A stretch of DNA of 38,868 bases from assembly GCA_903842455.1 (NCBI GenBank), contig CAIMLX010000123.1, forward strand, positions 1-38,868, given 5' to 3'. A program made the translations under genes and the position numbers. This stretch comes from an uncultured Hyphomicrobiales bacterium (lineage in GTDB: Bacteria; Pseudomonadota; Alphaproteobacteria; Rhizobiales; Devosiaceae). The notes beneath the pieces are model-generated. The model searched no databases and was not told where the DNA came from. It saw only the letters and a list, made by a program, of their open reading frames with translations. Shown in pieces: positions 1 to 38,868 of this stretch; the first letter of the stretch is position 1; each line of letters opens with the position of its first letter.

Positions 1-294
1 CACTTCATCGACATTGCGGTACATAATCCGATCGGCCCGGTTTCCACCGCGGCCTGCCTGCATCTCAACATGGCGACCCCGAACATGCTGGTGCAGGAGC
101 TTCCGCGGCGACCGGGAGAGAGCCTCTCCGACATCATCGTCAGCGGTCACCGCTGGGAGGATGGCTGGCTGATCCCCTCGGATGCGCCTGGACTCGGCCT
201 TGAGGTCGATTGGGAGGGGCTGAAGCGCTATCCGTTCGAGCACGAGGCCCTGCCGCTGTTTCACAGGGTCGATGGCTCGCTGACCAACTGGTAG
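1..294 (+). CDS. Mandelate racemase/enolase-superfamily dehydratase, C-terminal fragment
   Basis: The reading frame is open from the first base and stops at 292-294, so only the last 97 or so residues are present. The segment HNPIGPVSTAACLH is typical of the C-terminal barrel of galactonate/mannonate dehydratase-like members of the enolase superfamily, where it follows the last metal- and acid-base-bearing strands. The tail (PGLGLEVDWEGL) matches the usual ending of these proteins, which dehydrate sugar acids in the cytoplasm. The substrate cannot be told from the tail. The aldo/keto reductase remnant next to it would fit a former sugar-catabolism locus. Confidence 0.8.
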   Translation, partial: HFIDIAVHNPIGPVSTAACLHLNMATPNMLVQELPRRPGESLSDIIVSGHRWEDGWLIPSDAPGLGLEVDWEGLKRYPFEHEALPLFHRVDGSLTNW

Positions 295-349
295 AGTTGA
301 ATGGCGCTTCGCGTCGATTGTGTTGATCTGGTCGTCGATTTCCCCGCAT

Positions 350-538
350 TCAGGCGCCTTCGGTGTACCTAGACTCGATCGACTGCGGTGCATCGGCGCC
401 GGTCGCCAGAATGCCGGAGGCGAAGGGCGAAGCAACGACGATGCCGACGCCTCGCTCCTCGCTGAGCGGAAACTCATGCTCGAGCGGCGCCTGGTCAAGC
501 AGGGTGTAGGGCATGGCGACGAGGACGTCGTCGACTGA
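350..538 (-). pseudogene. Aldo/keto reductase remnant (aldose/pyridoxal dehydrogenase type)
   Basis: On the minus strand a frame of 62 codons lies between stops at 541-539 and 352-350. It reads as an internal segment of the aldo/keto reductase branch that includes D-threo-aldose 1-dehydrogenase and pyridoxal 4-dehydrogenase. The run MPYTLLDQAPLEHEFPLSEE is followed by RGVGIVVASPFASGILATGA, which corresponds to the family stretch ending in SGILATG. There is no start codon, no N-terminal barrel with the catalytic Tyr/Lys, and no proper C-terminus, so this is a decayed fragment. It fills most of the space between the dehydratase end and the photolyase gene. Family recognition is from memory of the motif. 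Confidence 0.7.
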
Positions 539-562
539 TCACCTGCGTCACACAAGCCTGGG

Positions 563-2101
563 TCACAGACGGCCCTCGCGCATGGCGATACGGTGCATTT
601 CCGCCTGGCGGCGCAGCGCTGTCTGCTTGTCGGGCCCCATCTTGTCCCAGTTGGCGTAGACATACGGCATGCGGGCATTGCGGCTGAACCGCTGCCGTTG
701 CCGGGCGAGGAAATCCCAGTAGAGGGCATTGAACGGGCAGGCCCGTTCTCCGACCGATACCGACGGATCATAGACGCACCCGTCGCAGAAATTGCTCATC
801 CGCTTGATGTAGTTGCCACTGGCCGCATAGGGCTTGGACGCCATCAGGCCGCCGTCGGCGTGGAGCGCCATGCCGATCGTGTTCGGCGCTTCCACCCACT
901 CATAGGCATCGGCGTAGACGGCGAGATACCACTCGTGCACCGCCTTTGGATCGATCCCTGCAAGCAGCGCAAAATTGCCTGTGATCATCAGGCGCTGAAT
1001 ATGGTGCGAATAGGCATGATCGAAGGTATGGGCGAAAGCTTCCCGCATGCAGGACATGTGCGTTTCGCCACTCCAGTAGAACCATGGCAGCGGCTCCTTG
1101 GCATCGAGCGCGTTGTTGTCGAGGTAGCCCGGCATGAACCTCCAGTAGATGCCGCGCACGTATTCGCGCCAGCCAAGGATCTGCCGGATGAAGCCCTCCA
1201 CGGCGTTAAGCGGCGCCCGGCCGTCGCGATAGGCGGCTTCGGCCCTTTGGCAGACCTCCAGCGGATAGAGCAGCCCGGCATTGATATAGGGGGCCAGCAA
1301 CGAGTGGCGCAGGTAGGGTTCGCCAGCGACCATCGCGTCCTGGTAGTCGCCGAAGCTGGGCAGGATATCGGCGATGAAGTGCTCGAGTTCACGCAGGGCC
1401 TGTTGCCGCGTCACCGCGAAGTGAAACTGCTCCAGCCGGCCATAGTTTTCCGCAAAGCGCCGCCCGACCAGGTCGAGCACCTCCAGCGTGATGGCATCCT
1501 TGCGAAAACTGATGCGCCTCGGCGAGTCGAGCCCGGCCTTCGGCGGCTTTCGGTTCTCCGCGTCGTAGTTCCATCGTCCGCCCGTCGGCGTCCCGTCCGG
1601 CTCCATCAGGACACCGTGACGCCGCCGCATCTCGCGATAGAAGTACTCCATCCGCAACTCGCGCTTCCCGTCGGCCCACAGGGCGAACTCCGCGTGGGAA
1701 CAGAGGAATCGCGTGTCCGGCAGGATGTCGAGCGGCACCGCAAGCGCCAGCCGGAGACCGTCCAGCATCTCGCTCAGGCGCCACTCGCCCGGCTCGGTGA
1801 TGGCGACGCGGCTGGGGCGCAACGCCTCGGTCGCGCGCAGGATTTCACCATCGAGGCTCTGGCTGTTGCCGTCGTCCTGCAGCGCTACATAGCGCACCAC
1901 ATGGCCGACGCTCCGCAGCGCCTCGGCAAAGTGGCGCATCGCGGAAAACAGGAAGGCGATCTTCTTGACGTGGTGGGGGACGACGGTGGCTTCCGAAACC
2001 AGCTCGGCCAGCAGGAAGACATCCCTGCCCTTCTCGGCGCCCGCGACGATGTCCAGCCGCGCCGACAACTGGTCGGCGAGGATCACGCGCAACACAGTCA
2101 T
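563..2101 (-). CDS. phrB: FeS-type bacterial (6-4) photolyase / cryptochrome
   Basis: This 512-residue protein belongs to the FeS-BCP group of photolyases (PhrB type), which use FAD and blue light to repair (6-4) photoproducts. The N-terminal half is the alpha/beta antenna domain; the C-terminal half is the helical FAD domain. Four cysteines that would hold the [4Fe-4S] cluster are visible at about 351, 439, 442 and 455 (CDGC and ACPFNALYWDF), with the same spacing as in Agrobacterium PhrB. The FAD-domain runs IQRLMITGNFALLAG and YEWVEAPNTIGMALHADGG are typical. The ATG at 2101 has a strong GGAGG site 7 nt upstream. Its neighbours, a TspO-like gene and the carotenoid locus, fit a light-stress role. 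The symbol follows the Agrobacterium homologue. Confidence 0.9.
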   Translation of the reverse strand: MTVLRVILADQLSARLDIVAGAEKGRDVFLLAELVSEATVVPHHVKKIAFLFSAMRHFAEALRSVGHVVRYVALQDDGNSQSLDGEILRATEALRPSRVAITEPGEWRLSEMLDGLRLALAVPLDILPDTRFLCSHAEFALWADGKRELRMEYFYREMRRRHGVLMEPDGTPTGGRWNYDAENRKPPKAGLDSPRRISFRKDAITLEVLDLVGRRFAENYGRLEQFHFAVTRQQALRELEHFIADILPSFGDYQDAMVAGEPYLRHSLLAPYINAGLLYPLEVCQRAEAAYRDGRAPLNAVEGFIRQILGWREYVRGIYWRFMPGYLDNNALDAKEPLPWFYWSGETHMSCMREAFAHTFDHAYSHHIQRLMITGNFALLAGIDPKAVHEWYLAVYADAYEWVEAPNTIGMALHADGGLMASKPYAASGNYIKRMSNFCDGCVYDPSVSVGERACPFNALYWDFLARQRQRFSRNARMPYVYANWDKMGPDKQTALRRQAEMHRIAMREGRL

Positions 2102-2284
2102 CTTGCCGCCTCCCGGTCTCTGTCCAACGTCGGCGCGACGGCCCCGACCAACACGCTGGCTAGCCGATCAAAGCCGGCCCGGTCAACGACACGCCCATGC
2201 CTCCGTGGTCGAGGCGGATAGGTGCCCCCCTTGCCCAACGCGTCAGCGTCGTGGAATCTTCGCCTTGAGGGACGGAGAAGCGCG

Positions 2285-2785
2285 GTGTTGAAGCGGCTTG
2301 CAGGCCTGGGATGGATCGGCTGGCTCATCTGCGCCATGGGTGCGGTGCTGCTCGCCGTGCTCGCCAACGTCTACATTCTTCTGGCCCGACCCTGTGGGGC
2401 GACGGTTGGTATTCCGATCGACCAGACCGGCCCGGTCGGCAACCTCATAGGCCTCATCGTACCCTATGTGTGGCTCTTTCTCTTTGCGGGGATGGGAACG
2501 ACGTTCTGGCTGCTGGCCAAAGCGGACCAGCACATGAGCGGCCGGGCCTGGCTTGTGGTGGCCCTGGTGCTGACTTGCGTCGGCTACCCGGTTTATACTG
2601 GCAGTCTTAACCAGCCGATCGTCGCGCTCATCGGCAATGGGGTGGTGGTGCTGATTGCTGCCGTGGCCGTCTGGTCCATCTGGCCGGTCTCGCGGCTGGG
2701 AGCAGCTCTGCTGGTGCCCGTCATCGCGTGGGTATCACTGGCGTCTGTCGCGCTGATCGCGCTCATCACAGGACAGCGGTTTTAG
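2285..2785 (+). CDS. Divergent TspO/MBR (CrtK-like) membrane protein
   Basis: A protein of about 166 residues with five predicted hydrophobic helices, the length and topology of TspO. Two stretches align by eye with TspO/CrtK of Rhodobacter. PYVWLFLFAGMGTTFWLLA matches the helix that reads FPLAWTSLYFLM in TspO, and SRLGAALLVPVIAWVSLA matches the final helix (GVLFVPYLIWATAA). Most of the conserved tryptophans of helix 1-2 are missing, so this is a distant member at best. The frame is open from a GTG at 2222, but the GTG at 2285 has a GGAG site 7 nt upstream and starts just before the first helix, so it was preferred. TspO proteins bind porphyrins and modulate carotenoid and pigment genes in Rhodobacter. 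Location next to photolyase and crt genes fits that role, which is inference. Confidence 0.55.
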   Translation: MLKRLAGLGWIGWLICAMGAVLLAVLANVYILLARPCGATVGIPIDQTGPVGNLIGLIVPYVWLFLFAGMGTTFWLLAKADQHMSGRAWLVVALVLTCVGYPVYTGSLNQPIVALIGNGVVVLIAAVAVWSIWPVSRLGAALLVPVIAWVSLASVALIALITGQRF

Positions 2786-2815
2786 GTCAAACGGGCGACG
2801 GACGACCATGCCAAC

Positions 2816-4663
2816 CTAGCGCAGCGCCCGCAGGGCATTGAGGATGACGGCGACGTCGATGACCTCCTGGATCAGCGCACCCTCGACCGGCGAGAGGTAG
2901 CCGAAGGCGGCGGCGATCATGGCGATGACCGACAGCCCGAGTCCGGCAACCACGCTTTGCAGCGCGATGCCCCGCGTCCGTTTGGCGATGACGATGGCCT
3001 TGGCAAGCGGCCCGAGCTCGTCGACGAGGAGCACGACGCCGGCGGCCTCTGATGACGCGGCGGTGCCACGCGCGCCCATGGCAACGCCGACATCGGCGGC
3101 CGCGAGCGCCGGCGCATCATTGACGCCATCGCCGACCATCATCACCGGACCGGTTGCCGCCTCGCGGCGGATGATGGCGACCTTGCCCTCGGGATCGAGC
3201 CCCCCGACTGCGGCATCGACGCCGAGGCGCTTGCCCACCGACTGCGCGATCGGATCGCGGTCGCCGGAGGCAAGGACCATGCGGCGGACCCCGGCAGACC
3301 GGAGAGCGTCGAGCAGTTGCCCCGCGTCGTCGCGAACCCGGTCCTCCAGCACGATCAAGCCGGCTAGAACGCCCTCCGACGAGACGGCTACCGTCATGAC
3401 GTCGGGCGGGAGGCCGTCGCGCAGGGCACTCGGAGGCAGGGTGGTCAACTGCCCGGCGACATACTTGTCGGCGCCAACGGCGATCTTCCGGCCATCGACA
3501 AGGCCCGTCAGCCCCTCGCCTGCCTTCTCGTCGACAGCGCGGGGCGCCGACAGCAGCAGCCCCCGCCGGGCTGCTTCGCCGATCAACGCGGCGGCGACGA
3601 CATGACCCGACGCCTGGTCGAGGCTTGCCGCGAGGCGCAGCACCTCGTCTTCCGTGAACCCCTCGGTCGCGCGGATCGCCGAAACTGTCGCCTGCCCGTG
3701 GGTCAGCGTTCCGGTCTTGTCGAGGACCGCTATCTCGATCCGGGCCAGTGTCTCGAGGATGCCGCCGCCCTTGACCAGCACACCAACGCGGGCGACCCGC
3801 GAGATGCCGGAGATGATGGCAACGGGTACGGCCAGGATGAGCGGACAGGGCGTCGCGACGACGAGCACGCTGAGGGCGCGGATCGGATCGCCGGTGAGCG
3901 CCCAGGCAGCGCCGGCGACGGCGACGGTGAAGGCGAGGAACCAGATGGCGTAGCGGTCGGCAAGCCGCACCATCGGCGCCTTGCTGGCCTGTGCCGCTTC
4001 GACCAGCCGCACGATGGCGGCGTAGGTGCTTTGGGCCGCCGGACGGGTGGCGACCAGCTCGAACGGCGAGCCGACCGACGTGGCGCCGCTGAGCCCCTCG
4101 CCACCCGGCGCGACCTGCTGGGGCATGGACTCGCCGGTCAGCGCCGAGAGGTCGAGCAAGGCGGCGGATACCGCCACCCGGCCGTCCACCGGCAACGTCT
4201 CCCCCTGGCGGATCAGCAGGCGGTCGCCGGCAACGATCGTGCTGATCGGCACCTCATCCAGCTCGTCGCCGCGATAGCGCATCGCCGAATGGGCGACCCG
4301 GCCCAGCAGCGCGGTCATCTCGCGACGCGCCCGGCCCTGGGCGAAGATCTCCAGCAACTGGCCGCCCGCATACATCAGGGCCACGACGTTGCCCGCCAGC
4401 GTCTCGCCGAACAGCAACGCGGCGCTCATCGACAGCGCGGCCACGACGTCGAGGCCGACATCGCCGCGGCGCAGCGACTGCGCGATCTCGACGAGGAGGG
4501 CGAGGAGCACCGGCAGCGTCGCGAGGGCGAAGGCCACGCTCGACCAGTCCGGCCGGCCCAGCAGCCAGAACCCGGCCCCCGCCGCGAGGCCGAGAGTGGC
4601 GACAGCAACAAGGGCGTAGTGCCGGAAGGCAGCCACCCAGAGGCTCGGTACAGTCTCAGGCAT
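2816..4663 (-). CDS. Heavy-metal-translocating P1B-type ATPase
   Basis: A 615-residue metal-exporting P-type ATPase of the inner membrane. The core motifs are all present: TGES in the actuator domain, TPCPLILAVPVA in the metal-binding helix, DKTGTLTHG at the phosphorylation site and GDGVNDAPAL in the hinge. The TPC (not CPC) motif and the lack of any N-terminal HMA or His-rich domain place it near the P1B-4/P1B-5 groups, some of which move Ni, Co or Fe. The usual His-Pro of the nucleotide domain reads His-Val here (SGHVVAAALI). Substrate cannot be fixed from sequence. The frame opens at a TTG at 4666, but the ATG at 4663 has GGAG 7 nt upstream and was chosen. A perfect FNR-type box lies about 57 bp upstream of the start. 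Confidence 0.88.
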   Translation of the reverse strand: MPETVPSLWVAAFRHYALVAVATLGLAAGAGFWLLGRPDWSSVAFALATLPVLLALLVEIAQSLRRGDVGLDVVAALSMSAALLFGETLAGNVVALMYAGGQLLEIFAQGRARREMTALLGRVAHSAMRYRGDELDEVPISTIVAGDRLLIRQGETLPVDGRVAVSAALLDLSALTGESMPQQVAPGGEGLSGATSVGSPFELVATRPAAQSTYAAIVRLVEAAQASKAPMVRLADRYAIWFLAFTVAVAGAAWALTGDPIRALSVLVVATPCPLILAVPVAIISGISRVARVGVLVKGGGILETLARIEIAVLDKTGTLTHGQATVSAIRATEGFTEDEVLRLAASLDQASGHVVAAALIGEAARRGLLLSAPRAVDEKAGEGLTGLVDGRKIAVGADKYVAGQLTTLPPSALRDGLPPDVMTVAVSSEGVLAGLIVLEDRVRDDAGQLLDALRSAGVRRMVLASGDRDPIAQSVGKRLGVDAAVGGLDPEGKVAIIRREAATGPVMMVGDGVNDAPALAAADVGVAMGARGTAASSEAAGVVLLVDELGPLAKAIVIAKRTRGIALQSVVAGLGLSVIAMIAAAFGYLSPVEGALIQEVIDVAVILNALRALR

Positions 4664-4713
4664 CAAGTCGCTCCATGGCTGCTGCCAATCTAGCCCATGC
4701 CTCCGGCCGACGC

Positions 4714-4727
4714 TTGATGAGCATCAA
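4714..4727. promoter_or_regulatory. FNR/FixK-type box upstream of the metal ATPase
   Basis: The 14-mer TTGATGAGCATCAA is a perfect match to the FNR/FixK/Anr consensus TTGAT-N4-ATCAA. Its centre is about 57 bp upstream of the ATPase start at 4663 and about 138 bp upstream of the SDR start at 4859. The ATPase is therefore the likelier target. A class II activator position would put the transcript start some 15 nt before the ATPase start codon. The site is seen directly; binding is inferred. Confidence 0.6.
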
Positions 4728-4858
4728 TCCATGACATGCAGGGATGACTGCGGGCCAAACGAGCCAGTCGTCCGCACAGCGGGCGTTGCGAGCGCGAAAC
4801 CCCCCGGCCGGTTTCTGCGTAGCTTGGGCGACGTCGCGAGACACTGGGGCAAGAACCG

Positions 4859-5578
4859 ATGACAACGCTGATCTATGGGGCGACTGGTGGAGTCGGCTCT
4901 GCGCTGGCGCGAAGCCTGGTGGCGGATGGAAACGCCGTCCACCTCGTCGGACGCAGCGCCGAGCGGCTGCAGGCACTCGGCGACGAGTTGAACTGCGGCG
5001 TGACCGTGGGGGACGTGCTTGATGCCACGCTGTTTCCGCGAGCCGTTGCCGAGGCCGGGGCGACGTTGCACGGACTGGTCTATGCGGTTGGGTCGATCGC
5101 GCTCAAACCGCTGGGCCGGACCAGCGACGACGATCTGCTGCACGATTTCCGCCTCAACGCCATGGGCGCTGCTCAGGCCATCCGGGCCGCCCTGCCCGCC
5201 CTGAAGGCCGCCGAGCACTCGTCCATCCTGCTGTTCTCGTCGGTGGCGGCCGGGCTTGGCTTTGCGTCGCACACATCGATCGCGATGGCCAAGGGGGCGG
5301 TCGAGGCGTTGACCCGTTCAGCGGCGGCAGAACTTGCCCCGAAGGTCCGCGTGAACTGCATTGCGCCCTCGCTGACGCGCACACCGCTTGCCGCGCACCT
5401 GATCGCCACCGAGCAGATAGCGACCTCGCTGGCCCAGATGCACCCGCTGCAGCGCCTCGGTGAAGTCGACGACATGGTGTCGCTGGCGAAATTCCTGCTC
5501 TCGGGTAACGCTGGCTGGATCACGGGCCAGGTCATCGCCGTCGATGGCGGACGCTCGACGCTGGCTGGCAGAAGATAA
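4859..5578 (+). CDS. SDR-family oxidoreductase lacking the catalytic Tyr
   Basis: A 239-residue classical-type short-chain dehydrogenase/reductase. The N-terminal cofactor motif appears as TIYGATGGVGSALA (residues 3-16), and the C-terminal end GWITGQVIAVDGG is typical. The segment that should carry Tyr-x-x-x-Lys reads SHTSIAMAKGAVEAL: the Lys is kept but the position four residues before it is Ile, not Tyr. The serine of the triad region (LLFSSVAAG) is present. Normal reductase chemistry is therefore doubtful. SDR genes of this kind are often found next to photolyase genes in light-induced clusters. The ATG at 4859 has only a weak ribosome site. Confidence 0.85.
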   Translation: MTTLIYGATGGVGSALARSLVADGNAVHLVGRSAERLQALGDELNCGVTVGDVLDATLFPRAVAEAGATLHGLVYAVGSIALKPLGRTSDDDLLHDFRLNAMGAAQAIRAALPALKAAEHSSILLFSSVAAGLGFASHTSIAMAKGAVEALTRSAAAELAPKVRVNCIAPSLTRTPLAAHLIATEQIATSLAQMHPLQRLGEVDDMVSLAKFLLSGNAGWITGQVIAVDGGRSTLAGRR

Positions 5579-5643
5579 GCCCACGCTAGTAGCCCCACCG
5601 GCGTCGGCACGCTCGCCGCGGTGTTCGCGCGCCCGTCAGTGCA

Positions 5644-6663
5644 TCACCTGTCGACGATCGGAGCCAGCCGCAGGGCTTCAAGGTCAGGCGATCCGGTACA
5701 GAAGCAGCAGATTCTCAGTTGCTCGATCATGACGGTGAAATGCGCGATCACCGCTTCGGGCGACTGGATGGCTGCGGCCAGCGCGCCTGCCGCCTGGCCG
5801 ACGACGTTCGCCCCCAGCCGGATCGCCTTCGCACAGTCGATACCATCTCGAATGCCGCCCGAACCGATGACAAAAGCGGACGGACAGGCGGCGCGCACGT
5901 CCACCAGCGCCTCGGCGGTCGGCCGGCCCCAGTCGGTAAACGCCCTGGCTATCGCCGCTCGAGACGGATCGGTGATGCGGCCGGCCTCGACGGCTGCCCA
6001 GCTGGTGCCGCCCGCGCCGGCCACATCGATTGCCGATACACCTTCGCCGAGCAGGCGTTGCGCCAGCTCGCCCGATATTCCCGCGCCGACTTCCTTCACC
6101 ACGAGGGGCACGTCCAGCTGACGGGCTATCGCACCGATTTTGCCGAGCAGGCCGCGCCAGTCGCGATCGCCTTCGGGTTGCACGGCCTCCTGCAGCGGAT
6201 TGATGTGAATGATCAGCGCGTCCGCCTCGATCATCTCCACGGCACGCCGGGCTTCATCGATTCCAAAACCCTTGTTCAGCTGCGCTGCACCGAAATTCCC
6301 CAATAGCGGGACATTAGGCGCCAGCCGCCGCAGTTCCTTGCCCAACCCCCCCGCATCCGGTCCCTCGATCGCCACCCGTTGGGACCCGACCGCGAGCGCG
6401 ATGCCCAGCTCGGCGCTGGCAATAGCCAGATTCCGGTTTATATCTGCCGCCCGCGCCGGGCCGCCGGTCATCGAACTGATCAGCAGCGGCGCGCGAAGCT
6501 TTTTGCCAAAGAACGTCGCGGAAAGATCGATCGCGTCGAGGTCGAGTTCCGGCAGGGCCGCGTGCACGAACGCTATCCGTTCAAAGCCCGTGGTGATGGA
6601 TCGGCTGCCACCCTTGCCCTCGAGAATGACATCGAGGTGCTGGTTCTTTCGGTCGGTGAGCAA
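5644..6663 (-). CDS. fni: Type 2 (FMN-dependent) isopentenyl-diphosphate delta-isomerase
   Basis: A 339-residue enzyme that interconverts IPP and DMAPP with reduced FMN, feeding crtE across the divergent gap. Family motifs in order are DRKNQHL near the start, SSMTGG, VGSQR, NFGAAQLNKG, HINPLQEAVQPEGD, VVKEVGAGIS, GAGGTSW and GSGGIRDG (FMN phosphate site). The frame is open far upstream without family similarity. The start was set at the TTG at 6663, which directly precedes LTDRKNQHL and has an AAGGG site 9 nt upstream; no ATG lies in a suitable place. Length agrees with the family. Confidence 0.92.
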   Translation of the reverse strand: MLTDRKNQHLDVILEGKGGSRSITTGFERIAFVHAALPELDLDAIDLSATFFGKKLRAPLLISSMTGGPARAADINRNLAIASAELGIALAVGSQRVAIEGPDAGGLGKELRRLAPNVPLLGNFGAAQLNKGFGIDEARRAVEMIEADALIIHINPLQEAVQPEGDRDWRGLLGKIGAIARQLDVPLVVKEVGAGISGELAQRLLGEGVSAIDVAGAGGTSWAAVEAGRITDPSRAAIARAFTDWGRPTAEALVDVRAACPSAFVIGSGGIRDGIDCAKAIRLGANVVGQAAGALAAAIQSPEAVIAHFTVMIEQLRICCFCTGSPDLEALRLAPIVDR

Positions 6664-6759
6664 CAGCGGACACCCTTCACATCTGCAAATGCGATCACAA
6701 TGGCCGCTTGAAGCGAGTTTGGATAGACAGCCGGGCCAACCTTTGATCAACTCAGGCTT

Positions 6760-7668
6760 ATGGGTGCCCAGGGGCTGACATCGCCCGATCTGAATAGCGA
6801 CGATGCGCTGAATGCGCTTCGCGCCGCGATAGGTGCTAACCTCTCGGCCGCGGTGGATTTGCCACCGCCGGTTCCGATGTCGCTGCGCAGCGCGGTCAGC
6901 TACGCGCTGCTCGGCCCGAGCAAGCGGGTAAGGCCGGTCATCGTCCATCTGATCGCCGTGGGCCTGTCGAAGATCGATCCCGTGGCGATCCAGGTCGGCG
7001 CGGCAGTCGAGATGGTGCATACGGCATCGCTGATCCTCGACGACCTGCCCTGCATGGACGATGCGGCGACACGCCGGCAGCGCCCGACCACGCATCGGGT
7101 CTATGGCGAGGCGACGGCCATCCTGGCCTCCATCGCCCTGCTCAACCGGGCATTTGGTGTCCTCGCCGCCCTCGATATCCCCGACCCGAGCATCCGGCTG
7201 CGGCTGATCGAGATTCTTGAGAACTCTGTCGGGTGGCACGGGCTGGTCGCGGGCCAGGAACTGGACATCCTTGGCAATGTCGACGGGGACCGGGCTTCGG
7301 CGGAGCACCTCAACTGGCTCAAGACCGGAGTACTGTTCTGCGCCGCAGCCGAAATGGGCGGCATCCTGCGCGGACTTGAAGCAGACAAGCTCGCCCATGT
7401 GCGGGACTTTGCCCGCGAACTCGGACTGGCCTTCCAGATGGCGGACGACATCATCGACCGCACCGCGACGCAGCAGGATGCCGGCAAGGACGTCGGCAAG
7501 GACGCGGGCAAGAGCAACGTCGTCAACCTGCTGGGTCTCGAGGCCTCCAAGCAGGCCTGCGCGGAACACCTGGGGCGCGCCGACAACAGCCTCGTGCTGA
7601 GCGGTATCGATCCCGCGCCGGTCCGGGCGCTGATCAACCGGCATTTCAACCCGAGCATCACCGCTTGA
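6760..7668 (+). CDS. crtE: Geranylgeranyl/polyprenyl diphosphate synthase
   Basis: A 302-residue trans-prenyltransferase that condenses IPP units to GGPP, the first committed precursor of the carotenoid pathway. The first Asp-rich motif is DDLPCMDD at about residues 93-100 and the second is MADDIID at about 227-233. The RVRP motif lies at about 52-55. After the second motif the usual GKDxGK segment appears as DAGKDVGKDAGKS. It is divergent from the IPP isomerase with 96 bp between, which should hold both promoters. Its stop overlaps the start of the following ABC ATPase gene. FPP synthase is the alternative, but the crt context favours GGPP. Confidence 0.9.
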   Translation: MGAQGLTSPDLNSDDALNALRAAIGANLSAAVDLPPPVPMSLRSAVSYALLGPSKRVRPVIVHLIAVGLSKIDPVAIQVGAAVEMVHTASLILDDLPCMDDAATRRQRPTTHRVYGEATAILASIALLNRAFGVLAALDIPDPSIRLRLIEILENSVGWHGLVAGQELDILGNVDGDRASAEHLNWLKTGVLFCAAAEMGGILRGLEADKLAHVRDFARELGLAFQMADDIIDRTATQQDAGKDVGKDAGKSNVVNLLGLEASKQACAEHLGRADNSLVLSGIDPAPVRALINRHFNPSITA

Positions 7669-8651
7669 CCCCTGAGCCGACCGTGCCAGATGCCTTGCGC
7701 GCCGAGGACGGCCTTCCCGTGCTCGATATTTCACAGCTTACGGTGAACTATGGTCGCCGCCAGGTGCTGAACCGGCTGGACCTGAAGATCGACGCAGGCG
7801 CGATCTACGGTCTGTTGGGGCCGAACGGCGCCGGCAAGACGACGCTGATCCGCACCATCTGCGGCCGCATCATGCCGGCATCGGGCTCCGTCACGATCGA
7901 AGGGCAGTCGAACCACAAGAAATCAACGCTGCGCCGGATAGGCCTCGTGCCGCAGGAGATCGGGCTCTATTCGCACCTGACGGTGCGGGAGAACCTGCAG
8001 GCGTTCGGCCGGCTCTCCGGGCTGTCGGCGGCCCAGACGCGCGACGCCGTGAAGTGGGCAGAAGACGTAACGCGCCTTTCCGAGCGCCACGGCGAACGTC
8101 TCGACGTGCTGTCGGGTGGCTGGAAGCGGCGGGTCAACATCGCAGCCGCCATTCTGCATCGCCCTGCCCTGCTGATCCTCGATGAGCCGACCGTCGGTGT
8201 CGACGTCGATGCGCGCAACGAGCTGCACGAGGTCATTCGCGATCTGACGCATTCGGGCATGGCGGTGCTGATCGCCACCCACGACCTCGATCAGGCCGAG
8301 ACGATCTGCTCGAGCGTCGGCTTTCTCCGCAACGGAACCATCGGTCCGGCAGGTCCGCCCCAATCGTTGATCGACGCCGAGTTCGGCGGCCGGACGGTGG
8401 TGATCATCGAGTTGCGCCAGCCACTGAACCCGTCGCAGCGGAGTACGCTGCTCAAGGCGGGGTTTGTGCCCAGCAACGGCGAAATGACCTGGTCGGTATT
8501 CGTCGAGGTGGGCAGCACGGTCTCATCGGCACTGACGGCGCAACTTGACCGCCTCGGCGTCTCGGCTCGCGAGATCCGGCACCGCAAGCCGGGGCTCGAC
8601 ACGCTGTTCCTGCAACTGACCCGCAAACATTCGCCCGAGCTGACGCCGTGA
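7665..8651 (+). CDS. ABC exporter ATP-binding protein in the carotenoid locus
   Basis: A 328-residue ABC ATPase of the ABC-2/drug-export (DrrA/NatA) type. Walker A is GPNGAGKTT, the signature is LSGGWKRR, Walker B is [12 protein letters not shown], and the switch His lies in [10 protein letters not shown]. After the nucleotide domain comes a C-terminal extension of about 90 residues. The frame starts at a TTG that overlaps the crtE stop (TTGA), which suggests translational coupling; a GTG at 7683 is an alternative and neither has a clear ribosome site. The permease gene overlaps its end. Both lie between crtE and crtW on one strand, so they are probably transcribed with the carotenoid genes. 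The cargo is unknown. Confidence 0.9.
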
Positions 8652-9853
8652 TCCTCGCCATGCTCAAGGTGATGGCGCTGAGCCTCATCCGCGACCGCGG
8701 CGCCCTGGCGATGGCGTTCCTGCTGCCGCCGACCATCTTCGTGATCTTCGCGGCGATCTTTTCAGGCACCAGCGGCGATGAGCTGAGGCTCAAGCTCGCC
8801 TATGGCAGCGAAGTCACCACCGAAACCGCGACCCGGTTCGAAACCGCCCTTCGCGACGAGCCGTCGTTGCGCATGCTGCCTGAAACGCTGTCATCGGAAG
8901 CCGCCGTGCGGGACGCCGTGGCGCAAGGCGAAGCGGATGTGGGGCTGGTCCTGCGTGGCGATCTCGCGCTGGCGGGCGATGCCTCTCCGGTGCTGGTGAT
9001 CGTCGACCCGGGCAAGCTCATGGGCGGTGCCATCGTCTCGGGTCAGGTGCAGCGTGTCCTCTCGGGCAGTCTCGCCGATATCGGGGTGGCGCGGATGGCC
9101 CCATCCATCGAGTCACTGGTTGGCGGCTTCACCCCGCAACAGTCGGCGCAACTGGCTGCCGCCATCGCGCAGATGGCAGACGAGCCATCGGCGGAGGCTG
9201 AGTCCGGCGGACTGGTAGCATTCGAAACGCTGCAGGGCCGCAGCGGATCGGGGGCGACCGTCACCTACTATGCCGGGGCCGTGGCCATCCTGTTCCTGCT
9301 GTTCTCGGCCATGCAGGGCGCGGCGACGCTGATCGAGGAGCGCAACTCAGGCATCGTCGACCGGCTTGCCGTCGGGCCGGCCGGCACCGACGTGGTGGTG
9401 ATCGGCAAGTTCCTGTTCCTGACCCTGCAGGGCACCCTGCAGGTGGGCCTCATCTTCCTCGTCGCCGCACTGGCCTATCAGGTCGACGTGGTGGAGGTCC
9501 TCCCGGTCTGGCTGCTCATCACCGTGCTGTCGGCGGCCGCATCGGCTGGGCTCGGGCTCGCCGTGGCATCAGCCTGCCGGACCAAGCAGCAGGCCCAGAC
9601 GGTGTCGACTTTCGTTGTCCTGGTCTTCTCGGCGATCGGCGGGTCGATGGTGCCCCGCTTCATGATGCCGCCTTGGTTGCAGGATATCGGCTGGTATACT
9701 CCCAACGCGTGGGCCATCGAGGCCTATCATGGAGTACTGTGGCGTAACGAAACGCTGGCAGACCTGAGTGCCTCCTTCCTGCCGCTTGCGGGTCTCGGCC
9801 TCGTCGGCGTCATGGTGGCGATACTGGTGTCCCGCTGGCGCCTGCGCCTCTAG
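8648..9853 (+). CDS. ABC-2 type permease in the carotenoid locus
   Basis: A 401-residue membrane protein with one N-terminal helix (about residues 15-38), a large non-membrane domain of about 160 residues, and a C-terminal block of five or six helices. This is the layout of ABC-2 permeases of the YhgE/NatB type (ABC2_membrane_3). The segment [15 protein letters not shown] before the second helix is a family hallmark. The GTG start overlaps the ATPase stop by 4 nt. No HlyD-like adaptor or outer-membrane factor is nearby. It is followed after 12 nt by crtW, so it is part of the crtE-crtZ transcription unit. Export of a carotenoid, or of a lipid needed to place it, is speculation. Confidence 0.88.
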
Positions 9854-9865
9854 AGGAGTCCGAAA

Positions 9866-10621
9866 ATGGCAGTGGCAAATCCCCGGGCAGCGGTCAACCT
9901 GAGCCGAAGGGACGTCGCCGTGGGGCTGGGCCTCGCGGGTCTGATCCTCTCGGCGTGGCTGACCGTCCATATCGTGGCGATCTTCTTTATCGACTGGAGC
10001 CAGCCGGGCCTTTGGCTGCTGGCGCCGGTGGTGGTCGTGCTCCAGACCTGGCTTTCGGTCGGCTTGTTCATCGTGGCGCATGACAGCATGCATGGCGCGC
10101 TGGTCCCGTCCAATGCCGGCCTCAACGCCCTGATCGGCCGGATCTGTGTCGGCCTCTATGCCGGCTTTTCCTACGACCAGCTCTACAAGGCCCACCACGA
10201 GCATCATCGCTACGCCGGCACCGAGCGCGATCCGGACTTCGATGCCAACCATCCCGACCAGTTCTGGCCGTGGTATATCAAGTTCTTCCGCACCTATTTC
10301 GGCGTACGGGAACTGGGCGTGCTGACCGCCGTGGTGGTGGTCTATCTGTTCATCCTGGGGCCGCGCTTCCCCTACATCCTGCTGTTCTGGGCCCTGCCTG
10401 CGATTCTCTCGTCGCTGCAGCTGTTCTACTTCGGCACCTACCTGCCGCACCGGCAGGACGAGACCCCGTTTACAGACCAGCACCGGTCACGCAGCAACGA
10501 CCTGCCTTGGCTGTTGTCGCTGATCACCTGCTTCCACTTCGGCTATCACCATGAGCATCACGAGCGTCCCTGGGTCCCGTGGTGGAAACTGCCGGAGTTC
10601 AGGGATAGCCTGCGAGCATGA
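9866..10621 (+). CDS. crtW: Beta-carotene ketolase
   Basis: A 251-residue integral-membrane di-iron oxygenase of the fatty-acid-desaturase superfamily that introduces the 4-keto group on beta-ionone rings. The histidine boxes are visible: HDSMHG at about 72-77, HHEHH at about 111-115, and HFGYHHEHHERPWVPWW near the C-terminus. Several hydrophobic helices separate them. The ATG has a GAGGAG site 7 nt upstream. Together with crtZ it would yield astaxanthin-type ketocarotenoids. Confidence 0.95.
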   Translation: MAVANPRAAVNLSRRDVAVGLGLAGLILSAWLTVHIVAIFFIDWSQPGLWLLAPVVVVLQTWLSVGLFIVAHDSMHGALVPSNAGLNALIGRICVGLYAGFSYDQLYKAHHEHHRYAGTERDPDFDANHPDQFWPWYIKFFRTYFGVRELGVLTAVVVVYLFILGPRFPYILLFWALPAILSSLQLFYFGTYLPHRQDETPFTDQHRSRSNDLPWLLSLITCFHFGYHHEHHERPWVPWWKLPEFRDSLRA

Positions 10622-10650
10622 CGACCGACTATCGGCAGAGGATTAGCTGA

Positions 10651-11181
10651 ATGGACGTTCTGGCCTTTGTCGTGCCGGTTGTCATCGTGATCGGGACCGT
10701 GGCCTTCATGGAGGTCTTCGCCTGGTGGGTGCACAAGTACATCATGCATGGCGAAATGGGGTGGGGCTGGCACAAGTCGCACCACGAGCCGCATGATCCC
10801 GGCTTCGAGAAGAACGATCTCTACACCGTCATTTTCGGGGTATTCGCGATCGGCCTGTTCTTTGTCGGCAGCTTCGTGTGGCCGCCGCTGTGGTGGGTGG
10901 CCGTCGGGATCACGGTCTACGGGGTGCTGTATTTTGTCGCCCATGACGGGCTGGTGCACCAGCGCTGGCCGTTCAAGTATATCCCCCGCAAGGGCTACCT
11001 GAAGCGGCTCTACCAGGCGCACCGGCTGCATCACGCGGTCGACGGCAAGGACGGCTGCGTCAGCTTCGGTTTCATCTATGCCCCGCCGGTCGATGAACTG
11101 GTGAAGGAACTGGACAAGAGCAAGCGGCCGCACGACAGGGCCAGCCGGGGAGACGACGGCGGCATGACCGCCGGCCGGTAA
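10651..11181 (+). CDS. crtZ: Beta-carotene hydroxylase
   Basis: A 176-residue di-iron membrane hydroxylase that adds 3-hydroxyl groups to the beta-ionone ring. The histidine clusters HKYIMHG, WHKSHHEPH and, near the end, HRLHHAVDGKDGCVSFGF are characteristic of the family. The ATG has a GAGG site 9 nt upstream and the gene follows crtW after 29 bp. The stop lies 3 bp from the end of the convergent crtB gene, leaving no room for a dedicated terminator between the two crt units. Confidence 0.95.
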   Translation: MDVLAFVVPVVIVIGTVAFMEVFAWWVHKYIMHGEMGWGWHKSHHEPHDPGFEKNDLYTVIFGVFAIGLFFVGSFVWPPLWWVAVGITVYGVLYFVAHDGLVHQRWPFKYIPRKGYLKRLYQAHRLHHAVDGKDGCVSFGFIYAPPVDELVKELDKSKRPHDRASRGDDGGMTAGR

Positions 11182-11184
11182 GCC

Positions 11185-12111
11185 TCAGACCGGCCTCTGG
11201 TAGAGGCCGATCCGCGGCGCCGACCTGGGCGCGACCCGGGACGCCGCCACGTCACCGAGACCGGCAAGCAGCATTGCGAACTTTTCCGCCTTGCTGGTCG
11301 ACACGCGCTCTTCCCAGGCCAAAGGCCCACCCCGCCTGAGCTTTTCGCCGATCGCCCGGTAGACGCGCCGCGCCGCGCCGATGGCCCAGGCCGACCGCGG
11401 CGGCAGCACCGACATGCCCGCCAGCGCCGAGGTGTAGTAGGGCTCCGCGATATCGAGGAGCCGCAGCGCGGCCGCGTGGAGAAGCGGCCATTGCGCGGCA
11501 TCGTCCGCGTCGACCGCGTCGATGCCCTGCTCGCGCAGCAGTTCGGCCGGCAGGTAGACGCGGCCGCTGCGGGCATCGTCGAGGACATCGCGGGCAATGG
11601 TGGTGAGCTGGAAGGCGTTGCCGAGGTCCGAGGCGCGGTCGAGCACTTCCGGCTCGCGCGCGCCCATGATCATGGCCATCATGACGCCAACCACTCCGGC
11701 GACATGGTAGCCGTAGTCCAGCGTATCCTCGACGGTCTCGTAGGTCCGCGCTTCCACATCCATCTGAAAGCCGCGCAGCAGCTGTTGTGGATGCAGGGCA
11801 GGGATGGCCCGCCGCCGGGCCACCCGGCTCAGCGCGACAAAGATCGGATCGGCTGATCGACCGTTCTGCAAGGCCTCTTCCGTCTGCCGGCGCAGCCCGT
11901 CCAGCCGCTCCAGCTGGCCGTCGCGGAAATCGGCCTGCTGGTCGTGGCCGAGGGTCTGGCCGTCGATCACATCGTCGCAATGGCGGCACCAGGCATAGAG
12001 CATGACGCAATCGTCCCGCGTCTCGCGATCGAACAGCCGCGCCGCGGCGGCAAAGCTCTTCGAGCCCTGCTTGATCGACTGCTCCGACAGGGCGACGACG
12101 CTGTCCGTCAT
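11185..12111 (-). CDS. crtB: Phytoene synthase
   Basis: A 308-residue squalene/phytoene synthase family enzyme that joins two GGPP molecules head to head. The first Asp-rich motif is CDDVIDG at about residues 44-50, and the second is ARDVLDDARSGRVYLP at about 172-187. The ATG at 12111 overlaps the crtI stop by 4 nt, so the two are likely translationally coupled. It is the last gene of the minus-strand crtY-crtI-crtB unit. Confidence 0.95.
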   Translation of the reverse strand: MTDSVVALSEQSIKQGSKSFAAAARLFDRETRDDCVMLYAWCRHCDDVIDGQTLGHDQQADFRDGQLERLDGLRRQTEEALQNGRSADPIFVALSRVARRRAIPALHPQQLLRGFQMDVEARTYETVEDTLDYGYHVAGVVGVMMAMIMGAREPEVLDRASDLGNAFQLTTIARDVLDDARSGRVYLPAELLREQGIDAVDADDAAQWPLLHAAALRLLDIAEPYYTSALAGMSVLPPRSAWAIGAARRVYRAIGEKLRRGGPLAWEERVSTSKAEKFAMLLAGLGDVAASRVAPRSAPRIGLYQRPV

Positions 12112-13595
12112 TGCCGCGCATCCTCGATCATCAGCCCGGCGGTGGCCTTGGCCGAACCGACGACGCCGGGAATACCCGCACCGGGATGGGTCCCCGCACC
12201 CACGATATAGAGGTTGGGAATGACGTCATCGCGGTTGTGCGGCCTGAACCACGCGCTTTGCGTCAGGATCGGCTCGATCGAGAAAGCCGATCCGAGGTGT
12301 GAGTTGAGATCATCGCGGAACTCGAACGGCGTGATGTGGTGGACGCTGACGAGGTCCTCGAGCAGCCCCGGGATGTAGCGGTCGTTGAGGTATTTCAGGA
12401 TGCGGTCGCGGTACTTCGGCCCTTCCACCGCCCAGTCGATATCGGCGGTCCCGAGGTGCGGCACCGGCGACAGCACGTAGTGCGCGCTTTGTCCGGGCGG
12501 AGCGAGGCTGTCGTCGGTGACCGACGGCGTGTGGAGGTACAGCGAGAAATCGTCCGCCAGCCCGTCGGCCTTGAAGATGTCGCGGATGAGTTCGCGATAG
12601 CGCGGCCCGAACAGCACCATGTGGTGCCGCAACTCCGGATGCTGCCGCTTGAGGCCGAAATAGATGACAAAGAGCGACATCGAAAAGCGCCGCTTTTCCA
12701 GGGACTTGCCATTGCTTTCGCCGCGTTGCGTGTCGCGCAGCATGTGCTTGTAGGTGTGAACCACGTCGGCGTTCGACGCCACCTGGTCGAAGGGGTGACG
12801 CGAGCCGTCCCGCAGCACGATGGCCGTGGCCCGGTGGCCTTCGGTATCGATCCGGTCGATCTCGGCGCTCAGATGCACCTTGCCGCCGAGGTCTTCGAGC
12901 AGCTTCACCATGGCCCGGATCAGCGCGCCCGTGCCGCCCTTGGCGAACCAGACACCGCCCCGGCGCTCCAGCGCGTGGATCAGGGCGTAGATCGACGAGG
13001 TCTCGAACGGGTTGCCACCCACCAGCAGCGAATGGAAGCTGAACGCCTGCCGCAGGTGATCGTGCTTGATGAACTGCGAGACCTTGGAATAGACGCTGCG
13101 ATGGCTTTCGAGGCGCATCAGTTGCGGCGCGGCCTTGATCATCGACCAGAAGTTGAGGAACGGCACTGTGCCCAGCTTCTCGTAGCCCTCGTGGAAGAGG
13201 TCCTCGGAGTAGGCGAGGAACTTCCGGTAGCCTTCGACGTCCTCCGGCGAAATGGCGCGGATCTGCGCGTCGATCTCGGCCTGGTCGTTGGCGTAGTCGA
13301 ACCGGTGCCCATCTTCCCAGCACAGCTGGTAGAACGGCGCGACCGGGAGAAACTCGACATAGTCCTCGCGGCGCCGGCCGCTGAGGGCCCAGAGCTGGTC
13401 GAGACAATCGGGATCGGTGATGACGGTCGGGCCGCCATCGAACTTGAAGCCGTCCTGCTCGTAGACATAGGCCCGCCCACCGGGCTTGTCGCGCTTCTCG
13501 AACACGGTCGTGGCGATACCGGCGCTTTGCAGGCGGATCGCCAGTGCGAGGCCGCCGAATCCGGCACCGATGACCGCCGCCGTTCTCTGGTTCAT
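12108..13595 (-). CDS. crtI: Phytoene desaturase (lycopene-forming)
   Basis: A 495-residue FAD-dependent desaturase that converts phytoene to lycopene. The N-terminal dinucleotide-binding motif is AVIGAGFGGLALAIRLQ (from residue 6), followed by GGRAYVYEQDGFKFDGGP. The C-terminal signature is NLYIVGAGTHPGAGIPG. The frame is open upstream to 13697, but the ATG at 13595 directly precedes the FAD motif, has GAAAGAA upstream, and overlaps the crtY stop by 3 nt (ATGA), so it was chosen. Length is normal for bacterial CrtI. Confidence 0.95.
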   Translation of the reverse strand: MNQRTAAVIGAGFGGLALAIRLQSAGIATTVFEKRDKPGGRAYVYEQDGFKFDGGPTVITDPDCLDQLWALSGRRREDYVEFLPVAPFYQLCWEDGHRFDYANDQAEIDAQIRAISPEDVEGYRKFLAYSEDLFHEGYEKLGTVPFLNFWSMIKAAPQLMRLESHRSVYSKVSQFIKHDHLRQAFSFHSLLVGGNPFETSSIYALIHALERRGGVWFAKGGTGALIRAMVKLLEDLGGKVHLSAEIDRIDTEGHRATAIVLRDGSRHPFDQVASNADVVHTYKHMLRDTQRGESNGKSLEKRRFSMSLFVIYFGLKRQHPELRHHMVLFGPRYRELIRDIFKADGLADDFSLYLHTPSVTDDSLAPPGQSAHYVLSPVPHLGTADIDWAVEGPKYRDRILKYLNDRYIPGLLEDLVSVHHITPFEFRDDLNSHLGSAFSIEPILTQSAWFRPHNRDDVIPNLYIVGAGTHPGAGIPGVVGSAKATAGLMIEDARQ

Positions 13596-14770
13596 CGCGG
13601 TTCTTTCTCGTTCAGCAAGGATTGTTCCGTCAGGCAGGCAAGGGCACGGTGAACCGGCACGGGCGGCTTGCCGATCAGGATGCGGCAGATATCCCACACG
13701 GTGGTGCGGCCCGCATAAAAGCGCTCGATCAGGGGTTCTGGCAACCGGTAGAAGCGCTGCAAGACAAGATGTCGCCGGGAGGGCTCGGCGGCGCGGAACA
13801 GCATGCGGTTGAGCAGCCGGTAGAACCCCTGCTGCCGCGCGCGTTTCAGGGCGTGCCCCTTGACGACCGAGGCGAGTTCGGCAGTTCCCTGCTGCCAGTG
13901 ATCGGCAACCACGTTCGCCAGCCGCACCCCCTCGGGCAGGCTGTAGCCCGTCGTCGGGTGGAACAGGCCGGCGCGCATGCCCGCCAGAGGAATGTCAGGC
14001 CGCTGCCCGGCCCAGTACCCATCCGCGTCATAGGCAAGGCAGATCGGCAGCACGCCATGCTCCTCGCGCACCACGCGCTTGATCGACCAGCCCTGCGCCT
14101 GCGCATAGGCGCTGATGTCGGCGGCCAGCGCCTGCAGGTCGAGTGCGTCGCCGTCGGAGTAGCGCGTATCCTCAATGAGGATGCGGGTCGGTGAAAACGG
14201 CAGCAGGTAGACGAAGCGGTAGCCGTCGAGCTGGTCGACCGAGGCATCCATGATCACCGGTTCCTTGATGCCATGCGGCGTCTCGGTTTCGATCTCGAGC
14301 CCAACGAACTTCTGATGCCCCAGCACCATCGAAGGATGGGGTGCAAAGCCGCGCGCGTCGATGACGCAATGCGCCTCGAGGCGCGTCCCATCCTCGAGCG
14401 TGGCGCCCGCCGGGTCGATTGCGGCCACCCTGGCGCCCGTGACAATCCGCACCGACGGGATCGAGCGGATGTGCTCGAGCACCGACTGGCTGGTGAGGCT
14501 CGCATAGCCAGACGCGAGACGCCGCGCGTACTTCTGGAAGCGCACCTCCTGCCCCGCCCATTGATGCGCGATCAGTGGCTCCACCCACTTGAGGTCACCG
14601 GCCCCGACGTCGGCGAGATGAAACGACCAGGTGTGCTCGCCAAACGGCGTGGCCGACCCCTCGACCATGGTCACGTTGACCGCCTGACCCGTCGCCACAA
14701 CGCGCTGGGCGATCAAAGCGGACGCGAGCCCCGCGCCAATCAGCAGAAGCGAATTGTTGGAAGATTGCAT
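13592..14770 (-). CDS. crtY: Lycopene beta-cyclase
   Basis: A 392-residue flavoprotein cyclase that turns lycopene into beta-carotene. The dinucleotide site LLLIGAGLASALIAQRV lies at residues 9-25. The family segments FGEHTWSFHL, FHPTTGYSLPEG and, close to the end, TTVWDICRILIGKPPVPV are present. It heads the crtY-crtI-crtB unit. A gap of 84 bp separates it from the nucleotidyltransferase/glycosyltransferase gene upstream on the same strand; this gap may hold the crt promoter or be read through. Confidence 0.95.
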   Translation of the reverse strand: MQSSNNSLLLIGAGLASALIAQRVVATGQAVNVTMVEGSATPFGEHTWSFHLADVGAGDLKWVEPLIAHQWAGQEVRFQKYARRLASGYASLTSQSVLEHIRSIPSVRIVTGARVAAIDPAGATLEDGTRLEAHCVIDARGFAPHPSMVLGHQKFVGLEIETETPHGIKEPVIMDASVDQLDGYRFVYLLPFSPTRILIEDTRYSDGDALDLQALAADISAYAQAQGWSIKRVVREEHGVLPICLAYDADGYWAGQRPDIPLAGMRAGLFHPTTGYSLPEGVRLANVVADHWQQGTAELASVVKGHALKRARQQGFYRLLNRMLFRAAEPSRRHLVLQRFYRLPEPLIERFYAGRTTVWDICRILIGKPPVPVHRALACLTEQSLLNEKEPR

Positions 14771-14854
14771 CGGTCTCGATTGCGTGCAGGGCCCCGGTAT
14801 ACGTGCAGCATGTCGCTTTGCGGGGACAGTCTGGTCAAGTCACATCTGGTCGGA

Positions 14855-17560
14855 TCACGACATGCCGTCCGGCGACGCCTTTGTCTCCACGAACCGCCTG
14901 TGGCGGTCCACTGGCCACGACTGGGCCCGCCATCGGGATGCCAGGACCGTTCCGGCACGCGATTTCTCGGCCCACAGCGACTGGTCGCCGACAAGGCGTA
15001 GCATGGCATCCGCAGCAGAACGATCCGGCCCAATCGGGTCGGGCACTGGTTCGACGACAAGTGCGGCCGAAGGCGCGCCGGACCATCTGGCGGCAATGAC
15101 CGGGGTGCCGGCGCACATCGCTTCGACAATCGACTGCATCGCGTCGCCCGGTCGGTGCAACGCCAGCAGGCAATCCGCCCCGGCGACCAGGTCGAGTGTC
15201 TCGCTGTCCGACAGCGCTTTGGTCACGAGGACGATGTTGGGCCGGCCCGCCGCGACACGGGAGAGCGCGGCGACGGCCAGGGGATCGCTACCCGCCCCGA
15301 CGAGGGAGAGCACGAGGCTTGCCGAGCGCGAAGTCCGGTCGAAGCCCGCCTGGAAGCTGCGGATCGTGGCGATGGCGCCCGTATGCATCGCGGGCGCACG
15401 CATGTCGAACTGGGCGAGGAAGCGGAACGGCCGGTCCCGCAGAAACACTCGGGGATGATCGATGCCGACATCCGGAGCCGGCCGGGATACGACGTGGACG
15501 AGCGTTTCCCCCCTGCCGCCCTGGGCGCGAACCATCGCGACCGCCGCATCGTCATGCACCCATATTTCGTGAAAGAGCGGCAGGGTCCGCTCGAGTCCCG
15601 GCGCTGCCACCACGGCTCCGTCGGGCCAGATACCGATGCGGTAGCGGCGCGCCCAGAGCTGCTGCGGCGTTGAAAGCATGACCTGCACCGCTTCGGTCGG
15701 ATCGCCGTGACAGATCCAGAGCCCACCCTCTCCCGGCGCGGCAGCGGCGCCTGCCGGATCGCCGCCCAGATCGTGGGGCACCACGGTGAGCGGCCAGTGG
15801 CGCACCGCCTCCAGCGCCAGCCTCGCCGCCCGACCCCGCATGCCGATATCGGACAGCTGTCCGCAGAAGACGACATCGCCTGCACCAATGGCCGAGGCTG
15901 GGAGTGGACGCGACAGTCGGCTGAGCCGCACCTGGCGCGCGATGGCCGCGACGGCCGGGGACAGGCGCTGTCGCACGCTCTCAGGCAGGGGCAACTGCAG
16001 CCAGAGCCGGCGCAGCCGATGAGGACTGCCCCGCTCGGCCCCGCGTACGCCGTCGGTCCGCCGGTCCCATTGCCGGCGAATGAACAGGCCAAGCTGCCGC
16101 TTGTCGGTCGAACCGCCGCCCTCGGCCGGCATTTCGGCATCGGGCAGCCACAACAGCAGGAGGCCGCGGCCGCCCAATTCGGGCAGGGGCTTCAACCGCA
16201 CCGAAAGCCCGAGCTCGGTGTCGCGGCCAAGCAGCAGGCAACGGACGGTGCCGAGCCCTCCTGCAGCCCCGATCCGCACCTGCTTCCTGCGCCCGCGATA
16301 GGCGTGGGCGTTGAGGCGGAGCGGTTCCCCACCCGCCTGGGCGTCGGTCAGCGGCACAACGGCAATCGCCCACTTCTTCTCGCTCCAGCGACCCGCCTTC
16401 TCGGGCGACGAGAAGCCCTCGAGGAAGACCGGGCCATCGCCCGGCGGACACGCGGCAACGCGTTGCCGTGCCAGACTCCACAGCCGGTCCATCAGCGGAG
16501 ATGGCCAGGTGACGGCGCGGAGGCGCTCCTCCGCTTGCCCCGGCGGCCGCATGAAGGTGCCCGACCGGCCAAAGGCGAAATCCTGCCGCTGCAGGGCAGC
16601 GTGCTCCGAACTGCTGCGCTGGCCCGGAGGGATCGCGCGAATACGCCACTCGCGGTATTTGGCCTCTCCTGCCGACAGGCCCAAGCCCGCGGCCGACGCT
16701 GGCAGGTCGAGTTCGGCATGGGCCTGCAATTCGCCCAGATAGGCCGCGGCCGCGCATTCCAGCCCGTAGCGACGCGTCAATGCGCCGAACTCGTCCCAGT
16801 CGATTTCGCCGGCTGCCGATGCCAAGAGGAAATAGCCTTCGGTAACGCGGGTGAAGCACTCGATCCTGTCCCATGGCTCGCAGCGCGCCATGGAGCAGAA
16901 CAACTGATGCGTCGCCGACGGGATCCGCACGGCGCGGCCATGCAGTTCCGCGTCGCGGGCGTCGAGCCGATACCGCCTGCCGAGGTCGGGGTCGTGGATG
17001 TTCCACAGCGGCCGCCAGTGCAGGTCCAGCCCGCGCTGGCTGCCGCGCTTCACCTCGACACCGGCATCGACACTGTCGATCAGCGGCGCGCCAAAATCCT
17101 CCCAGGCGTGGCCCGGCGGCAGGAAACCACCCTCGCGCAGCACGCTGACCGCCGCCGGAATGTCCTCGGGGAGAAGCAGAATGTCGTAGTCGGCCGAGAC
17201 GCGCCGCCGCTCCAGCTCGGGGGTGCGGGCGAACAGCGCCGCGCCCTTCATCAGCACGGCGCCGATGCCCCGGCTGTCGAGCGCATCGAGCGTGCTGAAC
17301 AGCAGGCGGAGCCGCAGCACGTTGTTCGTCCAGACCTGCCTGGCGACGCCACGCATGCGCGCCAGGTCCGGGTCGTCCAGCCCCTCGCGCTGGATCAGTT
17401 CGACCAGCAGCGGCAGCACCCGATGCGATTCGCCGTGCGCCGCATCCAGTGGCCCGACGGCGCGCCACTGGGAAAACGCGGCGACCGCCTCCGGTCCGGT
17501 ATGGGAGATCGCCCGCAACAGCAGGCGAGCCGGGTCACTCAGCAATCCGTTGTCGCCCAT
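14855..17560 (-). CDS. Nucleotidyltransferase / glycosyltransferase fusion protein
   Basis: A protein of about 901 residues with three apparent parts. Residues 1-290 look like the uncharacterised nucleotidyltransferase family PF14907: LMKGAAL at about 103-109 and SADYDILLL at about 122-130 give the expected Lys-Gly and Asp-x-Asp features. Residues about 370-500 resemble the beta-sandwich segment seen beside some polysaccharide glycosyltransferases (FLEGFSSPEKAGRWSEKKWA). The last 300 residues look like a GT4-like glycosyltransferase (SLVGAGSDPLAVAAL, then SIVEAMCAGTPVIAARWSGAP). The ATG at 17560 is preferred; GTG starts at 17587 (overlapping the PqqD stop) and 17608 are possible. It follows the PqqD gene, matching HPr-rel-A/PqqD systems, where a nucleotidyltransferase usually stands alone. 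Target unknown. Confidence 0.7.
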   Translation of the reverse strand: MGDNGLLSDPARLLLRAISHTGPEAVAAFSQWRAVGPLDAAHGESHRVLPLLVELIQREGLDDPDLARMRGVARQVWTNNVLRLRLLFSTLDALDSRGIGAVLMKGAALFARTPELERRRVSADYDILLLPEDIPAAVSVLREGGFLPPGHAWEDFGAPLIDSVDAGVEVKRGSQRGLDLHWRPLWNIHDPDLGRRYRLDARDAELHGRAVRIPSATHQLFCSMARCEPWDRIECFTRVTEGYFLLASAAGEIDWDEFGALTRRYGLECAAAAYLGELQAHAELDLPASAAGLGLSAGEAKYREWRIRAIPPGQRSSSEHAALQRQDFAFGRSGTFMRPPGQAEERLRAVTWPSPLMDRLWSLARQRVAACPPGDGPVFLEGFSSPEKAGRWSEKKWAIAVVPLTDAQAGGEPLRLNAHAYRGRRKQVRIGAAGGLGTVRCLLLGRDTELGLSVRLKPLPELGGRGLLLLWLPDAEMPAEGGGSTDKRQLGLFIRRQWDRRTDGVRGAERGSPHRLRRLWLQLPLPESVRQRLSPAVAAIARQVRLSRLSRPLPASAIGAGDVVFCGQLSDIGMRGRAARLALEAVRHWPLTVVPHDLGGDPAGAAAAPGEGGLWICHGDPTEAVQVMLSTPQQLWARRYRIGIWPDGAVVAAPGLERTLPLFHEIWVHDDAAVAMVRAQGGRGETLVHVVSRPAPDVGIDHPRVFLRDRPFRFLAQFDMRAPAMHTGAIATIRSFQAGFDRTSRSASLVLSLVGAGSDPLAVAALSRVAAGRPNIVLVTKALSDSETLDLVAGADCLLALHRPGDAMQSIVEAMCAGTPVIAARWSGAPSAALVVEPVPDPIGPDRSAADAMLRLVGDQSLWAEKSRAGTVLASRWRAQSWPVDRHRRFVETKASPDGMS

Positions 17561-17583
17561 GGCGCCGGGTCCGGGAGTATGCG

Positions 17584-17994
17584 TCACACGGTGCGCGGCA
17601 GGGGCCACCCTTCACTGTCATCGACTTCATGCACGGGGTCGAGCAGCAGCAGGCTTTCCATGTCGCCGAACGACTCGAGGGTCGGGTGCGCCATACCGGG
17701 CGCCGTCTGCAGCGAGGCCGCAGGAACAGCGGCTTCGACGGCCGGACGCATCAGCCCCTCCTTGGACAGTTCGGCGACGTACTGGTCGAGTGCGGCCACG
17801 AGCGCAGGGTCACCTCCGACGGCCGCGCGGAGCGTTTCCACGGAGTGCCCGCCAGCCAGGTCGTGCCAGACCATCGCTGCGGTGTCCTTCATGCTGAAGT
17901 AGCGGCCGGTATCGAGATTGATGGCGACGATCTCGCCATCGAAATCCTCCGCCGAGCATCTGGGGACGGCGACTTCCAGATAGGTGAGCGACAT
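17584..17994 (-). CDS. PqqD-family peptide chaperone (HPr-rel-A type)
   Basis: A 136-residue protein with a PqqD fold in the first 90 or so residues: VAINLDTGRYFSMKDTAAMV is the typical strand-turn-helix core, followed by a winged-helix region. PqqD-like domains bind leader peptides of ribosomally made, modified peptides and hand them to a modifying enzyme. The C-terminal 45 residues (PVHEVDDSEGWPLPRTV at the end) are not part of the fold. The ATG at 17994 has a strong GAGGAG site 8 nt upstream. Its neighbours are a nucleotidyltransferase fusion, a glycosyltransferase and a HprK-related kinase. No radical SAM enzyme, transglutaminase-like protease or asparagine synthetase is nearby, so a PQQ or lasso cluster is unlikely as it stands. 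Confidence 0.8.
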   Translation of the reverse strand: MSLTYLEVAVPRCSAEDFDGEIVAINLDTGRYFSMKDTAAMVWHDLAGGHSVETLRAAVGGDPALVAALDQYVAELSKEGLMRPAVEAAVPAASLQTAPGMAHPTLESFGDMESLLLLDPVHEVDDSEGWPLPRTV

Positions 17995-18064
17995 GGGTTG
18001 GGCTCCTCAGCGGGTGATCGGTTGTCGTGTGGTGCGGCAGCGGGATCGGCGAGTGCACTCGGGC

Positions 18065-18748
18065 TCACTTGCGGGCCGCCTCGGCGCGGCGACGGGCGAT
18101 GATGGCGTGCAGCACCGGCGCGTAGCTCTTGTCCCGCAGTGTGGTCGTGCTGTGGTTGCTGGCATGGACCCGCCGCCGGGACACAACCTGGTCGAGCATG
18201 GTGGCATGCACCCCCATGTCGATAGCACGACCGTACCACTCCATGAACTCACCTACGGCAAAACTCTCATTCAGCGGCCCGACGGTGGCGAAGGTATCGC
18301 GCCGGGTCAGCAGCGTACCGGCGGAGAAGGCCGGCATCGGATCGGGCGGACAGACCAGCCCCAGGGCGATCTCTGCTGGGAGCTCGGGCGAAACAAAGTG
18401 CTGCATGTGACCGAACACCAGCTGCCCCGGCCGATCGGCCTCTGCCACCTGCGCCTGCAGCTTGTGCGGCAACCAAATATCGTCGGCGCTGAGAAAGGCG
18501 ATCAGTTCGCCCTGCGCGACGCGCACGCCATGGTTCAGCGCCGCCGCGACACCGGCATTATCCTGCCGCACCAGCCGCGCGTCGCCACGCTGCCGGACCA
18601 GTTCCGCCGTCCCATCGGTCGAGCCGTCGTCGATCACGATGATCTCGGCAGCCGGGAGGAATTGCGCCGCCACACTGTCGATGGCCTCGGCAATGTAGCG
18701 TTCGGCGTTATGCGCCGGGATGACGACGCTGATCGGCGCGGGGTGCAT
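18065..18748 (-). CDS. Small GT2 (GT-A) glycosyltransferase
   Basis: A 227-residue family 2 glycosyltransferase. The N-terminal motif ISVVIPAHNAERYIAEAIDS, then IIVIDDGSTDGT, and the metal/nucleotide-sugar motif region FLSADDIWLP are standard. It has no membrane segment, so it should act in the cytoplasm on a nucleotide sugar. At 227 residues it is on the short side for GT2. The ATG at 18748 has a GAAGAG site nearby. It lies 70 bp upstream of the PqqD gene on the same strand. The acceptor is unknown; a modified peptide, a polysaccharide or a carotenoid are all possible from context. Confidence 0.85.
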   Translation of the reverse strand: MHPAPISVVIPAHNAERYIAEAIDSVAAQFLPAAEIIVIDDGSTDGTAELVRQRGDARLVRQDNAGVAAALNHGVRVAQGELIAFLSADDIWLPHKLQAQVAEADRPGQLVFGHMQHFVSPELPAEIALGLVCPPDPMPAFSAGTLLTRRDTFATVGPLNESFAVGEFMEWYGRAIDMGVHATMLDQVVSRRRVHASNHSTTTLRDKSYAPVLHAIIARRRAEAARK

Positions 18749-18820
18749 GGAACTCTTCGAAACGTGGCAGGCGAGTCTAGGCGATCATCGTACCGGCGGA
18801 ACGGCTGCAGGACGAAGCAC

Positions 18821-19789
18821 TCAAGCCGTGAACCGCGCATACTCCTGTGGACAAAGCTCCAGCGCCGCCGCCGCCACCCTCACGGCCGCGAGGTCCCGGC
18901 AGAGTGCAGCCGTGTCGAAGCGCCCCTCCGGCTTCCCGCTCATGTATGGCTTCACGATGGTCGTCTCGAAGGCCTGGTAATCCGCGGCGGTAGCATCGGC
19001 GACCAGCGCGCGGAGCGGGATCGCCGACAGTTCGTCGTCGTCCATCTCGACACCTCCGGCCCTCGCGAAGTAGCGGCAGGCCGAACAGCGCACCCAGAGC
19101 GTGTGCAGCACTTCAAGCGTCCACGACAGCTGTGAATGGTTGACCGGATCGAGCCGGCGAAACGGGTGCAGGTCCTTGATGATGAACCGCCCCTCGGCGT
19201 CCCGGATATAGCCTATATAGCCGACGAGGTGCTGCCGGACGGCGATGTCCAGTTGCTGCCGCGCCAGCTCGACATTGACGGCGAGATAGCGCTCGGCGGG
19301 AAAGCCGGGCGAGATGCCGATTCCCGACCACTCCCTGCGCCACTCGAAGACGGAGAACCACGACACCCCGTCGGAGGTCGTGACGTTGCCGTAGCCGAGG
19401 CACGGAACTACCGGATATCCGGCGTCCCGCAGCAGCGCGCTGACGCGATACTCCGTCGCGGCCTGCTGGAACGAGGCGCCGCCGAGCACGGCGTTGTCGT
19501 GTCCCGAGGCGACATCCTCCATCATCCGGCCGTCGAAATCGAAGGTCACCGCCATCGGCCCGGTCCGCAGATACTGACCGTAGCGGACACTCCCGCCCAG
19601 CAGCCCGGCGCCCTTGAGCTTGAGCAGGGCATCGCGGCGATCGGGATGAGGCAGCAGCACGGCGCGGCTGCCGTCGAGGATGCCGAGCCGGCGGCCGTCG
19701 ACGGTGCGCTTGAACCAGGCCCGGACGCGCCGCGCCACGGCATCGTCCAGGTGGCGCGTCTCCACGATAGGTCTGTCGATCTGCTCCAT
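18821..19789 (-). CDS. Unrecognised protein with SelO-like (pseudokinase) motif pattern
   Basis: A 322-residue soluble protein I cannot assign firmly. Residues about 55-62 read LLKLKGAG, and after a gap GGASFQQAATEYRVSALL is followed by GYPVVPCLGYG (about 103-133). This order recalls the KGAG...REFLxSEAMxxLGIPT region of SelO/YdiU, a kinase-fold protein that AMPylates targets. Further on FIIKDLHPFRRLDP might be the catalytic-loop region, and a CxxC pair (RCSACRYF) lies near residue 255. The match is weak and short. The ATG at 19789 was chosen over upstream codons because it leaves a 71 bp divergent gap to the HprK-like gene. It is probably the first gene of the minus-strand set that includes GT2, PqqD and the fusion gene. 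Confidence 0.5.
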   Translation of the reverse strand: MEQIDRPIVETRHLDDAVARRVRAWFKRTVDGRRLGILDGSRAVLLPHPDRRDALLKLKGAGLLGGSVRYGQYLRTGPMAVTFDFDGRMMEDVASGHDNAVLGGASFQQAATEYRVSALLRDAGYPVVPCLGYGNVTTSDGVSWFSVFEWRREWSGIGISPGFPAERYLAVNVELARQQLDIAVRQHLVGYIGYIRDAEGRFIIKDLHPFRRLDPVNHSQLSWTLEVLHTLWVRCSACRYFARAGGVEMDDDELSAIPLRALVADATAADYQAFETTIVKPYMSGKPEGRFDTAALCRDLAAVRVAAAALELCPQEYARFTA

Positions 19790-19860
19790 GCCTTCAGCTA
19801 TGCGATGTGCGGAGCATCTCCGGTAGCGTGATTCCCACGAACCCCATAAGGCCAACCCCA

Positions 19861-20916
19861 TTGCAGTCCCTGCGCCTCAGTTCGCTGGAGCACCTTGACC
19901 GTTCGACGATCGTGCCGTGGATTCGATCCGTTTTCGACAGCCTGTCCGGCGCCGATCCCGAGGCGTTCCATACCCAGATGATCGCGCCCGCCGGTACCCC
20001 CATCGCCTTGCAGCTCGATGATCCGCGGCTCGCGGCGCCCTATGGCGGCCGCTTCGTCGGCTGGGGGAATGACGCCCCGCCGTTCTCGACCCACTTCGTG
20101 CTCACCGGCCAGCATCCCGGCCTGACGGTGCTCCCGGAGTGGACCGATCCGGCGTTCGGCCAGGCCGACCTCGATACCCTGCTCGCCGGCGAGGGGCTCA
20201 GGGCCTCGTACCAGGATCGCAACTGGCGATTGTTCGACACCGTCACTCGCACCGGCGTGCAGATTTCACTGCGACAGGGCGCCCTGCGTCCCTGGCACGC
20301 CGGGCTGCTGCTGGTCGAATGGACGCTTCAATCAGCGGGGCTGTCGCTCACCCACGCCGGCACCGTCGGCCTCGACGGCCGCGGCCTGCTGCTGGTCGGG
20401 CAGAGCGGATCGGGTAAATCCGGCACCACGCTGGCCGGGCTCGCCGAAGGGCTCCAGACGGTCGGTGACGACTTCGTCGCACTGGGGTTCGGTGAACAGC
20501 CCGTGGCCCGCTCGGTCTTCCCGCTGGCACGCCAGGACCCCGCTGGCCTCGACCGGATTGCGGGGCTGCGCCAGCGCGTCGCCCGCCACCGCGTCAACCA
20601 CCTGGGCAAGTTCGAGTTCGACCTGCGCCCGACCTTCCCCGGCGCCTTCGTCGACGAACTCACGCTCGATGCCATCGTGCTGCCGGTGATCTCGGATGCG
20701 GCCACGCCGTCGATCACGCCGATCCCGCCCGCTGATGCGATGGTCGAGCTGCTGCGATCCAACCCCTTCCGCTATGTCGGCAGCCCCGGCTCCCGAATGG
20801 CCCGTTTCGCCGCCCTGACCAGAAGCCGGCCATGTTTCCGGCTGACCTTGTCCACTGATGCGGGAGCGAACGGCCGCGCGCTGCGCCACCTGCTCGAGGG
20901 ACTGGCGCCGCACTGA
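19861..20916 (+). CDS. HprK-related kinase (HPr-rel-A type)
   Basis: A 351-residue P-loop protein whose C-terminal half resembles the HPr kinase/phosphorylase core. The P-loop GQSGSGKSGTT lies at about residue 180-190, and TVGDDFVAL about 15 residues later corresponds to the HprK Asp-Asp strand. The N-terminal 160 residues are not the standard HprK N-domain. Such HprK-related proteins accompany PqqD-type chaperones; related ones phosphorylate modified peptides in some RiPP clusters. No HPr is encoded here. The frame opens at a GTG at 19807, but the TTG at 19861 has TAAGG 9 nt upstream and was preferred; a GTG at 19828 is also possible. It is divergent from the minus-strand PqqD set. Confidence 0.72.
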   Translation: MQSLRLSSLEHLDRSTIVPWIRSVFDSLSGADPEAFHTQMIAPAGTPIALQLDDPRLAAPYGGRFVGWGNDAPPFSTHFVLTGQHPGLTVLPEWTDPAFGQADLDTLLAGEGLRASYQDRNWRLFDTVTRTGVQISLRQGALRPWHAGLLLVEWTLQSAGLSLTHAGTVGLDGRGLLLVGQSGSGKSGTTLAGLAEGLQTVGDDFVALGFGEQPVARSVFPLARQDPAGLDRIAGLRQRVARHRVNHLGKFEFDLRPTFPGAFVDELTLDAIVLPVISDAATPSITPIPPADAMVELLRSNPFRYVGSPGSRMARFAALTRSRPCFRLTLSTDAGANGRALRHLLEGLAPH

Positions 20917-21015
20917 CGGCTGCGGCTCGCGATGCCTTGCGGCGCAAACCCGAGCCGCATAGCTTCCGCGCCGTCGGCATGGTCCTTTCGCGCCACCTGT
21001 TTTCGGAGGCCAGCT

Positions 21016-21537
21016 TTGGTCACTATCGGTATCCTCACGGTCTCGGACCGCGCCAGCCTCGGCCAGTACGAGGACAAGAGCGGGCCGGCGATCGAGGCTT
21101 GGCTGCGCGCGGCGATCAGCAGCCCGTTCGAGGCCATCCGCACGATCGTCCCCGACGGGGTCGAGCCGGTTGCCGGGGCGCTGCGCGACCTTTGTGACAC
21201 CCAGCACGCCGATCTCGTCCTCACCACCGGCGGCACCGGGCCGTCACCGCGCGATCTGACGCCCGAGGCGATGCAGCAGGTGCTGGAAAAGGAACTGCCC
21301 GGCTTCGGCGAACTGATGCGTCGCATCAGCCTCGAGACGGTGCCGACGGCAATCCTGTCGCGACAGACCGCCGGCATCCGCGGGCGCACCCTGATCGTCA
21401 ACCTGCCGGGCAAGCCCCGCTCGATCGAGGTCTGCCTCAACGCTGTCTTCCCGGCCATCCCCTACTGCCTCGACCTGATCGGCGCCGGCCGCATCGAGAC
21501 CCGTGATCCGGCGCTGGCCTATCGCCCCGGCCCGTAG
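21016..21537 (+). CDS. mog: Molybdopterin adenylyltransferase
   Basis: A 173-residue MogA/MoaB-family protein that adenylates molybdopterin during molybdenum cofactor synthesis. The run VTIGILTVSDRAS opens the protein and LVLTTGGTGPSPRDLTPEAM carries the family nucleotide/pterin-binding motif. The frame is open from 20932, but the TTG at 21016 directly precedes the conserved start and has GGAGG 6 nt upstream, so it was chosen. No other molybdenum cofactor gene is in the window. It ends 3 bp from the convergent nirV end. Confidence 0.9.
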   Translation: MVTIGILTVSDRASLGQYEDKSGPAIEAWLRAAISSPFEAIRTIVPDGVEPVAGALRDLCDTQHADLVLTTGGTGPSPRDLTPEAMQQVLEKELPGFGELMRRISLETVPTAILSRQTAGIRGRTLIVNLPGKPRSIEVCLNAVFPAIPYCLDLIGAGRIETRDPALAYRPGP

Positions 21538-21540
21538 CCG

Positions 21541-22425
21541 TCAGCGCAGGCCGAGCCAGCGCAGCATTGCCTCGAGCGGGCTCGGAACGCGCACCAGCCG
21601 GAAGCCCAGGTTGTCGGGCGGCGCGCCCGTGCTGCAACCGCCGGACTGTGCATCACGCACGAAATCGCTCATCAGCGTGCGGTGCCGGCCCTCCAGTTCC
21701 TTCACGCCGCATGCCTCGACATGGCTGACTGTCTCTGCGTCGGGCCCGAGAGTCGTCCGGCTGCTGCAGGTCGACGTCCACTCCCACACCGAGCCCGCGA
21801 GGTCGGCGACGCCGAATTCGTTCATGCCGAAGGTGCCGCGCGCAACGGGCGCGGCCGCAGCCCCGCCCAGCGCGCTTTCGCGCGCATAGGCCGCCAGCCC
21901 GCGCTCCGCTGGATTGTCCGAGCCTTCGAGCGCCAGGGCGGGGTCGACCGCGCGGCTGCCGGCGGCGAACACCCACTCGGCCACCGTGGGCAGCCGCCAC
22001 GCCTCCCCGGTCTTGTCCGACAGCCAGCGGGCATAGTCGATGGCGTCGTCGTAGCTGACGCCGGTCGCCGGCACGTCGCCGGAGCCGCGGCGGCGTGGCT
22101 CGGCCTTCTTGCACGCCGCCTCGGCGACGCAGCGCGCATACTCGGCGGCGCTGACCTGGTAGGTCATGATCTCGAGCGATACAGGTGCGGCAACCGCGAC
22201 GAGCGGCCCGTCCACCACCCGACCGTCGCGCAGGAAATCTCCCGGTGCACGATAGGCGTAGGCGCGCGGCGCCACGATGATCGTCTCGGGAGCGAGGCTG
22301 GCTTCCGCAGCCGGCCACAAGCTCACCGCCCCGCTCTGCAGGCCGATCGTGACGAGGAGCGCGGCCAGCAGCAGGCCGGGCAGCGCCAGGGCGGCGCGGC
22401 CATCATGGGCAAGGGCGGTAGCCAT
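21541..22425 (-). CDS. nirV: NirV, FGE-sulfatase-family protein linked to NirK
   Basis: A 294-residue protein of the formylglycine-generating-enzyme-like (SUMF1/EgtB/PvdO) fold with an N-terminal membrane anchor at about residues 14-34. Family segments are VSYDDAIDYARWLSDKTG, WRLPTVAEWVFAA, FGVADLAGSVWEWTS and, at the end, NLGFRLVRV. In many denitrifiers a gene of this family, nirV, follows nirK; its exact function is not settled. Here it starts 58 bp after the nirK stop on the same strand, with AAGG upstream of the ATG at 22425. Confidence 0.85.
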   Translation of the reverse strand: MATALAHDGRAALALPGLLLAALLVTIGLQSGAVSLWPAAEASLAPETIIVAPRAYAYRAPGDFLRDGRVVDGPLVAVAAPVSLEIMTYQVSAAEYARCVAEAACKKAEPRRRGSGDVPATGVSYDDAIDYARWLSDKTGEAWRLPTVAEWVFAAGSRAVDPALALEGSDNPAERGLAAYARESALGGAAAAPVARGTFGMNEFGVADLAGSVWEWTSTCSSRTTLGPDAETVSHVEACGVKELEGRHRTLMSDFVRDAQSGGCSTGAPPDNLGFRLVRVPSPLEAMLRWLGLR

Positions 22426-22483
22426 TTCGAAGCCTTGATGTTGGGCGGCGGCCCGGTTCCGGACCGCCGCAGGATTGCCTGCC

Positions 22484-23632
22484 TCAGGCGTCGATCGGCG
22501 TCGGCGGCATGACCTGGGTCATCAGGTCGTCGTTCCACTCGCCGCCCACCATGAAGTGGGCAGTGGCACCCAGTTCGACCGCCTCGATCAGGTTGTGGTT
22601 GACGTAGGCGTAGATGCCCGGCTGCAGGAACGTGTAGATCGCGGCACCCGCACAGCCGCCCGGAATATGCCAGGTCTCGAGGTCGACCTGCGGGGCATTG
22701 GCGAACTTGCCGGTGGCCCAGACAAAGTCGCCGTGGCCGCCGATCAGGTGCGGACGGGTGTCCCGGTTGGCCTGCGAGTGCACGATCAGCACCGTCTCGC
22801 CGACATTGGCCTGCATGGCGTTCTCGCCGGTCAGCGCTCCCACCGCGCCGTTGAACACCTCGTGCGTGGGGGTCAGCGTCCGCATCACCTGCAGCATGTC
22901 GTCATAGCCTTCGCCGGCCGACTCGTAGGTCTTGTAGTTACCGTCGGCGTCCTTGGGGATGTAGAAGTCCTGCTCGCCGACATAGTAGACCCGGTCGTAG
23001 GCCAGCGGCTTGCCGACTCCGTCCTTCAGGCCATCGCGGGGCAGCACCATGATGGCGCCGTTCATGCCCGACACGACATGCCACGGGATCATCGGGCCGC
23101 CCGGCGCGCAGTGGTAGACGAAGACGCCGGTCCGCGTCGCCTTGAAGCGCAGCTTCACCTGCTCGCCCGGGTTGATCAGCGTCAGCCCGCCACCGCCCAG
23201 CGCGCCGGTCGCGGCGTGGAAGTCGATGTTATGCTGCAGCTCGTTGGTGTCGGGGTTGATCAGCGTCAGCTCGACATAGTCGTTCTGGTGCACCACCATC
23301 AGCGGACCAGGCACCGAGCCGTTGAAGGTCATTGCCGGAACGGTGGTGCCGTAGTCGTCGATGACCAGCTGCTTTTCCTCGATGACCATCGTGAACTGCA
23401 CGACCTTGGGGCCACCCGTCGCCACCTGTTCGTGAGCATGCACGAAGGGCGGTTTCACCAGTTCCACCTGCACGCGCGGCAGGTCGGCGAGATCGGGGAC
23501 CGGACCGGTGGTGACGCCCGCATCCTCGGCAGCGGCCGGTACAACAGCCATGAGCGTGCCGAACACGCCGGCAAATGCTGCTGCCCCGAGCAGTGTCCGG
23601 CGCGACAGCTCCAGATCGTCATTACGGATCAT
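22484..23632 (-). CDS. nirK: Copper-containing nitrite reductase
   Basis: A 382-residue periplasmic enzyme that reduces nitrite to nitric oxide. The N-terminus carries a Tat signal ([11 protein letters not shown] from residue 10) ending near AAAED at about 37. By comparison with characterised NirK proteins, type 1 Cu ligands are His134, Cys175, His185 and Met190. Type 2 ligands include His139 and His174 plus the His in NHNLIEA, and the catalytic pair is Asp137 and His295. The frame extends upstream, but the ATG at 23632 starts the signal peptide and has GGAG 6 nt upstream. An FNR/NnrR-type box is centred about 84 bp upstream of the start. Pseudoazurin, its likely electron donor, is divergent. 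Confidence 0.96.
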
Positions 23633-23708
23633 TTTATTCTCCACGGATCGACAGGCGGAAAGACGCCCGTTTCGATGGTGGAGATACGATGCTTTTCCGA
23701 GACTGAAT

Positions 23709-23722
23709 TTGCGCGGGATCAA
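23709..23722. promoter_or_regulatory. NnrR/FNR-type box for nirK
   Basis: The 14-mer TTGCGCGGGATCAA has one NnrR-like half (TTGCG) and one FNR-like half (ATCAA). Its centre is about 84 bp upstream of the nirK start. A class II position (-41.5) would place the -10 element at 23681-23686, where the minus strand reads TATCTC. This supports nirK as the target. Confidence 0.6.
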
Positions 23723-23762
23723 GGAATACTGCGACTATTTGCTCGAGCAACCGAACCGAAAT

Positions 23763-23776
23763 TTGCGCCACATCAA
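23763..23776. promoter_or_regulatory. NnrR/FNR-type box for pseudoazurin
   Basis: The 14-mer TTGCGCCACATCAA has the same TTGCG-N4-ATCAA layout as the box at 23709, 54 bp away. Its centre is about 80 bp upstream of the pseudoazurin start, nearly the same distance as the other box is from nirK. The pair therefore looks like one site per divergent promoter. Confidence 0.6.
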
Positions 23777-23848
23777 AGAACATTTGTCCGAACTGGGCGA
23801 CATGGCGCAGGCGGGCATCACCCGGATGCCCGGCCATGGAGACTACAG

Positions 23849-24283
23849 ATGCGTATCCTGCAACTTGCGGCTGCCGCCTTTATCACCCTTGCGGCTGGTC
23901 CGGCCTTCGCAGCCAACTTCGATGTCCAGATGCTCAACAAGGGTGCCGATGGCGCCATGGTGTTCGAGCCGGCGCTGGTCAACGTGGCGGTCGGCGACAC
24001 CGTCACCTTCCTCCCCACCGACAAGGGACACAATGCCGAGACCATCCCGGACATCCTCCCCGCCGGCGCCGAGGCCTTCAAGGGCAAGATGGGCGAGCAG
24101 ATCGTCGTGACCTTCGCCGTCCCCGGCGCCTATGGCATCAAGTGCGCCCCCCACCTTGGCATGGGCATGGTCGGCCTGGTTGTGGTCGGCGACGCGCCGG
24201 TCGACAAGGCGGCGATCCTCGGCGTCAAGCTGCCCAAGAAGCCGCGCGGGCGCATCGAAGCCATGCTCGCCCAGCTGCCGTAA
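23849..24283 (+). CDS. Pseudoazurin, periplasmic blue-copper electron carrier
   Basis: A 144-residue cupredoxin with a Sec signal peptide (cleavage after AFA at about residue 21). The type 1 copper ligands are His61 (KGHNAE), Cys99, His102 and Met107 ([10 protein letters not shown]), with the spacing of characterised pseudoazurins. Pseudoazurin passes electrons to NirK in the periplasm, which fits the divergent nirK gene. The ATG at 23849 begins the signal peptide. The frame is open much further upstream without coding sense. Confidence 0.95.
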
Positions 24284-24307
24284 ACCTGCAGGGCAGCCCC
24301 CTGCCGC

Positions 24308-24321
24308 TTGACCTTCATCAA
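24308..24321. promoter_or_regulatory. FNR/NnrR-type box upstream of the Crp/Fnr regulator
   Basis: The 14-mer TTGACCTTCATCAA matches TTGAC-N4-ATCAA, one base from the FNR consensus. Its centre is about 72 bp before the start of the Crp/Fnr regulator gene. Control of the regulator by itself or by another FNR-family protein is a reasonable inference. Confidence 0.55.
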
Positions 24322-24386
24322 GGCACCAGCCTCGCTGCGATGCGAGGAACTGGTGCGCGAGGCAGGTCGCGGGCGGGGGGCGCAGC

Positions 24387-25097
24387 ATGCACATCCAGAT
24401 CGAACGGTCCGAGGTCGAGCATCTGGCGCTGTTCGGATCGCTGGACACCGCCGGGCTCGACGAGATCGTCGGCGCCGCCACGGGCCGCCGCTATCGCGCG
24501 AGCGACACCGTCTTCGAGCAGGGCGAGCAGGCCACCCACTTCTTCGTCCTCGTCCGCGGCCGCCTGCGGGTCACGCAGGTGACCAGCGAGGGGCAGCAGA
24601 TCATCATCCGCATGGTCAATCCGGGCGACCTGTTCGGCATCGCCAAGGCGCTGGCCACGCTCGACTATCCCGGAACAGCCACCGCCGTCGCCGAAAGCTG
24701 CGCGCTGTGCTGGCCGATGCAGATGTGGACCGGCCTCTTGGAACGCCACCCCAGCCTCGCGATACAGGCGATGCAGACCATGGGCAGCCGCCTGCTCGAA
24801 GCGCAGTTGCGGGTGCGCGAGCTGTCCACCGAAGAGGTGGAGCGGCGCGTCGCCCACGCGGTCCTGCGCCTCGCCAACCAGTCGGGGCGCAAGGAGCCAG
24901 GCGGGGTGCGGATCGACTTTCCGATCTCCAAGCAGGACATCGCCGAAATGACCGGCACGACGCTGCACACCGTATCGCGCATCCTCACCGCCTGGGAAGG
25001 CGCCGGCCTCGTCGAAGGCGGCCGGCAGAAGCTGCTGGTGCGCGATCCGCACGGCCTCGTCATGGTGGCAGACGGCCTGCGTCCCTGCCTGCTCTAG
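24387..25097 (+). CDS. Crp/Fnr-family transcriptional regulator (NnrR/DNR-like)
   Basis: A 236-residue regulator with an N-terminal cyclic-nucleotide-binding-like beta barrel (residues about 15-125), a dimer helix, and a C-terminal winged helix (ISKQDIAEMTGTTLHTVSRI, about 186-205). The N-terminal cysteine cluster of oxygen-sensing FNR is absent, as in NnrR/DNR regulators, which respond to nitric oxide. It sits between pseudoazurin and nnrS, and similar boxes precede the surrounding genes, so it probably controls this module. It ends 37 bp inside the convergent DUF1858 gene. Confidence 0.88.
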   Translation: MHIQIERSEVEHLALFGSLDTAGLDEIVGAATGRRYRASDTVFEQGEQATHFFVLVRGRLRVTQVTSEGQQIIIRMVNPGDLFGIAKALATLDYPGTATAVAESCALCWPMQMWTGLLERHPSLAIQAMQTMGSRLLEAQLRVRELSTEEVERRVAHAVLRLANQSGRKEPGGVRIDFPISKQDIAEMTGTTLHTVSRILTAWEGAGLVEGGRQKLLVRDPHGLVMVADGLRPCLL

Positions 25098-25284
25098 CCT
25101 CCAGCTCCGCCAGCAGGACATCATACGACAGTCCATGCTCGCCGGCCGCATCGGCCACCAGGTGGAACGGCGCGATCGGACAGCCGACGCAGTGCATGCG
25201 CCGCTCGAGGAACACCCGGATAGTCGGTGGCCAGCGCGACATGATCTCGGCCAGGCTCATCGTGGCGATGTCGTGTATCTGCAT
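25060..25284 (-). CDS. DUF1858-domain protein
   Basis: A 74-residue protein with the DUF1858 pattern: a first helix (TMSLAEIMSRWPPTIRVFLE) followed by RMHCVGCPIAPF, which carries the CxxC pair of the family. These small proteins or domains are common next to nitrosative-stress and hybrid-cluster genes, but their biochemical role is not established. The ATG at 25284 has GAGG 8 nt upstream; an ATG at 25302 and a TTG at 25350 are less likely. It lies between the Crp/Fnr regulator and nnrS, divergent from nnrS. Confidence 0.85.
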   Translation of the reverse strand: MQIHDIATMSLAEIMSRWPPTIRVFLERRMHCVGCPIAPFHLVADAAGEHGLSYDVLLAELEARAGRDAGRLPP

Positions 25285-25336
25285 CGGGTTGGCCTCTTCC
25301 ATGCTCCACCGGTAGGCCGCTCTTCCCGCGCTGTCC

Positions 25337-25350
25337 TTGCGCCCCCACAA
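25337..25350. promoter_or_regulatory. NnrR-like box between DUF1858 and nnrS
   Basis: The 14-mer TTGCGCCCCCACAA differs at one base from TTGCG-N4-CGCAA, which I recall as the alphaproteobacterial NnrR consensus. It is centred about 60 bp from both divergent starts (25284 and 25405), so it could serve either or both genes. Confidence 0.45.
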
Positions 25351-25404
25351 AGATCGATGCCTCCCGGCGTGTCATCTGGCCCGGCAGTATCGGGAGCCGA
25401 CACC

Positions 25405-26616
25405 ATGAGCGCTGAGACGCAGACTCCACTCAAGAAGGCGCGACAGCCGGTGCCACGCGGCATCGCCCGCAGTGGCCCGCCGCTGCTCTCCTACGGCTTC
25501 CGCCCGTTCTTCCTCGGCGCCGGGCTGTTCGCGATTTTCTCGATGGCCGCCTGGATCGCCGCGCTCGCTGCCGGCTGGGAGATTGGCGGCGACTATGGCG
25601 CGCTCAACTGGCACGCCCACGAGATGCTGTTCGGCTACACCAGCGCTGCCCTTGCCGGCTACATGCTGACCGCCATCCCGAACTGGACCGGCCGCCTGCC
25701 GGTATCCGGACCGCAACTGCTGGGCCTCGTGCTGCTCTGGCTGTCGGGCCGGGTGGCGCTCGTCTGGCCCGGTCCCCTCGGTGCGCTCGGCGCCGCCCTG
25801 CTCGACGGCGTCTTCCTGCCCACCCTCGCCGGCATCGCCGCGGTCGAAATCCTCGCCGGTCGCAACTGGAAGAACCTCAAGATTCTCACCGGGCTGGTGG
25901 CGCTGTCGCTTGCCAATGGCGGCTTCCACCTGTCGGTCCTCCTCACCGGAAGTGCTGCCGAGGCGGCGCGTGCCGGGGTTGCGGCCTACATCATGCTCAT
26001 CGCCATCATCGGTGGCCGGATCGTGCCGAGCTTCACCCGCAACTGGCTGGTGAAGGCCGGATCGACCGTCGTGCCGGTACCGTTCGGCCGCTTCGACATG
26101 CTGACCCTCGGCGTGCTCCTGCCCGCCCTCGCCCTGTGGGTCGCGCTCCCGGCGCATCCACTGACGGCACTGCTGACGCTCGCAGCCTCGGGGCTGCAGG
26201 CCTTCCGGCTGGCCCGCTGGCGCGGCTGGCTGACCCTCGACGAACCGCTGCTGCTGGCGTTGCACGTGGCCTATGCCTTCATCCCGATCGGCCTTGCCGC
26301 AGTGGCGGCCGCGGCGATGGGCTGGCTGGCGCAGCCTTCGGCCATGCACCTGCTGACGGTGGGCGCGATCGGTGGCATGACCGTGGCGATCATGACCCGC
26401 GCCAGCCTCGGGCACACGGGCCGGGCCCTGACTGCCTCGCCGCTGACGCGTCTATGCTACCTCGCGCTGCTGCTCGCAGCCGTGATCCGCCCCTTCGCCG
26501 AACTGACCGGCGCGCACTATCACCTGGTGCTGAGCCTGGCGGGCGCCGGCTGGCTCGCGGCATTCGCCCTGTTCGTGGTCGTGTACGGTCCCATGCTGCT
26601 GACCCGACGGAAGTAG
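25405..26616 (+). CDS. nnrS: NnrS-family membrane protein
   Basis: A 403-residue protein with about twelve hydrophobic helices, the NnrS family of haem- and copper-containing membrane proteins that relieve nitric oxide stress. The segments YGFRPFFLGAGLFA near the start, NWHAHEMLFGYTSAALAGYM and VGAIGGMTVAIMTRASLGHT are hallmarks and include the conserved histidines. The ATG at 25405 has GGGAG 8-9 nt upstream. It belongs with nirK and the Crp/Fnr regulator in one NO-handling module. Confidence 0.93.
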   Translation: MSAETQTPLKKARQPVPRGIARSGPPLLSYGFRPFFLGAGLFAIFSMAAWIAALAAGWEIGGDYGALNWHAHEMLFGYTSAALAGYMLTAIPNWTGRLPVSGPQLLGLVLLWLSGRVALVWPGPLGALGAALLDGVFLPTLAGIAAVEILAGRNWKNLKILTGLVALSLANGGFHLSVLLTGSAAEAARAGVAAYIMLIAIIGGRIVPSFTRNWLVKAGSTVVPVPFGRFDMLTLGVLLPALALWVALPAHPLTALLTLAASGLQAFRLARWRGWLTLDEPLLLALHVAYAFIPIGLAAVAAAAMGWLAQPSAMHLLTVGAIGGMTVAIMTRASLGHTGRALTASPLTRLCYLALLLAAVIRPFAELTGAHYHLVLSLAGAGWLAAFALFVVVYGPMLLTRRK

Positions 26617-26752
26617 CGGGGTCAGCGGTTCCAACTATCGCAGACATTGCATTTATCGGGCTTTGCGATTGGCATGCCTCGCGCCTACACCCCTCACGTC
26701 GCGTTGCTGGCCCGGCTGCTGCCAGCTACCGTGACGAAAACGAGGATACTGC

Positions 26753-27586
26753 ATGAGCGAGGAAACGGTCAGAGCCGCCCCGGGCACGGTCTCGGTGGCA
26801 GAGCTCGAGGCGCGCGGCCGCAAACGGCGGCAGCGCGAGGGAACTCTCGTGCTCGGCGCCCAGATCCTCCTCGGCCTCGGGCTGATCGCGTCCATGTATG
26901 TGCTCAATGCCACATCGGGAAAGCTGTTCATGCCCCGGCCGGACGACGTGCTGGCACAGTCGATCAAGCTCTGGTCGGACGGCACCATGCTGAAGGCGCT
27001 GGGCGAATCGCTGACGGTGCTGGTGTTCGGCTTCCTGCTCTCGGCGGTCACAGGCAGCCTGGGCGGCGCCATCCTCGGCGGCTTCCGGCCCGTCAGCCGC
27101 GTGCTCGACCCATACGTCAACGCGCTCAACTCCACCCCCGGCGCCGCCTTCATCCCGCTGATCATCGTCTGGTTCGGGCTCTATACCGAGGCCAAGGTGG
27201 TGCTGGTGTGGAACGCGGCGTTCTTCCCCATCCTCATCAACACCGCCTCCGGCATCGCCAACGCCGACCGCGAGTTGGTGGAGATGGGCCGGGCCTTCGG
27301 TGCGAGGCGCACCACGCTGTTCTGGAACGTCATGCTGCCGGACGCCCTGCCCTCCATCCTCTCCGGCCTCCGCATCGGCGCGGCCATCTCGACCGTCGGC
27401 ACGGTCATCGCCGAACTGACCATGGCGCAATCCGGGCTCGGCGGCCTCCTTGCGCAGGCCGGCAACCGCTTCCAGATGGACAAGTATTTCGCCGTGGTGA
27501 TCGTGCTGATGGCGCTCGGCACCGCCATCACCGCCGGCCTCCGTTTTGCCGAGCGTCGCATCGGTGCCTGGCGGGTGACAACGTGA
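26753..27586 (+). CDS. NitT/TauT-type ABC transporter permease
   Basis: A 277-residue inner-membrane permease with about six helices and the EAA-type loop (ELVEMGRAFGARRTTLFWNV) that contacts the ATPase. It is similar to SsuC/TauC/NrtB permeases of the nitrate/sulfonate/taurine family. The ATG at 26753 has GAGG 7 nt upstream. Its stop overlaps the ATPase start (GTGA). The binding protein expected for this transporter is encoded some 3.9 kb downstream, after the DUF1800/DUF1501 genes. Confidence 0.92.
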   Translation: MSEETVRAAPGTVSVAELEARGRKRRQREGTLVLGAQILLGLGLIASMYVLNATSGKLFMPRPDDVLAQSIKLWSDGTMLKALGESLTVLVFGFLLSAVTGSLGGAILGGFRPVSRVLDPYVNALNSTPGAAFIPLIIVWFGLYTEAKVVLVWNAAFFPILINTASGIANADRELVEMGRAFGARRTTLFWNVMLPDALPSILSGLRIGAAISTVGTVIAELTMAQSGLGGLLAQAGNRFQMDKYFAVVIVLMALGTAITAGLRFAERRIGAWRVTT

Positions 27587-28410
27587 CCGAGCCACTGATT
27601 GCACTGCAGCATGTCGGCAAGCTGTTTGGTGACGGTCTCGTCCGCGCCTTGTCCGATGTGTCCTTCGATGTCCGCCCCGGCGAGTTCATTTCGCTGGTCG
27701 GGCCGTCCGGCTGCGGCAAGACCACTTTGCTCCGCATCATCAACGGCCTGATCACGCCCGAAGAGGGCAGCGTCACCGTCATGGGCCGGAAGCCCGAGCC
27801 TGGCCCCGACCTCGCCATGGTGTTCCAGTCGGCCCGCCTCCTGCCCTGGCGCACCGTCTCGGGCAATATCGAGTTTGCCCTCGCGCTGCGCGGTCACGAC
27901 AAGGCGGAGCGCCGGCAACGCGCGCTGGCGCTGCTCGGCGCCGTCGGTCTGCGGGATTTCGCCGATGCGTTCCCGCACCAGCTCTCGGGTGGCATGCAGC
28001 AGCGGGTTGGCCTCGCCCGGGCGCTGGCCGTCGAGCCGAAGGTCCTGCTGATGGACGAGCCCTTCGCTGCCCTCGACGCCATGACGCGCGAGGTGCTGCG
28101 CCGCGAACTGCTGCAGATGTGGGCGCGCCGCCGCATGGCCATCGTCTTCGTTACCCACGACATCGACGAGGCGGTGTACCTGAGCCAGCGCATCGTGCTG
28201 CTGCGCCCGCGTCCCGGCCGCATCGACGAGGTCGTCGACGTCGATCTTCCCGAGCAACGCTGGGAGGACGATCCGCGTGCCACCCCGGCCTTCGCGGCAC
28301 TGCGCAACCACCTGTGGGACCGCATTCACGCCATGGCCCGCGACGGCGAGGCGCTCGAGGAGCTGGCCGGTGCTTTTCCAATAGAAAGTATTGAAAAACC
28401 AGAGCGATAG
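27583..28410 (+). CDS. NitT/TauT-type ABC transporter ATP-binding protein
   Basis: A 275-residue ATPase of the SsuB/TauB/NrtD type. Walker A is GPSGCGKTT, the Q-loop region reads MVFQSARLLPWRT, the signature is LSGGMQQR, Walker B is VLLMDEPFAALD, and the switch region is FVTHDIDEAVYLS. The GTG start overlaps the permease stop by 4 nt, showing coupling. Substrate is unknown; sulfonates, nitrate or pyrimidine-like compounds are typical for the family. Confidence 0.93.
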   Translation: MTEPLIALQHVGKLFGDGLVRALSDVSFDVRPGEFISLVGPSGCGKTTLLRIINGLITPEEGSVTVMGRKPEPGPDLAMVFQSARLLPWRTVSGNIEFALALRGHDKAERRQRALALLGAVGLRDFADAFPHQLSGGMQQRVGLARALAVEPKVLLMDEPFAALDAMTREVLRRELLQMWARRRMAIVFVTHDIDEAVYLSQRIVLLRPRPGRIDEVVDVDLPEQRWEDDPRATPAFAALRNHLWDRIHAMARDGEALEELAGAFPIESIEKPER

Positions 28411-28432
28411 ACGAAACCTATCGCACCGATAG
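28405..28432. repeat. Three alternating copies of a 6-bp inverted repeat
   Basis: CGATAG occurs at 28405-28410, its complement CTATCG at 28418-28423, and CGATAG again at 28427-28432. The first pair can form a hairpin with a 7-nt loop, the second with a 3-nt loop. The array starts in the last codons of the ATPase gene and lies in the 92-bp gap before the DUF1800 gene. It could be an operator, an RNA switch between two hairpins, or chance. Confidence 0.4.
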
Positions 28433-28502
28433 ATCGCGCGTGCGCCTCGTGGCGACGTAGCCTGAATCTCCCACCACGGTTGATTTCAGGGTCACTGCCG
28501 CA

Positions 28503-30227
28503 ATGAGCGCCCCCCGCGCCGAAAGCCTGTCACCGATTGCCGGCGACGACTGGAGCTATGCCCGAGCCGCCCATCTGCTCGAGCGCGCGGGCTTTGGCGG
28601 CACGCCCGGCGAGATCGACTGGCTCGCCGCGATGACGCCCGATGCCGCCGTCGCGGCGCTGCTCGACTATCAGTCGATCGATGCCTCGCGGCTGCCCGAG
28701 TTCGAGGAATCCGGCTTCTGGGAACCGTCCTTCCGGGATTTTCCGGTCAGCCGACCTGCCGCCACCGAACGCGCCGAACAAACCGGCGAGTCCATGGGCG
28801 TGAGGGTCAAGCCCGCCGGCAGCCGGCCGCTGCAGCCGGTGACCAACCGTTTCTTCTACTGGCTCCGCGCCACCACGCTCGAAACCCGCCGCCTCGGCTT
28901 CTGGTGGGTCGACCGCATGGTCCGCACGCCGCGCCCGCTCGAGGAAAAGCTGACGCTGTTCTGGCACGGCCACTTCGCCACGTCCGAGGAAAAGCTGCGC
29001 GACTACCGCAAGATCGCGCTGCAGATCGAAACCCTTCGCGCCCATGCCAGCGGCAATTTCGGCGACCTGCTGGTCGCCGTCGCTAAGGATCCGGCCATGC
29101 TGGTGTTCCTCGATGCGGCGCAGAACGTGAAGGGCGCGCCCAACGAGAATTTCGGCCGCGAGGTCATGGAACTGTTCACCATGGGCGTGGGCAACTACAC
29201 CGAGGACGACATTCGCGAGGCGGCCCGCGCCTTTACCGGCTGGGGCAATGACGACCTCAGCTTCGTCATCGACCCCGACAAGCACGATGCCGGCCCGAAG
29301 CGCTTCCTCGGCCGCGAGGGCAATTTTGCCGGCGAGGATATCCTCCGGATCATCCTCGAGCAGAAGCAGACCGCGATCTACATCGCATCGAAGCTCTACC
29401 GCTTCTTCGTTCGCGAGGAGGTTTCGCCGGCCTTCGCCGAAACCCTCGGCACCCTGCTGCGCGACGCCAACTACGAGATCGCGCCGTTCCTCCGCACCAT
29501 CTTTCTCTCCGAGGATTTCTACGCCGAGCCCTCGATCGCGACGCACATCAAGTCACCCACCGAGCTCATAGTCTCCACCTACCGCAAGCTCGGGCTGGGT
29601 GAACTGCCCGGCATCCCGGACCCCTACACCGCAAGCAAGACGCTGGGGCAGATCCTGCTCTATCCGCCCACCGTCGCCGGCTGGAGCCAGGGCCGCTCGT
29701 GGATCACACCCGGCCTGCTGTTCGAGCGCGCCAACTTCGCCCGTGAAGTGATGTTCCCCAACATCATCGAGTTCTCCGACCCGCTGCACAACCCGGGCGA
29801 GGAAATCCGCCGGGTCAACCGCAACATCATCAACGGCCTCGAGATCACCGCCGCGACGCTTGAGGACGGGGCGGCGCCTTCGGCGACCGCCGGCATCCAG
29901 GAGACGTTCAACACCCGCTACGCCAGCCTTGTCGGCTATGCCGAGGCGGTGCGAAAGCTGAAGCCGATCCCGCGCGCCGCCGCCCAGTTCAGCCTCAGCC
30001 ACAGTGTGCTGGAAGCCGGCGCGAAGACCACCGGCGAGGCTGTCGACCTGCTCATCAACCAGCTGCTGCGCGTCGAGCTGTCGGCGCCGGCCCGCGACGC
30101 CCTGATCGGCACGCTCACCGACGAGCTCGGCACGACCGATCTGCAGGCGGCGGCGACCTACATGGAGCACGGCCTCCGCGTCGTCGCCCACCTGATCATG
30201 AGTTCACCGCAATACCAGCTCGCCTGA
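28503..30227 (+). CDS. DUF1800-family protein
   Basis: A 574-residue member of the DUF1800 family. Recognisable parts are YARAAHLLERAGFGGTPGEI near the start, LTLFWHGHFATSEEKL, NENFGREVMELFTMGVGNYT, EAARAFTGWG and, later, YPPTVAGWSQGRSWI. The biochemical function of this family is not established. DUF1800 genes almost always sit beside a DUF1501 gene, as here. Many members have an export signal; none is evident here. It is inserted between the ATPase and binding-protein genes of a NitT/TauT-type transporter. Confidence 0.92.
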   Translation: MSAPRAESLSPIAGDDWSYARAAHLLERAGFGGTPGEIDWLAAMTPDAAVAALLDYQSIDASRLPEFEESGFWEPSFRDFPVSRPAATERAEQTGESMGVRVKPAGSRPLQPVTNRFFYWLRATTLETRRLGFWWVDRMVRTPRPLEEKLTLFWHGHFATSEEKLRDYRKIALQIETLRAHASGNFGDLLVAVAKDPAMLVFLDAAQNVKGAPNENFGREVMELFTMGVGNYTEDDIREAARAFTGWGNDDLSFVIDPDKHDAGPKRFLGREGNFAGEDILRIILEQKQTAIYIASKLYRFFVREEVSPAFAETLGTLLRDANYEIAPFLRTIFLSEDFYAEPSIATHIKSPTELIVSTYRKLGLGELPGIPDPYTASKTLGQILLYPPTVAGWSQGRSWITPGLLFERANFAREVMFPNIIEFSDPLHNPGEEIRRVNRNIINGLEITAATLEDGAAPSATAGIQETFNTRYASLVGYAEAVRKLKPIPRAAAQFSLSHSVLEAGAKTTGEAVDLLINQLLRVELSAPARDALIGTLTDELGTTDLQAAATYMEHGLRVVAHLIMSSPQYQLA

Positions 30228-30240
30228 GCGGGGAGACCCT

Positions 30241-31488
30241 ATGCGCAAGACATCGAAACTCTCGGGGGCCGACAAGGCGGGTCTCGTCCAGTCCGGCTTC
30301 TCGTCCATGGTGCTGGGGGAGGCGGGCGGCATCAGCGCCTCGCCGGTCTGGTCGAAAGTCGCCGCAGAGCAGGCAGCGGCGCATGACCGCATCCTCGTCA
30401 TCATCGAACTGTCGGGTGGCAATGACGGGCTCAACACCGTCATCCCCTATGGCGACGACGCCTACTACAACGCCCGTCCGCACCTCGGCATCCGCAAGGA
30501 CAAGGTGCTGCAACTCGACGATCAGTTCGGCTTCCAGAAGACGATGACCGGCTTCGAGCGGCTCTATAAGGACGGGCTGATGGGCATCGTCCACGGCGTC
30601 GGCTACGACCAGCCTTCGTTCTCGCACTTCTCCTCGATGGCGTTCTGGCAGACCGGCGCGCCCAATTCCGGGGAGCAGTATGGCTGGCTCGGCCGGATGG
30701 CCGACGCCATCGATCCGCTGGGGCACACGAAGAACTTCCTCGTCAACATCGACGACAGCCAGTCGCTCGCCGTGCGCGCGATGAACCACGTGCCGCTGGT
30801 GTTCAACGATCCGGATAACTTCACGCGGCGCATGTTCTTTGAGGAAAAGCAGGCGGTTGCCGCCATCGATGCGCGTGGCAACGGCAGCGCCAACCCGTCG
30901 CAGGATTTCCTGTTCGACATCGCCCGCAGCGCCAACAACTCCGAACAGCTGGTCCGCGACGCTTGGAATGCCTACGAGTCGCCCGTCGACTACGGCCTCG
31001 TGCCGTGGGGGCTGGAAAAGGTCGCCGCGCTGATATCAGCCGATTTCCCCACCAAGGTCTACTACGTTCCCTACCGCAACAACGCCTTCGACACCCACGT
31101 CTACCAGGGCGACCTGCATGCGCGGCTGTGGAGCTACACGTCGGACCACATCGCTGCCTTCGTGCGCGACATGGAGCGTCTCGGCCGCGGCGACGACGTG
31201 GTGGTGATGGTGTTCTCCGAGTTCGGCCGCCGCGTCGCCGAAAACACCAGCCTCGGCACCGACCATGGCACCGCTGGTCCCGCCTTCGTCATCGGCAAGC
31301 CGGTTACCGGCGGGCAGTACGGACAGATGCCGAGCCTCACCGATCTCGACGACGGCAACCTCAGGTTCACCACCGACTACCGCCGCATCTACTCGACCCT
31401 GATCAACGGCTGGATGCAGCACGATCAGGCCTCGGCGATCCTGCGGGACGAGTTCAGCCCGATCCCGCTCTTTTCACGCACCAACTGA
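30241..31488 (+). CDS. DUF1501-family protein (sulfatase/phosphatase-like fold)
   Basis: A 415-residue DUF1501 protein, a family related to the alkaline phosphatase/sulfatase superfamily. Motifs include VIIELSGGNDGLNTVIPYGD near residue 50, GIVHGVGYDQPSFSHFSSMA, VVVMVFSEFGRRVAENTSLG and TDHGTAGPAFVIG, whose Asp and His residues correspond to metal ligands of the fold. Most relatives begin with a Tat signal; this one has no twin arginine and no obvious hydrophobic stretch. It starts 13 bp after the DUF1800 stop with GGGGAG 6 nt upstream of the ATG. Confidence 0.92.
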   Translation: MRKTSKLSGADKAGLVQSGFSSMVLGEAGGISASPVWSKVAAEQAAAHDRILVIIELSGGNDGLNTVIPYGDDAYYNARPHLGIRKDKVLQLDDQFGFQKTMTGFERLYKDGLMGIVHGVGYDQPSFSHFSSMAFWQTGAPNSGEQYGWLGRMADAIDPLGHTKNFLVNIDDSQSLAVRAMNHVPLVFNDPDNFTRRMFFEEKQAVAAIDARGNGSANPSQDFLFDIARSANNSEQLVRDAWNAYESPVDYGLVPWGLEKVAALISADFPTKVYYVPYRNNAFDTHVYQGDLHARLWSYTSDHIAAFVRDMERLGRGDDVVVMVFSEFGRRVAENTSLGTDHGTAGPAFVIGKPVTGGQYGQMPSLTDLDDGNLRFTTDYRRIYSTLINGWMQHDQASAILRDEFSPIPLFSRTN

Positions 31489-31511
31489 CGACAACGACCC
31501 AAGGGGGGACT

Positions 31512-32537
31512 ATGTTCAAATCGATCCTGCCGGCACTTGCCGGCCTTGCACTTCTCGCGATGACCTCGGGCAGCCATGCCCAGGATATGCTGGAGCTGAA
31601 GCTCGCCACCGGCGAGGTCGACATCAACCCGACCGCCAACTCCATCCTGAAGCTCGCCGCCCGCCTCGGCTTTTACGAAAAGCACGGCCTGAAGGTTGAG
31701 ATCGTCGAACTCGACGGCACGCCGCAGTCGGTCGCCGCCCTCACCTCCGGTGCCGTCGATATCGCCGATATCGGCATCGACGCCGCCATCCGGCTCAGCG
31801 TCGACAACGGCATCAAGCTCAAGGGCCTCACCTCGGGCGGTTTTGGCGCGGCCTTCATGATCGCTGCGAAATCCGACATCAAGACCCTCGCCGACCTCGC
31901 GGGGCGCTCCTACGCCATCGCCGACAATGGCAGCCTCGACCACAACCTGACGCTCGCCGTGCTGCGCGGCTCGGGCATCGCCGAGGACGCCCCGAACTTC
32001 GTCGCCATCGGCGCCCCGGCGGCCCGCGTGCAGGCGCTCGCTGCCGGCCAGGTCGATGCCACCACCGTCTCCTACGGCACCTACCTGTCGATCGCCGACC
32101 AGCCCGGCATCAGCGTACTGATGAGCGCCAACGACTTCGCCGAGACGGCCCCAGGCCTCTCGAAGTTCGTCGCCGCGCTCGACACCACCGTCGCCGAAAA
32201 GCCCGAGGCCCTGAAGCGCTTCGTCGCCGCGCTGATCGACATCTCGCGCACCTTCGACGCCAATCCCGAGCAGTGGGTCGATGCCGTCGCCGCCGCCCGT
32301 GACGACCTGAAGCGGGAAGACCTCGAACGCACCGTCAAGACCATCGCCGGCCGCTGGTGCGTCAATGGCTGCTTCAACCCCGATGAGCTCGGCAAGGCGG
32401 TCGCTTTCGTCTACGCCAACCCCGAGTTCAAGGACTTCGCCCAGGTCGCCGTGACCGACATCACCGACGGCAGTTTCGTCCAGGCGGCGCTCGATGCCGC
32501 CGGCACCGACAGCGACCCCGGCCTCGACAAGCGCTGA
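31512..32537 (+). CDS. NitT/TauT-type ABC transporter substrate-binding protein
   Basis: A 341-residue periplasmic binding protein (SsuA/NMT1-like) with a Sec signal peptide ending at about residue 24 (GSHAQ). Typical segments are LAARLGFYEKHGLKVEIVEL, SVAALTSGAVDIADIGIDAA and TLADLAGRSYAI. It follows the DUF1501 gene by 23 bp and most likely serves the permease and ATPase encoded 3 kb upstream. A Cys pair (RWCVNGCF) in the C-terminal part is unusual for the family and could form a disulfide. Confidence 0.9.
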   Translation: MFKSILPALAGLALLAMTSGSHAQDMLELKLATGEVDINPTANSILKLAARLGFYEKHGLKVEIVELDGTPQSVAALTSGAVDIADIGIDAAIRLSVDNGIKLKGLTSGGFGAAFMIAAKSDIKTLADLAGRSYAIADNGSLDHNLTLAVLRGSGIAEDAPNFVAIGAPAARVQALAAGQVDATTVSYGTYLSIADQPGISVLMSANDFAETAPGLSKFVAALDTTVAEKPEALKRFVAALIDISRTFDANPEQWVDAVAAARDDLKREDLERTVKTIAGRWCVNGCFNPDELGKAVAFVYANPEFKDFAQVAVTDITDGSFVQAALDAAGTDSDPGLDKR

Positions 32538-32559
32538 CAGCCCCAGATCGCACGCACGG

Positions 32560-32588
32560 GCCGGGCGCACCAGATTGGCGCGCCCGGC
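32560..32588. terminator. Hairpin after the ABC/DUF1501 operon
   Basis: A perfect 9-bp GC-rich stem (GCCGGGCGC at 32560-32568 paired with 32580-32588) with an 11-nt loop begins 22 nt after the binding-protein stop. There is no T-run after it, so it may end transcription only partly or protect the 3' end of the message. Confidence 0.5.
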
Positions 32589-32611
32589 GGCGCTGGATAT
32601 CGTGGCAAGTC

Positions 32612-32617
32612 TATAAA
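32612..32617 (+). promoter_or_regulatory. Possible -10 element upstream of the chemoreceptor gene
   Basis: TATAAA lies in a distinctly AT-rich stretch (about 32607-32640) 70 bp before the chemoreceptor start, in otherwise GC-rich DNA. No convincing -35 element is seen at the right distance, so this is only a candidate. Confidence 0.3.
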
Positions 32618-32687
32618 TTAGTTCATCGAAGTTAAATGCTTTCCGCCTACCGACTCTGGGTGGCTCCAGAAGGAAGCGGAAACTCAC

Positions 32688-34746
32688 ATGCGACTGTCGA
32701 ATTTAAAAATCCGGACCAAGATTTTCATGGTCGCGGGCGTGCCATTGCTGATGGCGGCCGCCATCGCCGGCGTCTCGCTATGGGCATTCGCGCAAGTTGA
32801 ATCCGTTGAAGGCTGGGTGAGTCACACCAACGAGGTGCTCTCGACGGCAGAAGTCATCGTGGCGTCCGCGGCGGATATGGAATCCGGCATGCGCGGCTTT
32901 GCCATCTCCGGCGAGGAGCCCTTTCCTCGAGCCTTACGTCAATGGCAAGAAGATGTTCGCCGAGACCATCCAGCTGCTGCAGCAGACGGTCAGCGACAAC
33001 CCGCCCCAGGTGGAACGCCTCAAGCAGGCAAACGAGGTCATTCTGAACTGGGAGACCAACGTCGCCGAGGCCCAGGTTACCATGCGGCGCACGGTTGGCG
33101 TCACCGCGACCATGGACGACGTGGTGACCTTTGCTGCCAACGCCGGCGGAAAGGCCTATTTCGACCAGTTCCGCGCGATCATGTCGGAGTTTACCGACAC
33201 CGAATCAGCGCTGCTGGTTTCCCGGCAGGCCGAGAGCGCGTCGACCCGATCGATGGCTGTCACCTCGATCATCGGCGGACTGGTCGCAGCAATCATCGCC
33301 GGCGGCGGTGCAGCGCTGCTCATCGGCGGCGGCATCTCCGGTCCGGTCGGCCGGCTGACAACGGCCATGCGCAAGATCGCCGAAGGCAACCTGTCCACCG
33401 AAGTCGAGGGTGTCGAGCGCAAGGACGAAGTCGGAGAGATGGCCCAGGCCACTCTGGTTTTCCGCGACAACGGATTGAAGATCGCCGAGATGACCCGCGA
33501 GGAGGCTCGTCGCCTCGTCAGCGACAAGGAAGCGCGCGCAACGATGATGGCCGAGCTTCAGCAGGCTTTCGGCAGCGTGGTCGATGCGGCCGTAGCCGGC
33601 GACTTTTCGAAGCGCGTGGAAGCCACCTTCCCCGATGCAGAGCTCAACACCCTGGCACAGAGCGTCAACTCGCTCGTCACGACAGTGGACGCCGGCCTCG
33701 ACGAAACCATCACCGTGCTCGGCGAGATCGCCGAGGCGCGGCTCACGACCCGGGTCAAGGGCGACTATGCCGGCGCGTTCGCCAAGCTGAAGAACGGCGC
33801 CAACGATGTCGCCGACAAGCTCGGCGACATCGTCGGGCAGCTGCGCCAGACCTCTGGTTCGCTCAAGCAGGCCACCAGCGAGATCCTCTCGGGCGCCAAT
33901 GACCTTGCCGAGCGCACGACCAAGCAGGCGGCCGCCATCGAAGAAACCAGCGCCGCGATGGAGCAGCTGGCGACGACCGTCGTCGAGAACGCCAAGCGCG
34001 CCGGGTCGGCCAGCACCCGAGCCAATGGCGTGTCGCAGATGGCGGAAGAGGCCGGCGAGGTGATGCGGCAGTCCAACGACGCGATGGAGCGCATCAGCGT
34101 TTCGTCCGGCAAGATTTCCAACATCATCGGCCTGATCGACGATATCGCCTTCCAGACCAACCTCCTCGCGCTCAATGCCTCGGTCGAGGCGGCGCGTGCC
34201 GGCGATGCCGGCAAGGGTTTCGCGGTGGTGGCGGTGGAAGTCCGACGGCTTGCCCAGTCGGCGGCCAGCGCGTCGAGCGAAGTCAAGGTGCTGATCGAGC
34301 AGTCCGCAGCAGAAGTCCAGGGCGGCGGCCGCCTGGTGGCGCAGGCGACCGACAAGCTCGTCCAGATGCTGGCCGGCGTCCGGGAGAGTGCGAGCCTAAT
34401 CACCGCCATCTCTGCGGCGAGCCAGGAGCAATCCGACGCGATCTCCGAGGATTCGACGGCGATCCGCCAGATGGACGAAATGACCCAGCACAACGCGGCC
34501 CTCGTCGAACAGACCAATGCCGCCATCGAACAGACCGAGAGCCAGGCCAGCGAACTCGACAAGATCGTCGAGGTATTCGTTCTTGACGGCTCGCAGCGCA
34601 GCGCTCCCGAGCGCCGCGTCGCCATCGCCAGCGCCAATGTCAGGCCGGCTGTAGTCAAACGCCCTCCTCCGAGGACGTCGGCCGCTGCCCGCTCCTACCT
34701 CAGCAATGGCAACGCCGCCATCGACAAAGACTGGAGTGAATTCTAA
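32688..34746 (+). pseudogene. Methyl-accepting chemotaxis protein with a -1/+1 frameshift
   Basis: The gene would encode about 685 residues: a first membrane helix (about 12-33), a periplasmic CHASE3-like domain, a second helix at about 190-212, HAMP segments, and a signalling domain with the highly conserved tip [20 protein letters not shown]. The frame breaks near 32925. The first part reads ...[10 protein letters not shown] and then goes off course, while the expected continuation [11 protein letters not shown] is found one frame over. Removing one C from CTTTCCTCGAG restores a single frame. The last five residues, DWSEF, fit the xWxxF CheR-docking pattern. The stop overlaps the cheW start (TAATG). 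It may be a recent inactivation or a one-base sequencing error. Confidence 0.85.
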
Positions 34747-35246
34747 TGGCATCGCTGCATGAAATGCGGGATGCGCCGGTCGGCGTATCGGTGGTGGAAA
34801 CCACAACGGCAAACCAGTTCGTGACCTTCACGGCTGGCGACCGCGCCTTTGGCATCGACATCATGAGCGTCCGGGAGATCCGCAGCTGGTCGCCTACGAC
34901 CGAGTTGCCGTCCCAGCCGTTTGGCGCCATCGGCGTCCTCGATATCCGGGGTTCGATCGTCCAGGTCTACGATCTGCAGCGGATGCTTGGTTCGCATGGC
35001 GGCAGTGGCGAAGCCGGCCAGGTCGTCCTGGTGGTGTCGTTGCGGCACCTCGATGTCGGGCTGCTGGTCAACACCGTGTCGGACATCATCTTCGCCCAGG
35101 GCGACGATCTTCGCCCGCTTCCCGGTGTGAAGTCGAAGCAGGCCAGTGGCGGTCAGGTCGCCTTCCTCGTCAAGAACGAGGATCGGCTGATCGCCATCCT
35201 CGACCTCGCGGCGCTGTTTCCCAGCGAAATGGACCTCGAGCACTGA
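34746..35246 (+). CDS. cheW: CheW-like chemotaxis coupling protein
   Basis: A 166-residue protein made of a single CheW domain, which links chemoreceptors to the CheA kinase. Typical parts are FVTFTAGDRAFGIDIMSVRE, PFGAIGVLDIRGSIVQVYDL and GLLVNTVSDI. Its ATG overlaps the stop of the chemoreceptor gene (TAATG), so the two are translationally coupled and likely work as a pair. The remaining chemotaxis genes are not in the window. Confidence 0.92.
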   Translation: MASLHEMRDAPVGVSVVETTTANQFVTFTAGDRAFGIDIMSVREIRSWSPTTELPSQPFGAIGVLDIRGSIVQVYDLQRMLGSHGGSGEAGQVVLVVSLRHLDVGLLVNTVSDIIFAQGDDLRPLPGVKSKQASGGQVAFLVKNEDRLIAILDLAALFPSEMDLEH

Positions 35247-35261
35247 ACTCTGCCACATGAC

Positions 35262-35293
35262 GGATCGCGTGACGCCTGACGATCACGCGATCC
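35262..35293. terminator. Bidirectional terminator-type hairpin between cheW and GntR genes
   Basis: A perfect 11-bp inverted repeat, GGATCGCGTGA at 35262-35272 and its complement at 35283-35293, encloses a 10-nt loop in the gap between two convergent genes. A second hairpin follows at 35300-35317 (GCCTCGG / CCGAGGC, 4-nt loop). Neither has a clear T-run on the plus strand. Confidence 0.6.
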
Positions 35294-35318
35294 CCCAGGG
35301 CCTCGGCCGCCCGAGGCT

Positions 35319-36032
35319 CTAGTCGCTCGCCAGCGCCTCGCGCAGGCCAAGCCCACCGGCGGGCCGCAGGTCGAGGTCTGCCTCGATGTGGTCGATGTGG
35401 TGCACCAGCAGGCTCGCCGCGAGCGCCGCATCCCGCTTTTCCAGCGCTGCAAGAATGCTGCCGTGGTCGGCATGCCCGCAACTCGACGCACCGGTGCGGC
35501 CGTAAAGCGCAATCACCAGCGATGAGCGCGCCACCAGCTCTTCCATGAACCGCTCGAGCACGGCATTGCCCGCCAGCCGTGCCAGTTCGAGGTGGAAGTC
35601 GCCCGAGGCGCGGATCTCGGCGCGGCGCACCGACGTGCCCCGTTCGCCCATCAGCCGGTCTTCCTCCGCCAGCAGCTCGCGGAAGCGGGCCACATCGGTG
35701 GGACGGATGCGCTCGATGGCTGCCGCGGCCAGCGCCGGTTCGATCAGCCGGCGGCTGTCGAACACCTGCCGGGCTTCTTCGGGGCTAGGGTTGGCGACGA
35801 ATGAGCCGCGGTTGCGCTCCGAACGGACCAGCCCCTCGAAGCTCAGCATCTGCAGCGCCGAGCGCACCACCGTGCGGCTGACATCGAACAGCGCACCGAC
35901 CTCGGCCTCGCCCAGCTTGGTGCCCGGCGCCAGCCGGCGGTCGATGATCGCCTCGCGCAACTGCTCGCGGATCGCCATGGCGCGGTCCTCGGCGCCACCC
36001 AGCGGCGCGAAAGGATAGTCGGCAATGCTCAT
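35319..36032 (-). CDS. GntR-family regulator with FCD domain
   Basis: A 237-residue regulator of the FadR/FCD branch. The N-terminal winged helix spans about residues 18-85 (KLGEAEVGALFDVSRTVVRS, then GLVRSERNRGSFVANPSPEE). The all-helical FCD effector domain fills the rest, with the metal-ligand positions likely in FHLELARLAGN and the later His residues (LLVHHIDHIEADL). The ATG at 36032 has GAGG 6 nt upstream. It is divergent from the polyamine-type ABC operon, which it probably controls in response to a small ligand. Confidence 0.9.
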   Translation of the reverse strand: MSIADYPFAPLGGAEDRAMAIREQLREAIIDRRLAPGTKLGEAEVGALFDVSRTVVRSALQMLSFEGLVRSERNRGSFVANPSPEEARQVFDSRRLIEPALAAAAIERIRPTDVARFRELLAEEDRLMGERGTSVRRAEIRASGDFHLELARLAGNAVLERFMEELVARSSLVIALYGRTGASSCGHADHGSILAALEKRDAALAASLLVHHIDHIEADLDLRPAGGLGLREALASD

Positions 36033-36101
36033 CTTGGTCCTCGTACCGCACCATCCATACGCCGATCATCGCGCTTCGCAAGTGGACCTTCGCACACACA
36101 T

Positions 36102-36110
36102 TGGTCACCA
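36102..36110. promoter_or_regulatory. Candidate GntR/FadR-type operator
   Basis: TGGTCACCA is a perfect palindrome around one central base and resembles the TGGT...ACCA core bound by FadR-type regulators. It lies in the 265-bp region between the GntR gene (start 36032) and the divergent ABC operon (start 36298), 70 bp upstream of the GntR start. The rest of that region shows AT-rich stretches near 36110-36175 but no clear -35/-10 pair. Confidence 0.4.
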
Positions 36111-36297
36111 GATTGCATACAAAGTTGGCGGCGATTGAAAACACTAGCCTCAAAAATAGGCATTTCGTTGCACCGCACATTCAATCGGCGATTTGCGATC
36201 CACGATAGAAAGCCAGTCATTCCAGCAGGTTGCACCGCCCCGAGGTGAACTGGCACGGCGAATGCATTGCTCTGCGTGTGTGAACGCGGAGTGCGGC

Positions 36298-37386
36298 ATG
36301 TCGAAAGCGGCGGAAATCGACCTTGCGTCAGTGACCAAGCGCTACGGCTCGGCGGTCGCGGTCGATGCCATCAGCCTCAAGATTCCGGCCGGCACCTATT
36401 GCTGCCTGCTTGGCCCCTCCGGCTGCGGCAAGACCTCGACCCTGCGGATGATCGCCGGGCACGAGGAGGTGTCGGACGGCGACATCCTGCTCGGCAACAC
36501 CATGGTCACCCATCTGCCGCCCGCCCGGCGCGGCACGTCGATGATGTTCCAGTCCTACGCGCTGTTCCCGCATCTCGACCTCGTCGAAAACGTCGCCTTC
36601 TCGCTCCGCATGAAGGGCGTGCCCAAGGACGAGCGCCGCAAGAAGGCGGCCGAAATGCTGCACCTGATGCAGATGGACGCCTATGCGACGCGCCGTCCCG
36701 CCCAGCTGTCCGGCGGCCAGCAGCAGCGCGTGGCGCTCGCCCGCGCCCTCATCACCGATCCCGAAGCCCTGCTGCTCGACGAGCCGCTATCGGCGCTCGA
36801 TCCCTTCCTGAAGATCCGGATGCGGGCCGAGCTCAAGAAGCTGCAGACGCAGCTCGGCATCACCTTCGTCCACGTCACGCACTCGCAGGAAGAGGCGATG
36901 GCGCTCGCCGACCTGATCGTCATCATGAACGCCGGCCGGATCGAGCAGGCGGCGTCGCCCCGCGAAGTGTTCGAAAAGCCCGCCACCGCCTTCGTCGCCC
37001 GCTTCATGGGCGACCACAACGTCGTCTCCGGGCGCAGTGCCGGCACCACCGACGGGCTCGCCCAGCTTGCCGTTCCCAATGGCGGCAGCTTCGCGGCCAC
37101 AGGAGCAGCACCAGCCGACGGACAACCGATCGACATCGCCGTCCGCACCGACCGTGTCCGGCTCGGACAAAGCGAGGCCAGGGGCCTCGGCTTCACCGGC
37201 ACCATCTCGAACATCGAGTACCGCGGCTCGTCCGTGAAGCTCTCGGTCGATGGCGCCGGCATCGAGGATTTCACCGCCATCGTCGACGAGCGGAGCTTCT
37301 TTGAGAAGCCCGTCAGCGTCGGCGACGCGGTGCCACTGAGTTGGGACGCCGGGGACGCCATTGTCCTCGGTCGTTCCGCGACTTGA
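36298..37386 (+). CDS. Spermidine/putrescine-type ABC transporter ATP-binding protein
   Basis: A 362-residue PotA-like ATPase. Walker A is GPSGCGKTS, the Q-loop reads MMFQSYALFPHLDLVENVAF, the signature is LSGGQQQR, Walker B is ALLLDEPLSALD and the switch His is in HVTHSQEEAMALAD. The last 80 or so residues form the TOBE domain (GFTGTISNIEYRGSSVKLSV). The frame is open upstream to 36193, but the ATG at 36298 directly precedes the domain and has GGAG 6 nt upstream. It heads an operon with the binding-protein gene 29 bp downstream. Confidence 0.92.
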   Translation: MSKAAEIDLASVTKRYGSAVAVDAISLKIPAGTYCCLLGPSGCGKTSTLRMIAGHEEVSDGDILLGNTMVTHLPPARRGTSMMFQSYALFPHLDLVENVAFSLRMKGVPKDERRKKAAEMLHLMQMDAYATRRPAQLSGGQQQRVALARALITDPEALLLDEPLSALDPFLKIRMRAELKKLQTQLGITFVHVTHSQEEAMALADLIVIMNAGRIEQAASPREVFEKPATAFVARFMGDHNVVSGRSAGTTDGLAQLAVPNGGSFAATGAAPADGQPIDIAVRTDRVRLGQSEARGLGFTGTISNIEYRGSSVKLSVDGAGIEDFTAIVDERSFFEKPVSVGDAVPLSWDAGDAIVLGRSAT

Positions 37387-37415
37387 ACGAAAAGCCAGCA
37401 ACAGGGGTTAAGGCT

Positions 37416-38711
37416 ATGACAGGGACGAACCAGACCATCAAGGCGGCGCAGCTCTCGCGCCGCGCACTGCTCAAGGGCGCCGCGGCGCTGGGTGGCGCTG
37501 CCGCCGGCGCCGGCATTCTCGGTGGCTTCCCCACCGTGTGGGCGCAGAACCCGATCACGCTGCGCCAGTTCGGCACGGGCGTGTCGAACCTCAACGCCAT
37601 CGCCGAAAAGTGCAAGGCCGACCTCGGCATCACGCTCGAGATGACGGCGACCGATTCCGACGCCGCCGCACAGCGCGCCGTCACCCAGCCCGACAGCTAC
37701 GACATCGCCGACATCGAATACTGGATCCTCAAGAAGGTGTTCCCGTCGGGCGTCATCCAGCCGATGGATACCTCCAGGCTCAAGTACTACGACAAGATCG
37801 TGCCGCTGTTCAAAAACGGCAAGCTGACGCCTGACAGCGTCATCGCGCAGGGCACCGCGCCGCACACCGTCGGCTATGTCGAAAAGCCCGGTGACAAGAC
37901 CTTCGCCGCCGGCGAGACCGGCTGGTTCACCATGGTGCCGACCATCTACAACGCCGACACGCTGGGCATCCGCCCCGACCTCGTCGGCCGCGAGATCACC
38001 ACCTGGGCCGACATCATGGACCCGGCCTTCAAGGGCAAGACCTCGATCCTCAACATCCCGTCGATCGGCATCATGGATGCCGCCATGATCATGGAGGCGA
38101 TGGGCAACATCACCTATGCCGACAAGGGCAACATGACCCAGGCGGAAATCGACGCGACGATCGATTTCCTGATCAAGGCCAAGCAGGCCGGCCAGTTCCG
38201 CGCCTTCTGGAAGAGTTTCGACGAGAGCGTCAACCTGATGGCCTCGGGCGAAGTGGTCATCCAGTCGATGTGGTCGCCGGCCGTCGCCGCCGTCCGCTCG
38301 AAGGGCATCGCCTGCAAGTACCAGCCGCTGAAGGAAGGCTACCGCTCGTGGGGCGGCGGCCTCGGCCTTGCCGCCCACCTCTCCGGTGCGCAGCTCGACG
38401 CGGCCTACGAGTACATCAACTGGTACACCTCGGGCTGGGTCGGCGGTTACCTCAACCGCCAGGGCTACTACTCGGCCGCCATGGACACCGCCAAGGAGTA
38501 CATGAGCGAAGACGAGTGGGGCTTCTGGATCGAGGGCAAGGCCGCGGTCGGCGACATCCTGTCCCCCGATGGCGCCGTGATGGAAAAGGCCGGCGCCGTG
38601 CGTGACGGCGGCTCGTTCGAAGACCGCATGGGCAAGGTCGCCTGCTGGAACTCGGTGATGGACGAGGACCGCTACATGGTGAAGCGCTGGAACGAGTTCA
38701 TCGCTGCCTGA
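37416..38711 (+). CDS. Polyamine-type ABC transporter substrate-binding protein (Tat-exported)
   Basis: A 431-residue PotD/PotF-like extracellular binding protein. The N-terminus has a Tat signal (LSRRALLKGAAALGGAA from residue 13) with probable cleavage after VWA at about residue 43. Segments such as YDIADIEYWILKKVFPSGVI, TGWFTMVPTIYNADTLGI and YINWYTSGWVGGYLNRQGYY fit this family. The substrate cannot be read from sequence; polyamines, opine-like or other amines are usual. A strong hairpin follows the stop. Confidence 0.9.
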   Translation: MTGTNQTIKAAQLSRRALLKGAAALGGAAAGAGILGGFPTVWAQNPITLRQFGTGVSNLNAIAEKCKADLGITLEMTATDSDAAAQRAVTQPDSYDIADIEYWILKKVFPSGVIQPMDTSRLKYYDKIVPLFKNGKLTPDSVIAQGTAPHTVGYVEKPGDKTFAAGETGWFTMVPTIYNADTLGIRPDLVGREITTWADIMDPAFKGKTSILNIPSIGIMDAAMIMEAMGNITYADKGNMTQAEIDATIDFLIKAKQAGQFRAFWKSFDESVNLMASGEVVIQSMWSPAVAAVRSKGIACKYQPLKEGYRSWGGGLGLAAHLSGAQLDAAYEYINWYTSGWVGGYLNRQGYYSAAMDTAKEYMSEDEWGFWIEGKAAVGDILSPDGAVMEKAGAVRDGGSFEDRMGKVACWNSVMDEDRYMVKRWNEFIAA

Positions 38712-38720
38712 TGCAATCCG

Positions 38721-38746
38721 GCGGGTGGGGCAGCTGCTCCACCCGC
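38721..38746 (+). terminator. Strong hairpin after the binding-protein gene
   Basis: GCGGGTGG at 38721-38728 pairs with CCACCCGC at 38739-38746, and the middle GGCAGCTGCT can pair further with one G-T wobble. It begins 10 nt after the binding-protein stop and lies within the apparent operon. A stem here commonly stabilises the upstream message and raises binding protein relative to permease; no T-run follows. Confidence 0.55.
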
Positions 38747-38815
38747 TACTCCACGACCGTCCCGGCCGCCCACCTTTGGCGCGGGCTGGACCTGAGTTTC
38801 CTGAGGAGACGCCCC

Positions 38816-38868
38816 TTGGCCGCTGCCGAAACTGCTACCGCCGGAAACAGCGCGAAGCCGCAGCGGAG
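38816..38868 (+). CDS. Start of the next gene, probably the ABC permease (partial)
   Basis: A TTG at 38816 with GAGGAG 7 nt upstream opens a frame that stays open to the window edge (17 complete codons, Ala/Thr-rich start ending AKPQR). The position after a PotA-like and a PotD-like gene suggests a PotB-type permease, but no domain is visible yet. Confidence 0.5.
   Translation, partial: MAAAETATAGNSAKPQR

Follow-up and report, generated by a model that had tools for sequence, protein, structure and literature searches.

The locus described here raises the question of what is made, and on which substrate, by a cluster of five genes (14855..20916) in which a PqqD-type RRE protein stands beside a HprK-like kinase, a nucleotidyltransferase and glycosyltransferases. 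The window, i.e. the whole stretch of DNA analysed, comprises 38,868 nucleotides of a contig from an uncultured Hyphomicrobiales bacterium (Devosiaceae). A preliminary description of this DNA suggested an undescribed peptide- or glycan-modifying system, and we found no published description of the module among the open-licence PMC papers.

Gene content of the window locus

All five genes of the preliminary description are present. The first (14855..17608, minus strand; 917 aa) encodes a PF14907 nucleotidyltransferase (NTase; 3e-17, residues 60-291) with an intact DxD motif (SADYD) and a GT4-like C-terminal domain (PF13692: 5.2e-5, 24 bits, below the 27-bit cut-off), in line with the fusion to a glycosyltransferase that had been read from it. 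The PqqD-type RRE protein (17584..17994, minus strand; 136 aa), a small GT2 glycosyltransferase (18065..18748, minus strand; 227 aa; PF00535 3e-32), a ‘SelO-like’ protein (about 18821..19789, minus strand) and the HprK-like kinase (19807..20916, plus strand; 369 aa) follow. The clustering is as described, but the kinase gene lies on the opposite strand to the SelO-like gene and is divergent from it, unlike the arrangement pictured. The start of the kinase is possibly further downstream than 19807.

Concerning the PqqD protein, the profile search supports the family named for it (PF05402, 27.3 bits, above the cut-off of 23.4), and a profile built from 11 relatives matches the lasso RRE TbiB1 at 8.5e-15 as well as the LPP/paeninodin RREs 9x90 and 9x8z. 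The kinase matches PF07475 at 2e-4 (21.4 bits, below the 33.3-bit cut-off). Its P-loop (GQSGSGKS) and VGDD motif are intact, and the P-loop and DD are kept in all 15 aligned homologues, the window protein included; the motifs for HprK-type kinase activity are thus present and this activity is predicted.

The SelO-like gene had been put forward as a possible AMPylator. Its product shares with SelO (PF02696) a short KGxG motif and possibly a kinase-like fold, but the Pfam and NCBIfam scan gives no family at E ≤ 1, PF02696 included, hhalign against the SelO profile gives a probability of 0.5% and no alignment, and the genome has a separate true SelO (C238, 462.8 bits); we therefore reject the assignment to the SelO/AMPylator family. 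The AF2 model (pLDDT 76.8, pTM 0.78) has 491 Foldseek matches at E ≤ 10 and none at E ≤ 0.001; the top ones are mostly protein kinases, the best is COQ8A (E 0.054, TM 0.27) and SelO ranks tenth. Judged from this model, the protein possibly has an atypical kinase fold, and a sugar or glycan kinase would be a guess. We regard the gene as accessory: it is found at 3/15 of the loci with a tailed PqqD protein (see below) and also at four non-PqqD loci (L003-L006) whose available stretches match neither PqqD nor HprK; three of these loci have GT2-like neighbours (L005 has none).

Recurrence of the gene set

A PqqD protein, a HprK-like kinase, one to three small GT2 enzymes and a PF14907 NTase, the last sometimes fused to a GT4-like domain, recur together as a module at no fewer than 15 loci in 12 proteobacterial genomes and on one cyanobacterial (Crinalium) plasmid. 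Two copies lie in the window's genome, and the second (L040) has the NTase-GT4 fusion as well. Each of the four families is common to at least eight of the locus groups compared, and the next commonest family to three. Because they recur together elsewhere, the grouping is more than chance, and the window cluster belongs, as one of its copies, to a distinct conserved module; the co-occurrence outside this genome that the preliminary description had sought is clear. The host bacteria are scattered over different groups. No match was found in the phage records searched.

Within the sequence fetched for the 15 loci selected for having a tailed PqqD, GT2 genes are found at 15/15, HprK at 13/15 (not at L043 and L050) and the NTase at 11/15 (not at L041, L043, L045 and L102). 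A HprK ORF is also seen at 13 of 38 untailed PqqD control loci, each of about 3 kb only and several of them near-duplicates. An operon NTase without the DxD motif always has a second, intact copy alongside (L002, L011, L046 and Crinalium), and L047 and L048 fit this by pattern only. No peptidase or exporter is conserved across the compared loci.

The conserved tail of the PqqD protein

What is chiefly new is that the PqqD protein carries a conserved C-terminal tail. In the window it comprises residues 111-131 (DMESLLLLDPVHEVDDSEGWP; 17602..17664, minus strand), and across the 15 sequences it follows the pattern D[MLVI]..[LI][LI]..DP[IV]H[DE]..GWP. Mean pairwise identity is 0.607 for the tail vs 0.315 for the PqqD domain, and the tail is the more alike of the two in 103 of 105 pairs. 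D119, H122, G129, W130 and P131 are invariant in 15/15 tails, and the segment is near-invariant from Alphaproteobacteria to a cyanobacterium. No Ser, Thr or Tyr is conserved (S108 in 4/15, S114 in 3/15), and L100 lacks all three from the motif described below onward, up to the C-terminus. The preliminary view that any substrate peptide must be encoded elsewhere is incomplete, as it overlooked this tail, which provides a candidate substrate in cis. The AF2 model of the window PqqD protein, built from a two-row alignment, is too poor for use (pLDDT 41.3).

A profile of the tail only gives at least 12 matches at E ≤ 1e-5 in 385 genomes of the class and at least six at E ≤ 0.001 in 299 genomes of the phylum. 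Among the matches listed, all significant ones are on PqqD proteins, at sites that are also positive with the PqqD profile; six weak matches (E 0.004-0.044) are in other reading frames and were treated as chance. The tail also marks one kinase clade: the kinases of 14 tailed and two partly tailed loci form one group (support 99/96) in a tree whose midpoint root serves for drawing and in which L040 and L073 are long branches. The partly tailed members belong to f42, in which three related PqqD proteins stop after LLALDPP, without H..GWP, and retain the enzyme genes; since their kinases nest inside the group (modest support, 83/85 and 81/55), ‘tailed’ alone needs two changes on the tree.

The tail is preceded at a fixed spacing by a motif resembling those recognised by RREs (MAHPTL in the window, residues 101-106; 17677..17694, minus strand). 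According to the available text of PMC12710340, the RREs of lasso peptides, PQQ and sactipeptides bind W/Y/LxxP/L/I-type motifs. This motif, in a relaxed form of YxxPx[LVI], is present in 10/15 sequences, against a mean of 0.1 and a maximum of two in 2000 shuffles of the tails, a result that overstates the case because the motif was defined after the sequences were seen and these are related (three of the Devosiaceae family, three of f175). The strict form, [YWF]xxPx[LVIFA], is found in 6/15 tails, the window copy not among them, and five tails, including the whole family L099-L101, have no motif.

A conserved small ORF near the module had also been sought as a separate precursor. No peptide is shared among 261 small ORFs around the 15 loci (7 kb limit; short contigs at L050, 3.7 kb, L051, 5.2 kb, and L040, 8.4 kb, and 6.0 kb fetched of 15.9 kb at L102), and we reject a separate conserved precursor on this count. 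Applied to the tail, the same test detects it in 95/102 pairs; it would miss a variable precursor sharing only a short motif. The pattern [YW]xxPx[LVIFA] occurs in eight of the 261, by chance or otherwise, and in none is it conserved.

Proposed function and relation to known systems

We tentatively read the locus as a protein-scaffolded phospho-glycosylation module with the PqqD-type RRE protein as its hub, and give this somewhat less than an even chance. The RRE would bind and present its own tail in place of a separate precursor. The HprK-like kinase would assemble on the hub together with the PF14907 enzyme and the small GT2/GT4 enzymes, and all of them would work one after another, with the tail itself as their most likely target. 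By analogy with PsmN, the PF14907 enzyme would be a hexosyltransferase acting on phosphorylated peptide, and the outcome would be a protein or peptide decorated with phosphate and sugar. We infer the binding in cis, the order of the steps and the chemistry. Since the tail consists of a leader-like motif and then a near-invariant segment, the RRE could present it; that the protein is a hub with a self-presented tail, whatever the role of the latter, stands at about an even chance, and the tail as acceptor is a serious possibility at clearly below that. A phospho-glycan attached to such a self-substrate RRE at one of the invariant tail residues Asp, His or Trp, and not at Ser, is rather unlikely; if true, such an attachment would be a novelty in peptide chemistry, with a fixed cellular component as the product, not a variable natural product.

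The recurrence of the four families argues for the phospho-glycosylation reading, as do the lack of any other peptide conserved between unrelated loci, the conservation of the tail above that of the PqqD domain, the recognition-like motif in cis, the single kinase clade and the intact P-loop and DD of the kinase. The chemistry has precedents: in the available text of PMC13381572, the target of the LPP HprK is a Ser in a peptide bound by the RRE, and this residue is required, Thr and Tyr variants staying unphosphorylated, and in that of PMC9266682, PsmK adds phosphate and then PsmN hexose to pseudomycoidin. Against the proposal, the tail has no conserved Ser, Thr or Tyr (none at all at L100), which weakens Ser phosphorylation as in LPP. 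RiPP cores are usually variable, unlike this tail, which hardly varies. The f42 proteins without H..GWP keep their enzymes, 5/15 sequences have no motif, and HprK or the NTase is missing at some tailed loci within the stretches fetched. With neither a peptidase nor an exporter conserved, there is no obvious means of releasing a product.

The near-invariance of the tail across such distances is also the behaviour of a binding motif, and the tailed PqqD could be an adaptor only, with a tail that docks or activates the kinase, NTase or glycosyltransferases and an acceptor peptide, sugar or lipid elsewhere. The absence of a conserved hydroxyl residue suits this, the restriction to one kinase clade fits kinase binding, and RREs deliver substrates to enzymes and raise their activity (available part of PMC12710340). 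However, no other conserved peptide lies near the 15 loci (within 7 kb, on short contigs), and a separate leader would face competition from the motif in cis; we consider the adaptor-only role a real contender, at well under an even chance. Ordinary exopolysaccharide or lipid-linked glycan synthesis, in which PqqD, HprK and NTase modify a surface glycan, is improbable: GT2 and GT4 genes lie within or around every tailed locus, a PMT_2-like gene is present at L043 and an ABC transporter only at L002 and on the Crinalium plasmid, and capsule loci often house LPP and paeninodin clusters (available text of PMC13381572), but the compared loci have no Wzx/Wzy-type gene and no priming or export gene in common, and the window copy is flanked by carotenoid genes on one side and molybdopterin/nitrite reductase genes on the other. 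That the locus is a degraded or incomplete lasso-peptide or LPP cluster is very improbable, as the same four genes are retained in different families and phyla with no shared cyclase, leader peptidase or precursor and with kinase and NTase motifs intact, even though RRE, HprK and NTase are common to paeninodin-type lasso and LPP clusters and the PqqD profile matches lasso RREs. Glycosyltransferases serving carotenoid glycosides are hardly credible, since the crtY, crtI and phytoene synthase genes directly downstream of the window copy are not common to other module copies.

The phospho-glycosylation reading bears on a recurring trio (RRE, HprK-like kinase and PF14907 NTase) for which few products are known. 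With the candidate peptide as part of the adaptor, there is a defined protein of 136 residues on which the product of the enzymes can be tested directly. Further copies, such as that of the cyanobacterial plasmid, can also be located simply from the sequence of the tail, and the tail explains some of the oversized PF05402 proteins; in the available part of a 2025 survey (PMC12710340), 21% of PF05402 proteins exceed the size of discrete RREs with no other Pfam domain.

Among known systems, HPr-rel-A (TIGR04352, HprK_rel_A) is the one the preliminary description had suggested, and there is next to no chance that the module belongs to it. It shares the PqqD/HprK-like/NTase logic, with a HprK-like kinase beside a PF14907-type NTase at 9/12 loci, and TIGR04352 is the best NCBIfam match of the window kinase; however, that match reaches 23.4 bits where the cut-off is 200, placing the kinase outside the model, and no member is found in the window's genome at E ≤ 1e-10 among the matches listed (members above cut-off occur in at least 41 of 200 genomes of the phylum). 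In the tree, the HPr-rel-A kinases are separate from those of the tailed loci, and the untailed L073 falls with them. GT2 is found at 0/12 HPr-rel-A loci within about 1.5 kb, and PqqD, although part of that system too, is detected at 1/12 only (97 aa, no tail). TIGR04353, which we take to be the PqqD of HPr-rel-A, is not among the four NCBIfam models matching the window at E ≤ 1. The PqqD family and the co-occurrence proposed for the locus hold, but its HprK-like gene falls outside the HPr-rel-A model.

The paeninodin/pseudomycoidin lasso systems (available text of PMC9266682) likewise combine an RRE (B1), a HprK-like kinase and an NTase on an RRE-bound peptide, but have a lasso cyclase, a B2 peptidase and a separate precursor; neither cyclase nor B2 leader peptidase is found in the window genes scanned, and all three are absent from the loci's shared genes. 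With LPP of Bacillota (available text of PMC13381572, in which the final product could not be identified and the roles of LPP and paeninodin are stated as unknown) the module shares a locus that joins a HprK-like kinase and an NTP transferase to a discrete RRE, a YxxPx-type recognition motif and the lack of a macrolactam cyclase. Only LPP has a separate precursor with a YxxPxVL leader motif and a variable core with polyphosphorylated Ser, and a SpI-like peptidase and MsbA-like exporter, none of them common to the module loci; in the module, RRE and candidate peptide form one protein, the peptide is near-invariant and has no conserved Ser, and small GT2 genes take the place of peptidase and exporter.

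Gene cluster and recurrence of the module

All five clustered genes named in the preliminary description are present in the window: a fusion of a PF14907 nucleotidyltransferase (NTase) with a GT4-like domain (14855-17608, minus strand), a PqqD-type RRE protein (17584-17994, minus), a GT2 glycosyltransferase (18065-18748, minus), an unnamed protein (about 18821-19789, minus) and a divergent HprK-like kinase (19807 to 20916, plus). The window is one entire contig of a 4.56 Mb genome in 280 contigs. A molybdopterin-type gene lies in the upstream flank; the downstream flank carries carotenoid genes, comprising crtY (above the TIGR01789 cut-off), a phytoene synthase and a desaturase-type oxidoreductase. 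A NirK-like multicopper gene and an adjoining pseudoazurin-like ORF (22484-24582) were read by eye from the translation; a NirV-like gene is found nearby (21541-22425).

Loci were collected first via relatives of the unnamed protein, which gave five loci and, separately, 3 of 136 family genomes (the window's own counted), and then via the PqqD protein. Of 385 class genomes, 20 contained matches to the PqqD profile (E <= 1e-5), at 26 places in all; on reading the proteins, nine have a full conserved C-terminal tail, D[MLVI]..[LI][LI]..DP[IV]H[DE]..GWP, three a shortened one (all of one family, f42) and 14 none. Among 299 phylum genomes, 29 were matched (E <= 1e-8), and the tail was found in the window's genome and four others. 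Tailed loci total 15 in 12 genomes, including L011 and L002, the latter from Pelagibacterium lacus (Devosiaceae) and having sequence in common with L010, which comes from a genome in the window's own family; the window's genome therefore probably belongs to Devosiaceae.

Within the stretches fetched, GT2 genes surround all 15 tailed loci, HprK genes 13 (absent at L043 and L050) and NTase genes 11 (absent at L041, L043, L045 and L102); the commonest order is PqqD, HprK, GT2, NTase. The same families are the most widely shared across 248 gene calls at 18 loci (GT2 in 11 groups, NTase 9, PqqD 9, HprK 8; the next family in 3). The window genes are one copy of a recurring module. A second copy in the same genome (contig C129) contains PqqD, HprK, three GT2 genes and an NTase-GT4 fusion; directly upstream is a weak sulfotransferase-like gene (C129: 667-2106; PF03567, 0.0018, below cut-off). 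The cyanobacterium Crinalium epipsammum PCC 9333 has a plasmid with genes for PqqD, NTase, HPr kinase, FkbM, GT2, another NTase and an ABC transporter; the module therefore crosses phyla. Two otherwise unnamed module-adjoining proteins (L051 4058-5062 and L123 12780-14180) have a similar stretch by eye, YHRSGW...

The unnamed protein is found in only three of the tailed loci (window, L002 and L011). It had been described as SelO-like, which profile comparison did not bear out; a true SelO is encoded elsewhere in the genome (contig C238, 27832-29181; 462.8 bits). K56, K58, E112 and D205 are invariant among seven relatives, and the confident predicted model gave a Foldseek list of mostly kinases, none significant. 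At L003, L004 and L006 relatives adjoin GT2-like genes, with no PqqD or HprK within the stretch examined; thus the protein also lives outside the module.

Conservation of the tail and the enzymes

The tail is the most conserved part of the tailed proteins: mean pairwise identity across 15 sequences is 0.533, against 0.315 for the PqqD domain and 0.173 for the linker, and tail identity exceeds domain identity in 103 of 105 pairs. All 15 have D119, H122, G129, W130 and P131 unchanged, and the Crinalium protein has these residues too. All matches of a tail-only profile at the set thresholds (12 in 385 genomes, E <= 1e-5; 6 in 299 genomes, E <= 0.001) are at PqqD places; six weaker ones away from PqqD (E 0.004-0.044) look like chance. 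In the f42 proteins (L046, L047, L048) the tail ends after LLALDPP (LFALDPP in L048), lacking H..GWP, and the enzymes are retained.

The sequence motifs suggest that the module enzymes are active. Both the P-loop and the DD motif are intact in 15 of 15 aligned HprK-like proteins. DxD is kept in 12 of 15 aligned NTases and lost in the L002 and L011 operon copies and the first L046 copy; each of these loci has a second, intact copy, and the Crinalium plasmid shows the same pairing. The paired genes, one without DxD, are at 12868-14298 and 6298-7380 in L002 and at 5667-6827 and 12160-13275 in L011. Such pairs are also seen at L046 and L123, and at L047 and L048, with two copies each, one copy fits the motif pattern and its partner does not. 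The kinases of 14 tailed and two f42 loci form one group (99/96), separate from 12 kinases of the HPr-rel-A system (TIGR04352) and from 12 of the 13 kinases that lie close to PqqD genes without the tail.

Candidate acceptor and related RRE systems

The preliminary description had proposed looking for a conserved small ORF at co-occurring loci. The co-occurrence is real; among 261 small ORFs none is common to the loci, in a comparison that would detect the tail itself in 95 of 102 pairs. The tail is the sole conserved peptide found there. In the simplest reading, the RRE would present its own tail to the kinase, NTase and glycosyltransferases, and we tentatively regard such a self-presenting RRE, with the tail as acceptor, as quite possible. 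The tail has no conserved hydroxyl residue, and in the L100 protein hydroxyl residues are missing altogether between the motif and the C-terminal end; therefore modification falls on some other residue, or else the tail docks and the acceptor is elsewhere. We regard the latter, with the tail as a docking element, as almost equally possible. The same two observations speak against a Ser-type acceptor in the tail.

At fixed spacing upstream of the tail segment, 10 of 15 proteins have a hydrophobic-x-x-P-x-[LIV] motif (shuffle control: mean 0.1, maximum 2 in 2000); six have the strict aromatic form, which the window copy lacks. Several RRE groups, PqqD and lasso RREs among them, recognize the sequence W/Y/LxxP/L/I (PMC12710340), and RRE binding in linear polyphosphorylated peptides (LPP) requires a YxxP motif (PMC13381572). 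A search of open-licence PMC papers found neither the module nor a comparable RRE-tail fusion described. The nearest relatives of the PqqD domain are the lasso RRE TbiB1 (8.5e-15) and the RREs of the paeninodin/LPP complexes 9x90 and 9x8z. According to PMC9266682 and PMC13381572, the RRE of paeninodin-type lasso peptides and LPP presents the peptide to an HprK-like kinase; in pseudomycoidin, an NTase homologue afterwards puts hexoses on the phosphorylated Ser (PMC9266682).
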